Shown here: positions 1 to 45,894 of the stretch, piece after piece
Position numbering within the stretch: the first letter of the stretch is position 1
How the letters are laid out: each line of letters opens with the position of its first letter
Assembly (NCBI GenBank): GCA_028275505.1
Contig: JAPWUP010000011.1
Coordinates: 1-45,894, forward strand
Length of the DNA: 45,894 nt
Source of the DNA: Bryobacteraceae bacterium
GTDB lineage: Bacteria; Acidobacteriota; Terriglobia; Bryobacterales; Bryobacteraceae
Reading direction: 5' to 3'
Program-made: the position numbers and the translations under genes
The notes under the pieces: generated by a model
Database searches by the model: none
What the model was told of the DNA's origin: nothing
The model's input: only the letters and a program-made list of their open reading frames with translations

Positions 1-392
1 GTCCCGATACCTTCAGCTTTGCCGGGCAGGCGTACGGGTATGATCTGGTCGGGCATTACTACGGGCCGGACGGCATCCCCGGCACCGCGGACGACATCTG
101 GTACGGCGAGTCCAATCCGGGCAATGATCTCGTTCTCGTGAACCGTCTCTGGTTCGCGGGACTGGGGGCCGCGTTCTCGGTATCCGATCCTGCCGATCTG
201 CCCTATGCCTTGTGGTGGATCACGCAGCAAGATTATCCGTTCGGGTGGGGAACTTATTTGATTTGGATTGATGGCCAGTTGGTCACGGCCAGCGCTGGCG
301 CGTCCCTGGTTCCCGAGCCGGCAACCGCTGCGCTGATTGGCCTCGGCCTCGCCGGCCTGCTTTGCCTGCGGCGCTACCGCAAGGCGGCCTGA
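1..392 (+). CDS. PEP-CTERM surface protein, C-terminal fragment
   Basis: The reading frame is open from the left edge (first full codon at position 3) to a TGA at 390-392, so only the last 129 residues or so are present and the true start lies outside the window. The C-terminus has the full PEP-CTERM layout: a V-P-E-P motif, a hydrophobic Ala/Leu/Gly helix, then a basic R-R-Y-R-K tail. Known PEP-CTERM proteins are exported and processed by an exosortase, often in exopolysaccharide-producing Gram-negatives. Further upstream a D-G-I-P-G-T-A-D-D stretch resembles an acidic calcium-binding loop, which is suggestive only. No exosortase is in the window. The O-antigen-ligase-like gene that follows fits an exopolysaccharide setting. 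The sorting signal is clear; the function of the mature part cannot be told. Confidence 0.85.
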   Translation, partial: PDTFSFAGQAYGYDLVGHYYGPDGIPGTADDIWYGESNPGNDLVLVNRLWFAGLGAAFSVSDPADLPYALWWITQQDYPFGWGTYLIWIDGQLVTASAGASLVPEPATAALIGLGLAGLLCLRRYRKAA

Positions 393-408
393 CCGGAAAA
401 GTTCTGAA

Positions 409-439
409 GGCGGCCCGGGGGCGGGAATCCTGGGCCGCC
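409..439 (+). terminator. GC-rich hairpin after the PEP-CTERM gene
   Basis: GGCGGCCC (409-416) and GGGCCGCC (432-439) form a perfect 8-bp stem with a 15-nt loop, starting 17 nt after the stop codon. No T-run follows, so it is only a terminator-like structure; it could instead stabilise the mRNA 3' end. Confidence 0.4.
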
Positions 440-471
440 GCTCCTCTGCCACCCTCTGATCCAGTTCCTCA

Positions 472-1800
472 GTGAACGCTGCTTGTGTCGTCCTCCTCTC
501 GCTGGCCCTCGGCCATGCGGCCTTGCATGATGCGGGCGTTGAACCCAACGACTGGGGCGTCTCGCTGGTCGCGGTCGGATTGTGCGGAATCCTGTGCTGG
601 TCTCGCGCGCGATTGCCGTGGCCGCGTGGATGGACAACTTGGCTGCCTCTGAGCCTCCTGGCGTGGGCATCCCTCGCCTTGCTGCCTTTGCCCAACGCCC
701 TTGTCAGGCTGCTGGCGCCCGCGCGCGCCGCGGCGCTGGATGGCCTCACCGCCATCGCGGGACCGTGGAGCTGGGCCGCGTTGAGCGCCAAGCCCGCGGC
801 AACCTTGGAAAAGGTGATCGGGCTGGCGGGCTGCATCCTCGTTTTCTGGCTCATGGCGGATCTGGCCGGGCGGCTCGATGACTATCCGTGGGCTGTCGCG
901 TGGCCCTTGCTGATCCTTGCAGGCTTCGAGGCGGTTCTGGGGCTCATTCAGGCGTATGCGCCCGGCGGCGATCGCATAGCCACGGGAACTTGGGTCAACC
1001 GCAACCACTACTGCGGCTTTCTCGAGCTGTGCCTGCCGTTCGCGCTGGCTTACGGCGTAGCGGTTCTCGGGCGCGGGCGATCGCGCCACGGCGTAAGCCT
1101 GCGCATGGCGCTGGCGGCCTGCGGCCTGTTCACGATCGCCGCCCTGATCCTGCTGGCGATTCTGCACTCGTTCTCGCGGATGGGTTTCGTGGCCGCTCTG
1201 GTCTCGATGTTCATCATGGGGGCGGCCGCGCTGGGCAGCGGCGAAGCGCCCGCATGGAGACGCCGGCTGGGACCGGCACTCATCGGCTTGCTCGTGCTCC
1301 TCGCTTTCATCTTCTTGCCCCCGGACAAGCTGATCGAGCGCTTCGGCCACATGGCCGCCACGGAGGAAATCTCGGCCGACGTCCGCATTCAGATCTGGCG
1401 CGATACGCTCGAGCTGGTGCGGGCGCAGCCTGTGGCTGGCAGCGGCCTGGGCGCGTACGAATCGGCGCTCATGCGGCACAAGCTCGCGGCGCCTTTGTAC
1501 ACGGTGGATTTCGCCCACAACGACTATTTGCAGTTGGCGGCCGAGCTCGGCGTTTTCGGGCTGGCTGTCGTCGTGACCCTCGCTGCGCTTTGCCTGCGGT
1601 CGGCCTGGCGAGCCGCGCGCCGCAGTCACTGGGAGGAGGAGCGCTGGCGGGCGCTGGGCGCGCTGGGCGGCCTGTCGGCGCTGGCCCTGCACAGTTTCGT
1701 GGACTTCAACCTTTACATTCCGGCGAATGCAATGACACTGGCCTGGGTAGCAGGGATCGCGATCGCCCGTTCCGTGTCTACGGGCGCCGCTCGAGCCTGA
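472..1800 (+). CDS. O-antigen ligase / Wzy-type polymerase family membrane protein
   Basis: This 442-residue polytopic protein has about ten or more hydrophobic segments. The family signature is visible as W-V-N-R-N-H-Y at residues 174-180 in the loop before a hydrophobic run, and a second conserved patch A-H-N-D-Y at 348-352 followed by L-x-E-L-G. The WaaL/Wzy_C family joins or polymerises undecaprenyl-linked glycans on the periplasmic face of the inner membrane. The start is a GTG at 472, 79 nt after the PEP-CTERM gene; no in-frame ATG fits better. The neighbouring PEP-CTERM gene suggests an exopolysaccharide polymerase/ligase role rather than classical LPS ligation, but the sequence alone does not separate these. 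The last 23 nt overlap the convergent gene on the other strand. Confidence 0.82.
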   Translation: MNAACVVLLSLALGHAALHDAGVEPNDWGVSLVAVGLCGILCWSRARLPWPRGWTTWLPLSLLAWASLALLPLPNALVRLLAPARAAALDGLTAIAGPWSWAALSAKPAATLEKVIGLAGCILVFWLMADLAGRLDDYPWAVAWPLLILAGFEAVLGLIQAYAPGGDRIATGTWVNRNHYCGFLELCLPFALAYGVAVLGRGRSRHGVSLRMALAACGLFTIAALILLAILHSFSRMGFVAALVSMFIMGAAALGSGEAPAWRRRLGPALIGLLVLLAFIFLPPDKLIERFGHMAATEEISADVRIQIWRDTLELVRAQPVAGSGLGAYESALMRHKLAAPLYTVDFAHNDYLQLAAELGVFGLAVVVTLAALCLRSAWRAARRSHWEEERWRALGALGGLSALALHSFVDFNLYIPANAMTLAWVAGIAIARSVSTGAARA

Positions 1801-2914
1801 CCGCGTCCACCCAGGCGGCGCCACGGATCTTGTTGTCGAACTTGCGGGACGGGCGGCGGCAAAGCTGGATGGCGGCAAGCAGGGTGCGCGGCGCGACGAC
1901 TTCTGCTTCCACGAATTGCCAGTCGGTGGTTCCCGTGATGTGCTGAGTCTCGGCGAGGACGCGGTTGCCGCTGCCGGTTTCGCTGAGGCGCAGAAAAAGG
2001 CCCTGATCGGTCGTCAGATCCTGCGAAGCAATCCACGCGGACAGACGGTAGCGCCCGGCGGGCACAACCACCAGTTGCGAGACGTGCGAGTAATCGAAAT
2101 TGGCCGTGCCGGGAAAGCTCAGCTTGAGCGATGCCCGACCCTCCCGCGCCCGGGCCGGATCGCGAACCGCCTGCACGCCTTCCAGCGGGCGGATGCGCCA
2201 GTCCAGCGGCGAGCCGCTCGGCTCGTTTTCAAAGCTGCCGTTGTAAACCAGGTTGCGCACGGGATAATCGCCGGCCCGCGGCCCCAGCCAGGCAACCCAG
2301 GTTGCGAGCGCCTCATGGTACTCGGCCTTGCGCAGAAGCAGCTCCAGATAGGCGGCCGCCAGCTCGTCGTTGGCGAGGCGGTGCTCGCAGAGGGAGTGCC
2401 AGGCGGCGCGGGCGCGACCGGCATCGCCGCTTTGCAGAAGGAAGCGGAAATGCGAGCGGGCGGCGCGCGGGTTCCTGGCGAGCTGGGGCAGCAGCTCATC
2501 GAAGGGAATCAGGCGGTCGGTGTAGTAGAAGATGATCGCGTCATAGTCGGGGACCAGCTCGAGGATGCGAAGCATGTGGGGCAGGGCAGTGCGGGCTTCG
2601 CCGACGCGGATGTGAAATCCCGCAGCGCGCATCAACACGGGCGGAATGTTGGGACCGAGCTCGACGGCGCGCCGGAAGCACAGGCGGGCTTCGGCGATCT
2701 TGCCGGTCTCGGCGAGGGCTTCGCCGAGATCGCACCAGCGGTAGGGATTGGCAGGGTCGGAGCGCAGCAGGCGCCGTGCGAGAGCTTCGGCTTGCGTGGC
2801 GGGCTGTTCCGTGAGGTCGGGGTAGGTCTCTGGCGGGCGCAGGGCGAGCCAGAGCCCGCCGCCGGCGACGGCCAGGGCGAGCAGCGCGCGGAGCAGAAAC
2901 CCTGCGTCTCGCAC
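1778..2914 (-). CDS. Membrane-anchored TPR protein with C-terminal carbohydrate-binding-like domain
   Basis: The 378-residue product starts with a GTG at 2914 preceded by a GAGG-like ribosome site. Residues 6-25 form a single hydrophobic N-terminal segment (signal anchor). Tetratricopeptide-like helices follow from about residue 40 to 150, including a stretch in which W-C-D-L-G-E-A-L and A-E-A-R-L-C-F-R-R-A-V-E-L-G-P fit the TPR consensus. From about residue 220 an N-x-x-Y-N-G-S-F-E-N opening, followed by beta-rich sequence (Y-S-H-V-S-Q-L-V, Y-R-L-S-A-W-I), resembles CBM4/9-type jelly-roll modules. TPR proteins are common in exosortase/exopolysaccharide loci, where they may organise assembly. 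The 3' end overlaps the O-antigen-ligase-like gene tail to tail. The exact role is unknown. Confidence 0.7.
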   Translation of the reverse strand: MRDAGFLLRALLALAVAGGGLWLALRPPETYPDLTEQPATQAEALARRLLRSDPANPYRWCDLGEALAETGKIAEARLCFRRAVELGPNIPPVLMRAAGFHIRVGEARTALPHMLRILELVPDYDAIIFYYTDRLIPFDELLPQLARNPRAARSHFRFLLQSGDAGRARAAWHSLCEHRLANDELAAAYLELLLRKAEYHEALATWVAWLGPRAGDYPVRNLVYNGSFENEPSGSPLDWRIRPLEGVQAVRDPARAREGRASLKLSFPGTANFDYSHVSQLVVVPAGRYRLSAWIASQDLTTDQGLFLRLSETGSGNRVLAETQHITGTTDWQFVEAEVVAPRTLLAAIQLCRRPSRKFDNKIRGAAWVDAVRLERRP

Positions 2915-2962
2915 TTGCGAACCTCGCGTGTTATTTTATCGTCTCCACCCTCAAATTAGGGA

Positions 2963-2991
2963 TTGAAAAAGCAGAAAAGCAGGGGTAAATT
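2963..2991 (+). promoter_or_regulatory. Predicted sigma70-type promoter for the peptide-modification gene train
   Basis: TTGAAA (2963-2968), a 17-nt spacer and TAAATT (2986-2991) match a housekeeping promoter at 5/6 and 4/6 positions. It lies in the 183-nt gap between the divergent TPR gene and the first propeller gene, about 105 nt upstream of that gene's preferred start. This leaves an untranslated leader of about 100 nt. Confidence 0.55.
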
Positions 2992-3097
2992 GTAACGTGA
3001 GCGCGCCGCGGCAGAGCGATTTTTGTTGGACATCGTAAGACATTCGTTCTTGCGATTGAGCCACGGCGAAGCACGGACAGGAAACCGGGAGGTCGAG

Positions 3098-4786
3098 ATG
3101 AGCAGAGGGCATCCGAAGTGGGTCGGATTCATTCCGGTAGCAGTGGTTCTTGCGGCGGGGATTGTTCTGGTGACGGCGCAGGCGCCGGGACAGGGCGCGA
3201 TGGCGCCGCGTTTCCCGATTGTTCGCGATTGGAGCCACAGGTATCTGGCTTACGGGAACGCTTCGTTCCGGGCCGCGACGCTGAGTCAGCTCCAGCGCGA
3301 TCCGCGGCTGGCGGCGGCCTGGGTGCAGCGCAACGTGATCGGCGCCCTGGCGTCGGCTTCGGCCCCGGGCCGGCAGCCGTGGCGGCGCAATTCCCTCACG
3401 CTGAAGCGCGACTGGGCGGTGTCGCTGGGGAACGTCGATACTTCGACCCCAGTGCCCAAAGAGCACTTCCCGGCGATGTGGGGGGCGAGCTTCACCAACC
3501 CGGATTGTGCCAATGATTTTGTGGTCTTTGGCATCCGGGCGGGTCAGGCGACCGGCCAGGCGAACATCGTGGCGTTCAACAATCTCTACCTCTACACCAC
3601 CTGCTCGGCGCCGGTTCCCCAGACAATGTGGGCTTACTATGTGGGCGGCGGCGGGAGTGATCCCGATCAGGTCAGAACGTCCCCGGTGCTTTCGCTCGAC
3701 GGGAAAGAGGTGGCGTTCGTCGAGGACCGGGACAAGGGTTCAGGCGGCGCTTACTTCCACGTGCTCAAGTGGGTAGCGGGGCAGGGTACCATTGGAAGCC
3801 CCGCCACTCCCGGCTCCGGGGGCTCTTCCGTGCGCAGCGTGAAGTATTCCGATTCAGGCAACCTGCGCTCGTCGCCCTTCGTGGATTACTGGAACAACGT
3901 CGCCTTCGTCGGGGCGGACGATGGGAAGCTGTACGCCATCGGGCCGGTGTTCAATGCCACTTCCAATCCAGCGGTTCTCGGCTTCGTGGAGGTCGGGAGC
4001 GTAGGGGCTCATCTAACCAGCCCGGTCATGGATCCCAACGAGAACAGGATTTTCATCTCAGATGGAAGCTCGCTCCACTCCTACCTTGTATCCTACGGCA
4101 CGAACAGCGTAACATTCAGCGACCCCAAAACCTACCTCATCAGTGGTGACGCCGAGGCTATTCAGGACGCTGCGCTCGTGGACGTGGACCGGCGGCGCGT
4201 CTTTTGGTTCGCTCGCAAAACCTTTTTAACTGCTCTGGCGATCGAGACCGACTATAGCTTTACGTCCACGGCGACCAAGACTGCGTCCATCGGCCAGAGC
4301 TCCGAGACGACCATCCGCGCCGGAGCGTTCGATGACGACCATTACTCCGGAAAGGGCGGGCAGCTGCACGTGTGCGGCAAAGCCTCCGACAGCGACCAGC
4401 CCCGACTTTACACGTTTGGATTCTTCCAGAGCGGGAACGAATGGGTCTGGAATAACTCGACTTACTACGTCAACACCATCGCTACGACGGCTGGCGAGTG
4501 CTCGCCGCTGACGACGTTCAAGAGCGACAAAGACCGCCTGTTCCTCGGCTTCGAGGGCGGCGTGATCCAGATGTGGGAACTGCCTGTGACTTCTTCTGCC
4601 GACCGGGCCGACCAATCGGCCTCCGGTTACAACGGTGGCTCGGCCGGCATCATCGTGGACAACCGGAGCTCCACCGCCGAGGCCAACAACATCTACTTCC
4701 AGACGGTGCTCGCATCGAGCGCCTGTGCCGAGAACGGAACCAACAAAGTCTGCGCCGTCAAGCTGACCCAAAGCGGGCTGCAATAG
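3098..4786 (+). CDS. Secreted beta-propeller-like protein, copy 1
   Basis: I chose the ATG at 3098 (562 residues) over an in-frame start at 3023 because a GGGAGG ribosome site precedes it and it opens directly into a signal peptide (about residues 1-28, hydrophobic V-A-V-V-L-A-A-G-I-V-L-V). The mature N-terminus carries R-F-P-I-V-R-D-W-S-H-R-Y-L, shared with the second copy. The middle has propeller-like strand units such as S-S-P-F-V-D-Y-W-N-N-V-A-F-V-G-A-D-D-G-K-L-Y-A-I and T-S-P-V-M-D-P-x-x-N-R-I-F, as in PQQ/WD-type folds. Cysteines at conserved points (D-C-A-N-D-F, E-C-S-P-L-T and a C-terminal C-A-E-N-G...V-C-A-V-K-L pair) suggest disulfides in an exported protein. A 55-codon peptide gene starts 25 nt downstream. 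No catalytic motif was recognised; a binding or scaffold role is inferred. Confidence 0.72.
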   Translation: MSRGHPKWVGFIPVAVVLAAGIVLVTAQAPGQGAMAPRFPIVRDWSHRYLAYGNASFRAATLSQLQRDPRLAAAWVQRNVIGALASASAPGRQPWRRNSLTLKRDWAVSLGNVDTSTPVPKEHFPAMWGASFTNPDCANDFVVFGIRAGQATGQANIVAFNNLYLYTTCSAPVPQTMWAYYVGGGGSDPDQVRTSPVLSLDGKEVAFVEDRDKGSGGAYFHVLKWVAGQGTIGSPATPGSGGSSVRSVKYSDSGNLRSSPFVDYWNNVAFVGADDGKLYAIGPVFNATSNPAVLGFVEVGSVGAHLTSPVMDPNENRIFISDGSSLHSYLVSYGTNSVTFSDPKTYLISGDAEAIQDAALVDVDRRRVFWFARKTFLTALAIETDYSFTSTATKTASIGQSSETTIRAGAFDDDHYSGKGGQLHVCGKASDSDQPRLYTFGFFQSGNEWVWNNSTYYVNTIATTAGECSPLTTFKSDKDRLFLGFEGGVIQMWELPVTSSADRADQSASGYNGGSAGIIVDNRSSTAEANNIYFQTVLASSACAENGTNKVCAVKLTQSGLQ

Positions 4787-4811
4787 AATCATCAGCAAGG
4801 AGACTCGCGAT

Positions 4812-4979
4812 ATGGCCTCCGAGAAACACGTTCCGAAAGTGCCGGCGGCGCGCGGGCCGCGCCGGCCCTACCACAAGCCCGCCTTCCAGTGCGAGCAGGT
4901 CTTTGAAACCGCCGCCGTGCGCTGCGGGAAGATCTATCCCCGGTACGCGCAGTGCAAGAGCGTGACAAAGACCTCCTGA
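4812..4979 (+). CDS. 55-residue Cys-containing peptide, candidate RiPP precursor
   Basis: The ATG at 4812 has an AAGGAG ribosome site (4797-4802) at 9 nt spacing, and the frame ends at TGA 4977-4979. The first half is basic and Pro/Arg/Lys-rich (leader-like). It is followed by K-P-A-F-Q-C-E-Q-V-F-E-T and A-V-R-C-G-K, with cysteines at residues 27, 38 and 48. A Y/H-K-P-x-F...F-E-T...C-G-K pattern is, from memory, typical of small peptides near PqqD genes in Acidobacteria; this was not checked. The gene lies between the two propeller paralogues and in the same direction as the PqqD, radical SAM, kinase and nucleotidyltransferase genes, which makes it the natural substrate candidate. It has no classical signal peptide and no double-Gly leader. 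It could instead be a small zinc-binding protein, since three Cys and some His are available. Confidence 0.68.
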   Translation: MASEKHVPKVPAARGPRRPYHKPAFQCEQVFETAAVRCGKIYPRYAQCKSVTKTS

Positions 4980-5010
4980 CCCCGCTCGGTCCACCGTCAG
5001 GGCGGGGGTC
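4978..5010 (+). terminator. Imperfect hairpin after the 55-residue peptide gene
   Basis: GACCCCGC (4978-4985) can pair with GCGGGGGTC (5002-5010) with one bulged G, and a small GGT/ACC hairpin can form inside the loop. There is no T-run. It could partly terminate or protect the peptide mRNA before the next gene, which starts 149 nt later. The prediction is weak. Confidence 0.3.
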
Positions 5011-5159
5011 TGAAGGCACTGGATAGCGCGGCCGCACCTGCCTCTTGAGCTCACTTCCTGTTATTCTGTGAAGTTTGATTTCCCGTAAGCGGACTGCCCC
5101 CGCGGGCCCCACCGGCTCGCTAATCTCTGCCTGGGCAGACTCCGCCACACAGAACGAGG

Positions 5160-6791
5160 ATGTTGAGGCGCAGGAAAGTTGTCGTTTCATCCGGTTTTGC
5201 CACTTTGGCATTTTTCGTCGCGCTCAAGGCCAAGGGCCATGCTCAAAACGGGGCGCCGGCGCGGTTCCCCATCGTTCGCGATTGGAGCCACAGGTACTTG
5301 GTGCACGGGAACGGCTCGTTTCGCGCGCCGACGCCGAGCCGGCTCGAGCGCGATCCGCGCCTGATCATGGCTTGGCTTCAGCGCAGCCTGATCGGGGCAA
5401 TGGGGCAAGGCCTGCCGCCGGCCAGGCGGTCCGGGCGGCGCGATGGAGCCGGGGTGAAGCGCGACTGGGCGGTGTCGCTGGGCGATGGTGTGCTGACGCC
5501 GGGTCCGGCCGAAGCTTACCCCGCCATGTACGGCGGAGACATCGCCAGGGGTGATTGCGCGAACGATTTCGTCGTCTTCGGCATCAACGCCAAACCGGCG
5601 ACGAATCAGGCCAACATTGCAGCGTTTTACAACCTGTACGATAACTGCCGCAGCGGGCCCGTCCCGCAAGTCCTGTGGGCCTATCGTGTGGGCACGGGGC
5701 CGGTGCGGACATCCCCGGTACTGTCGCTAAACGGCCAGGAAGTAGCATTCGTGGAGAACAGCGCCAACGGCGCGGCCTTTCACGTGCTGAGCTGGGCGCG
5801 AGGGCAGGGCAGCATCGCCCAGCCGGCGGTCCCCGTTAATGAATCCGCGCTTCGTACGCTGACTTACTCGCGCGCGCCCAGCACCCGCTCATCACCCTTC
5901 GTGGATTATTGGAACAATGTGGCCTTCGTGGGCGCCGATGACGGCATCTTGTACGCGATCGGCCCCGTTTTCGGCACCAGCCAGCCATTGGCGATAAAGG
6001 CTGCGGTAATTGCCAGTTCAGGAAGGATTCTCACCAGCCCCGTGATGGATCCCGGGGCCAACCGGGTTTTTGTCTCGGACGGGAATACCCTGTATTGCTA
6101 TTCCTACGACGGCTCTTTCCGTTTGCAGGGTTCCTACTCCACTGGCGCCGCAGGCACGGAAGCGGTGCAGGATGCCGCGTTAGTGGACGTGGACCGGCAA
6201 AGGATTTTCTGGTTCACGAACGCGGGATCCGAGACCGCGCTGGTGATCGAAACCGACTATAACTGCGGTGCGGTCAAGACCGCCTTCATTGCGCGGAACT
6301 CGGACACGGTGCTGCGTGCCGGCGCCTTTGACAACAAACACTACGAGCTCGGAGGCCGGGGTGGACAACTGCTGCTTTGCGGCATGCGTGACAACATGTC
6401 GGGCCACCCCGCGCTCTACGCTTTTGAGTTCGACGCCCAAGGGAGTTGGAACACAACTCCCCGCTACGTGATCCGGCTCGCCAACAAAACGGGCTCCTGC
6501 TCGCCCCTTACCAGCTTTATGAGCGGCGGCCAGGATCGGCTTTTCTTCGGCTTCAGCGGAACGAACGAGGTCCAGATGTGGCATCTGCCGATTACCGGGA
6601 CGAGCTGGGGTCCAAGTGCGAGGGCACCAGGCTATGCCGGCGGCTCGGGCGGCATCACCGTGGATAATCGCAGCGCGGATCCGGCCCGGAACAACATCTA
6701 TTTCCAGACATTGGAGCGTTCGCCCGCCTGCGCCCAGAATGGCGTGCCGAAAGTCTGCGCCGTCAAACTTAGTCAAAGCGCGCTCGAATAA
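5160..6791 (+). CDS. Secreted beta-propeller-like protein, copy 2
   Basis: This 543-residue paralogue of the gene at 3098 is alignable by eye along its whole length. It starts with R-R-R-K plus a hydrophobic segment and A-Q-N-G-A (signal peptide about 1-28), then R-F-P-I-V-R-D-W-S-H-R-Y-L. Shared blocks include L-K-R-D-W-A-V-S-L-G in copy 1 versus V-K-R-D-W-A-V-S-L-G here, C-A-N-D-F-V-V-F-G-I, the Y-W-N-N-V-A-F-V-G-A-D-D-G propeller strand, and the terminal C-A-Q-N-G...V-C-A-V-K-L. The ATG at 5160 follows a short A-C-G-A-G-G ribosome site. The gap from the peptide gene is 180 nt, so it may also have its own promoter, although I could not pick a convincing one. The peptidase gene starts 30 nt after the stop. 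The function is unknown; secretion and a propeller fold are inferred. Confidence 0.72.
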   Translation: MLRRRKVVVSSGFATLAFFVALKAKGHAQNGAPARFPIVRDWSHRYLVHGNGSFRAPTPSRLERDPRLIMAWLQRSLIGAMGQGLPPARRSGRRDGAGVKRDWAVSLGDGVLTPGPAEAYPAMYGGDIARGDCANDFVVFGINAKPATNQANIAAFYNLYDNCRSGPVPQVLWAYRVGTGPVRTSPVLSLNGQEVAFVENSANGAAFHVLSWARGQGSIAQPAVPVNESALRTLTYSRAPSTRSSPFVDYWNNVAFVGADDGILYAIGPVFGTSQPLAIKAAVIASSGRILTSPVMDPGANRVFVSDGNTLYCYSYDGSFRLQGSYSTGAAGTEAVQDAALVDVDRQRIFWFTNAGSETALVIETDYNCGAVKTAFIARNSDTVLRAGAFDNKHYELGGRGGQLLLCGMRDNMSGHPALYAFEFDAQGSWNTTPRYVIRLANKTGSCSPLTSFMSGGQDRLFFGFSGTNEVQMWHLPITGTSWGPSARAPGYAGGSGGITVDNRSADPARNNIYFQTLERSPACAQNGVPKVCAVKLSQSALE

Positions 6792-6821
6792 TTATCGCGC
6801 ACGGCGGCGAGCGTCAGCGCA

Positions 6822-7265
6822 ATGACAAGCGGCTTCGGTTCACCAGCCGCAACGCAGGTTTGCCGGGAGGAGGCAGCAGAGTTCCGCGTCACTGGCGGGA
6901 GCATGTTTCCGGCGCTGCGCCCGGGTGACTGCCTGGTGGTCCGGCGCAGCGACGTCGCAACTCTCAGGCCTGGCGACCTGGTTGTGTTCCTCGGACCGGA
7001 CCGGCGAATCTGCACGCATCGGGTGAGGGGATTCGAAAATGGGTGCCCCGTAACCGGGGGCGACGCTGCGCCCGCCGCGGATCCTCCCCTGGAGCCTCAT
7101 GAGATCCTCGGGGTGGTGGTTGAAGTCAGGCGAGGCCGCAGGTCGTTCGTGCCTCGCCGCGTGCCGCCCTTCTGGGAGCGGGCCATCGCGCAGTTGTGTC
7201 GCCGCTCCGTTCTTTTCCACCGCCTGGCTCTCAAACTCTGGGCACTTTGCAGGCCGAATCCATGA
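6822..7265 (+). CDS. S24/S26-type serine peptidase, soluble signal-peptidase-like
   Basis: This 147-residue protein has the S26 catalytic block G-G-S-M-F-P-A-L-R-P-G-D with Ser27, then L-R-P-G-D-L-V-V-F. It continues with C-T-H-R-V (His66) and G-G-D-A (Asp81), in the spacing of the Ser-His-Asp arrangement of SipW/Sec11-type signal peptidases rather than the Ser-Lys dyad of classical LepB. There is no clear N-terminal transmembrane anchor; only the C-terminal 20-25 residues are moderately hydrophobic. It sits 30 nt after propeller copy 2 and overlaps the kinase gene by ATGA (7262-7265), so it is translationally coupled to the modification enzymes. It may cleave the leader of the nearby 55-residue peptide or act on the propeller proteins. 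A LexA-like role is unlikely because no DNA-binding domain is present. Confidence 0.72.
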   Translation: MTSGFGSPAATQVCREEAAEFRVTGGSMFPALRPGDCLVVRRSDVATLRPGDLVVFLGPDRRICTHRVRGFENGCPVTGGDAAPAADPPLEPHEILGVVVEVRRGRRSFVPRRVPPFWERAIAQLCRRSVLFHRLALKLWALCRPNP

Positions 7266-8071
7266 CCGGCTCCGACGCACCTTCGCGGCTGCTGATCGAA
7301 ATCGCCGGGCTGGGGGTGGCGCTGAACTGCGAGGATGAGGAGTTCGCCCGTCTCGTAGCCGGCGCGTACTCGAGCTTTCTTGCGCTCCCCGGCACCCCTG
7401 TGGCCTGCGAGTTCGCCGTGCATATTGCGCCGCCACGCGGGACCGATCCCGACGAAGACGTCTGCGTGAGCCTCGCGGACGGCAAGTGGCAGATCCGTCG
7501 CGGCGACTTCGAAGCCGAGTTTGATCCGCGCGCCCGGCAAGGGTGGGTGCGGTACACCGCCAATCCGTACTCGGTGGACACAGTGCTGCGCATCGTGCAC
7601 ACGCTGCTGGCGGCGGACGCGGGTGGGTTTCTCGTGCATGCTGCGGGCGCGATTCTCAATGGCCGCGGGCTGATCCTGGCCGGGGCATCGGGAGCGGGCA
7701 AAACGACGATGTGCCGGCTGGCGCCGCCGGACGCTGTTCTGTTGAGCGATGAGATCTGTTACGTGATGCGGCACGGTGAGGAGTATCTGGTTCACGGCAC
7801 CCCGTTCGCGGGGGAGCTGGGGATACCGGGCGTCAAGGTGTCGGCGCCGGCTGCCGTGCTCTACCTGCTGGCCAGAGGCAATCAGCACCGGCTTGTGCCG
7901 CTCAAGCCTGCCGAGGCGGCACGCCAACTGCTGCGGTGTATCCTGTTCTTCGCCGAGGACGCCGAGCTGGCCGGCAAGGTCTTTAACTCGGCCTGCGAGT
8001 TCGTGCGACGCACGCCTGTGTACCGGCTTGAGTTCCGGCCCGAACCTGGCGTGTGGGAGTTGCTGAGATGA
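7262..8071 (+). CDS. HprK-related P-loop kinase, RiPP-cluster type
   Basis: The ATG at 7262 overlaps the peptidase stop (ATGA) and gives 269 residues; an in-frame start 66 nt upstream would lie inside the peptidase gene and is less likely. A Walker A motif G-A-S-G-A-G-K-T spans residues 141-148, preceded by V-H-A-A-G-A-I-L, and is followed by L-L-S-D-E as a Walker B-like acidic site. These fit the HPr-kinase C-terminal fold. HprK-like kinases of this size occur in peptide-modification clusters; in paeninodin-type lasso clusters such a kinase phosphorylates the precursor's C-terminal Ser. The local peptide ends in K-T-S, which offers a comparable acceptor, but this is inference. There is no evidence for a true HPr/PTS role here: no ptsH or ptsI is nearby. 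Confidence 0.7.
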   Translation: MTGSDAPSRLLIEIAGLGVALNCEDEEFARLVAGAYSSFLALPGTPVACEFAVHIAPPRGTDPDEDVCVSLADGKWQIRRGDFEAEFDPRARQGWVRYTANPYSVDTVLRIVHTLLAADAGGFLVHAAGAILNGRGLILAGASGAGKTTMCRLAPPDAVLLSDEICYVMRHGEEYLVHGTPFAGELGIPGVKVSAPAAVLYLLARGNQHRLVPLKPAEAARQLLRCILFFAEDAELAGKVFNSACEFVRRTPVYRLEFRPEPGVWELLR

Positions 8072-8367
8072 GCGAACTTTACGTTGCGCGTCATCCTGCG
8101 GCTGCGTGGCGACGATTGGAGGACGAAGTGATCGTCATGGCGGCGCAGGAGTCCTGGCTGTTCACTTTGAACGAGGTTGCGGCTGAGATCTGGGAAGCGG
8201 CGGACGGGCGGACGCCGCTGGCCTCGATCGTCCGGGACCGCATCTGCGAGAAGTTCGAGGTGGATTTCGAACAGGCGTACCGCGACGCCGAGGAGCTGCT
8301 GCGCGCGCTGGCGGAACGCGGCATTGTCCTGCTTTCGGAAACGCCGCTGGAGGCAGGCGCCCCATGA
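8068..8367 (+). CDS. PqqD-like peptide-binding (RRE) protein
   Basis: The 99-residue reading starts at the ATG at 8068, which overlaps the kinase stop (ATGA); an in-frame ATG at 8053 is inside the kinase gene. The sequence fits the PqqD fold: an early beta region with E-V-I-V-M, then L-F-T-L-N-E-V-A-A-E-I-W-E-A-A-D-G, then a helical C-terminus with V-D-x-x-x-x-Y-R-D-A-E-E-L-L-R-A-L. PqqD-type RRE domains bind leader peptides and present them to radical SAM enzymes. The gene overlaps the radical SAM gene by ATGA, a classic partner arrangement. No pqqA, pqqB, pqqC or pqqE set is nearby, so PQQ synthesis is not indicated. Confidence 0.82.
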   Translation: MSELYVARHPAAAWRRLEDEVIVMAAQESWLFTLNEVAAEIWEAADGRTPLASIVRDRICEKFEVDFEQAYRDAEELLRALAERGIVLLSETPLEAGAP

Positions 8368-9419
8368 GCGGGCTGATGGAGCGGGTCACCCAGAAGGCGC
8401 TGGCGCTCGGCGTGCCGCTCAGCGTGCATCTCGACCTGACCTGGCGCTGCCATCTGAGTTGCATTCACTGCTACCTGACTGAGCGCAACGGACGTGAACT
8501 CACGACGGCGCAGCTCGTGCGGCTGCTGGAGGAGCTGGCCGAGTGCGGCACGCTGTTTTTGCTGGTGAGCGGCGGCGAGGTCTTCCTGCGTCCGGATTTC
8601 TTCGAGATCGTGGAGGCGGCACGCGAGCTGGCCTTCAGTGTACGCGTCAAGACCAGCGGCACGCTGCTCGATGACGAGGCTGCCCGCCGGCTGGCCCGTT
8701 TGCACGTGGCGGGCGTGGACGTCTCGCTGTACTCGCATCGCCCGGAGGTGCACGATGCGGTGACGCGGCTAGAGGGATCGTTCGCGCGCACGGTGGAGGC
8801 GGTCAGGCGGCTGGTGGCGCACGGCGTCAAGGTGCGAGTCGTGCAGGTGCTGATGCGGATGGCAGAAGGCGAATATTCGCGAGTCCGCGAGCTGGCCGCG
8901 GAGCTTGGGGCCGAGTATTCTTTGGATCCCACGGTCACTCCGCGGCTCGATGGCAGCCGTAGCGTGGTCAGATTGAACGCATCGCATGCTGCATGGCGCA
9001 AGGTCTTTGAGGATCCGGAACTGGATGCGAGGCCCGAGCACTGCCCGCTTTCGCCCGAGCCGCAGGAGGCAGCGCAGACGGCGCCGGAGTGGGATTCGCT
9101 GCCGTGCAGTGCCGGCCATACCTCGTGTTACATCTCGCCGAGCGGCGACGTTTATCCGTGCGTGCAGTTGCCGCTCGCGTTGGGCAACGTGACGGAGCGA
9201 CCGTTTCGTGAGATCTGGGCCGATTCCCCGGCAGCGCGTCGCGTGCGCTCGATTCGGGTGGCAGATCTTCCGATTTGCCGGAGTTGCGAGTTCCTCAACC
9301 AGTGCTCACGGTGCCCGGGCCTGGCGTATCTGGAGGGGGATCTGACCGGGCCTTCCCGTCTGAACTGTGAGCAAGTTTTCGCGCGCACGGGCCGGCGCCC
9401 CGCGCCGCTGGCGGAGTGA
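8364..9419 (+). CDS. Radical SAM/SPASM peptide-modifying enzyme
   Basis: The 351-residue protein has the radical SAM motif C29-x3-C33-x2-C36 (C-H-L-S-C-I-H-C) followed by a G-G-E-type SAM site (V-S-G-G-E-V-F). A C-terminal SPASM domain has cysteines at 248, 255, 266, 305, 308, 314, 317 and about 335, enough for two auxiliary [4Fe-4S] clusters; the V-Y-P-C and C-R-S-C motifs are typical. Such enzymes (PqqE and AlbA types) form C-C or thioether cross-links in peptides. The ATGA overlap with the PqqD-like gene indicates a dedicated pair. An anaerobic sulfatase-maturating enzyme is the main alternative, given the sulfatases elsewhere in the window, but the PqqD pairing and distance argue against it. 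Confidence 0.85.
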   Translation: MSGLMERVTQKALALGVPLSVHLDLTWRCHLSCIHCYLTERNGRELTTAQLVRLLEELAECGTLFLLVSGGEVFLRPDFFEIVEAARELAFSVRVKTSGTLLDDEAARRLARLHVAGVDVSLYSHRPEVHDAVTRLEGSFARTVEAVRRLVAHGVKVRVVQVLMRMAEGEYSRVRELAAELGAEYSLDPTVTPRLDGSRSVVRLNASHAAWRKVFEDPELDARPEHCPLSPEPQEAAQTAPEWDSLPCSAGHTSCYISPSGDVYPCVQLPLALGNVTERPFREIWADSPAARRVRSIRVADLPICRSCEFLNQCSRCPGLAYLEGDLTGPSRLNCEQVFARTGRRPAPLAE

Positions 9420-9422
9420 GTC

Positions 9423-10628
9423 GTGCAGTTTCTCCGCGATTGCTTGACGCCCGAGCTTCGGGTGCTGACCGAGCTGGTGCGTCCCTCGCCCGAGTTGGGC
9501 GTGCTGCGGCGCCTGGTTTCCGAAGTTTCCGCCTGGGAAAGCGTGTTGGCTGCGGCGCGGCGGCACGGCGTTGCGCCCCTGGCTTACCGGCGTTTGCGCG
9601 AGCATTGTGCGGACTGTGTTCCCGCGGCGGTGCTGCAGAGGTTGCGGGAGCATTACCGACACAACGCCATTCGCAATCTGGCCTTGATGCGCGAACTCGG
9701 CGTCCTGCTCGACGCCATGCGCGGGAAGGGCGTAAAAATCATCCCGCTGCGCGGGCCCGTGATGGCTGCGAGGCTTTACGGCGATGCGGCTTTGCGCGAG
9801 TGCGCCGATCTGGACGTTCTCGTGCGGCGGGACGAACTGGAAGCGGTGTGCGGTGCGCTGCGCGACCGCGGATTCCGTCCGGTGCGCGAGCTGGATGCAG
9901 CCCAGCGAAGGCTCGAATTGCGCGACGGTTGCGAGGTCTGCTATGGCCGCGAGGATGGCCTTTACATCGAGCCGCATTGGGAGCTGATGCCGAAGACCTA
10001 TGCCTGGGGCTTGCGCGCCGAGGACGTCTGGGGCCAGGCAGTGCCGGTGGCGCTTGAAGGGTTGAGCATTCTTCAGCCTTCGCCAGAGCATTCCTTTGTC
10101 CTGCTCTGCGCCCATGCGGCGAAACACGGCTGGGAGACCCTTCGCGACGTGGCGGACGTGGCGTGGTTCCTGCACTCGGCAGCTTTCGATGCAGCGCGGG
10201 TGCGTGCGTGGGCGGAGAGAACGCGTTGCCGGCTCGCGGTGGTGGCGTCGTGCGCGCTGGCCGAAGCTTTGCTTGGCACCCGGGCGCCGAAGGAACTTCA
10301 GCAGGCCGACCGCCGCGTCCGCAGCTTGTGCAACCGGGTCCTGGAAAGCTGGCGCCGCGAGCAGAGCGGTCCTTCGGAGCTGCGCGATTGGATCCTGCGC
10401 TGGCGCGTGCTGGATGGGGCGCCGAACAAACTGCGTTTTGCCTTTCGGGCTTTGCTGGCGCCCAGCGTGAATGATCTTGAGCTGGTACGCCTGCCCCGTC
10501 CGCTCTTCCCGCTTTACTATCCCCTCCACGCGGCGCGCATGGCGGTCCGGTACGGTTTGCGACCGCTCGTGCGCCGGACGCTGGCCTGTCTCAGGGCCAC
10601 CCTGCCGGCCAGGATTGCGGAGCGCTGA
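9423..10628 (+). CDS. Nucleotidyltransferase family protein (NTP_transf_5-like)
   Basis: The 401-residue product starts with GTG at 9423, 3 nt after the radical SAM stop. Residues around 100-135 show the family pattern K-G-V-K-I-I-P-L-R-G-P followed by L-Y-G-D-A-A-L-R and C-A-D-L-D-V-L-V, where Asp129 and Asp131 are the likely metal-binding pair of a polymerase-beta-like nucleotidyltransferase. This family is often found with HprK-like kinases and PqqD-like proteins in lasso-peptide and related clusters, though its substrate is mostly unknown. It closes the gene train; a hairpin with a T-run follows about 115 nt downstream. Its involvement in peptide tailoring is inferred from position. Confidence 0.72.
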   Translation: MQFLRDCLTPELRVLTELVRPSPELGVLRRLVSEVSAWESVLAAARRHGVAPLAYRRLREHCADCVPAAVLQRLREHYRHNAIRNLALMRELGVLLDAMRGKGVKIIPLRGPVMAARLYGDAALRECADLDVLVRRDELEAVCGALRDRGFRPVRELDAAQRRLELRDGCEVCYGREDGLYIEPHWELMPKTYAWGLRAEDVWGQAVPVALEGLSILQPSPEHSFVLLCAHAAKHGWETLRDVADVAWFLHSAAFDAARVRAWAERTRCRLAVVASCALAEALLGTRAPKELQQADRRVRSLCNRVLESWRREQSGPSELRDWILRWRVLDGAPNKLRFAFRALLAPSVNDLELVRLPRPLFPLYYPLHAARMAVRYGLRPLVRRTLACLRATLPARIAER

Positions 10629-10741
10629 CAGCCCGCAATCGCCGGACCCCGCCTAGGGGTGGCCGCAGCCCGCACGGGACGCTTGAGGGCCGGAGTCTCC
10701 GCTGAAGCCGTAGGCCTCCACCGGGGCATCCGTCACCTTTC

Positions 10742-10770
10742 GCGCCCCCAGCCCCCCTGAGGGCGCTTTT
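10742..10770 (+). terminator. Candidate intrinsic terminator of the peptide-modification operon
   Basis: GCGCCC (10742-10747) and GGGCGC (10761-10766) form a 6-bp GC stem with a 13-nt loop, directly followed by TTTT (10767-10770). It lies between two convergent transcription units and reads properly only on the plus strand. Confidence 0.5.
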
Positions 10771-10782
10771 CAGCGGCCGGGG

Positions 10783-11367
10783 TCAATTCCCGCACGGCCT
10801 GAGGACGTCGCGGTCCACCTCCGCGGCCACTGCCCTCTGAAGGATCTCCACGCCCACCACGACGCGCCAAGTGTTCTTGAAGCGCAGCAGAATGCCTTCC
10901 ACGCCTTGCAGCGGTCCCCGCTCCACGCGCACGCGCTGGCCCTCACGCAAAATCGGCCAGGGTTCAACGGGCACACCCGAGCGGACCATGACCTGCAAGG
11001 ACTGGATTTCCTCGTCCCGCACGGGCGCCAGGCGATGATTGAAGGTGACGATGGAGCGGACGCCCGGCGTCCTCAGGACCTGGATGCGCTGGATTTCCCG
11101 AAAACGGGCGAAAACGTAGGTGGGAAAAAGCGGCAGTTCGAGCACCTTGACGCGGTCGGACCACTGGCGCCGCGAACGGTAAAGCGGCAGGAAGGTCTCG
11201 AAATTGTTGTGGGAAAGGGCCCGGGCTACCGCCTTTTCATGCTGATGGCGGACCTGGACGGCGTACCAATGAAGCGGCTCGGTGGATTCGGAAAAAGTCA
11301 CCTGGAGCGGCAAAGAAACCGGCGTAATGGCGCTTGATGAGCAAGCAGTCCGTTCCTCCACAGACAT
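10783..11367 (-). CDS. NusG paralogue of the RfaH/UpxY type
   Basis: This 194-residue protein has a 30-residue N-terminal extension, then a NusG N-terminal (NGN) domain opening with H-W-Y-A-V-Q-V-R (33-40) and including P-L-F-P-T-Y-V-F-A-R-F (79-89). A KOW-type domain follows at about 138-165 (G-Q-R-V-R-V-x-x-G-P-L-Q-G-V-E-G-I-L). Specialised NusG paralogues bind RNA polymerase and promote read-through of long surface-polysaccharide operons. The ATG at 11367 is preceded by a GGGGGA ribosome site. Unlike the usual arrangement, no same-strand operon follows; the gene ends head-on against the peptide-modification operon. It is too divergent from housekeeping NusG to be that gene, and no secE or ribosomal protein genes are nearby. 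Confidence 0.82.
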   Translation of the reverse strand: MSVEERTACSSSAITPVSLPLQVTFSESTEPLHWYAVQVRHQHEKAVARALSHNNFETFLPLYRSRRQWSDRVKVLELPLFPTYVFARFREIQRIQVLRTPGVRSIVTFNHRLAPVRDEEIQSLQVMVRSGVPVEPWPILREGQRVRVERGPLQGVEGILLRFKNTWRVVVGVEILQRAVAAEVDRDVLRPCGN

Positions 11368-11525
11368 GTTTCCCCCGCTTGAGCTGAGGATTCGCTACTC
11401 CGACAATCTGAACACGAACCTGCACAGGCAGCTCCCGAAGAAGTAAATAGGAAGCGCCGCTCCCCACATTGGGGACACCAGACGCCCCCCCCGTCCCTCT
11501 GGGCTTGGCCTCACCCCAGATTAGG

Positions 11526-11538
11526 GGCATCTGATGCC
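11526..11538. promoter_or_regulatory. Palindrome at the predicted start site of the NusG paralogue
   Basis: GGCATC-T-GATGCC is a perfect 6-1-6 inverted repeat. It abuts the predicted -10 box (11539-11544) and covers the expected transcription start around 11532, the position expected for a repressor operator. It could also be an RNA 5'-end hairpin. Confidence 0.4.
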
Positions 11539-11567
11539 AATATAAGGTATTCTGCCCGCGATGTCCA
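11539..11567 (-). promoter_or_regulatory. Predicted promoter of the NusG paralogue
   Basis: On the minus strand TGGACA (11567-11562), a 17-nt spacer and TATATT (11544-11539) match the sigma70 consensus at 5/6 and 5/6. The start would be near 11532, giving a leader of about 165 nt before the ATG at 11367. Confidence 0.55.
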
Positions 11568-11727
11568 GAGGATTTTGAGGGTCCGTTTCCTGCCCAGGCA
11601 CATGCTGACCCACCCCGGCTGAGGTTGTTCACCGAGCAAATGTGGAAGCAATTCCGGCGCAAGCTGCAAACCCGAACGGCGCCCCAGGCCCCGGCGCACT
11701 CAGGGGCCTACAATGGGATGAGCTGGC

Positions 11728-13143
11728 GTGCTGGAGCGGGTCGCGGAGACGATTGCCCGTTACCGGATGTTTGAGCGGGGGCACCGTGTAGGCGTCGCCG
11801 TGTCCGGGGGCGCCGATTCCGTCTGCTTGCTCGAAGTGCTGATTCGCCTGGCGTCCCGCTGGGATTTGTCCCTCGTGGTCCTGCACTTCGACCACCAATT
11901 GCGGGGCGAGGCTTCCCGGCAGGACGCGCAGTTCGTGGCCGAGCTGGCGCGTCGCCGCGGCCTGCCCTTTCACTCGGGCGCGGCCGACGTAGCTGACCTG
12001 GCCCGGCGCTCTCGCGACAATCTCGAGCAGGCCGCACGGCGTGCACGGCGGGAGTTTTTCCTCGAATTTCTGCGCAGCGGGCAGCTCGACCGTATCGCGC
12101 TGGGGCACACGCGCTCGGACCAGGCAGAGACGGTCCTGTTCCGGTTGTTGCGAGGCTCGGGGACAACGGGCCTGGCGGGGATCCGCCCGGTGACCTCCGA
12201 AGGCTTCGTGCGTCCTTTGATCGAAATCAGCCGCGAGGAAATTGAGCGTTTCCTGACCCAAGAGGGGTTGGAGTGGAGGCTGGATCACACGAACCTGGAC
12301 CTGCGGCTGGCGCGCAATCGCATCCGGCTGGAGTTGCTGCCCGAATTGCGGCGGCGGTGGAACCCTGCGATCGAAAAGGTGCTGGCTCAGACGGCCGTGC
12401 TCGCCCAGGAAGACGAAGAATACTGGGAGCGGGAAATCGGCCGCCTGGCGGGGGAACTGTTCACCGTCAAGGAAGGCGCCTGGATCGTGTCCGCGGCCAC
12501 GCTAGCTTCTCTACCGAGGGCGGTGAGCCGACGCCTGATTCGGAAGGCCGTCGCTTCGGTGGGGGGCAGCCTCCGGGGGTGGGAGTTTCCCCACGTCGAG
12601 GCGATCCTGCGGCTCGCCGAGAGCGGGACCGGGTCGGGCTGCTTCAAGGGTCCGGGCGTGGCGGTGCTCCGCTCACTGGACTGGCTCCGGTTCGCCCCTG
12701 CCGAGGCCCCGAGCGGGGAATACCGGGTGGCCGTAGAGGCGCCGGGAAGCTACCGCATCGGCGCCATGGATCTGGAAATTCGCTTGATGTTGTGTGAGCC
12801 TGGATCGCCGGGGAGTTGGTCTCCCGGGGCCGCTCTTCTGGACTGGGAGCGTTTGCGCCGGCCTTTGGAACTGCGGAATTGGCAGCCGGGGGACAAGTAC
12901 CGCCCCGTGGGGCATGCGGGCGAGGTCAAGCTCAAGGACCTGTTCCAGAAAGCCAGAATCCCCTTGTGGGAACGGCGGAAATGGCCGATCATGACTAGTG
13001 GGAGGGATATTGTCTGGGCCTTGCGTTTTGGTCCGGCAGCCGAGTACGCGGCTTCGGCTGGCAGTCGGTCCATTCTGGCGGTGGAGGCGGTCGGGGTCTC
13101 TGCGGCAGAGCCTGGAGTCACCGAGGCTGGCGCAAACGTCTAA
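11728..13143 (+). CDS. tilS: tRNA(Ile)-lysidine synthase
   Basis: The 471-residue protein has the N-type ATP pyrophosphatase P-loop S-G-G-A-D-S at residues 26-31. It is followed by H-F-D-H-Q-L-R-G and the G-H-T-R-S-D-Q-A-E-T-V-L-F-R-L-L-R-G-S-G block typical of TilS, and has a C-terminal substrate-binding region containing a R-P-L-E-L-R-N-W-Q-P-G-D-K-Y motif. The enzyme attaches lysine to C34 of the AUA-decoding tRNA-Ile in the cytoplasm and is essential in most bacteria. The start is a GTG at 11728 with only a weak ribosome site; a TACAAT box lies just 13 nt upstream, so the transcript may be nearly leaderless. The ftsH gene starts 48 nt downstream, and this tilS-ftsH order is common in bacteria. 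Confidence 0.93.
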   Translation: MLERVAETIARYRMFERGHRVGVAVSGGADSVCLLEVLIRLASRWDLSLVVLHFDHQLRGEASRQDAQFVAELARRRGLPFHSGAADVADLARRSRDNLEQAARRARREFFLEFLRSGQLDRIALGHTRSDQAETVLFRLLRGSGTTGLAGIRPVTSEGFVRPLIEISREEIERFLTQEGLEWRLDHTNLDLRLARNRIRLELLPELRRRWNPAIEKVLAQTAVLAQEDEEYWEREIGRLAGELFTVKEGAWIVSAATLASLPRAVSRRLIRKAVASVGGSLRGWEFPHVEAILRLAESGTGSGCFKGPGVAVLRSLDWLRFAPAEAPSGEYRVAVEAPGSYRIGAMDLEIRLMLCEPGSPGSWSPGAALLDWERLRRPLELRNWQPGDKYRPVGHAGEVKLKDLFQKARIPLWERRKWPIMTSGRDIVWALRFGPAAEYAASAGSRSILAVEAVGVSAAEPGVTEAGANV

Positions 13144-13191
13144 AGTAGTGAGTGGGGCACTAGAGCCGGGGACTGACCGGCAGGAGAACGT

Positions 13192-15099
13192 ATGAATTCC
13201 AACATCAGGACGGCCATTTTCTGGGTCGTACTCATCTGCGTCGTAGTGCTGTTGTGGACCGTGGTCCGCCAGGGTACGGTCCGGCCCGAACAGCAGTTGA
13301 CTTTCTCGGAGTTTGTGCGCGCGGTCGAGGAGGACAAGGTCAAGGAGGTTACGATCACGGGAATCGAGGTGCGCGGCAAGTTCAAGGACCACAATATCGG
13401 CCTGCGCACCCTGATCCCGAGCAACTACCCGGACATTTACAACCTTTTGCGCGCCAAAAACGTCAACGTGGAAATCCGGGAGTCCAACTCCGGCAGCTGG
13501 GTGGCGTTGCTGGTGAACGCCATTCCGTTTCTGATGCTGCTGGGCTTCTGGATTTTCATGATGCGCCAAATGCAGGCGGGCGGCAACAAGGCGTTGAGCT
13601 TCGGCAAGAGCCGCGCGCGCCTGCACTCGTCGCAGCAGAAGAAAGTCACGTTCAAGGATGTAGCCGGAGTGGATGAGGCCAAGGAGGAGTTGCAGGAGAT
13701 CATCGAGTTCCTCCGCGAACCGCAGAAGTTCCAGAAGCTGGGCGGGCGCATCCCCAAGGGCGTGCTGCTAATCGGGCCGCCGGGCACGGGCAAGACGCTG
13801 CTGGCGCGCGCCATCGCGGGCGAGGCTAATGTTCCCTTCTTCTCGATTTCAGGCTCGGACTTCGTCGAGATGTTCGTGGGCGTGGGCGCCAGCCGGGTCC
13901 GCGATCTGTTCGAACAGGGCAAGAAGAACGCGCCCTGCATCATTTTCATAGACGAGATTGACGCGGTCGGGCGTCATCGCGGCGCTGGGCTGGGCGGCGG
14001 TCACGACGAGCGCGAGCAGACCCTGAACCAGCTCCTGGTGGAGATGGATGGCTTCGAGTCCAATGAAGGCGTCATTCTGGTGGCGGCGACGAACCGGCCT
14101 GACGTGCTGGACCCGGCCCTGTTGCGTCCGGGCCGTTTCGACCGCCGTGTGGTGGTAGGGCGGCCCGACGTGAAAGGAAGGGAGGCGATCCTGAAGGTCC
14201 ATACGCGCAAGATCCCGCTGGCCGACGACGTGGACCTCTCGGTGATCGCCCGCGGCACCCCGGGCTTTGCAGGGGCTGACCTGGCCAACCTGGTGAACGA
14301 GGCGGCGCTCATCGCAGCCCGCCAGAACCGCAAGGTCGTCACCATGTACGACTTCGAGCTGGCCAAGGACAAAGTCCTGATGGGCGTGGAGCGCAAATCG
14401 CTGATCATCAGCGAGCAGGAGAAGCGGAGCACCGCCTATCATGAAGCGGGCCACGCGCTGGTGGCGGCCTTGTTGCCCGATGCCGACCCGGTGCATAAGG
14501 TCACGATCATCCCGCGCGGCATGGCGCTGGGCGTGACCATGCAGTTGCCCATTGACGACAAGCACTCCTACACCAAGTCGTACCTGGAGGCGCAGCTTAC
14601 GATTCTGATGGCGGGCCGCATCGCCGAGGAGAAATTCCTGCATCAGGTTACGACCGGCGCCGGCAACGACATCGAGCGCGCCACGGAACTGGCGCGCAAG
14701 ATGGTTTGCGAATGGGGCATGAGCGATTTGGGGCCGCTCAGCTTCGGCAAAAAGGAGGAGCAGATTTTCCTGGGTCGCGAGATTGCCCAGCACCGCGACT
14801 ACAGCGAAGCCACGGCCGTGATGATTGACGAGGAAGTGCGGAAGCTGGTCAAGAAGGCTTACGACCGCGCTTCGCAGCTCATTGACGAGCACGCCGATGC
14901 TCTGGTGCGCGTAGCCGAGGCCCTGCTCGAACGGGAGGTGCTGGAGGGCGAGGAAATCAAGGCTCTGATCGAGGGCCGTGAACTGCCGGCCGTCCGCACG
15001 GCGGCCTCCGCTGCAAAGGACGAAACCCAACAAGTCCTCAAACCCGACGGGCGTCGTGTACCGGCGGTGCGCGAGGGCGAGCGCGTCCAGCCCGCCTGA
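13192..15099 (+). CDS. ftsH: ATP-dependent zinc metalloprotease FtsH
   Basis: The 635-residue protein has FtsH architecture: an N-terminal transmembrane helix (about 8-26), a periplasmic domain, a second helix (about 104-122), and an AAA domain with Walker A G-P-P-G-T-G-K-T at 195-202, Walker B I-I-F-I-D-E-I-D and the second region of homology R-P-G-R-F-D-R. The M41 peptidase domain has the zinc motif H417-E-A-G-H421. It degrades misassembled membrane proteins and short-lived regulators at the inner membrane. An AGGAGA ribosome site sits 5 nt before the ATG. It is likely cotranscribed with tilS. Length and all motifs are normal. Confidence 0.97.
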
Positions 15100-15132
15100 T
15101 CTGCCCGATCTCCCGGCTCCCGGGATCTTCTG

Positions 15133-15780
15133 ATGAGCGGGATTTCTGTGTATCTGTTCGATGTGGATGGCACGCTGCTGGACTCGGCGGCTGACATCTA
15201 CGCTGCCTTGCGCGAGGTTCTGGATGGCCACCCCGTCCGGGTCCTCGACGAAGCTCTGGTGCGGCGCTACATCGGTTACCACCTGCTCGAATTCTTCCGA
15301 GACGTGCTGCCCGGTTACAGCGAGGAGCAGCACTGGGAGCTGATCCAGCGCTATCGGGAAATCTACCCGGCACGCGGGCACCGTCTGACGCGCGTGTATC
15401 CGGGCGTCAGGGAGATGCTGGAGCGCCTTCCGGGGCGCAAAGCGACGGCTACCACTAAGAGCACCGCGACGGTACGGTCCGTCCTCGAGCAATTCGGACT
15501 GTTGCCTTACTTCGATCATCCCCAGGGCACCGATGGATTTCCCGCCAAGCCAGCGCCCGATGTGATCCACGCCGCCTTGGAGGCGCTGGGAGCGCGTCCG
15601 GAAGACTGCCTTCTGGTGGGAGACTCGCCCGCGGACATGGAAGCGGGACGTCGCGCTGGGGTGCGGATCTGCGCTGTGCGATACGGCTACGGAGATCCCG
15701 CCGAACTGGCCCGTTTCGATCCCGATTACTGGATCAATGATCCGCGGGAACTGCTGAGCATCGCGGGTGTCCGCGAGTAA
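15133..15780 (+). CDS. HAD-superfamily phosphatase, phosphoglycolate-phosphatase-like
   Basis: The 215-residue protein carries HAD motif I F-D-V-D-G-T-L-L-D-S (nucleophile Asp10, acid/base Asp12), an alpha-helical cap, motif II in the A-T-T-K-S-T region, the motif III Lys in K-P-A-P-D, and motif IV G-D-S-P-A-D-M-E-A-G-R-R-A-G. The subfamily includes Gph and PpaX phosphatases, but the substrate cannot be fixed from sequence. It follows ftsH by 33 nt and is probably in the same operon. It is convergent with ribA, which excludes a functional link by transcription. Confidence 0.85.
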   Translation: MSGISVYLFDVDGTLLDSAADIYAALREVLDGHPVRVLDEALVRRYIGYHLLEFFRDVLPGYSEEQHWELIQRYREIYPARGHRLTRVYPGVREMLERLPGRKATATTKSTATVRSVLEQFGLLPYFDHPQGTDGFPAKPAPDVIHAALEALGARPEDCLLVGDSPADMEAGRRAGVRICAVRYGYGDPAELARFDPDYWINDPRELLSIAGVRE

Positions 15781-15808
15781 GTTCGCTGGACCTCAAGGCG
15801 AATCCGCG

Positions 15809-16459
15809 TCAGAGGCCTTCGATGAGGTGCCCGAGTTTTTCTTTCTTGGTGCGCAGGTAGCCGGTCATGGAATCCACCGGCTGGGCCTGGCAGGGTATGC
15901 GCTCCACGACCTGAATTCCCGCCGCCTCCAGTGCGCGGATCTTGTCCGGATTGTTGGATAGGAGCCGGACGCGGGTAACTCCGAAGTAAGCAAGGATGTT
16001 GGCGGCGAGCTGGTAATTCCGGCAGTCGGGCTGAAAGCCGAGTTTCTCGTTGGCCTCCACCGTGTCTGCGCCGCGATCCTGCAGTTCGTAGGCGCGCAGC
16101 TTGTTGAGCAGCCCGATGCCCCGGCCTTCCTGATGCTCGTAGATGAGCAGGCCGCGGCCTTCTTCTGCGATGCGGTCGAGCGACATTTCCAGTTGCGCCC
16201 GGCAATCGCAGCGCAGGCTATGGAATACGTCTCCGGTGAGGCACTGGGAGTGGATCCGGACCAGCGGGGGCGGTTCGCCGGAGACGTCGCCCATTTTCAG
16301 CACCACGGCCTCTTCCACCCGATCGCCCTGGCGCTGTTCGAAGCCGAAAATGCGGAAGCGCCCGAAGCGGCTGGGGAGATCGGCTTCGGCGACCTTTCGG
16401 AATCCCTGCCTTGAGCCGTCCTGCGACATGCGGAGGAAATGGGGGACGAACACATTCAT
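15809..16459 (-). CDS. ribA: GTP cyclohydrolase II
   Basis: This is a stand-alone 216-residue RibA. The zinc and active-site block R-I-H-S-Q-C-L-T-G-D-V-F-H-S-L-R-C-D-C is present, followed by Q-E-G-R-G-I-G-L and the C-terminal T-K-K-E-K-L-G-H. The enzyme opens GTP in the first step of riboflavin synthesis in the cytoplasm. It is not fused to a RibB domain, unlike many bifunctional homologues. The ATG at 16459 lies next to a TATAAT box (16460-16465), which would put the transcription start downstream of it. The in-frame ATG at 16429 (206 residues, start M-S-Q-D-G) may therefore be the true start. No FMN riboswitch was recognised upstream. Confidence 0.9.
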   Translation of the reverse strand: MNVFVPHFLRMSQDGSRQGFRKVAEADLPSRFGRFRIFGFEQRQGDRVEEAVVLKMGDVSGEPPPLVRIHSQCLTGDVFHSLRCDCRAQLEMSLDRIAEEGRGLLIYEHQEGRGIGLLNKLRAYELQDRGADTVEANEKLGFQPDCRNYQLAANILAYFGVTRVRLLSNNPDKIRALEAAGIQVVERIPCQAQPVDSMTGYLRTKKEKLGHLIEGL

Positions 16460-16465
16460 TATAAT
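16460..16465. promoter_or_regulatory. TATAAT box in the ribA/sensor-kinase divergent gap
   Basis: A perfect -10 hexamer sits within the palindrome ATTATAAT, so it can be read on both strands. No good -35 hexamer was found at 16-18 nt on either strand, so which gene it serves is open. Confidence 0.35.
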
Positions 16466-16503
16466 GGACAGCGATCCGCGACCGCAGGGCGCGGCGATCC
16501 CTC

Positions 16504-17820
16504 ATGGCGCTGGAACAATATTTGATCGTTTTGTTGTTGAAGCTGGGCGTCATGACCCTGCTGGCCAGCTTCCTGGCCCGCTCCGGCGCCTTCCAGCGGA
16601 TGTTGATGCGCGAACAGCGCACCCTCAACCAGCGGCTCTTGCTGGCTTTGAGTTTTGCGAGCATTTTCGGCACCGGCGCTGCCATCCGGATCGTAACGCG
16701 GGGCGTTTATCAGGCAGTGGATCTGGGGCTGGAAGCGAGTCTGCTGGCCGGACTGCTGGGCGGCTACGTCACCGGGCTGCTGGCCGGCTCGTTGATCTCC
16801 ATTCCCGCCATGCTCAAGCACGAGTATCTGACGCTGCCCTTGCTGGCGGGGGTCGGCGCTCTGGGCGGGCTGCTGCGCAACTGTGCGCCGGATCCCGAGC
16901 TGATCTGGCGCATCTCGCCTTTTCCCGACCTGCGGATTCACCGTTTTTTCCGACGCGATCATGAGCACGTCAAAGCCGCCTTCCAGATGTTCTTCCTGCT
17001 GGCTATCCTGGCGGCTGAGTTCGTACGGCTGCTTTTGGATCGCCTCTCGCCCGGCTGGATTTTCGCGATCCGCCCTCGCTGGCCGCACCCTCATCCGCTG
17101 GCGGAGGCAGCGGTCTATGTGACCACGGTTTTCGCAGTCACGCTTCCGCTGAAGATCTGGAACAACACGCGGACCGAGCGCAAGTTGGAAGAACAGCAGC
17201 GCCTGCTGATCCAGGCGCGGCTGGATGCCCTGAGTCGGCAGATCAATCCTCATTTCCTCTTCAACACGCTCAATACGGTTTCCTCACTGATCCGCACCGA
17301 TCCGGACCAGGCGCGCGCCGTGCTCTACAAGCTTTCCAACATTCTGCGCCGCCTGCTCCGCAAGCACGATAACTTCAATGCCCTGGCCGAGGAGCTGGAG
17401 TTTATTGACGACTATCTATCCATCGAAATGATCCGCTTCGGAGACAAGTTGCGTTTCGACAAGCAGGTGGATCCCGAGGCTCTGGACCGTCTAGTGCCCA
17501 GCATGATCTTGCAGCCGCTGGTGGAAAACTCCGTGCGGCACGGCCTTTCCCGCAAGATCGAGGGCGGAACGATCCGGCTGCGCGCCAGTCTGCGCAACGG
17601 CCGGTTGCACTTGCTGGTAGAGGATGACGGAGTGGGCATTCCCGAGGAGCGCCTGGCCAGCTTGCTGGAGAGCGGGATCGGGGTGAGCAATGTGAACGAG
17701 AGACTCAAAGTGCTGTTCGGATCCGACTACCGGATGTGCATAGAAAGCAAGCCGGGACAGGGTACGCGTGTGGAGATCGAGATTCCGGAGCTGCAATCCG
17801 GCAGTTCAGCTACGGCATAG
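16504..17820 (+). CDS. LytS-family sensor histidine kinase
   Basis: The 438-residue protein has an N-terminal membrane region of about six hydrophobic segments (residues 5-220) resembling the 5TM-LYT sensor. A His_kinase domain follows with Q-I-N-P-H-F-L-F-N-T-L-N (phospho-acceptor His250) and a C-terminal ATPase with P-L-V-E-N-S-V-R-H-G and D-D-G-V-G-I-P. Kinases of this type normally pair with a LytTR response regulator and often govern cell-wall or metabolite responses. No response regulator lies next to it; the following genes are cdaA-cdaR-glmM, 76 nt downstream. A role in envelope homeostasis is inferred from this position. The ribosome site is weak. Confidence 0.88.
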   Translation: MALEQYLIVLLLKLGVMTLLASFLARSGAFQRMLMREQRTLNQRLLLALSFASIFGTGAAIRIVTRGVYQAVDLGLEASLLAGLLGGYVTGLLAGSLISIPAMLKHEYLTLPLLAGVGALGGLLRNCAPDPELIWRISPFPDLRIHRFFRRDHEHVKAAFQMFFLLAILAAEFVRLLLDRLSPGWIFAIRPRWPHPHPLAEAAVYVTTVFAVTLPLKIWNNTRTERKLEEQQRLLIQARLDALSRQINPHFLFNTLNTVSSLIRTDPDQARAVLYKLSNILRRLLRKHDNFNALAEELEFIDDYLSIEMIRFGDKLRFDKQVDPEALDRLVPSMILQPLVENSVRHGLSRKIEGGTIRLRASLRNGRLHLLVEDDGVGIPEERLASLLESGIGVSNVNERLKVLFGSDYRMCIESKPGQGTRVEIEIPELQSGSSATA

Positions 17821-17896
17821 CCAAACGCAGGAAAGGACCGGTTCGATCCTGGATCGCCGGAAAAGGGGAAGCCTGCGATAATAGGTAAGCTGGCTT

Positions 17897-18763
17897 ATGT
17901 CCACGCCGCTGGCGCCTGTCCTCTCGTCCCTGCCCAAACTCGGGGTCACGGCGGTAGTGGACATTCTGGTCGTAGCCTTCCTGATTTACCAGCTCATTCT
18001 GGTGGTGAAGGGCACGCGCGCTGCGCAGGTGCTGGCGGGCATCGGCGTGCTGCTTCTGGTCTATCTGGCCTCGATCTGGCTGGGGCTGGATCTGGTCCGG
18101 AGCATCCTGGCCACGGTGGTTCCTTACACGGCGATTGCGTTGCTGGTGCTGTTCCAGTCCGAGATCCGGCGGGCGCTGGCGCGCATCGGTCGCAGGCACT
18201 GGTTCGGACTTCGGAGTCCTCTGGTCCGCCGGGAATCCACGGATGAAATTATTTGGGCTCTGGGCCTTTTGAGCCAGCGACGTTTCGGCGCCTTGATCGT
18301 GCTGGAGCGGGACATGGGCTTGCGCACCTTTATCGAGAGTGGTCAGATGCTGGATGCGGCACTGAGCCGCGACCTGTTGCTCAGCATCTTCCAGCCTGGC
18401 GGGCCCCTGCACGACGGCGCCGTGATCATCCAGGGGGATCGGGTGGCGGCCGCGGCGTGCTTCCTGCCGCTCAGCACGAACCCCGCACTTACCGGGAGCT
18501 TGGGCAGCCGACACCGTGCAGCCATCGGCATCACGGAGGAAAGTGACGCTTTGGCGATCGTGGTCTCCGAAGAGACGGGTCGCATTTCCGTGGCAGCTTT
18601 CGGTCAGATCGAGCTGGATCTGACCCCGGATCAGGTGGCCCAGCGGATTGCCCAGCACTTCGGTGGCAAGCGGGAGCGCGGGGAAACGTCTTCGGTGGCG
18701 GTGAGCGAGCAAGCGGGGCTGGCGCCTGAGGAGGCAGCCGTCCGCAGATCGGAACGGACATGA
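17897..18763 (+). CDS. cdaA: Membrane diadenylate cyclase CdaA
   Basis: The 288-residue protein has three N-terminal transmembrane helices (about residues 18-95) and a DisA_N cyclase domain with D173-G-A175 (H-D-G-A-V-I-I) and R205-H-R207 (S-R-H-R-A-A-I-G), both needed for condensing two ATP to c-di-AMP. The cyclase faces the cytoplasm. The C-terminal 35 residues are charged and lack a recognised domain. The gene overlaps cdaR by ATGA and sits before glmM, the same order as in Firmicutes, where CdaR and GlmM control CdaA activity. A GATAAT box lies 14 nt upstream of the start. Confidence 0.95.
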   Translation: MSTPLAPVLSSLPKLGVTAVVDILVVAFLIYQLILVVKGTRAAQVLAGIGVLLLVYLASIWLGLDLVRSILATVVPYTAIALLVLFQSEIRRALARIGRRHWFGLRSPLVRRESTDEIIWALGLLSQRRFGALIVLERDMGLRTFIESGQMLDAALSRDLLLSIFQPGGPLHDGAVIIQGDRVAAAACFLPLSTNPALTGSLGSRHRAAIGITEESDALAIVVSEETGRISVAAFGQIELDLTPDQVAQRIAQHFGGKRERGETSSVAVSEQAGLAPEEAAVRRSERT

Positions 18764-19443
18764 AGGGGTGGCTGCTGGACAATCTGGGCTGGAAAATTTT
18801 TTCGCTGGTGACGGCGACGGTCCTTTGGCTCACCTTTGTGAACAGCCCCGATCTGGTTACCTCGATCACAGCGCCGGTGGAATACCTCAACGTTCCCGCG
18901 GATATGGAGCTGATACCGGACACGCTCGAGCGAATCCGCCTGGAAGTGCGAGGTCCCGCCGCACGCATTCACCAGTTCGAACGGTCCTCTCCCGCGGTAG
19001 TCCTTGATTTGAGAGAGATCAAGGGACCCTCGGAACGCACTTTCAACATCACCGCGGAGCACGTCAGACTTCCTCCAGGGCTGACTCTGGTACGTGCGAT
19101 ACCGTCACGCGTCCATCTGCGGGTAGAGCGCAGGCTGCGTCGCCTGGTTCCCGTTCGGGCGCACATCGTGGCCGTGCCTGCCGGTTTTCGCGTGGAGTCC
19201 TGGCGGGTCGAGCCCGCCGAACTCGCTGTGGTGGGGCCGGAGAGTCGGGTTCGGAGAGTAGAGTTTGTGGAAACGGATCCCTTGGAGTGCACAGCCGTGG
19301 CGGGCGAGCAGACCGTGCGAACTTATGCCTTTCTCCGCGATCCTGAGCTGCGTCTGGAGTCCAGCGGAGCTTTGACGGTCCGAATCCGGGTTGCGCCGCA
19401 GGGCGAACCGGCAGGTCTAGGGGAGAGTGCGGGCCGTGAGTGA
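18760..19443 (+). CDS. cdaR: YbbR-domain regulator of CdaA
   Basis: The 227-residue protein has an N-terminal anchor helix (about residues 7-26, I-F-S-L-V-T-A-T-V-L-W-L) followed by an extracytoplasmic beta-rich region with at least two YbbR-like repeats; P-A-D-M-E-L-I-P-D and P-A-G-F-R-V-E-S-W-R-V-E-P-A mark the repeat starts. CdaR contacts CdaA through the membrane part and modulates c-di-AMP synthesis in Gram-positive models. The start ATG overlaps the cdaA stop, and its own stop overlaps the glmM start region. It is shorter than Bacillus homologues, which carry four YbbR repeats. Confidence 0.86.
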   Translation: MKGWLLDNLGWKIFSLVTATVLWLTFVNSPDLVTSITAPVEYLNVPADMELIPDTLERIRLEVRGPAARIHQFERSSPAVVLDLREIKGPSERTFNITAEHVRLPPGLTLVRAIPSRVHLRVERRLRRLVPVRAHIVAVPAGFRVESWRVEPAELAVVGPESRVRRVEFVETDPLECTAVAGEQTVRTYAFLRDPELRLESSGALTVRIRVAPQGEPAGLGESAGRE

Positions 19444-20815
19444 AGGTCTCGCCAGTGCGGCCCGCCGGAATGAGCGCCGGTTGTTTGGCACGGACGGCAT
19501 GCGCGGTGTGGCCGGCCAGTTCCCCATGGACCGGGCGACGGCTCACGCTTTAGGGGTGGCTTTAGGCGAAGCCCTGACTGATCGTTCTCGCCCCTCGGAA
19601 GTGGTGCTGGGCATGGATACCCGGGAATCGGGGCCGTGGCTGGCAGCCGAGGTGGCGGGGGGCCTCGCGAGGGTCGGCGTCGCCAGCCGATTTGCCGGAA
19701 TCATCACCACGCCTGGCATTGCCTTTCTGGCCCGGTCGGGCCGTTATGGCGCCGGCGTAATGATCTCGGCTTCCCACAATCCTTACCAGGACAACGGGAT
19801 CAAGGTCTTCGGGCCGACGGGTTACAAGCTCTCCGACGACGAAGAGGCTCGCATCGAGCAGCGAATTCTGGCTCTGCTGGCGGAAGGACTTCAGCCGGCG
19901 CCGGCACCCTTGGAAACGGACGAGAGCCTCGCTCGCGCATACTGCGACTATCTGGCAAAGACGTTACCCTTGTCTCTCAGTGGGCTACGCCTCGTGCTGG
20001 ATTGTGCCCACGGGGCTGCGTACGCGCTCGCGCCCGCGTTGTTCCAGCGGTTGGGCGCGCAAGTAACAGCGATCGGCTGCTCGCCCAACGGGCGCAACAT
20101 CAACCAGCACTGCGGGTCGCTGCATATCGAAGGGCTGCGGGAGCGCGTTCTAACGGAACGCGCGGATCTGGGTGTGGCCTTCGACGGCGACGCCGATCGG
20201 GCGATTTTCGTGGCTGGCGACGGGCGTCTGGCGGATGGCGACGCCGTCCTGTGGCTGGCGGCCTCCTGGCTGCACGAGCAGGGGCGGCTGAAGGGCCGGG
20301 ACGGGCCGACGGTGGTCGCGACCGTCATGTCCAACCTTGGGCTGGAGCGGGCGTTGCAGGCTGCCGGGATCCGGCTGGTGCGGACCGCGGTGGGGGACAA
20401 GTATGTCCTGGAGGAAATGCTCCGCTGCGGAGCTGTCCTGGGGGGCGAGCAATCCGGCCATGTGATCTTTCTCGAGTATGCGACCACCGGCGACGGGTTG
20501 CTAACCGCCTTGCGCATTCTTGAGATCCTGGTTCGTCGTGGCCGTGCTTTGCAGGATTTGCTCGCCGGGCTGAAACTCTACCCCCAGCGGCTACTCAACG
20601 TGCCCGTGCGGGCGAAACGGGACTTGGAAACGATCCCCGCGGTGACCCGGGTCATCGGGGAAGCTCAAGAGGCGCTGGGTTCCGAAGGACGCGTGTTCGT
20701 GCGGTACTCGGGGACGGAGCCGGTGGTGCGAGTGATGGTCGAAGGACCGGACAGCGAGACCGTGGACAGGCTCGCCCAGCGGATCGCGGCCGTGCTGGAA
20801 GCCGAGCTGGGTTGA
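19436..20815 (+). CDS. glmM: Phosphoglucosamine mutase
   Basis: GlmM interconverts glucosamine-6-phosphate and glucosamine-1-phosphate for UDP-GlcNAc, peptidoglycan and LPS synthesis. The N-terminal R-L-F-G-T-D-G-M-R-G-V-A motif, the phosphoserine loop I-S-A-S-H-N-P-Y-Q-D-N-G-I-K (catalytic Ser near residue 113), the metal loop D-G-D-A-D-R and the C-terminal R-Y-S-G-T-E-P phosphate-binding motif are all intact. I prefer the GTG at 19436 (459 residues) because an AGGGGAGA ribosome site lies about 10 nt upstream. A GTG three codons earlier would sit against that site. The start overlaps the end of cdaR, so the three genes are translationally coupled. Confidence 0.95.
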   Translation: MSEGLASAARRNERRLFGTDGMRGVAGQFPMDRATAHALGVALGEALTDRSRPSEVVLGMDTRESGPWLAAEVAGGLARVGVASRFAGIITTPGIAFLARSGRYGAGVMISASHNPYQDNGIKVFGPTGYKLSDDEEARIEQRILALLAEGLQPAPAPLETDESLARAYCDYLAKTLPLSLSGLRLVLDCAHGAAYALAPALFQRLGAQVTAIGCSPNGRNINQHCGSLHIEGLRERVLTERADLGVAFDGDADRAIFVAGDGRLADGDAVLWLAASWLHEQGRLKGRDGPTVVATVMSNLGLERALQAAGIRLVRTAVGDKYVLEEMLRCGAVLGGEQSGHVIFLEYATTGDGLLTALRILEILVRRGRALQDLLAGLKLYPQRLLNVPVRAKRDLETIPAVTRVIGEAQEALGSEGRVFVRYSGTEPVVRVMVEGPDSETVDRLAQRIAAVLEAELG

Positions 20816-20860
20816 GCGGCGCGCCCCGCACACGCGCCGTTCCGCTATATGCTGGGCAGC

Positions 20861-22321
20861 ATGGACCTCACCCGTCGTAGCCTTCTCAAGACTCTGGCCT
20901 CGGCCGCAGCCGCGCCCGCCGTGATTCGCAGCTCGCGGCGACCTGGCGACAAGCCCAACCTCCTGGTGCTTTGGACAGATCAGCAGCGTGCCGACACCAT
21001 GGCGGCCTACGGGAACCACCGGTATCGGGTGCCCACGCTGAATCGTCTCGCGGAAGAGTCCGTGGTTTTCGAACGCTGCTATGTGACACAGCCGGTTTGC
21101 ACGCCCAGCCGTTCCTCGGTGATGACCGGGCTGTGGCCGCACCGCACGGGTTGCGTGCGCAACAACATCCCCTTGCCTGCCGAGATCAAGACCCTGCCCG
21201 AGTTGCTCGGCGACAGCGCCTACCGAACCGCGTACATGGGCAAGTGGCATCTTGGGGACGAACTCTTTGCCCAGCATGGCTTCCAGCACTGGGTCTCGAT
21301 CGAGGACATTTATAACCGCTACTTCTCGCCGGGCCGTGACCGCAACGCCCGCAGCTCTTACCATCATTTTTTGCTTCGCCTGGGATACAAGCCCGATGGC
21401 AACAATCAGTTCAGCCGCCGTTTCGCCACCACGGTGCCGGTGGAACATTCCAAGCCCTCGTTCCTGGCGCAGGAGGCGGTAAAGTTCATTCTGGAAAACC
21501 GGCGGGATCCGTGGATCCTTTACGTCAACACGCTGGAGCCGCATACGCCCTTTTCCAGCGCCTTGAACGACCTGCATACGGAAGAAGAGGCTCCCCTGCC
21601 GCCTAACTACCCCGGCATTCCCGAGGGACCCGAGCCCGAGTGGTATCGCCAGCGTCGGGAGCGATTTGTCCGGAACCGGGGCGAGGGCGAGGGATTCGAT
21701 TTGCGCACGCCGGAAGGCTGGAAGCGCATGCATCGGAATTATGCCGGGCTTTGCGCTTTGGTGGATCAGGCCTTCGCGCGGATCTTGTGGGCTCTGGAAG
21801 TTTCCGGCCAGGCGGAAAACACTATTGTGGTCCATACCTCGGATCACGGCGAGATGATGGGCGCCCATAGCCTGATGGCCAAGAGCGTGATGTACGAGGA
21901 GGCGGTCAGAGTGCCGCTGCTGCTGCGTGCGCCTTTCCGCCTGCTGCGGCCACACCGGGTGGCGCATCCAGTCAGTCACATTGACCTCGTCCCAACCTTA
22001 CTGGAACTGATGGGCGCGTCCGATCCCGGGTTGGACGGGCGCAGCCTGCTCGGGTATCTCCGAGGCGAGCGGCGGCCCGGGGATGTGTTCATCGAGTGGA
22101 CGGCTGATCCTTCAGAAGGCGGCCCGAATGCACGCGCGGTCGTGACGCCCGAGGGATGGAAGCTCGTTCTGCACGACACCGACGCCTGCATGCTTTTTGA
22201 CCGCAATCGCGACCCGCTGGAGATGCGCAACCTGTACGGGGCCCCCGAGACGAAGGAACTGCGGCGAAGGATCGCGGAGTGGCAGCGTCGCGTGGGGGAT
22301 CGCCTGGAACTGCCCACCTGA
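20861..22321 (+). CDS. Tat-exported S1-type sulfatase
   Basis: The start chosen at 20861 gives M-D-L-T-R-R-S-L-L-K, a twin-arginine signal, and 486 residues; an in-frame ATG at 20849 is possible. The formylglycine site is C80-T-P-S-R. Other sulfatase landmarks are the N-terminal metal-site sequence L-W-T-D-Q-Q, the M-G-K-W-H-L-G block and T-S-D-H-G-E-M-M-G. The enzyme should hydrolyse sulfate esters in the periplasm or at the surface after cytosolic Cys-to-formylglycine conversion. The D-Q-Q variant of the metal motif also occurs in heparan/glycan-type sulfatases, but the substrate cannot be assigned. It lies 45 nt after glmM and marks the start of the sulfatase island. A TATATG box sits 9 nt upstream of the start. 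Confidence 0.9.
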   Translation: MDLTRRSLLKTLASAAAAPAVIRSSRRPGDKPNLLVLWTDQQRADTMAAYGNHRYRVPTLNRLAEESVVFERCYVTQPVCTPSRSSVMTGLWPHRTGCVRNNIPLPAEIKTLPELLGDSAYRTAYMGKWHLGDELFAQHGFQHWVSIEDIYNRYFSPGRDRNARSSYHHFLLRLGYKPDGNNQFSRRFATTVPVEHSKPSFLAQEAVKFILENRRDPWILYVNTLEPHTPFSSALNDLHTEEEAPLPPNYPGIPEGPEPEWYRQRRERFVRNRGEGEGFDLRTPEGWKRMHRNYAGLCALVDQAFARILWALEVSGQAENTIVVHTSDHGEMMGAHSLMAKSVMYEEAVRVPLLLRAPFRLLRPHRVAHPVSHIDLVPTLLELMGASDPGLDGRSLLGYLRGERRPGDVFIEWTADPSEGGPNARAVVTPEGWKLVLHDTDACMLFDRNRDPLEMRNLYGAPETKELRRRIAEWQRRVGDRLELPT

Positions 22322-22326
22322 GGCGA

Positions 22327-22366
22327 CCGGGCCCTGCGCCTGCGGAACGCCACGCGCAGGGCCCGG
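22327..22366 (-). terminator. 13-bp GC hairpin after the 17-codon peptide gene
   Basis: CCGGGCCCTGCGC (22327-22339) and GCGCAGGGCCCGG (22354-22366) pair perfectly over 13 bp with a 14-nt loop. It begins 6 nt after the stop codon of the minus-strand 17-codon gene and 5 nt after the stop of the plus-strand sulfatase, so it can serve both. There is no T-run on either side. Confidence 0.6.
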
Positions 22367-22372
22367 CTGAAG

Positions 22373-22426
22373 CTACTTCTTCTTCGTGGTCTTCTTGGCC
22401 GCTTTCTTCGGCGTCTTGCAAGCCAT
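22373..22426 (-). CDS. 17-residue lysine-rich peptide
   Basis: The frame runs ATG (22426-22424) to TAG (22375-22373) and encodes M-A-C-K-T-P-K-K-A-A-K-K-T-T-K-K-K: nine lysines in 17 residues plus one cysteine. Support for expression is unusually good for so short a gene. There is a GGGAGGA ribosome site with 6-7 nt spacing, a promoter with perfect TTGACA and a TTTAAA box about 65 nt upstream, and a 13-bp hairpin right after the stop. The composition resembles lysine/alanine/threonine tails of histone-H1-like proteins, so nucleic-acid binding is a reasonable guess; a small antimicrobial or toxin role is another. The ORF could also be incidental within a small RNA. It lies between two convergent sulfatase genes. 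Confidence 0.6.
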   Translation of the reverse strand: MACKTPKKAAKKTTKKK

Positions 22427-22490
22427 ATGCGATCCTCCCATTGAACATTAGCCGGGCCCGCGTTGATGAGCGAGCACCAGTTGGCTTGAG

Positions 22491-22518
22491 TTTAAAGCCA
22501 CTGCGGGGAGTTTGTCAA
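22491..22518 (-). promoter_or_regulatory. Promoter of the 17-codon peptide gene or small RNA
   Basis: On the minus strand TTGACA (22518-22513), a 16-nt spacer and TTTAAA (22496-22491) form a strong -35 and a 4/6 -10 box; TTAAAC with a 17-nt spacer is an alternative. It lies downstream of the stop of the minus-strand sulfatase, so it starts a separate transcript with a leader of about 58 nt. Confidence 0.62.
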
Positions 22519-22601
22519 TGAAAAAAATTAGCCGCGGGTTGCCCGGGGAGGGAGAGGCAGGGCTGCCTGGCCCTACTTACTTGGTACAGGGCATGGGGAG
22601 C

Positions 22602-24011
22602 TTACTCTTGTCGTGGCGGCTCCGGAATGAGCTGCCGCAGCCGTTCGACCAGGTCGGCGCGTTCCGCGGCCAGATTGACATTTTCGAGCGGATCTGTTTC
22701 TGTGTCGAACAGCAGGGCGCCGCTTCCCCCTCCCCGCTTTCCCGCGCCGGGACCGAAGCCGGTCACGAGCTTGTAACGCCCGTCCCAAACTGCGCGCCAC
22801 CGGTTCAGGCCTGACAGAACGAACTCCCGGTGGCTTCGTGCCTTGCCGGTCAGCAGGGGCCACAGGGAGCGGCTGTCCATATCGCGCGGCACGCGCAGTC
22901 CCGCTGCTTCGAGAAACGTAGCCGTGAGGTCCATGTGGCTTACCAGAGCCTGGTTAGGAGGCTGCGGGCTTACGCCAGGCCCGGAGAGGACCAGCGGCAC
23001 GCCTATCGAAGGTCGGTAGGGCACGCTCTTCCCCCAGAGATCGTGATCGCCGAGCATTTCCCCGTGGTCGCTGGAATACACGATGAGGGTATTCTCGAGT
23101 TCGCCGCGCTTTCGCAGCTCTTCCAGATAGATGCCCAGCCAGTGGTCAATGTTTTCGACCATGGCGGTGTAGTTCTGCCGGATGGCCACGTGGGTTTTCG
23201 GATCGAATCGCGTGCAGCGGTTAGGCTGGGGGAATTGGCGGCCGCGCACCGTTTTTTCCATGCGCGCGGTGATATCCATGGGGTTGTGCGGGCCGTTGAA
23301 GTTGACTTGGAGAAACCACGGTTTGCCCGCCGGTACGGCGCGCAGCAGCTTGAGGCCGTTTTCTGCGATCCAGTTATCGGCGTAGGCGTCCTCGGGCAGG
23401 GGTGTAGGATCGGTAACGGCGTAACCTTCGACGCCGCGTCGGCGCAGGTAATCCTTCACGTGAAGGGCCGCCAGCCCCCGGGCGTGTAACATCGCCATGT
23501 AGGGATCCCGCGGCTTTTCCGCGCCGCTGCGTATGGCGTCGAATTTCCCCGCGTTGTCGATGCCGTCGGAAAAGCCCCATTCCTTGAGGAGGCGCTTGCC
23601 GTCCAGCCCCCAGTCCTCGGTCTTCTTGTGAAGGTCGAACTTGCCGCAACCCGCCACGTGGTAGCCGGCTTCGCGCAGCATCGCGTAGAAGGTCGGCTGG
23701 TCCAAGGGATAGTCGTAGCCGTTGTTGGGTACGCGGGCCCGGTGGTACTCCTTGCCCGAGGCGAGGCAGGCGCGGGAGGGCGCGCAGAGAGGCGAGGCGA
23801 CGATCGCGCGCTGGAAGGCCACGCCGCGGCGGGCCAGCGAGGCCAGATGCGGCGTGCGGACGTCCAGGTCGGGGTTGAGTCCGGTCCAGTCGAAGCGGTG
23901 TTGATCGGGGAAGAAGAACAGAATGTTGGGCTGCCGCCGGTGAAGAATGGCAGGCGCCGCCAGGGCGCAGGAAGCGCGGGCGAGGAAGGATCGGCGGTTG
24001 ATCGTCGTCAT
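22602..24011 (-). CDS. Tat-exported S1-type sulfatase
   Basis: The 469-residue protein has a strong twin-arginine signal (N-R-R-S-F-L-A-R) and the formylglycine motif C76-A-P-S-R. It also shows F-F-P-D-Q-H as the first metal site, a C-G-K-F-D-L-H block where other family members have G-K-W-H-L-G, and Y-S-S-D-H-G-E-M-L-G. The changed K-F-D-L-H block marks it as a different subfamily from the other sulfatases here. The gene is divergent from the first Oar-like receptor across a 222-nt gap. A TATAAT box ends 11 nt before the ATG and no ribosome site is visible, so the transcript may be leaderless. Confidence 0.9.
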   Translation of the reverse strand: MTTINRRSFLARASCALAAPAILHRRQPNILFFFPDQHRFDWTGLNPDLDVRTPHLASLARRGVAFQRAIVASPLCAPSRACLASGKEYHRARVPNNGYDYPLDQPTFYAMLREAGYHVAGCGKFDLHKKTEDWGLDGKRLLKEWGFSDGIDNAGKFDAIRSGAEKPRDPYMAMLHARGLAALHVKDYLRRRGVEGYAVTDPTPLPEDAYADNWIAENGLKLLRAVPAGKPWFLQVNFNGPHNPMDITARMEKTVRGRQFPQPNRCTRFDPKTHVAIRQNYTAMVENIDHWLGIYLEELRKRGELENTLIVYSSDHGEMLGDHDLWGKSVPYRPSIGVPLVLSGPGVSPQPPNQALVSHMDLTATFLEAAGLRVPRDMDSRSLWPLLTGKARSHREFVLSGLNRWRAVWDGRYKLVTGFGPGAGKRGGGSGALLFDTETDPLENVNLAAERADLVERLRQLIPEPPRQE

Positions 24012-24022
24012 GTGCGCGACCC

Positions 24023-24028
24023 ATTATA
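24023..24028 (-). promoter_or_regulatory. -10 box of the minus-strand sulfatase
   Basis: A perfect TATAAT on the minus strand ends 11 nt before the ATG at 24011. No convincing -35 box was found. The expected start site leaves only about 4 nt of leader. Confidence 0.42.
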
Positions 24029-24135
24029 CTCGCGAGCCGGCGCGCTCCCGTACGGCTCGTAGCTGCATCGTGTGACGTTCGGCAGCACCGTGCGAGATGT
24101 TGGGATCCAACCCGGTTCGAAGCCGCCGCCAGCGG

Positions 24136-24164
24136 TTGACCGGCGGGATCTGCGCGGATATGCT
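24136..24164 (+). promoter_or_regulatory. Predicted promoter of the first receptor-sulfatase pair
   Basis: TTGACC (24136-24141), a 17-nt spacer and TATGCT (24159-24164) match the sigma70 consensus at 5/6 and 4/6. The leader to the preferred receptor start at 24234 would be about 63 nt. Confidence 0.55.
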
Positions 24165-24233
24165 GGTATGCAAACATTCCAGGCTCAGGGCACGGCGCAG
24201 ATGGAGCCGTTTCCGAGGCTGAGGAGAGCGACC

Positions 24234-27200
24234 ATGAAACTCAAACTGATTCTGGCCGCCATTCTTTGCGTGGGTCTGGCTGCCGCCCAGGAAACCCGGG
24301 GCACAATTCTGGGCCGCGTACTCGATCCCTCGGGAGCGCCCGTGGCGGGCGCCAGCGTGATCGTGGAGAACCTGGATACCGGGACCCAGATGCGCCTGAC
24401 GACGAACGAAACAGGCTATTACGAGGCGAACCTTCTGCTGCCCGGCAATTATCGCGTTTCCGCCGAATATACCGGCTTCAAACGGACGGTGCGCAGCGGG
24501 GTCGTCCTCCCGCTGAACGCCCGCATCGAAATCAACCTGACGCTCGAGCTGGGCGCAATGACCGAGTCGGTCTCGGTGATCGCCGAAGCGCCTCTGCTCG
24601 ATACCAGCACCGTAAGCTCGGGCCGCATCGTTGACAACCGAAACGTAATGGACCTGCCCGTGGTGGCCAACAACACCATGGTTCTGGTGAAGCTGACGCC
24701 CGGCGTGCAAACCAGTGGCGTAAACGACTACTTGGGACCGCACTCCAACGTAGGGGCCTCTGAATACTGGCTGGGCGGAAGGGTCGGAGGGAATGAGTGG
24801 GCCATTGACGGCGTGCCCAACAATGGTGCCAGCCGGCGCAGCGCCTACCTGCCGCATGCGGATACGGTGCAGGAAATGAAGGTCGAGACATCCAACTTCG
24901 ATGCCTCGGCCGGCCACGCGGTCGGGATCCAGGTCACGATGATGACTCGCGCGGGAACCAACCGCTACCACGGTACCCTGACCGAGCAGCACTGGCAACA
25001 GCGCTGGCATGCCTTGTCCTTCTTCACCAAGCAGCTCTACTATCGCCGCATCGCCGAGGCTGAGGCCAGGGGCGATTTTGCCGAAGCCGAGCGGCTGCGC
25101 AGGGAGCCCAAGCAGGAGTCAGGTCGGTCCAACAACTACGCGGCCACCCTGGGCGGCCCTGTTCGCATCCCCAAGCTGTTCGACGGCCGGAACCGCCTGT
25201 TCTTCTTCGTTCACTACCAGGGCAACAAGGACAAGGTGGCGGACCTGCCGACCCGGCTGAACAAGACCATCCCCACCATGGAGGATCGCAAGGGTGACTT
25301 TTCGCGCCATCTGCTGGTTGACGCCGTCCGTTACCAGCTTTATGACCCGCTCAGCGTGCGGCCGGATCCGGCGCGACCGGGCCACTATATCCGCGATCCG
25401 ATTCCCGGAAATATCCTCCCAGCCTCGCGCATCGTCAATCCGGCCTACGACTTCTATACCAAACTCTTGCCTGTGCCGAACAATGATCCCGGGCCGGGCC
25501 GCGAGCCTCTGAATAACTTCTTGAACATTTCTCCTCTGGTCCGGGACTACGTAGCTTACGGCAATCGCATTGACTACCACCTGTCCGGGGCTCACCGCTT
25601 TTTCGCCCGGTGGACTTACAACGACTGGATTAACGAGGCCAACGACTGGACCTACACGACCATGAGGGGCTTGCAGTCGGCCCGGCAGACGCGGACCAAT
25701 CTGGCGGGCACGGTGGACTGGGTCTGGACGGCCTCTTCCAGTACGGTTTTGGACCTGGCGGTCTCGGCCAACAATTACCGCGAGGGCAGCCGGCCAGACG
25801 TGCCTTTAAGGTTCAAGCCGAGCGACGTCGGTCTCCCCAAATACCTCGACGAGAAAGCGGGCGCTGAGCACATTCTGCCGCAGATGAGCTTTGACGGGTA
25901 TGAGACGATCAGCCGGAATTATCCCAGCGTGATCAATTACAGGACCCTTACCTTCAAGGCGGACCTGAATCACGTCCGCGGCAGCCATACGCTCAAGGCG
26001 GGCTTCGATCACCGCGGTCAGTTCCGCACGGGCGGGCCCGATCGTAACACGTCAGGCAACTTCAGCTTCAGCAATTTTTACACCCGCCGCAATGACGATA
26101 CGTTCACGCCGGCAGGGAACCTGGCTCATAGCTGGGCGGCCTTCATGATGGGCCTGCCCTCGAGCATGACGATCGCCACTACGGACACTTATGCTCTTTA
26201 CAACCCTTATTATGCGTGGTACGTTCAGGAGAACTGGCGTTTGACGCCGCGGTTGTCGGTGAACCTTGGCCTGCGCTGGGAGTACGAACAGGGCGCCAGG
26301 GAGCGTTACAACCGTGCGCTGGCGTACTTTGACGCTTCAGCGCGGCTACCCATAACGGAGGGTGCGCAGGCGGCGTATGCTCGCAGCCCCGTGCCCGAGC
26401 TGCCGGCGTCGCAGTTTGTGGTCCAGGGAGGGTCGGTTTATGCCGCGAGCAGTCCGGGGAGGCGCCTCTGGCAGAACGAGCTGATGTGGCTGCCGCGCGT
26501 CGCTGCGGCCTATCAGGTTGGCTCGAAGACCGTGATTCGCGGAGGCTACGGGCTTTTCTACGATACCCTGAACGTGCTCAACATCGGCGCGGACCAGACG
26601 GGCTACACCCGGGCGACTTCGACTCTGGTGACGACCGATTACGGCATGAGCTGGCTGGCAGGCGATCCGCGCCGCGGGATCCCGCCCATTGCTGATCCTT
26701 TCCCCGTGCGGGCGGACGGCAGCCGCTTCGATGAACCTACGCGGGACAGGCTCGGGCTGATGGCCCGCGCAGGCCGCGGGTGGACTTTCAACGACTTCCG
26801 TTACCTCCACGCTCGGCAGCAGCGCTGGCGGTTCGGCATCCAGCGCCAGTTCGGAAACGACATCGCTGTGGAGATCGCTTATGTGGGCACCCGCTCCGAC
26901 CGCGTACCGCTGACGAAGACTTTGTCCGCCCTGCCTGAGCAATTCTGGGCCGACGGACTGGTACGCAACGACGCCCTCGCCAGCAACCTGAACGCGAACG
27001 TCACCAATCCTTTCTATATCGGGAACTTCGCCGATCTGAAGTCGAGTCACCCACTGGTGTACCAGGACATGTCCACGCAGGGATTTTTCACGAGCCGTAC
27101 CATCCGGAAGCATCAGTTGTTGCGTCCGTATCCCCACATGAACGGGCTTTCCACCGCCACGGCGCCCCTGGGCAAGGCCAGAACGGACAGCCTGGAAGTT

Positions 27201-27854
27201 ACCTTCCAGCGCCGGTTCGCGCGTGGATTCGACCTCAATTTGTCTTACACGGCCCTGCGGCTGCGGGAGGCAGACTATTTTTACAATGAGTTCGACGCTT
27301 TGCCTTCGTGGCGGGAGAGCAACGATGGCCGGCCCCACCGGCTTGTGGCGACCGGCATTTACCAGTTGCCTTTTGGGAAAGGTCGCAGGTGGGCGGCGCG
27401 AGGTTTCTGGAGCTATCTGCTAGGCGGTTACCAGGTAGCGGCCACTTACGAGTTCCAACCCGGGCCTTTGCTCGACTGGGGCAATCTTTTCTACTACGGG
27501 AACCTGGAGGACATCAAGAAGGGCCCGCGCACGCTCGACCGCTGGTTCAATACCGACAACTTCGAGCGGTCAGCCGCCAAGGGTCCTGCAGCGTTCCACC
27601 GTCGGGTGTTCCCGACCCGGGTTTCGGGTGTGCGCGCCGACGGGGCCAACCAGTGGAACGCCAACGCGCAGCGGGAGTTCACGCTCAAGGAGGGTTGGGT
27701 TTTGCAATTCCGCGTGGACGCCTTGAATCTGGCCAACCGCACGCAGTTCCAGGCGCCCAACACCAATCCCTATTCGACCGATTTCGGACGCGTGACCTCG
27801 CAAACCAACACGCGCAATCGCTTCATTCAGGCGCAGGTGCGCTTGCGCTTCTGA
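24234..27854 (+). CDS. Oar-like TonB-dependent outer-membrane receptor 1
   Basis: I chose the ATG at 24234 (1,206 residues) because a GAGGAGAG ribosome site precedes it and it opens with a signal peptide (M-K-L-K-L-I-L-A-A-I...A-A-A-Q); a longer frame from 24072 lacks this. Residues about 22-105 form a carboxypeptidase-regulatory-like beta-sandwich (I-L-G-R-V-L-D-P-S-G-A-P-V-A-G-A, then G-Y-Y-E-A-N-L-L-L-P-G-N-Y). A plug region and a long beta-barrel follow, ending in a terminal Phe (Q-V-R-L-R-F) as outer-membrane insertion signals do. Such receptors import large ligands, or act as adhesins, in Acidobacteria and Myxococcus. It is the most divergent of the four copies here and has extra N-terminal plug sequence. 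The paired sulfatase begins 37 nt downstream. Confidence 0.85.
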   Translation: MKLKLILAAILCVGLAAAQETRGTILGRVLDPSGAPVAGASVIVENLDTGTQMRLTTNETGYYEANLLLPGNYRVSAEYTGFKRTVRSGVVLPLNARIEINLTLELGAMTESVSVIAEAPLLDTSTVSSGRIVDNRNVMDLPVVANNTMVLVKLTPGVQTSGVNDYLGPHSNVGASEYWLGGRVGGNEWAIDGVPNNGASRRSAYLPHADTVQEMKVETSNFDASAGHAVGIQVTMMTRAGTNRYHGTLTEQHWQQRWHALSFFTKQLYYRRIAEAEARGDFAEAERLRREPKQESGRSNNYAATLGGPVRIPKLFDGRNRLFFFVHYQGNKDKVADLPTRLNKTIPTMEDRKGDFSRHLLVDAVRYQLYDPLSVRPDPARPGHYIRDPIPGNILPASRIVNPAYDFYTKLLPVPNNDPGPGREPLNNFLNISPLVRDYVAYGNRIDYHLSGAHRFFARWTYNDWINEANDWTYTTMRGLQSARQTRTNLAGTVDWVWTASSSTVLDLAVSANNYREGSRPDVPLRFKPSDVGLPKYLDEKAGAEHILPQMSFDGYETISRNYPSVINYRTLTFKADLNHVRGSHTLKAGFDHRGQFRTGGPDRNTSGNFSFSNFYTRRNDDTFTPAGNLAHSWAAFMMGLPSSMTIATTDTYALYNPYYAWYVQENWRLTPRLSVNLGLRWEYEQGARERYNRALAYFDASARLPITEGAQAAYARSPVPELPASQFVVQGGSVYAASSPGRRLWQNELMWLPRVAAAYQVGSKTVIRGGYGLFYDTLNVLNIGADQTGYTRATSTLVTTDYGMSWLAGDPRRGIPPIADPFPVRADGSRFDEPTRDRLGLMARAGRGWTFNDFRYLHARQQRWRFGIQRQFGNDIAVEIAYVGTRSDRVPLTKTLSALPEQFWADGLVRNDALASNLNANVTNPFYIGNFADLKSSHPLVYQDMSTQGFFTSRTIRKHQLLRPYPHMNGLSTATAPLGKARTDSLEVTFQRRFARGFDLNLSYTALRLREADYFYNEFDALPSWRESNDGRPHRLVATGIYQLPFGKGRRWAARGFWSYLLGGYQVAATYEFQPGPLLDWGNLFYYGNLEDIKKGPRTLDRWFNTDNFERSAAKGPAAFHRRVFPTRVSGVRADGANQWNANAQREFTLKEGWVLQFRVDALNLANRTQFQAPNTNPYSTDFGRVTSQTNTRNRFIQAQVRLRF

Positions 27855-27891
27855 GCGTGAGGCTGAGGGTTGTGATCGGGAGGAAGTTACC

Positions 27892-29346
27892 ATGACGCAT
27901 GCCAGCAACAAGGTGACGCGCAGGAGGTTACTTGAGGGCGCCGCCGAGATTGCTTTGGTGGCTCGGTTTTCCCGCGCGGCTGCGGGACTGCGGCCTAACA
28001 TCGTTCTCTGCATGGGGGACGACCACGGGTGGTACGAGACAGGCTACAACGGCCATCCTTACGTGAAGACGCCGGTGCTGGATGAGATGGCCTCGCAAGG
28101 CCTGCGCTTTGACCGGTTTTACTCCGCAGCGCCGCTATGTTCACCGACGCGGGCCAGCATCATGACAGGGCGCCATCCCAATCGCTGCGGGACTTTCAGC
28201 GCCAACTGGTCCATTCGTCCTGAGGAGATCACCATCGCGCACATTCTGCGCCGCGCGGGTTACGCCTGTGGGCACTTTGGCAAGTGGCACCTCGGCCCCG
28301 TCAAGGCCGATTCGCCCACCAATCCCGGCGCAATGGGTTTCAATGAGTGGCTCTCGCACGACAATTTCTTCGAGATTGACCCGCCGCTCTCGCGCAACGG
28401 CGGTCCGCCCGAACGTCTGAAAGGGGAAAGCTCGGAGGTCATCGTTCGGGAGGCGATCCGGTTCATGGAAAAGGCCAGGCAGAAGGGCCAGCCGTTTCTT
28501 GCGGTAATCTGGTTTGGCTCGCCGCACGCGCCCTATGTGGGGTTGGAGCAGGATCTGGCGCTCTACAAGAATGCACCCGCGGAACTTCGAGCTCGCTTCG
28601 CCGAGATCACGGCAATGGACCGGGCCATCGGCCAGTTGCGGACTTACCTGAAAAAGGCCGGGCTGCGGGAGAATACGCTTCTTTGGTACTGCGGAGATAA
28701 CGGTGTTCCGCAGGAAGGCCGGCTGGACATGCCCTTGCGCGGGCACAAGGGTCAACTTTACGAGGGCGGATTGCGAGTACCTGGAATTCTAGAGTGGCCG
28801 GCGGTTATTTCTCGTCCGCGGGCGACACAAGTCAACACAGTCACCAGCGACATGCTCCCCACGATTTGTGATCTCCTGGGGCTTGCCTTGCCTCGGCGGC
28901 CACTGGATGGCATCAGCCTGAAGCCTTTGCTGGACGGTACGATGACGGTCAGGCCGCAGCCCGTTTGTTTCTGGGCTTACGACGTGCGACACGAACGCAA
29001 ATCGAACCCTGAGCCTTACATTCGCCGGGAGTTGCAAGAAGGCACCACGCCAACAGCCACGCTCATGAACGGGCGCTACACGCGTACCTTTGAAAACTAC
29101 CGCCATCCGCGCATTCGTCCGGAGGATTTTCGCGGGGACGCCGCCATTCTGGACAACCGCTACAAGTTGCTCGTGGTGGGCGAGCCGCCGGCTACGGAGC
29201 TGTACGACGTGCGCGAGGATCCCGGCGAAAAGGTAAACCTGATCGCGCGCGAGCCCGCGCTCGCCAAGCGGATGGAGCAGCAGTTGCGCGACTGGCAGCG
29301 TTCGGTGCTCACCAGCCTGACGGGCGCCGACTACGCCAGCGACTGA
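27892..29346 (+). CDS. Tat-exported S1-type sulfatase
   Basis: The 484-residue protein has V-T-R-R-R-L-L-E-G as a twin-arginine signal and formylglycine motif C83-S-P-T-R. The metal site reads C-M-G-D-D-H-G-W, the middle G-K-W-H-L-G block is intact, and W-Y-C-G-D-N-G-V replaces the usual S-D-N/H-G pattern. The GGGAGGAAG ribosome site and the 37-nt gap suggest cotranscription with the preceding receptor. The C-terminal part has a long insertion around residues 360-430 relative to its neighbours. The substrate is unknown; a sulfated glycan is inferred from the receptor pairing. Confidence 0.9.
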   Translation: MTHASNKVTRRRLLEGAAEIALVARFSRAAAGLRPNIVLCMGDDHGWYETGYNGHPYVKTPVLDEMASQGLRFDRFYSAAPLCSPTRASIMTGRHPNRCGTFSANWSIRPEEITIAHILRRAGYACGHFGKWHLGPVKADSPTNPGAMGFNEWLSHDNFFEIDPPLSRNGGPPERLKGESSEVIVREAIRFMEKARQKGQPFLAVIWFGSPHAPYVGLEQDLALYKNAPAELRARFAEITAMDRAIGQLRTYLKKAGLRENTLLWYCGDNGVPQEGRLDMPLRGHKGQLYEGGLRVPGILEWPAVISRPRATQVNTVTSDMLPTICDLLGLALPRRPLDGISLKPLLDGTMTVRPQPVCFWAYDVRHERKSNPEPYIRRELQEGTTPTATLMNGRYTRTFENYRHPRIRPEDFRGDAAILDNRYKLLVVGEPPATELYDVREDPGEKVNLIAREPALAKRMEQQLRDWQRSVLTSLTGADYASD

Positions 29347-29423
29347 GGGCGTGTGAGTCCGGCCGCGGCGCACTCGGCATGAGCGCCTCGCCTGAGGTAA
29401 CGCGTGGTAAAATTCTGGCTGCC

Positions 29424-32400
29424 ATGAGGACGGCAATACTCCTCCCCCTGCTTGCCTGCTCGGTTTGGTTGAGTGCCCAGGATCCCCGAGGACGCATTTC
29501 CGGGCGGGTGCTCGACCCGTCGGGCTCGGTGGTGCCCGGGGTGGAAGTAGTGGCCATAAACTCCGCCACGGGAGTACGCACGGTGGCCAGGACGAACGAG
29601 GCTGGCCTTTACGAGCTGCCCTTCCTCAATCCCGGCACTTACACGTTGACGGCCACCGCTCCCGGTTTCCGCACTTATGAGCGCAAGGATTTGGAGGTGC
29701 GCGTCGCTGACCGGCTCACCGTGGACATCACGCTGGAGGTAGGTCAGGTAACGGAGTCGGTTACTGTGACTGGGCAGGCCTCCTTGTTGGAAGCGGCTAC
29801 CGCCAGCATGGGGCGCGTCGTGGATACACGCCGCATTTTGGATCTGCCTCTGCCCGGCGGCAACGCTCTTTCGCTGGCTCGCCTGGCGCCCGGCGTCATC
29901 AATCTTGCCGTTCCGAACCATCCCTCGCTGGGGCCAGCCACCGAGGTTCTGAGCCAGATTACGGTGAACGGGGTGCGCAGCGGCAACGTTGAGTTCACCG
30001 TGGATGGGACGCCCTCGATGTGGGGCACAAACGCCGCCTATGCGCCGCCGGCCGAGATGGTGGCGGAATTCAAGGTCCAGACAGCCACTTACGACGCCAG
30101 CAGCGGTCGGGCTCCCGGCGGCAATGTGAACGTGGTGCTGCGCTCGGGGACCAACCAGTTCCACACCACGCTCTATTGGTTCCACAACAACCAGCACTTG
30201 CAGTCTTTGGACTTGTTCCAGCGTCAGAATTTTTACAACCCGCTCACCGGCCCGCCCACCAAGGAAAAGGAAAAAAGCATCAATCCGCTCAACGTTCTCA
30301 ACCGGTTCGGCGCTATCTTTTCGGGACCGGTCGTGCTGCCAAAGGCCTACGACGGGCGCAACCGGACGTTCTGGGTTTACTCGTTCGAGGGACTGACCCG
30401 TCCCGGTGTGGAGCGCGGCAGCACGTTCTTTACCGTGCCCACTGTGCCGCAGCGGCGCGGTGATTTCTCGGAGTTGCTAAGGCTTGGCGCCATCTATCAG
30501 ATCTACGATCCGCTCACCACCACGCCCGCTGGCGGCGGTCGCTTCGCGCGTCAGCCCTTCCCGGGCAACGTGATTCCCTCCTCCCGGCTGGACAAAGTGG
30601 CCCAGGGGTTGCTTCGCTACTGGCCGGAGCCGAATTTGCCGGGCACAGCCGACGGCCGCAACAATTTCACGCGCATGCAGCGTTCGTGGAACGAGTTCCG
30701 GTCTCACACCACGAAGGTGGACCATAACTTCAACGAGCGCCATCGGCTGTTCGGGCGCTATAACCAGTGGTTCCAGCTTTTCTCCTCCGGCCAGGTGTTC
30801 GATAACATCGCGACCGGCCAGGACCGGTATCGTTATAACTACGGGGCCGTGCTGGACGACGTCTATGTCTTCAGCCCGGCGCTGCTCAACAACGTGCGGG
30901 CAGGGTTCACGCGCTTCGAGCAAAGCTTCTTCCCGCTTTCGGATGGCTTCGATTTGACGGCAGCCGGCTTCGATCCCCGGCTTCAGAGTCGAATTGATCC
31001 GCAGGCCCGGAAGTTCCCCAATATCGTGATTGCCGGCTATCAGGCTCTGGGTGGCAACAACAAGACGCGGGCTTTCACCAATTACTTCACGCTGTCCGAT
31101 GACGTGAACTGGATGCGGGGCAAGCATGCCCTCAAATTCGGCGCGGAATGGCGCCTGTACCGCGAACACAACTACAACTTCACGAACATGACGCCGGTGA
31201 TGAACTTCACGCATCGCTGGACGGTAGGGCCGCTCGATAATTCCCCGGCGGCCCCTATCGGACAGGGGCTGGCGTCTTTCCTGCTCGGCATCCCGTCGGA
31301 TGGTCAGGTCAACGTGAACGATTCGTCCGCGGAGCAGAGCGCCACTTGGGGCTTCTATTTGCAGGACGACTGGCGCGTGAGCCGTACGTTAACCCTGAAT
31401 CTGGGCCTGCGTTATGAGTACGACCAGCCCATCACCGAGCGTTTCAACCGTTCCGTGAGCAACTTCGACTTCGTAACGCCGAATCCGATCGCTGACCGAG
31501 CCCTGGCCAATTACCGACGCAATCCCTTGCCTGAGTTGCCGCCGGAGCAGTTCAAGGTGAACGGCGGCCTGCTGTTTGCCGGCGTGGGTGGGCGGCCGCG
31601 GGCCTTGTGGCGCGCCGACAGGAACAATTTTTCGCCCCGTGTCGGCGTGGCTTGGAATTTCCGCAAGAACACGGTGATCAGGGCCGGTTATGGGTTGTAT
31701 TACTTCCCGCGGGGCGCTGACCGCCAGTCGGTCAATCTTTCGGGATACACGCTGCGCACCTCGCTGGTGGCTTCGCTGGATAACGGGCAGACTTACGTTG
31801 CTTCGCTGGCGAATCCTTTCCCGGAGGGCTGGCCGGATCCGCCGGGTTCGTCCCTTGGCTTGCTGACCGACGTGGGGCGCGGGGTGAGTTTCTTCCCGGA
31901 AAAAGCTGTTAATGGCTACGTGCAGCGGTACTCGTTCGGGTTCCAGCAGCAGCTTCCCGGTGAGCTATTCCTCGACATTTCCTACGTCGGGAACCGGGGC
32001 TCGAAAATGTCGGTCAGCCGGCAGTTCGACCCCATCCCGCGCCATCTGCTGTCCACGTCGCCGGTGCGCGATCAGGCCACGATCAACTATCTGAGCACCC
32101 AAGTGCCCAACCCCTTCTTCCCGCTTCCTGGAACCGACCTGGCCGGTACGACGGTAGCCCGCAGCCAGCTCCTGCGGCCCTACCCGCACTTCACCTCGAT
32201 CACAGCAGAGGAGCCCGTCGGGGCCTCCTGGTATCATTCGCTCCAGACGGTTTTCGAACGGCGGTTCCGCGGAGGGTACACGTTCCAGTTCAATTACACC
32301 TTCTCTAAGTTGATCGAGGCGACCAGCTTTCTGAACGATTCCGATCCCGCCCCGGAACGCGTGATTTCCGATATTGATCGCACGCACCGGTTCGCTTTGA

Positions 32401-32909
32401 GCGCCGTTTACGAGCTTCCTTTTGGGCCTGGCAAGCGCTTCTTGAGCCGGGGCGGCGCCTTGGTTCGGCATCTGGCGGCAGGCTGGCAGTTGCAAGCGGT
32501 GTGGCAGTCGAACAGCGGCGCCCCGCTGGGATTCGGCAACGCGGTGCTGGTCGCCCGCGTGCAGGACATACCGCTTCCGCGCGACCAGCGCACTCTGGAT
32601 CGTTGGTTCAACACAGGGGCGTTCAACCGGGATCCGGCTCAGCAGCCGGCGTACAACCTGCGGACTCTCTCGACACGCTTCTCCGGGGTGCGCGCGCCCG
32701 GGGTGGACGTCTGGGACCTTTCGGTGCTCAAGAACTGGTCGCTCACCGAAAAATGGCGTTTGCAATTGCGGGCCGAGGCGCTGAACGCCATGAATCACTC
32801 GAATCTGGCTGCGCCCAATACGGCGCCGACCAACACGTTGTTCGGGCGTATCACGGCAACCACCGGATTCCCACGCTACATTCATTTCGGCTTGAAATTG
32901 ATTTATTGA
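29424..32909 (+). CDS. Oar-like TonB-dependent outer-membrane receptor 2
   Basis: The ATG at 29424 (1,161 residues) opens a signal peptide (M-R-T-A-I-L-L-P-L-L-A-C...L-S-A-Q), whereas the frame from 29379 adds 15 residues that spoil it. The N-terminal beta-sandwich (I-S-G-R-V-L-D-P-S-G-S-V-V-P-G-V) is followed by a plug and a barrel that ends in aromatic Tyr (F-G-L-K-L-I-Y). The late block S-L-D-N-G-Q-T-Y-V-A-S-L-A-N-P-F-P is almost shared with receptor 3, so these two and receptor 4 form one subfamily. A TAAAAT box lies 10 nt upstream of the start. The sulfatase gene starts 9 nt after the stop, which is strong evidence for an operon. Confidence 0.86.
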   Translation: MRTAILLPLLACSVWLSAQDPRGRISGRVLDPSGSVVPGVEVVAINSATGVRTVARTNEAGLYELPFLNPGTYTLTATAPGFRTYERKDLEVRVADRLTVDITLEVGQVTESVTVTGQASLLEAATASMGRVVDTRRILDLPLPGGNALSLARLAPGVINLAVPNHPSLGPATEVLSQITVNGVRSGNVEFTVDGTPSMWGTNAAYAPPAEMVAEFKVQTATYDASSGRAPGGNVNVVLRSGTNQFHTTLYWFHNNQHLQSLDLFQRQNFYNPLTGPPTKEKEKSINPLNVLNRFGAIFSGPVVLPKAYDGRNRTFWVYSFEGLTRPGVERGSTFFTVPTVPQRRGDFSELLRLGAIYQIYDPLTTTPAGGGRFARQPFPGNVIPSSRLDKVAQGLLRYWPEPNLPGTADGRNNFTRMQRSWNEFRSHTTKVDHNFNERHRLFGRYNQWFQLFSSGQVFDNIATGQDRYRYNYGAVLDDVYVFSPALLNNVRAGFTRFEQSFFPLSDGFDLTAAGFDPRLQSRIDPQARKFPNIVIAGYQALGGNNKTRAFTNYFTLSDDVNWMRGKHALKFGAEWRLYREHNYNFTNMTPVMNFTHRWTVGPLDNSPAAPIGQGLASFLLGIPSDGQVNVNDSSAEQSATWGFYLQDDWRVSRTLTLNLGLRYEYDQPITERFNRSVSNFDFVTPNPIADRALANYRRNPLPELPPEQFKVNGGLLFAGVGGRPRALWRADRNNFSPRVGVAWNFRKNTVIRAGYGLYYFPRGADRQSVNLSGYTLRTSLVASLDNGQTYVASLANPFPEGWPDPPGSSLGLLTDVGRGVSFFPEKAVNGYVQRYSFGFQQQLPGELFLDISYVGNRGSKMSVSRQFDPIPRHLLSTSPVRDQATINYLSTQVPNPFFPLPGTDLAGTTVARSQLLRPYPHFTSITAEEPVGASWYHSLQTVFERRFRGGYTFQFNYTFSKLIEATSFLNDSDPAPERVISDIDRTHRFALSAVYELPFGPGKRFLSRGGALVRHLAAGWQLQAVWQSNSGAPLGFGNAVLVARVQDIPLPRDQRTLDRWFNTGAFNRDPAQQPAYNLRTLSTRFSGVRAPGVDVWDLSVLKNWSLTEKWRLQLRAEALNAMNHSNLAAPNTAPTNTLFGRITATTGFPRYIHFGLKLIY

Positions 32910-32918
32910 GCAAGTCCT

Positions 32919-34334
32919 ATGCTCCGGCGCGAATTCCTGGTTTCCCTGGCGGCGGCGCTGGCTGCCCGAGCCGAGTCGAAAAAGCCGAATCTGGTTCTGA
33001 TTCTGGCCGATGATCTGGGTCAGCGCGATCTGGGTTGTTACGGCAACCGCTACTTTTCAACGCCCAATATTGACCGGCTGGCTGCGGAAGGGGCGCGCTT
33101 CACGGACGCTTATGCGGCCTGCCCGGTATGTTCGCCGACGCGGGCCAGCATCCTTACCGGCCGCTATCCGGTGCGTTATGGCGTGACGGACTGGATTCCG
33201 GGTCGGCCCAGCCATGAACGGGGGCCGATCCGCACGCCGCGCACCAAAACGGAGCTGCCCTTGGATGAAGTTACGTTGCCCGAACGGCTCAAGCCTTACG
33301 GTTACCGCAGCGCGTCGGTCGGCAAGTGGCACCTGGGCGGCGAAGGCTTCAGCCCGACCGAGCAGGGCTTTGACATCAACATCGGAGGAACCAGCTCCGG
33401 CAGCCCGCCGCGCTCAAAAACTCCGTATTTCGGGCCTTACGAGCTGCCCAACCTCAAGGGGCCGGCCGGCGAGTTTCTCACCGAGCGGCTGACGCGAGAA
33501 GGTTGCGCCTTCATCCGCCAGAATCGCGATTACCCGTTTTTCTTGTATCTTTCTCACTTCGCGGTGCACATACCGTTAGGTGCGCGCGAGGCCGATATCG
33601 AACGTCACCGGGCGAAAGCTGCGGGGCGCTATAACCCGATTTACGCCGCCATGGTGGAAAGCGTGGATGAGTCCGTGGGTCAGATCCTGCAAACCATCGA
33701 GGAAGCCGGCGTGGCGGATCGCACCATGGTGGTGTTCACTTCGGACAACGGCGGCCTGCGGTACGAGGGGACGAGCAAAGAGCCGGTCACGGACAACTCC
33801 CCCTGGCGGGCCGGCAAGGGACATCTCTATGAAGGCGGCATCCGCGTGGCGTTGCTGGTGCGGCTGCCCGGCGTGGTCAAGCCGGGGACTGTAATTTCGA
33901 CGCCGGTGTCGAGCATTGACTTACTGCCGACTTTCTGTGATTGGGCTGGCATTCCCGTGCAAGGCGTAGATGGCGTAAGTCTGATGCCGCTGCTGAAAGG
34001 TCGCCGGATGCCGGACCGGCCCCTGTTCTGGCACTATCCCCACTACTCCAACCAGGGTGGGGAGCCGGGCAGCGCCATCCGTCTGGGGCCGTGGAAGCTG
34101 ATCGAGTTCTATGACCGGCCGCGACGGGAACTTTATCACTTGGGCAAGGACCCGGGGGAACAGGTCAATCTGATCGAGCGGGAACCGGCGGTGGCCCGGC
34201 GGCTGGCTGCGCGCTTGCACGAGTGGCTGAAAGCAACAAAAGCCGTTCTGCCAGAGCGCAACCCCAATTACGATCCGGCCTGGCCAGGTTGGGGCTTGAC
34301 CGGAGCTGAGAAACCAACGCCGCCGGCGCGGTGA
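32919..34334 (+). CDS. Tat-exported S1-type sulfatase
   Basis: The 471-residue protein starts M-L-R-R-E-F-L-V-S, a minimal twin-arginine signal ending near A-R-A-E. It has L-A-D-D-L-G metal ligands, formylglycine motif C71-S-P-T-R, G-K-W-H-L-G-G and F-T-S-D-N-G-G. This is a canonical arylsulfatase-like layout at a normal length. The 9-nt gap from receptor 2 indicates cotranscription and translational coupling. A structured 155-nt region separates it from receptor 3. Confidence 0.92.
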   Translation: MLRREFLVSLAAALAARAESKKPNLVLILADDLGQRDLGCYGNRYFSTPNIDRLAAEGARFTDAYAACPVCSPTRASILTGRYPVRYGVTDWIPGRPSHERGPIRTPRTKTELPLDEVTLPERLKPYGYRSASVGKWHLGGEGFSPTEQGFDINIGGTSSGSPPRSKTPYFGPYELPNLKGPAGEFLTERLTREGCAFIRQNRDYPFFLYLSHFAVHIPLGAREADIERHRAKAAGRYNPIYAAMVESVDESVGQILQTIEEAGVADRTMVVFTSDNGGLRYEGTSKEPVTDNSPWRAGKGHLYEGGIRVALLVRLPGVVKPGTVISTPVSSIDLLPTFCDWAGIPVQGVDGVSLMPLLKGRRMPDRPLFWHYPHYSNQGGEPGSAIRLGPWKLIEFYDRPRRELYHLGKDPGEQVNLIEREPAVARRLAARLHEWLKATKAVLPERNPNYDPAWPGWGLTGAEKPTPPAR

Positions 34335-34374
34335 GAGGAAGTTAGTCTGGAGGCATGGATAGGCCCTTTGCCGG

Positions 34375-34441
34375 GCTGGTCCGACGCAAGACCAGCTCGG
34401 GTCGGACAGTCAGGATAACCCTGGGCCCGAAGGTCCGGGGT
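34375..34441 (+). promoter_or_regulatory. Structured leader upstream of receptor 3
   Basis: Three helices can form in the gap before receptor 3. GCTGGTC/GACCAGC (34375-34396) and GTCCGAC/GTCGGAC (34379-34407) are perfect 7-bp stems that share bases and so exclude each other. A third stem of 10 pairs, including two G-T wobbles, closes a CGAA loop at 34418-34441. A G-A-G-G-A-G-G ribosome site follows about 35 nt later. The wobble pairs favour a structure at the RNA level. No known riboswitch class was recognised. Confidence 0.42.
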
Positions 34442-34489
34442 GGAGCGGAGCGTGCTTTGCGTTCCTCGCCGGACAGAGGAGGTCACACA

Positions 34490-37400
34490 ATGCGGCTTGT
34501 TTTTGTGGGTTTGCTAGTTTGGGCTGCCGCGCTGGCGCAGGATCCCCGCGGCAGCATCGTGGGTCAGGTTACCGATCCCACTGGTGCGGTGGTTCCCGGC
34601 GTCACCATCCGTCTGACGCACGTCGAAACGAACGTCACATTCACTGCCCTCAGCAATGACCAGGGCAATTATGAAGCCCACTATCTGCCGACGGGAACCT
34701 ACCGCGTGAGTGCAGAAAAAGCGGGCTTCAAGACGTGGACGCGACCCCCTGTCGAATTGCGTATCGGCGACCGGCTGCGTGTGGATATCCAGCTCGAAGT
34801 GGGCAATGTGGCCGAGAGCGTCGAAGTGGTGGCGCAGGCGCCGGTGCTGGAGACCACCACCGGCCACGTCGGCCAGGTGCTCGACAGCAAGACCTTCGCC
34901 AGCCTGCCGATGCGCTCGGGCAGCATTGCCTGGCTTTACTCGATGTCGCCGGCCACGGTGTGGACCTCGCTGCCATACGACGGCCCGTGGAACATTGATC
35001 AGTCCTCGAATATCGCGATCGCAGGCACGCCACGCGGCCAGGGAATGGAGTTCACGGTAGACGGCGTCAGCAATAACTCCTACGGCGGCGGCACCGCGTT
35101 CGTGCCCCCGCCAGACATGGTGGCCGAAGTGCGGGTGGATACAGCCACCTACGATGCGGCCATCGGGCACTCGGCCGGGGCCTCGGTGAATGTGAGCCTG
35201 AAGGCAGGAACCAATGCCTTCCGCGGCACGCTGGGCGCGTCCGTTTCCTCCGGCCCGATGATGACGCGGAACTTCTTCACGAATCGGTTCATCTTTGATC
35301 CGACGACCGGTCCCGTCACACCCGAGAAAATCAAGGCCAACACGCCCTCCACGCGCTGGCTGCGCTACAGCGCTTCGGTGGGCGGGCCGGTTTATATCCC
35401 CAAGCTGTATGACGGCCGCAACAAGACCTTCTGGCAGTTCGGCTACCAGACCCACAACCGGCGCAGGCCCATCGCGTCGGTGCACACGGTTCCTGCGCCC
35501 GAGCAGGCCAGAGGAGATTTCTCCGCACTGTTGAAGCTAGGCTCGCAGTATCAGATCTACGATCCTTTTACCACCCGGCCGGCGCCCGGCGGGCGTTTCC
35601 AGCGTGACCCCTTGCCGGGCAATATCATACCCTCGAGCAGAATTGATCCCTCGGCGCGGAACATTCTCAAGTACTACCCGGCCCCCAACCAGGCGGGCAC
35701 GGCGGATTTTCTCAATAACTACGCACGCACCCGCCAGGAAAGCCAGGATCTTTACCAGCCCGTGGCCCGCGTAGACCACAATTTCAGCGAAAAGTATCGC
35801 ATGTTCGGGCGTTATTCTCACTCGGACTTTTACGGCCACTTCGATCAGCTAATCCCGAACAGCAACGTGCGGGGACGCAGGCGGCGCAGGCCGCACCGGG
35901 GAGTGGCGCTGGATAACGTGGTCGTCCTCAGTCCGCAGATGGTGCTTGACGTACGGTACGGATTTACCTGGTTCCAGGAATACCAGTCTTACGACAACAT
36001 GGGCTGGAACCTGAAGGAGTTCGGTCTGCCGGACTGGCTGATCCAGCAGCTCGATCCGCGCGGCATCAGCTTTCCTGTGATCAACGTGAGCAATGTTCTT
36101 CAGTTGGGGAACGACGGCGGGTTTTCGGAAAAATACTACACACACTCGTTGCTGGCTGTAACCAACTGGACCAAGGGCGCTCACGGCGTGAAGTGGGGCT
36201 TCGACGGCCGGGTCATGATGGATAACTCGAAAAATTACGGCAACGTTTCTCCTGCCTATAACTTCGACAACACTTACACCCGCGGGCCGCTGGACAATTC
36301 GCCCGGGGCGCCGGGCGCGGGCCAGAGCCTGGCCAGCCTGCTTTTCGGGATCCCCACCGGTGGCGGCATTGACATTAACGATTCCCGGGCCGAGTCGTCT
36401 CGCTTCGTCGCGCTGTTCGTGCAGGACGACTGGCGAGTGGCAAAGAAACTCACTCTGAACTTTGGCTTGCGCTGGGAGTTCGAGGGGCCGCCTACGGAGC
36501 GGTTCAACCGGTCGTCGCGCGATTTCGATTTCAGGACGGTCAATCCCATCCAGCAGGAAGCTCAGGCGAACTACGCCAAGGCCCCGATCCCGGAGATTGC
36601 CCCAGCCGATTTCCGGACGATCGGAGGCCTTACCTTTGTCGGCGTGGGAGGTAATCCGCGGGGTTACCGGGATCCCTTTTACCGGGCCTTCATGCCCCGA
36701 TTCGGCTTCGCCTACCAGCTCGGCAATCGGATTGTGTTGCGGGGAGGCTACGGTATTTTCTTCGGGTTGTTGGGCGCCGATTACACCGACGCCTCGCAGC
36801 CTGGCTTCAACCAGCGGACCAACCTGGTGGCGAGCCTCGACAACGGGCAAACCTATATCGCTTCCATTTCCAACCCGTTCCCCAACGGGCTGGAGAAGCC
36901 GAAGGGGGCTGCGGGCGGCCTGAGGACCTTCCTGGGTCGAGCGCCCGGCTTCTTCTCTTCCGACGGGCGCCGACCCTACACTCAGCGGTGGAGCTATACG
37001 ATCCAGTTCGAGCCTATGGCGCGCTCGGTATTTGAACTCGGATACATCGGGTCGCGCGGGACGCGCTTGCGTGCCTCGACTGCGATGAACCCGATTCCCC
37101 GTCAATACCTCAGTACGTTGCCGGTGCGCGACCAGGCTACGATTGACTTCCTTTCCGCAAACGTGCGGAACCCGTTCCGCGGCATTTCCGGGTTCGAGGG
37201 CACCGGTTTTTACGCCGGCGCCAACACGACGCGCGCGCAGCTTCTGCTTCCCTACCCGCACTTCACCAGCGGCCTGGGAACCGGTCTGCCGGCGGGCAGC
37301 AGTTGGTATCATGCTCTGACTGTCCGCTTCGAGCGAAGATTGGCCGGCGGGTTGCAAGTGCAATCGAACTACACGTGGTCGAAGACCATGGAGGCGGTAA

Positions 37401-37990
37401 GCTATCTGAATGACACCGACCCGATCCCCGAACACGTGGTGAGCAACCTGGATCGCCCGCACCGCCTGACCGTTTCGGCCATTTACGAGCTTCCTTTCGG
37501 CAAAGGCAAGCGCTTCGGCGGCCAGGTTCCGGGATGGCTCAACCAGGTGATCGGCGGCTGGCAAGTCAACGCGATTTATCAGGCGCAGAGCGGACCCGGA
37601 CTTACCTTCGGCAACGTGATCTACACGGGGCGCTACCGCGATCTCAAGCTACCCTCGGACGTTCGAAACATAGACCGCTGGTTCAATACGGACGGCTTCG
37701 AGCGCGACCCCAGGCGCCAGCTTGCTTACAATATCCGTTACCTTCCGAGCCGCTTCGCCTGCGTTCGGGCCGACGGCATGAATATCTGGGATCTCTCCGC
37801 GCACAAGAATTTTAAACTGGCTGAGAAGTTGACTCTTCAACTGCGCGGCGAGGCCGAAGGTGCAACGAACACGCCGAACTTTGCTGCGCCCAATACCACG
37901 CCCACCAGCACCCTGTTCGGCCGCGTCACCGCGACTCAGACCGGTCAGGAGGAACGCCGGATCTTTGTAGGGTTGAAGTTACTTTGGTAG
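34490..37990 (+). CDS. Oar-like TonB-dependent outer-membrane receptor 3
   Basis: The ATG at 34490 (1,166 residues) has an AGAGGAGG ribosome site and a signal peptide (M-R-L-V-F-V-G-L-L-V-W-A-A-A-L-A-Q); the longer frame from 34355 runs through the structured leader and is rejected. The domain order is N-terminal beta-sandwich (I-V-G-Q-V-T-D-P-T-G-A-V-V-P-G-V), plug, and beta-barrel ending in Trp (V-G-L-K-L-L-W). It is closest to receptors 2 and 4, with shared blocks such as F-T-V-D-G-V, G-P-L-D-N-S-P-x-A-P and L-P-V-R-D-Q-A-T-I-D. The PhoD-like phosphatase starts 19 nt downstream. No obvious TonB box was found after the signal peptide. Confidence 0.86.
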   Translation: MRLVFVGLLVWAAALAQDPRGSIVGQVTDPTGAVVPGVTIRLTHVETNVTFTALSNDQGNYEAHYLPTGTYRVSAEKAGFKTWTRPPVELRIGDRLRVDIQLEVGNVAESVEVVAQAPVLETTTGHVGQVLDSKTFASLPMRSGSIAWLYSMSPATVWTSLPYDGPWNIDQSSNIAIAGTPRGQGMEFTVDGVSNNSYGGGTAFVPPPDMVAEVRVDTATYDAAIGHSAGASVNVSLKAGTNAFRGTLGASVSSGPMMTRNFFTNRFIFDPTTGPVTPEKIKANTPSTRWLRYSASVGGPVYIPKLYDGRNKTFWQFGYQTHNRRRPIASVHTVPAPEQARGDFSALLKLGSQYQIYDPFTTRPAPGGRFQRDPLPGNIIPSSRIDPSARNILKYYPAPNQAGTADFLNNYARTRQESQDLYQPVARVDHNFSEKYRMFGRYSHSDFYGHFDQLIPNSNVRGRRRRRPHRGVALDNVVVLSPQMVLDVRYGFTWFQEYQSYDNMGWNLKEFGLPDWLIQQLDPRGISFPVINVSNVLQLGNDGGFSEKYYTHSLLAVTNWTKGAHGVKWGFDGRVMMDNSKNYGNVSPAYNFDNTYTRGPLDNSPGAPGAGQSLASLLFGIPTGGGIDINDSRAESSRFVALFVQDDWRVAKKLTLNFGLRWEFEGPPTERFNRSSRDFDFRTVNPIQQEAQANYAKAPIPEIAPADFRTIGGLTFVGVGGNPRGYRDPFYRAFMPRFGFAYQLGNRIVLRGGYGIFFGLLGADYTDASQPGFNQRTNLVASLDNGQTYIASISNPFPNGLEKPKGAAGGLRTFLGRAPGFFSSDGRRPYTQRWSYTIQFEPMARSVFELGYIGSRGTRLRASTAMNPIPRQYLSTLPVRDQATIDFLSANVRNPFRGISGFEGTGFYAGANTTRAQLLLPYPHFTSGLGTGLPAGSSWYHALTVRFERRLAGGLQVQSNYTWSKTMEAVSYLNDTDPIPEHVVSNLDRPHRLTVSAIYELPFGKGKRFGGQVPGWLNQVIGGWQVNAIYQAQSGPGLTFGNVIYTGRYRDLKLPSDVRNIDRWFNTDGFERDPRRQLAYNIRYLPSRFACVRADGMNIWDLSAHKNFKLAEKLTLQLRGEAEGATNTPNFAAPNTTPTSTLFGRVTATQTGQEERRIFVGLKLLW

Positions 37991-38009
37991 GACAAGGCTG
38001 GAGGCGTCT

Positions 38010-39401
38010 ATGTGGACTATTCTTGCAATCTTGCTGGGCACTCAGATTTTACCGGAGGGATCGCACCAGGCTACTGGCGTGCGCGTAGGCGAAGTAAGGC
38101 CGGATTCAGCCGTCGTGTGGATGCGGCTCACCGCTCACACGACGCGGAACCGCGACGGGATCGTGCGTAAAGGTCGCGTGGGCCCGCCGCTCCCCGCGAA
38201 CGTTGGAACCGAGCAACTGGAAGGCGCATGTCCCGGCGCGCCAGGGCGGGTACGCCTCCGTTATGGTACGAGTCCCGATTTGCGTGACGCGAAGGCCACG
38301 CCTTGGGTGGAGGTCACGGCGGAGCGCGATTACTCGCATCAGTTCGTCCTGCGCGGGCTCAAACCGGACACGATCTACTATTACTCGGCGGAAACCGCGG
38401 GGCCGGGCGGCTCGCCGGTGCACACGCCGTTGCGCGGGCAGTTCCGGACGGCGCCGCCGCCCGATCGCTACGCCGACGTGCTGTTCACGGTGGTTACCTG
38501 CCACATGTACCAGCACCTGGACCATCCCGATGGCTTTCACATTTACGAAGCAATGGCCGGGATGAACCCGCGCTTCCACGTGCTCACGGGGGATAACGTC
38601 TATTACGATAACGAAGATCCACCGGCTGTCACTGTGGCCCTGGCGCGCTACCACTGGGAACGGATGTGGAGCCTGCCGCGGCACGTGGCGTTTCTATTGC
38701 GCTTCCCGGCTTACTGGGAGAAGGACGATCACGACACTCTCTGCGATGATTGCTACCCGACGAAAGATTGCCGCATGTCGCCCATGACTTTTGCCGACGG
38801 GCAGCGCATCTTTCTCCAGCAGGTGCCCATGGGCGACAGGACGTACCGGCACTTCCGTTGGGGCAGGGGTCTGGAAATCTGGCTAACGGAAGGTCGTGAC
38901 TTCCGCTCTCCCAATGACGCGCCGGATGGGCCGAACAAGACGATCTGGGGCGCCGAGCAAAAGAAATGGTTGATGGAGACGTTGCTCGCCAGCGACGCCG
39001 ATTTCAAGATCCTGATAAGCCCCACGCCGCTGGTTGGGCCGGACCGTCCCAAGAAAGCGGATAACCATGCCAATCGCGCTTTTGCTCACGAAGGCAACGA
39101 GTTCCGCCGATGGGCGCGGCAACACCTGCCGCACAACTTTTTTGTAGTTGCCGGGGACCGGCACTGGCAGTACCATTCCGTGGATCCGGAAACCGGGTTG
39201 CACGAATTCGCCTGCGGACCAGCGAGCGACGAGCACGCCGGCGGCTCCCCCGGATATGACCCCAAATATCACCGCTTCCATCGAGTGGCCGGTGGATTCC
39301 TCTCCGTGAGCTTCCAACGCTCGGGGACACGCAGCACGCTGGTGTTCCGCCATCACGACGTGCATGGCAAGGTCGTTTACCAGTATCAGGTAGAGCGCTG
39401 A
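38010..39401 (+). CDS. PhoD-like metallophosphatase
   Basis: The 463-residue protein starts with a short hydrophobic N-terminus (about residues 1-15) that may be a weak signal. Residues about 22-150 look like the fibronectin-type N-domain of PhoD proteins (V-R-V-G-E-V-R-P-D-S-A-V-V-W-M-R, L-K-P-D-T-I-Y-Y-Y). The catalytic domain shows the usual metal-site landmarks in order: V-T-C-H near the first strand, L-T-G-D-N-V-Y-Y, K-D-D-H-D, and A-G-D-R-H-W near the C-terminus. PhoD enzymes hydrolyse phosphodiesters or monoesters outside the cytoplasm with Fe/Ca. It has a GGAGG ribosome site and lies between receptor 3 and a sulfatase, so it may remove phosphate from the same imported material. Confidence 0.82.
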   Translation: MWTILAILLGTQILPEGSHQATGVRVGEVRPDSAVVWMRLTAHTTRNRDGIVRKGRVGPPLPANVGTEQLEGACPGAPGRVRLRYGTSPDLRDAKATPWVEVTAERDYSHQFVLRGLKPDTIYYYSAETAGPGGSPVHTPLRGQFRTAPPPDRYADVLFTVVTCHMYQHLDHPDGFHIYEAMAGMNPRFHVLTGDNVYYDNEDPPAVTVALARYHWERMWSLPRHVAFLLRFPAYWEKDDHDTLCDDCYPTKDCRMSPMTFADGQRIFLQQVPMGDRTYRHFRWGRGLEIWLTEGRDFRSPNDAPDGPNKTIWGAEQKKWLMETLLASDADFKILISPTPLVGPDRPKKADNHANRAFAHEGNEFRRWARQHLPHNFFVVAGDRHWQYHSVDPETGLHEFACGPASDEHAGGSPGYDPKYHRFHRVAGGFLSVSFQRSGTRSTLVFRHHDVHGKVVYQYQVER

Positions 39402-39460
39402 GTCGGGCCGCGGGCCATACCCGCAAGCGATAACATAGTTCAGCGAGGGAGGAGCCTCTG

Positions 39461-40807
39461 ATGATCAACGCGGATAGGATGCGCCGAAGGGATTTTCTGA
39501 AGGCTACGGCTCTGTGGGCGTGCAGCCCCGCTCTGGCCGCGCCGGCCAGACCGAACATCGTGTTCCTCGCTGCCGACGACCTGGGCTACGCCGAGTTGGG
39601 CGTCCAGGGTTGCCGCGACATCCCTACTCCTAACATTGACTCGATCGCGGCTAACGGCGTACGTTTCACCGACGGCTACGTCTCTTGCCCGGTTTGCAGC
39701 CCCACCCGCGCCGGCTGGATCACGGGCCGTTACCAGCAGCGCTTCGGGCACGAGTTCAATCCCGGACCTGCGCAGCAAGCCGACCCGAACTTCGGCCTGC
39801 CTTTGAGCGAGGTCACTCTAGCAAACCAGCTCAAAGCCGCCGGTTACGCCACCGGAATTGTGGGCAAGTGGCACCTAGGTTACCGGCCCGAATTTCATCC
39901 GCAGAAGCGCGGATTCGACGAGTTCTTCGGCTTCCTGGGTGGCGCCCATCCCTACCTGCCCACGCCAGGGGCCGACCCGATCCTGCGCGGGACGCAGCCC
40001 GTGGAGGAGCGCGAATACCTCACGGAAGCTTTCGCCCGGGAAGCTCTGGACTTCATCGAGCGTCACCGCAACCAACCATTCTTCCTGTATCTGAGCTTCA
40101 ACGCCGTACACGCTCCTCTGCAAGCCACGGAGAAATACCTGGCGCGCTTTTCTCAGATCCAGGACCAGCGCCGTCGGACTTTCGCGGCAATGCTCTCGGC
40201 CATGGACGACGCCGTCGGCCAAGTGCTCCAGCGGCTGCGCGAGTACAAGCTCGAAGACAACACGTTGGTTGTCTTCATCAGCGACAATGGCGGTCCGACC
40301 AATAACACTTCGTCGCGCAATGATCCGCTTCGGGGTTACAAAGGGCAGGTGTTGGAGGGCGGCATCCGGGTGCCTTTCCTGATGCAATGGAAGGCGCGGC
40401 TGCCCAAAGGCCTGGTGTACCGCGAACCCGTGATCTCACTCGACATTTTCCCGACAGTGGTGGCTGCCGCAGGCGCCTCTTTGCCTGCCAACCCGCTGGA
40501 TGGCGTCAACCTGCTCCCCTACCTCACCGGGCAATCCAAGGGCGCGCCTCACCAGGCTCTGTATTGGCGCTTCGGCGCGCAAGCCGCGATTCGCAAGGGG
40601 CCTTGGAAGATGGTTCGCCTGGCCGACGGACAGCCGCAGCTCTACAATCTCGCGGAAGACATTGGCGAGAGCCGCGACCTGGCCTCTGCGCAACCGGCGA
40701 AGCTCAAAGAGCTGCTCGAGGACTGGGAGGCCTGGAACCGGCAGCTTTCGCCGCCCCGCTGGCAGCAAGGCGCGCGCGCTCGAAGGGCGCGCAAGAAAAA
40801 GGCCTGA
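39461..40807 (+). CDS. Tat-exported S1-type sulfatase
   Basis: The 448-residue protein has a textbook twin-arginine signal (R-R-R-D-F-L-K-A) and a cleavable A-L-A-A end. It carries A-A-D-D-L-G metal ligands, formylglycine motif C79-S-P-T-R, G-K-W-H-L-G-Y and F-I-S-D-N-G-G. A GGGAGGAG ribosome site precedes the ATG at 39461; an in-frame ATG at residue 7 is also possible and keeps the Tat motif. The C-terminus ends in a basic tail (R-A-R-R-A-R-K-K-K-A). It is 59 nt from the PhoD-like gene and convergent with receptor 4. Confidence 0.92.
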   Translation: MINADRMRRRDFLKATALWACSPALAAPARPNIVFLAADDLGYAELGVQGCRDIPTPNIDSIAANGVRFTDGYVSCPVCSPTRAGWITGRYQQRFGHEFNPGPAQQADPNFGLPLSEVTLANQLKAAGYATGIVGKWHLGYRPEFHPQKRGFDEFFGFLGGAHPYLPTPGADPILRGTQPVEEREYLTEAFAREALDFIERHRNQPFFLYLSFNAVHAPLQATEKYLARFSQIQDQRRRTFAAMLSAMDDAVGQVLQRLREYKLEDNTLVVFISDNGGPTNNTSSRNDPLRGYKGQVLEGGIRVPFLMQWKARLPKGLVYREPVISLDIFPTVVAAAGASLPANPLDGVNLLPYLTGQSKGAPHQALYWRFGAQAAIRKGPWKMVRLADGQPQLYNLAEDIGESRDLASAQPAKLKELLEDWEAWNRQLSPPRWQQGARARRARKKKA

Positions 40808-40856
40808 TGGGCTCCCTTGCCCGCCGGCTCTTCGCCGAACACCAATCAAGCCATAA

Positions 40857-43800
40857 CTACCAGCTCAGCTTGGCGCCCACTTGCACGCGCCGCTGCTCGG
40901 TGCCCACGATGGAGGTTACCTGGCCGAAGAGGGTGCTGGTCGGCGTGGTGTTGGGGGCAGCGAACATGGCGTGGTTAAAGGCGTCTTGCGCTTCAGCTCG
41001 CAACTGGAGCCGTACGCGCTCGCTCACTCGTATCGTCTTGAACAGGGAAAGATCCCAGTTGTTGTAGCCGTCCGCCCGCAGGCCCGTCAAGCGCAGCGGG
41101 AAGGTCCGGATATTGGACGCTAACTGCTTCCGCACGTCCCGTTCGAAGCCTGCCTCGGTGTTGAACCATCGCTCGACGCGACGCTGCGCGCGGGGCAACA
41201 CGATGTCGTGAATGTTCCCGTAAAAGAGTATGTTGCCGAAGCCGATGGGCGGTCCGCTCTGTCCCTGGTAAATCCCCTGGATGGACCAACCTTCCACCAG
41301 GTGACCTACGAAGCCGCGCGCCTGAGCGAGCCATCGTTTGCCGCGCCCGAAGGGCACCTCCCAGATGGCGCTGACCACGATATGATGCGGGCGATCCTGC
41401 GGCGAGATCACGTGATGCGGGTGCAAATCGGTGGGGTTCAGTTTCTCGATGGCCTCCATGAACTTCGACCAGGTATATGCTGCAGTAACTGTGTACCCAT
41501 GCGAGAACCGTTTTTCTGCCCGCGCTTGCAAGGAGTGGTACCAACTGAACCCCCTGCTGAGCGTGGTCGAGATTCCCGTGAAGTGGGGATAAGGCCGCAG
41601 TAACTGGGACAAGGGTACTGTGCGTCCCGCGAGACCGCTGCCTTCGAACTCCGGCAGGCCGAAGAAAGGATTTGGTACGGCGCGGCTGAGCAAATCTATG
41701 GTGGCCTGGTCGCGCACTGGGGAACGGCTCAGATACTCCGCCGGTATGGGATCGAGCTGCTCGGATAGGTCGAGACCGGTACCCCGGCTGCCCACGTAGC
41801 CCACTTCGAGGAGCACCCGGTGCGGGAACTCGCGCTGGATATTGAAGCTCCAGCGTTGCAGGTAACCGGGCTTTCGCGTCGGAGTGAAGAATCCCGGGGC
41901 GCGGCCCAGGTATGTCTTCAGGCCCAGGCTTGCTCCGGGTGGCTCGAGCAGGCCGTCGGGAAACGGATTGGCCAGCGTGGCGCGGAAGGTCAGACCGTTG
42001 TCCAGGCTGGGAACCAGCGTGGTGCGCTGGCTGAAGCCTTGCTGATAGACGTCGGTCCTGTCCGAGCCCATCTGGTTGAAAAACACGCCGTAGCCTGCAC
42101 GCACCACCCAGGCCTGCCCGAGACGCCAGGCCAGGCCCACGCGAGGCGCAAAATTGTTCCAGTCCGTATCGAACAGGCCGCGCGGTTGCCCGCCGACACC
42201 GGCAAAGCGCAGGCCTCCCACGACCCGGAACTGCTCGACCGGCACCTGCGGGATCGGGTTGCGCGCGTAAGCTGCACGCGCCGCCGGCTCGACAGGATTC
42301 GGCGTCACAAAATCAAAACCGCGATTCGTGCGGTTGTACCGCTCCGTAACCGGCAGCTCCACTTCCCACCGCAAACCTGCATTCAAGGTCAGATTTCGCG
42401 TGAGCTTGAAATCATCCTGGATAAACAAGGCCGCGTACTTGGATTGCTCCGCGTAGCTGGCGTTCCGGTCTGCATAACCCGTTGTCGGCAGGCCGAGCAG
42501 GAAGGCTGCCAGCCCTTGTCCGATGGGCGCCGCCGGCGAGTTGTCGAGCGGCCCGCGCGTCCACAAGGTGCCGAATTCGATGTGGGGTGCTACGTTGCCC
42601 CAGTTGTAATTGTTCTCCTGCAGTACGCGAAATTCGCCTCCCCACCGCAGGCTGTGATTGCCGCGAATGTGGGAGATCGTGCCCGAAAAAGTGTGATAGG
42701 TCGTGACGTTCCGGAAACCCGAAGAGTAGCCGAGCGTGGCATAGCCATCGGGCACGATTTCCGGGAAAGCGGTGACCTTGCGGTCCAGCAGGCCGACCAG
42801 CGAAGCGGGAAATCCTAGCGAACCCAAGTCAAAGCCCAGACTGAGCGGGCGGTCGTAGAGGATGAACCGCGTCAGGCCATAGCGGAGGTTCACGACGAGG
42901 TCGGCGCGCGGCGTAATTACGTCATCCAGGGCGAAGCCGCGGTGCTGGCGATTGCGCGCCATGCCCTTGGACTCGTTGTGGAAGGCGTTATCCCAAGTCT
43001 CCAACAGATAGGCCCAGCTCAGCGACCCGTACAGCCGGTGCGAGCCGCCAAACGCCTGGTCCACTCGCGCGCTCTGGCTGTGATAGTCAATGCGCCGCGG
43101 CTTCGGATCCGAGTAATTGTTCCTTCCGTCCGCTGTCCCTGCTGCGTTGGGCAGAGGATAGTAACCCAGCAGACGTTTCGCCATCGGGTCAATTCGGGAC
43201 GCGGGGATCACGTTGCCCGGGAAGGGCTGCCTGCTGAAGCGTCCCGCCGGCGCGGGAGCAATCGTGGCGGGGTCATAAATCTGATACTGCTCACCCAACG
43301 CCAGCAGCTCGGAAAAATCGCCCTGCCGCTGCCGGGCTGTGGGTACCGTGTAGAAAGCCTGTTCCGGACGGATCCGGTCCAGCACGTCTACGCCGTAAGT
43401 CCAGAAGGTGCGATTGCGGCCATCGTAAAGTTTCGGCAGCCACACCGGACCGCTGAGGCTGGCGCGGTAGCGATTGGTTTTGACGGGCGGCCAGGCTTGC
43501 GCAATTTTCTCCGGCGTGACCGGGCCCGTCGAGGTGTCGTAAATGAAGCGGTTCGTGAAGAAAGGTTTGGTCATCAGGGGCCGGCTGACGTGACCGAAGA
43601 CCAGGTCGCCGTGAAAATCGTTGGTGCCGCTCTTGAGCACCATGTTCACGTACGAGCCAGTGAAATGACCCACGGAGGCATCGAAGGCGGCGGTCTGAAC
43701 GCGGAACTCCTGTAACATCTCAGGTGGCGGCGAGAAGGAGAGCTGTCCCTGGCGCGAGACGTTCGGGATGCCGTCCAGCGTGAACTCGCTGGAGCGCGTG

Positions 43801-44345
43801 CGCGTTCCCGCAGTAGCGATGTTGGAGACCGCATCCACGGCATGGGGCAGCCACCCATGCGTCGGCGGGTTCGTCGAGACGACTCCGGGCGTCAGTTGCG
43901 TGAGATACATGGGACTGGCGCCGGGCAAAGGCAAGTCGAGGATGCGCCGGTTGTCTATGACCTGACCTATGCTCGCCGTAGCGGACTCCAGCAACGGCGC
44001 CTCCGCGGTAACCGTCACGCTTTCGGCAATCGCGCCCAGCTCCAGCGAGACGTCTATCGTGAGCACGTCTCCTACGCGCAGTTCGAACGGGCCTCGTTCG
44101 TAGCGTTTGAAACCGGCCAACTCCACGACCAGGCGGTAACGCCCGGGGTTGAGATTCGGTAACTCGTAGTTACCTTCGTTGTTGGTCGTCGTGGTGACCG
44201 CTACGTTGGTCTCCACGTTCACCGCTCGGACAGTCGCTCCGGGGGCGACCGCTCCGGCAGCGTCGGTAACTCTGCCCGTGATTCGCCCGTAGGGATTCTG
44301 GGCCAGAGCCAAGCATACAACGAGAAGAAGACCCGGCGTACGCAT
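40857..44345 (-). CDS. Oar-like TonB-dependent outer-membrane receptor 4
   Basis: The 1,162-residue protein has a signal peptide (M-R-T-P-G-L-L-L-V-V-C-L-A-L-A-Q) and an N-terminal beta-sandwich (I-T-G-R-V-T-D-A-A-G-A-V-A-P-G-A). A plug (V-I-D-N-R-R-I-L-D-L-P-L-P-G) and a barrel ending in Trp (V-G-A-K-L-S-W) follow. A GGGGGA ribosome site precedes the ATG at 44345. It belongs to the same subfamily as receptors 2 and 3 but is inverted. Upstream on the same strand, 119 nt away across a hairpin, lies a secreted two-repeat protein. No sulfatase follows it; its 3' end meets the previous sulfatase tail to tail. Confidence 0.86.
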   Translation of the reverse strand: MRTPGLLLVVCLALAQNPYGRITGRVTDAAGAVAPGATVRAVNVETNVAVTTTTNNEGNYELPNLNPGRYRLVVELAGFKRYERGPFELRVGDVLTIDVSLELGAIAESVTVTAEAPLLESATASIGQVIDNRRILDLPLPGASPMYLTQLTPGVVSTNPPTHGWLPHAVDAVSNIATAGTRTRSSEFTLDGIPNVSRQGQLSFSPPPEMLQEFRVQTAAFDASVGHFTGSYVNMVLKSGTNDFHGDLVFGHVSRPLMTKPFFTNRFIYDTSTGPVTPEKIAQAWPPVKTNRYRASLSGPVWLPKLYDGRNRTFWTYGVDVLDRIRPEQAFYTVPTARQRQGDFSELLALGEQYQIYDPATIAPAPAGRFSRQPFPGNVIPASRIDPMAKRLLGYYPLPNAAGTADGRNNYSDPKPRRIDYHSQSARVDQAFGGSHRLYGSLSWAYLLETWDNAFHNESKGMARNRQHRGFALDDVITPRADLVVNLRYGLTRFILYDRPLSLGFDLGSLGFPASLVGLLDRKVTAFPEIVPDGYATLGYSSGFRNVTTYHTFSGTISHIRGNHSLRWGGEFRVLQENNYNWGNVAPHIEFGTLWTRGPLDNSPAAPIGQGLAAFLLGLPTTGYADRNASYAEQSKYAALFIQDDFKLTRNLTLNAGLRWEVELPVTERYNRTNRGFDFVTPNPVEPAARAAYARNPIPQVPVEQFRVVGGLRFAGVGGQPRGLFDTDWNNFAPRVGLAWRLGQAWVVRAGYGVFFNQMGSDRTDVYQQGFSQRTTLVPSLDNGLTFRATLANPFPDGLLEPPGASLGLKTYLGRAPGFFTPTRKPGYLQRWSFNIQREFPHRVLLEVGYVGSRGTGLDLSEQLDPIPAEYLSRSPVRDQATIDLLSRAVPNPFFGLPEFEGSGLAGRTVPLSQLLRPYPHFTGISTTLSRGFSWYHSLQARAEKRFSHGYTVTAAYTWSKFMEAIEKLNPTDLHPHHVISPQDRPHHIVVSAIWEVPFGRGKRWLAQARGFVGHLVEGWSIQGIYQGQSGPPIGFGNILFYGNIHDIVLPRAQRRVERWFNTEAGFERDVRKQLASNIRTFPLRLTGLRADGYNNWDLSLFKTIRVSERVRLQLRAEAQDAFNHAMFAAPNTTPTSTLFGQVTSIVGTEQRRVQVGAKLSW

Positions 44346-44416
44346 GATTTCCCCCGCCGTTTATGATATCAAGCGGTCTTGCAGGGGCGGGCCGGGCCTC
44401 CTCCTCGTGAATGCAG

Positions 44417-44445
44417 CCCGGACGTCGCTGGAGGCTACGTCCGGG
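44417..44445 (-). terminator. 9-bp hairpin between the two-repeat protein and receptor 4
   Basis: CCCGGACGT (44417-44425) and ACGTCCGGG (44437-44445) form a perfect 9-bp stem with an 11-nt loop, 19 nt after the stop of the two-repeat gene on the minus strand. No T-run follows. It may end that transcript or limit read-through to receptor 4. Confidence 0.45.
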
Positions 44446-44464
44446 ACCTGGCAAGCCCCAGCGC

Positions 44465-45316
44465 TTACTCGAGTCCCAGAACCTGGCGGGAGAGACGGTC
44501 GAATTCGGGATCCGCCGCAGTAACCCTGCGCTGGCGTCCCATGGACTGGGCAGGCGCCTCGGAACTCGTCCACGTCAGTACGGGACCAGCGGGCAGAAAC
44601 ATCAGACATAGGCGCATGCCGGGCTGAGGCGGGCGAGCTGCGGCCCGCTCCAGGATGCTGTTGATTTGTTCCGTCGCCTGGGCCAGCGTGCTGTCAAAAA
44701 CGCTGGCAGACCGCGCCGAGGCCAAAGATGTGTGGATCACACAGTTGTTCCCCGGGTTTACGCATCTCCACTGATAGTGCTTCATCAGGTCATTCCAGAC
44801 CAGTTCCGCCTCGAGAGTCCCGCCAGCGCCGCCCGCAACCGTGCGCCCGCGAGCCGGTTCGATTCCCAGCAATTCGGCGATCGCTTCGGGATTGGAAACA
44901 GCGTTGGCCGGACGCGCCGCAATCGCCGCTCCACGAGGTTCGGCGGCACGCCAAACCAGCACCGGCCCTCGCGCGCTGCGATACAGGCACAAAGTCTTGC
45001 CCCGAGGCGCAGCGCGTTCTGCCTGTTCGAGAATTTGGTTGATCCTCACCGTAGCTTCCTGCAAGGTAGCGTCGTGGGCATGGGTTGCGCGCGCAGGCTG
45101 CAACAGCCGTGCCACCGCGACGCAATCAATCCCCGGTCCCTTGCAATGAATGGTGGGTCCCTGAGGATCCGGCGTAGCGTAGGCGTACAGATAGGTATCG
45201 CCCGCTCCAATAGCCGGCCCCACGGGGCGGGCAATGGTGCGCGCACCGGGCGCCTCAGTCTGCGCAGAGGCCAGCGCGACCGCGATGCCCGCAAACATCA
45301 ACACGGAACGACTCAT
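44465..45316 (-). CDS. Secreted protein with two copies of a Cys-containing unit
   Basis: The 283-residue protein has a signal peptide (residues 1-19, A-L-A-S-A-Q). No known family was recognised. It contains an internal duplication with identical spacing: Cys58, Cys65, Cys110 and Trp122 in the first unit match Cys185, Cys192, Cys237 and Trp249 in the second, a constant offset of 127 residues. Around these, T-L-Q-E-A-T-V-R-I-N-Q-I-L-E matches T-L-A-Q-A-T-E-Q-I-N-S-I-L-E, and G-P-V-L-V-W matches G-P-V-L-T-W. The Cys pairs suggest disulfides in the periplasm. A GAGGAGGAG ribosome site precedes the ATG. Its position before receptor 4 hints at a ligand-binding or partner role, which is inference. 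Confidence 0.72.
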   Translation of the reverse strand: MSRSVLMFAGIAVALASAQTEAPGARTIARPVGPAIGAGDTYLYAYATPDPQGPTIHCKGPGIDCVAVARLLQPARATHAHDATLQEATVRINQILEQAERAAPRGKTLCLYRSARGPVLVWRAAEPRGAAIAARPANAVSNPEAIAELLGIEPARGRTVAGGAGGTLEAELVWNDLMKHYQWRCVNPGNNCVIHTSLASARSASVFDSTLAQATEQINSILERAAARPPQPGMRLCLMFLPAGPVLTWTSSEAPAQSMGRQRRVTAADPEFDRLSRQVLGLE

Positions 45317-45551
45317 AGGGGTTCTCCTCCTCGAGGTCTCAGTTAGTCTCTAAACCGGGGCAACGAGGACGCCCGTCGCCTGCAGATCCGCTCCAGCGCG
45401 CCGGCTCGAATGTCCTTTCTTGCCCGGCGACCAGCCCCTCTGGTTTCGCCCCGGTACAGTTAGGTTTTTCGTCTGTTCGAAGCGTAAACTTTAAAGATGC
45501 GGCGACCGACGCGCCGGATGCGTGAACCCGACGCAGTCACGATCCGATACC

Positions 45552-45894
45552 ATGAGAGCTGAAACGGTTCATGCCATGCCATCCCCTCTGGATGCAAAAC
45601 TGACACGACGCCAGTGGCTGGCCGGGGCGGGCCTCGCAGCGACGGCGCTGAAACGTCCTCCCAACATCGTCTTCATCCTGGCCGACGACCTGGGATGGGG
45701 AGATCTGGGTTGTTACGGACAGCGGTGGATCCGGACGCCCAACCTGGATCGCATGGCCCGCGAGGGCACGCGCTTCACCGACGCCTACGCCGGCTGCACG
45801 GTTTGCGCCCCGTCGCGCAGCGTGCTCATGACCGGATTTCACATGGGCCACACCTCGGTCCGCGCCAACACGGGCGGAATCCCCCTGCGGCCGG
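45552..45894 (+). CDS. Tat-exported S1-type sulfatase, N-terminal fragment
   Basis: The frame runs open through the right edge of the window; 114 codons are present. The start is ambiguous between ATG 45552 and in-frame ATG 45576, neither with a strong ribosome site. The signal region reads [11 protein letters not shown] (twin-arginine type). Metal ligands L-A-D-D-L-G-W-G-D and the formylglycine motif C85-A-P-S-R are clear. It is divergent from the two-repeat secreted protein across a 235-nt gap, in which I see no gene and no convincing promoter. The sulfatase island therefore continues past the window. Confidence 0.88.

Follow-up and report, generated by a model that had tools for sequence, protein, structure and literature searches.

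A gene cassette in a Bryobacteraceae bacterium probably makes a short modified peptide (RiPP), which in the clade of this host would act extracytoplasmically with secreted beta-propeller proteins. The cassette lies in a window of 45,894 nucleotides, the whole stretch of DNA analysed here. The same gene set is present in more than 100 other bacterial genomes, often adjoining secreted propeller-shaped proteins. Homologous peptides are distributed over Acidobacteriota, Elusimicrobiota and Pseudomonadota. They are accompanied by the same set of proteins, namely an S26-type peptidase, an HprK-like kinase, a PqqD-type RRE and a radical SAM/SPASM enzyme, whose catalytic residues are intact.

Gene content of the locus

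Inspection of the open reading frames recovered all eight genes (8/8) on the plus strand between 3098 and 10628, in the order given by the original prediction, and verified the three ATGA overlaps that it had placed between the peptidase, kinase, PqqD-like and radical SAM genes (Table 1). The nucleotidyltransferase (NTase) gene starts with GTG, 3 bases past the radical SAM stop codon. The reported lack of a lasso cyclase, PQQ equivalogs and an ABC exporter in this copy was equally borne out. No exporter, MsbA-like or other ABC, lies between 3098 and 10628, and an asparagine-synthetase-like macrolactam cyclase is absent from the window region.

Table 1. Genes of the cassette and predicted features of the precursor peptide, with positions in the window
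Feature	Positions	Strand	Details
Propeller 1	3098-4786	+	562 aa, secreted beta-propeller protein; N-terminus hydrophobic, taken as signal peptide; 55% identical to propeller 2
Precursor peptide gene	4812-4979	+	55 aa, MASEKHVPKVPAARGPRRPYHKPAFQCEQVFETAAVRCGKIYPRYAQCKSVTKTS
YHKPAF, candidate RRE-binding leader motif	4869-4886	+	lasso/LPP type YxxPx[L/V/F]
FET, predicted leader end and S26 recognition	4902-4910	+	cut expected after Thr
Predicted 22-residue core	4911-4976	+	AAVRCGKIYPRYAQCKSVTKTS; Cys codons 4923-4925, 4953-4955
C-terminal Ser codon, predicted HprK-like kinase phosphorylation site	4974-4976	+	Ser last in 114/116 homologues
Propeller 2	5160-6791	+	543 aa, secreted beta-propeller protein
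S26-type (SipW/SEC11-like) peptidase	6822-7265	+	Ser27/His66/Asp81; predicted cytoplasmic leader peptidase
HprK-like peptide kinase	7262-8071	+	His126, Walker A GASGAGKT, Asp163-Glu164
Discrete PqqD-type RRE	8068-8367	+	PF05402 E 1e-16
Radical SAM/SPASM enzyme	8364-9419	+	PF04055 6e-23; SPASM PF13186 3e-13
NTP_transf_5 nucleotidyltransferase	9423-10628	+	PF14907 E 7e-58

The precursor peptide

Judged by its conservation, the 55-residue ORF is the centre of the system. It is a genuine gene and not a chance reading frame, because homologues sit at the same place in loci found via radical SAM or propeller homology alone, because in 399 genomes the reversed pattern, run as a control, matched 0 times and the real one at least 50 times, and because in the copy on contig C96, a related locus without propeller 2, most differences fall on third codon positions (4/5/13). 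Profile searches assigned neither the peptide nor its relatives to any family in Pfam or NCBIfam.

The motif scan returned at least 119 stretches, at least 116 of them clear homologues, with the pattern YxKP...FETxALxCGK...C......S-COOH. FET belonged to the scan pattern, and the variants FEV and FVT, missed by it, turned up by homology. Conservation also extends to positions that were not part of the pattern, namely the leader Tyr and Pro (85/87 and 86/87 distinct homologues), a Cys at -8 (103 of 111 cores) and Ser as the last residue (114 of the 116 homologues among the matches listed). Of 111 homologues, 68 have a core of 22 aa and 26 one of 25 aa; the core carries a mean net charge of +3.3 (n=111).

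The leader motif is of the YxxPx[L/V/F] type known for RRE binding (PMC13381572, PMC10368454). The same FET ends the leaders of the linear polyphosphorylated peptides (LPPs), reported from Bacillota in May 2026, where these three residues (F-3, E-2 and T-1) are important for cutting by LppS, an S26-type enzyme (Popov et al. 2026, PMC13381572). The S26 cut was not placed at the AxA-like site that precedes the first Cys: this site has Arg at -1 in the window, and LPP biochemistry favours FET. The near-invariant C-terminal Ser is the strongest clue to the likely role of the kinase, as PadeK-type kinases modify a C-terminal Ser (PMC9266682; PMC10368454).

The predicted maturation enzymes

The RRE, the radical SAM enzyme and the kinase very probably act on the peptide. 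The nearest solved structure to the RRE is the lasso RRE TbiB1 (E 8e-7). The radical SAM protein carries the motif C29xxxC33xxC36 and seven SPASM Cys (248, 266, 305, 308, 314, 317, 335), and all ten cluster Cys are 99-100% conserved in 71 sequences. Its nearest solved structures are SkfB and PqqE, followed by 5v1q ("Radical SAM"). The RRE and the radical SAM protein both fall short of the PQQ and mycofactocin equivalog cut-offs (mycofactocin maturase 141.5/265 bits, PqqE 108.5/381, PqqD 21.9/46).

The kinase has no significant Pfam match, and its NCBIfam matches, ScmC/HprK-related, are all below cut-off (ScmC at E 1e-12). Its AlphaFold model (pLDDT 95) has a PEPCK/HprK-type fold with Z about 15, and the catalytic positions are 99-100% conserved among homologues. 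PEPCK and HprK belong to one superfamily. The best 50 fold matches are filled by PEPCK and do not include HprK, which is not evidence against the HprK type.

In the profile search, the S26-type peptidase matched TIGR02228 at E 1e-11, below cut-off. Every sequence that aligns at the columns of Ser27, His66 and Asp81 keeps these residues, and the S26 proteins have no clear transmembrane helix (highest 19-residue hydropathy 0.85). The enzyme is predicted to be a soluble cytoplasmic leader peptidase. In the NTase, an accessory enzyme, R125, D129 and D131 are invariant; it lies near a minority of homologous loci only.

Homologous cassettes and the propellers

The genes for the peptide, S26 enzyme, HprK-like kinase, RRE and radical SAM enzyme recur together whether loci are found by radical SAM or propeller homology or by the peptide motif, and gene order is kept across phyla. 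This agrees with the proposal of a RiPP-type system centred on a Cys peptide, since homologous loci keep the peptide beside the same enzymes.

Neither propeller matched a family in Pfam or NCBIfam. As modelled (pLDDT 82, pTM 0.87), propeller 2 is a beta-propeller with Z about 30; its matches to designed propellers, YxaL, tetrathionate hydrolase and BamB indicate fold, not function. No relatives appeared in a search of genome contigs, and a whole-genome search found them, as a conserved family whose members, about 550-1100 aa long, adjoin the peptide.

The link between peptide and propellers is real but limited to a clade. Among 399 genomes of the class, peptide motif and propeller occur together in 28 versus 4.5 expected, a statistic inflated by the kinship of the genomes, and the peptide is found in 35/43 propeller genomes once motif variants are counted. 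In a second radical SAM branch, the neighbours of the peptide include different secreted proteins, whose propeller repeats are of the PQQ_2/BamB type. An ABC ATPase and an ABC-2 permease adjoin the cassette in one nested subclade only, where they replace the propeller: 41 loci have a propeller, 15 a permease and 0 both. As no more than 2 changes of state are required on the radical SAM tree, this exclusion does not stand for many independent events. Elusimicrobia carry the cassette without that propeller.

The original prediction, which had counted the propellers as members of the system, holds with regard to an association with the peptide beyond chance. Core membership was rejected because Elusimicrobia and the ABC-2 permease subclade lack propellers, and the idea that the peptide is delivered to or displayed on the propellers found no direct support.

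A proposed pathway and its alternatives

For RRE binding, the sites of phosphorylation and cleavage, and the order of steps, the pathway proposed here is modelled on characterised relatives. The 55-residue precursor would first be bound at its YxKP leader by the PqqD-type RRE and presented to the enzymes. The HprK-like kinase would phosphorylate the C-terminal Ser, as PadeK, ThcoK and SyanK do before leader removal. This phosphate may in turn be a target of the NTase, for extension or decoration, given that PsmN acts on the phospho-Ser made by such kinases (PMC9266682). The radical SAM/SPASM enzyme would introduce cross-links, most likely thioethers, into the core with its Cys residues. Finally, the soluble S26-type peptidase would cut after Phe-Glu-Thr and release a cationic core some 22 residues long; in LPPs, the SipW-like S26 enzyme requires the RRE to cut after FET (PMC13381572). 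In the host clade, the product would act outside the cytoplasm with the secreted propellers encoded alongside. Gene content, conservation, intact catalytic residues, the predicted kinase and propeller folds, and the propeller statistics support this pathway. Against it stand the lack of an exporter in the propeller-type cassette, the Elusimicrobia with the cassette and without that propeller, the absence from the core of Ser3, on which the LPP kinase acts, and the predicted kinase itself, which ends in Asp-Glu whereas characterised lasso kinases have Asp-Asp.

Alternatively, the mature peptide could be secreted and act freely, as an antibacterial or a signal, with the propellers as independent surface or periplasmic binders, for example for reception, as a sponge or for self-protection. 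We regard this as a real, if lesser, possibility: the core is short, cationic and Cys-containing, and both the permease subclade and the Elusimicrobia do without such a propeller. However, propeller-type loci have no exporter, no transporter or immunity gene is common to all loci, and core length and end pattern are strongly conserved across phyla. Many antimicrobial RiPPs are not so conserved in these respects. It is rather unlikely that the secreted propeller carries the modified peptide in bound form, as a subunit or prosthetic group comparable to QhpC, the radical-SAM cross-linked gamma subunit of quinohemoprotein amine dehydrogenase (PMC7876137). This precedent, the propeller genes flanking the peptide in the window and adjoining it in many loci, the high share of propeller genomes with the peptide, and the pairing in the second radical SAM branch all speak for it. 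On the other hand, Trp and Tyr are rare in the core and not conserved (2/111 and 9/111), no redox partner gene was seen, ABC-type and Elusimicrobia loci carry the peptide without a propeller, and no route by which a cytoplasmic peptide could be exported is visible at the locus. Less likely still is the full form of this idea, that a large family of secreted beta-propellers contains, as a bound component, a ribosomally encoded peptide that is radical-SAM cross-linked and C-terminally phosphorylated.

That the peptide is a mere scaffold for a small PQQ- or mycofactocin-like cofactor used by the propellers seems improbable. PqqE and mycofactocin maturase models are among the best radical SAM matches, the architecture of RRE and radical SAM enzyme would suit, and the propellers share their fold class with PQQ-type repeats, but every equivalog model stays far below cut-off, conservation reaches the last residue of the peptide and takes in the second Cys and the C-terminal Ser, and the operon has no further cofactor genes. 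We give very little credence to a chance neighbourhood in which the S26 enzyme serves the propellers as an ordinary signal peptidase. The hydrophobic propeller N-termini and the presence of signal peptidases in the S26 family would fit, yet this is already contradicted by the enzyme staying with peptide and kinase where propellers are absent (Elusimicrobia, ABC type), by its lack of a clear membrane anchor and by the conserved gene order. Least probable of all is a lasso peptide cluster with its cyclase elsewhere in the genome, despite the lasso-type RRE, the YxxPx motif and the C-terminal Ser with an HprK-like kinase. The ring acceptor is missing (Asp/Glu at core positions 7, 8 and 9 in 0, 0 and 1 of 111), the S26 enzyme replaces B2, and among the cassette loci searched an asparagine-synthetase-like gene occurs only at locus L013, where it is part of a distinct gene set next to the cassette; a phmmer search of the cassette loci with this enzyme gave no other match. 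With neither ring acceptor nor cyclase, the lasso reading was rejected.

Comparison with known systems

The cassette closely resembles the LPP clusters in its SipW-like S26 leader peptidase with Ser-His-Asp (activity predicted), in the discrete RRE, HprK-like kinase and NTP transferase within one cluster that lacks a cyclase, and in the YxxP leader ending in FET. In contrast, the LPP leader consensus YxxPxVLxHQxIxFETxxS is not matched, as VLxHQ is absent and the LPP spacing from Tyr to FET is two residues longer. LPPs are phosphorylated at core Ser3, which is absent here (0/111), so that we infer the target, a C-terminal Ser of the paeninodin kinase type, from the lasso branch. LPP precursors span 35-200 aa with highly variable C termini, unlike those described here, and LPP clusters include an MsbA-like exporter, which this cassette lacks. 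Furthermore, PMC13381572 mentions no radical SAM enzyme and describes LPPs as restricted to Bacillota, whereas the present cassette has a radical SAM/SPASM enzyme with two conserved peptide Cys and occurs outside Bacillota.

Paeninodin-type phosphorylated lasso peptides (PadeK/ThcoK/SyanK, PsmN; PMC9266682) share the HprK-like kinase, the conserved C-terminal Ser, a lasso-type RRE and leader motif (binding predicted) and, in some clusters, the NTase; here, a Cys core and a radical SAM enzyme take the place of cyclase, B2 peptidase and ring-forming Asp/Glu. The likeness to sactipeptide-type systems (SkfB, subtilosin AlbA) lies in a SPASM enzyme with all cluster Cys and in Cys of the core, while our cassette adds kinase, NTase and S26 peptidase and has its RRE as a separate protein. 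The quinohemoprotein amine dehydrogenase operon (QhpABCDEFG, PMC7876137) also encodes a small radical-SAM cross-linked Cys peptide with a periplasmic enzyme. Its leader protease is the subtilisin-like QhpE rather than an S26-type enzyme, and its Trp-derived CTQ in the peptide, haem subunit and ABC transporter were not identified in the cassette; no cytochrome is among the genes identified in 3098-10628. The SynChlorMet cassette (ScmC kinase, ScmD PqqD, ScmE/F radical SAM; NCBIfam) likewise combines an HprK-related kinase, a PqqD-like protein and radical SAM/SPASM enzymes, but all members are far below its equivalog cut-offs here.

The system had been predicted to be undescribed. This no longer applies to the toolkit of S26 enzyme, RRE, HprK-like kinase and NTase with its FET-ending leader, published in 2026 (PMC13381572), and still applies to the radical-SAM version outside Bacillota, of which no description was found in a search of open-licence PMC papers.

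Implications

Leader cleavage by an S26 enzyme, phosphorylation of a C-terminal Ser and radical SAM/SPASM modification would here come together in one cassette, a combination not found in the literature searched. The cassette is compact and widespread in Acidobacteriota and Elusimicrobiota, and would extend the 2026 LPP idea beyond Bacillota. It makes testable predictions: a cut after FET, a phosphate on the last Ser and Cys cross-links. The secreted propeller encoded next door is a partner candidate and may therefore offer a route to the function of phosphorylated peptides. If the peptide were indeed a bound part of the propeller, these bacteria would finish an extracytoplasmic protein with a RiPP from a neighbouring gene.

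Gene content and conservation of the cassette

Re-reading of the ORFs bore out the eight genes of the original prediction, with their positions on a single strand, as well as the ATGA overlaps joining peptidase, kinase, PqqD-type protein (RRE) and radical SAM enzyme. The nucleotidyltransferase starts three bases past the radical SAM stop. Family profiles identify PqqD, radical SAM, SPASM and NTP_transf_5 in the window proteins. The peptidase is S24/S26-like, its closest profile, the archaeal-type signal peptidase I, scoring below the cut-off. The kinase gave no significant Pfam match; its model (pLDDT 95, 45 aligned homologues) has a PEPCK/HprK-type fold (Z ~15 over 237 residues).

Peptide, peptidase, kinase, RRE and radical SAM genes remain clustered across the listed loci, in this order in most Acidobacteriota and Pseudomonadota. 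The listed Elusimicrobia loci have the order kinase-RRE-peptide-peptidase-radical SAM, and those of a third branch (Acidobacteriota) the order (nucleotidyltransferase)-kinase-RRE-radical SAM-peptide-(peptidase). Homologue alignments showed conservation of the catalytic Ser27/His66/Asp81 of the peptidase, His126, Walker A Lys147, Asp163 and Glu164 of the kinase, CxxxCxxC and seven SPASM Cys of the radical SAM enzyme, and Arg125, Asp129 and Asp131 of the nucleotidyltransferase. Unlike ordinary signal peptidase, the S26 proteins lack a clear transmembrane helix (highest 19-residue hydropathy ~1.6; 0.85 in the window).

Directly downstream, in opposite orientation, lies a NusG-domain gene (PF02357, E 1e-19). 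Part of its region has a 91% identical copy on C108, a further contig of the same genome, which carries another complete cassette.

Positions of the cassette and related regions
Feature	Sequence	Positions	Strand
Cassette	window	3098-10628	+
NusG-domain protein	window	10783-11367	-
Region aligned to C96	window	1-4981	
Region aligned to window	L011 (locus on C96)	499-5454	
Diverged cassette copy and adjoining lasso-like gene set	L013 (genome G020, C531)	1786-8312	

The precursor peptide and its hosts

The peptide is the centre of the system. It is kept in homologous loci: loci reached through radical SAM or propeller homology alone hold a homologue in the same place. The assignment to a RiPP-type system is strongly supported.

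One genome per species was searched with a DNA pattern encoding E..[FY]ET.A.xCGK, which matched at least 119 stretches. YxKP, which lies outside the pattern, is also present in 116 of the 119 listed; of the other three, two show visible homology, whereas the third probably matches by chance. The strongest features beyond the pattern are the Tyr (85/87 listed homologues) and Pro (86/87) of YxKP, a C-terminal Ser (114/116) and a second Cys eight residues before the end (103/111). Among 399 genomes of the window's class, 42 hold the pattern and none its reversed control. FEV or FVT replaces FET, the predicted leader end, at L161, L162, L164, L166, L168, L170 and L172; Ile/Val replacing the penultimate Thr has been reported for Acidobacteriaceae lasso leaders (PMC10368454).

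By record title, the listed matches come from Acidobacteriota (74), Elusimicrobiota (22), Pseudomonadota (11) and a handful of other groups; nearly all are MAGs, so binning errors could account for some records from the less common phyla. One isolate among the hosts is Granulicella mallensis X5P3 (L090). Two other genomes of the window's genus had no match to the radical SAM enzyme or the propellers under the thresholds applied, and the distribution is therefore patchy.

Within the genome itself, contig C96 aligns at 92% identity over propeller 1, the peptide and the upstream region. There, the peptidase directly follows the peptide and propeller 2 is absent. Either a propeller was recently gained or lost, or the assembly, with 3.4% contamination, mixes two strains. 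The diverged copy in G020 has a split kinase and a stop within the radical SAM gene. It adjoins a lasso-like second gene set (PqqD-type RRE, HPr-kinase-like, asparagine-synthetase-like and methyltransferase genes), an arrangement resembling the LPP/lasso co-localisation reported in Bacillota.

Predicted modifications

The linear polyphosphorylated peptides (LPPs) of Bacillota (Popov et al., May 2026; PMC13381572) share YxxP and FET with the window-type precursors, in which, however, FET is two residues closer to the Tyr. Ser at core position 3, the LPP phosphorylation site, occurs in 0/111 listed homologues, and this site is therefore unusable here. Because the cassette was tested for the LPP consensus leader, Ser3 and exporter and has none of them, we do not class it as an LPP. 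A lasso peptide was also rejected, with no ring acceptor at core positions 7-8 (0/111), one of 111 at position 9, and no cyclase gene in the window region.

PadeK, ThcoK and SyanK phosphorylate the last Ser of lasso precursors (PMC9266682, PMC10368454), and a C-terminal Ser is extremely conserved in clusters with PadeK-type kinases (PMC9266682). As in paeninodin-type precursors, where the kinase targets this last residue, the conserved Ser of the window-type precursors is the last. In pseudomycoidin, hexose addition to the phospho-Ser requires a homologue of the nucleotidyltransferase (PMC9266682). By analogy, the cassette would work like an LPP system to which a radical SAM reaction has been added, with a C-terminal site as in paeninodin. 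The system is undescribed only in part: an LPP-type toolkit is already published (PMC13381572), and the new element is the radical SAM/SPASM enzyme, matched by two conserved core Cys. The solved structure nearest to the RRE is that of the lasso RRE TbiB1; nearest to the radical SAM enzyme are SkfB, which forms thioethers, and PqqE. Given these latter two and the conserved Cys pair, a thioether is the likeliest predicted product.

Association with propellers

The model of propeller 2 (pLDDT 82, pTM 0.87) is a beta-propeller, matching a designed eight-bladed propeller (Z ~30, rmsd 2.2 over 316 residues) and also BamB and YxaL. Of the 116 listed loci, at least 41 have a gene of the propeller family and at least 15 an ABC-2 permease gene no more than 5.5 kb from the peptide, and none has both; many loci are truncated, making these counts lower bounds. 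In the radical SAM tree the permease type is nested within the propeller type with two changes, which points to one or two replacements rather than many independent events.

In the class sample, pattern and propeller occur together in 28 genomes (4.5 expected). A further 15 genomes have the propeller but not the pattern, and seven of them hold a cassette with the FEV or FVT variant, so that, variants counted, 35 of 43 propeller genomes have a cassette peptide. Fisher P for the association is below 1e-20, although related genomes are not independent.

Seven third-branch loci (L053, L060, L069, L077, L082, L115, L152) have a large secreted neighbour in common. Domain scans of two of these proteins (L053, L152) showed PQQ_2/BamB-type propeller repeats together with Disaggr_repeat or CBM96 domains, so propellers recur in a second branch. 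Elusimicrobia loci have pseudopilin-like and FN3 proteins in place of propellers. Three pseudopilin-like genes adjoin the cassette in eight or nine of these loci, including L039, L040, L049, L086, L095 and L151; the two scanned have the N_methyl motif, and one, of 833 aa, has carboxypeptidase-regulatory-like domains.

In quinohemoprotein amine dehydrogenase, a radical-SAM cross-linked peptide becomes part of a periplasmic enzyme (PMC7876137). By this precedent, a bound part of the propeller is one possible, though not a likely, role for the peptide.
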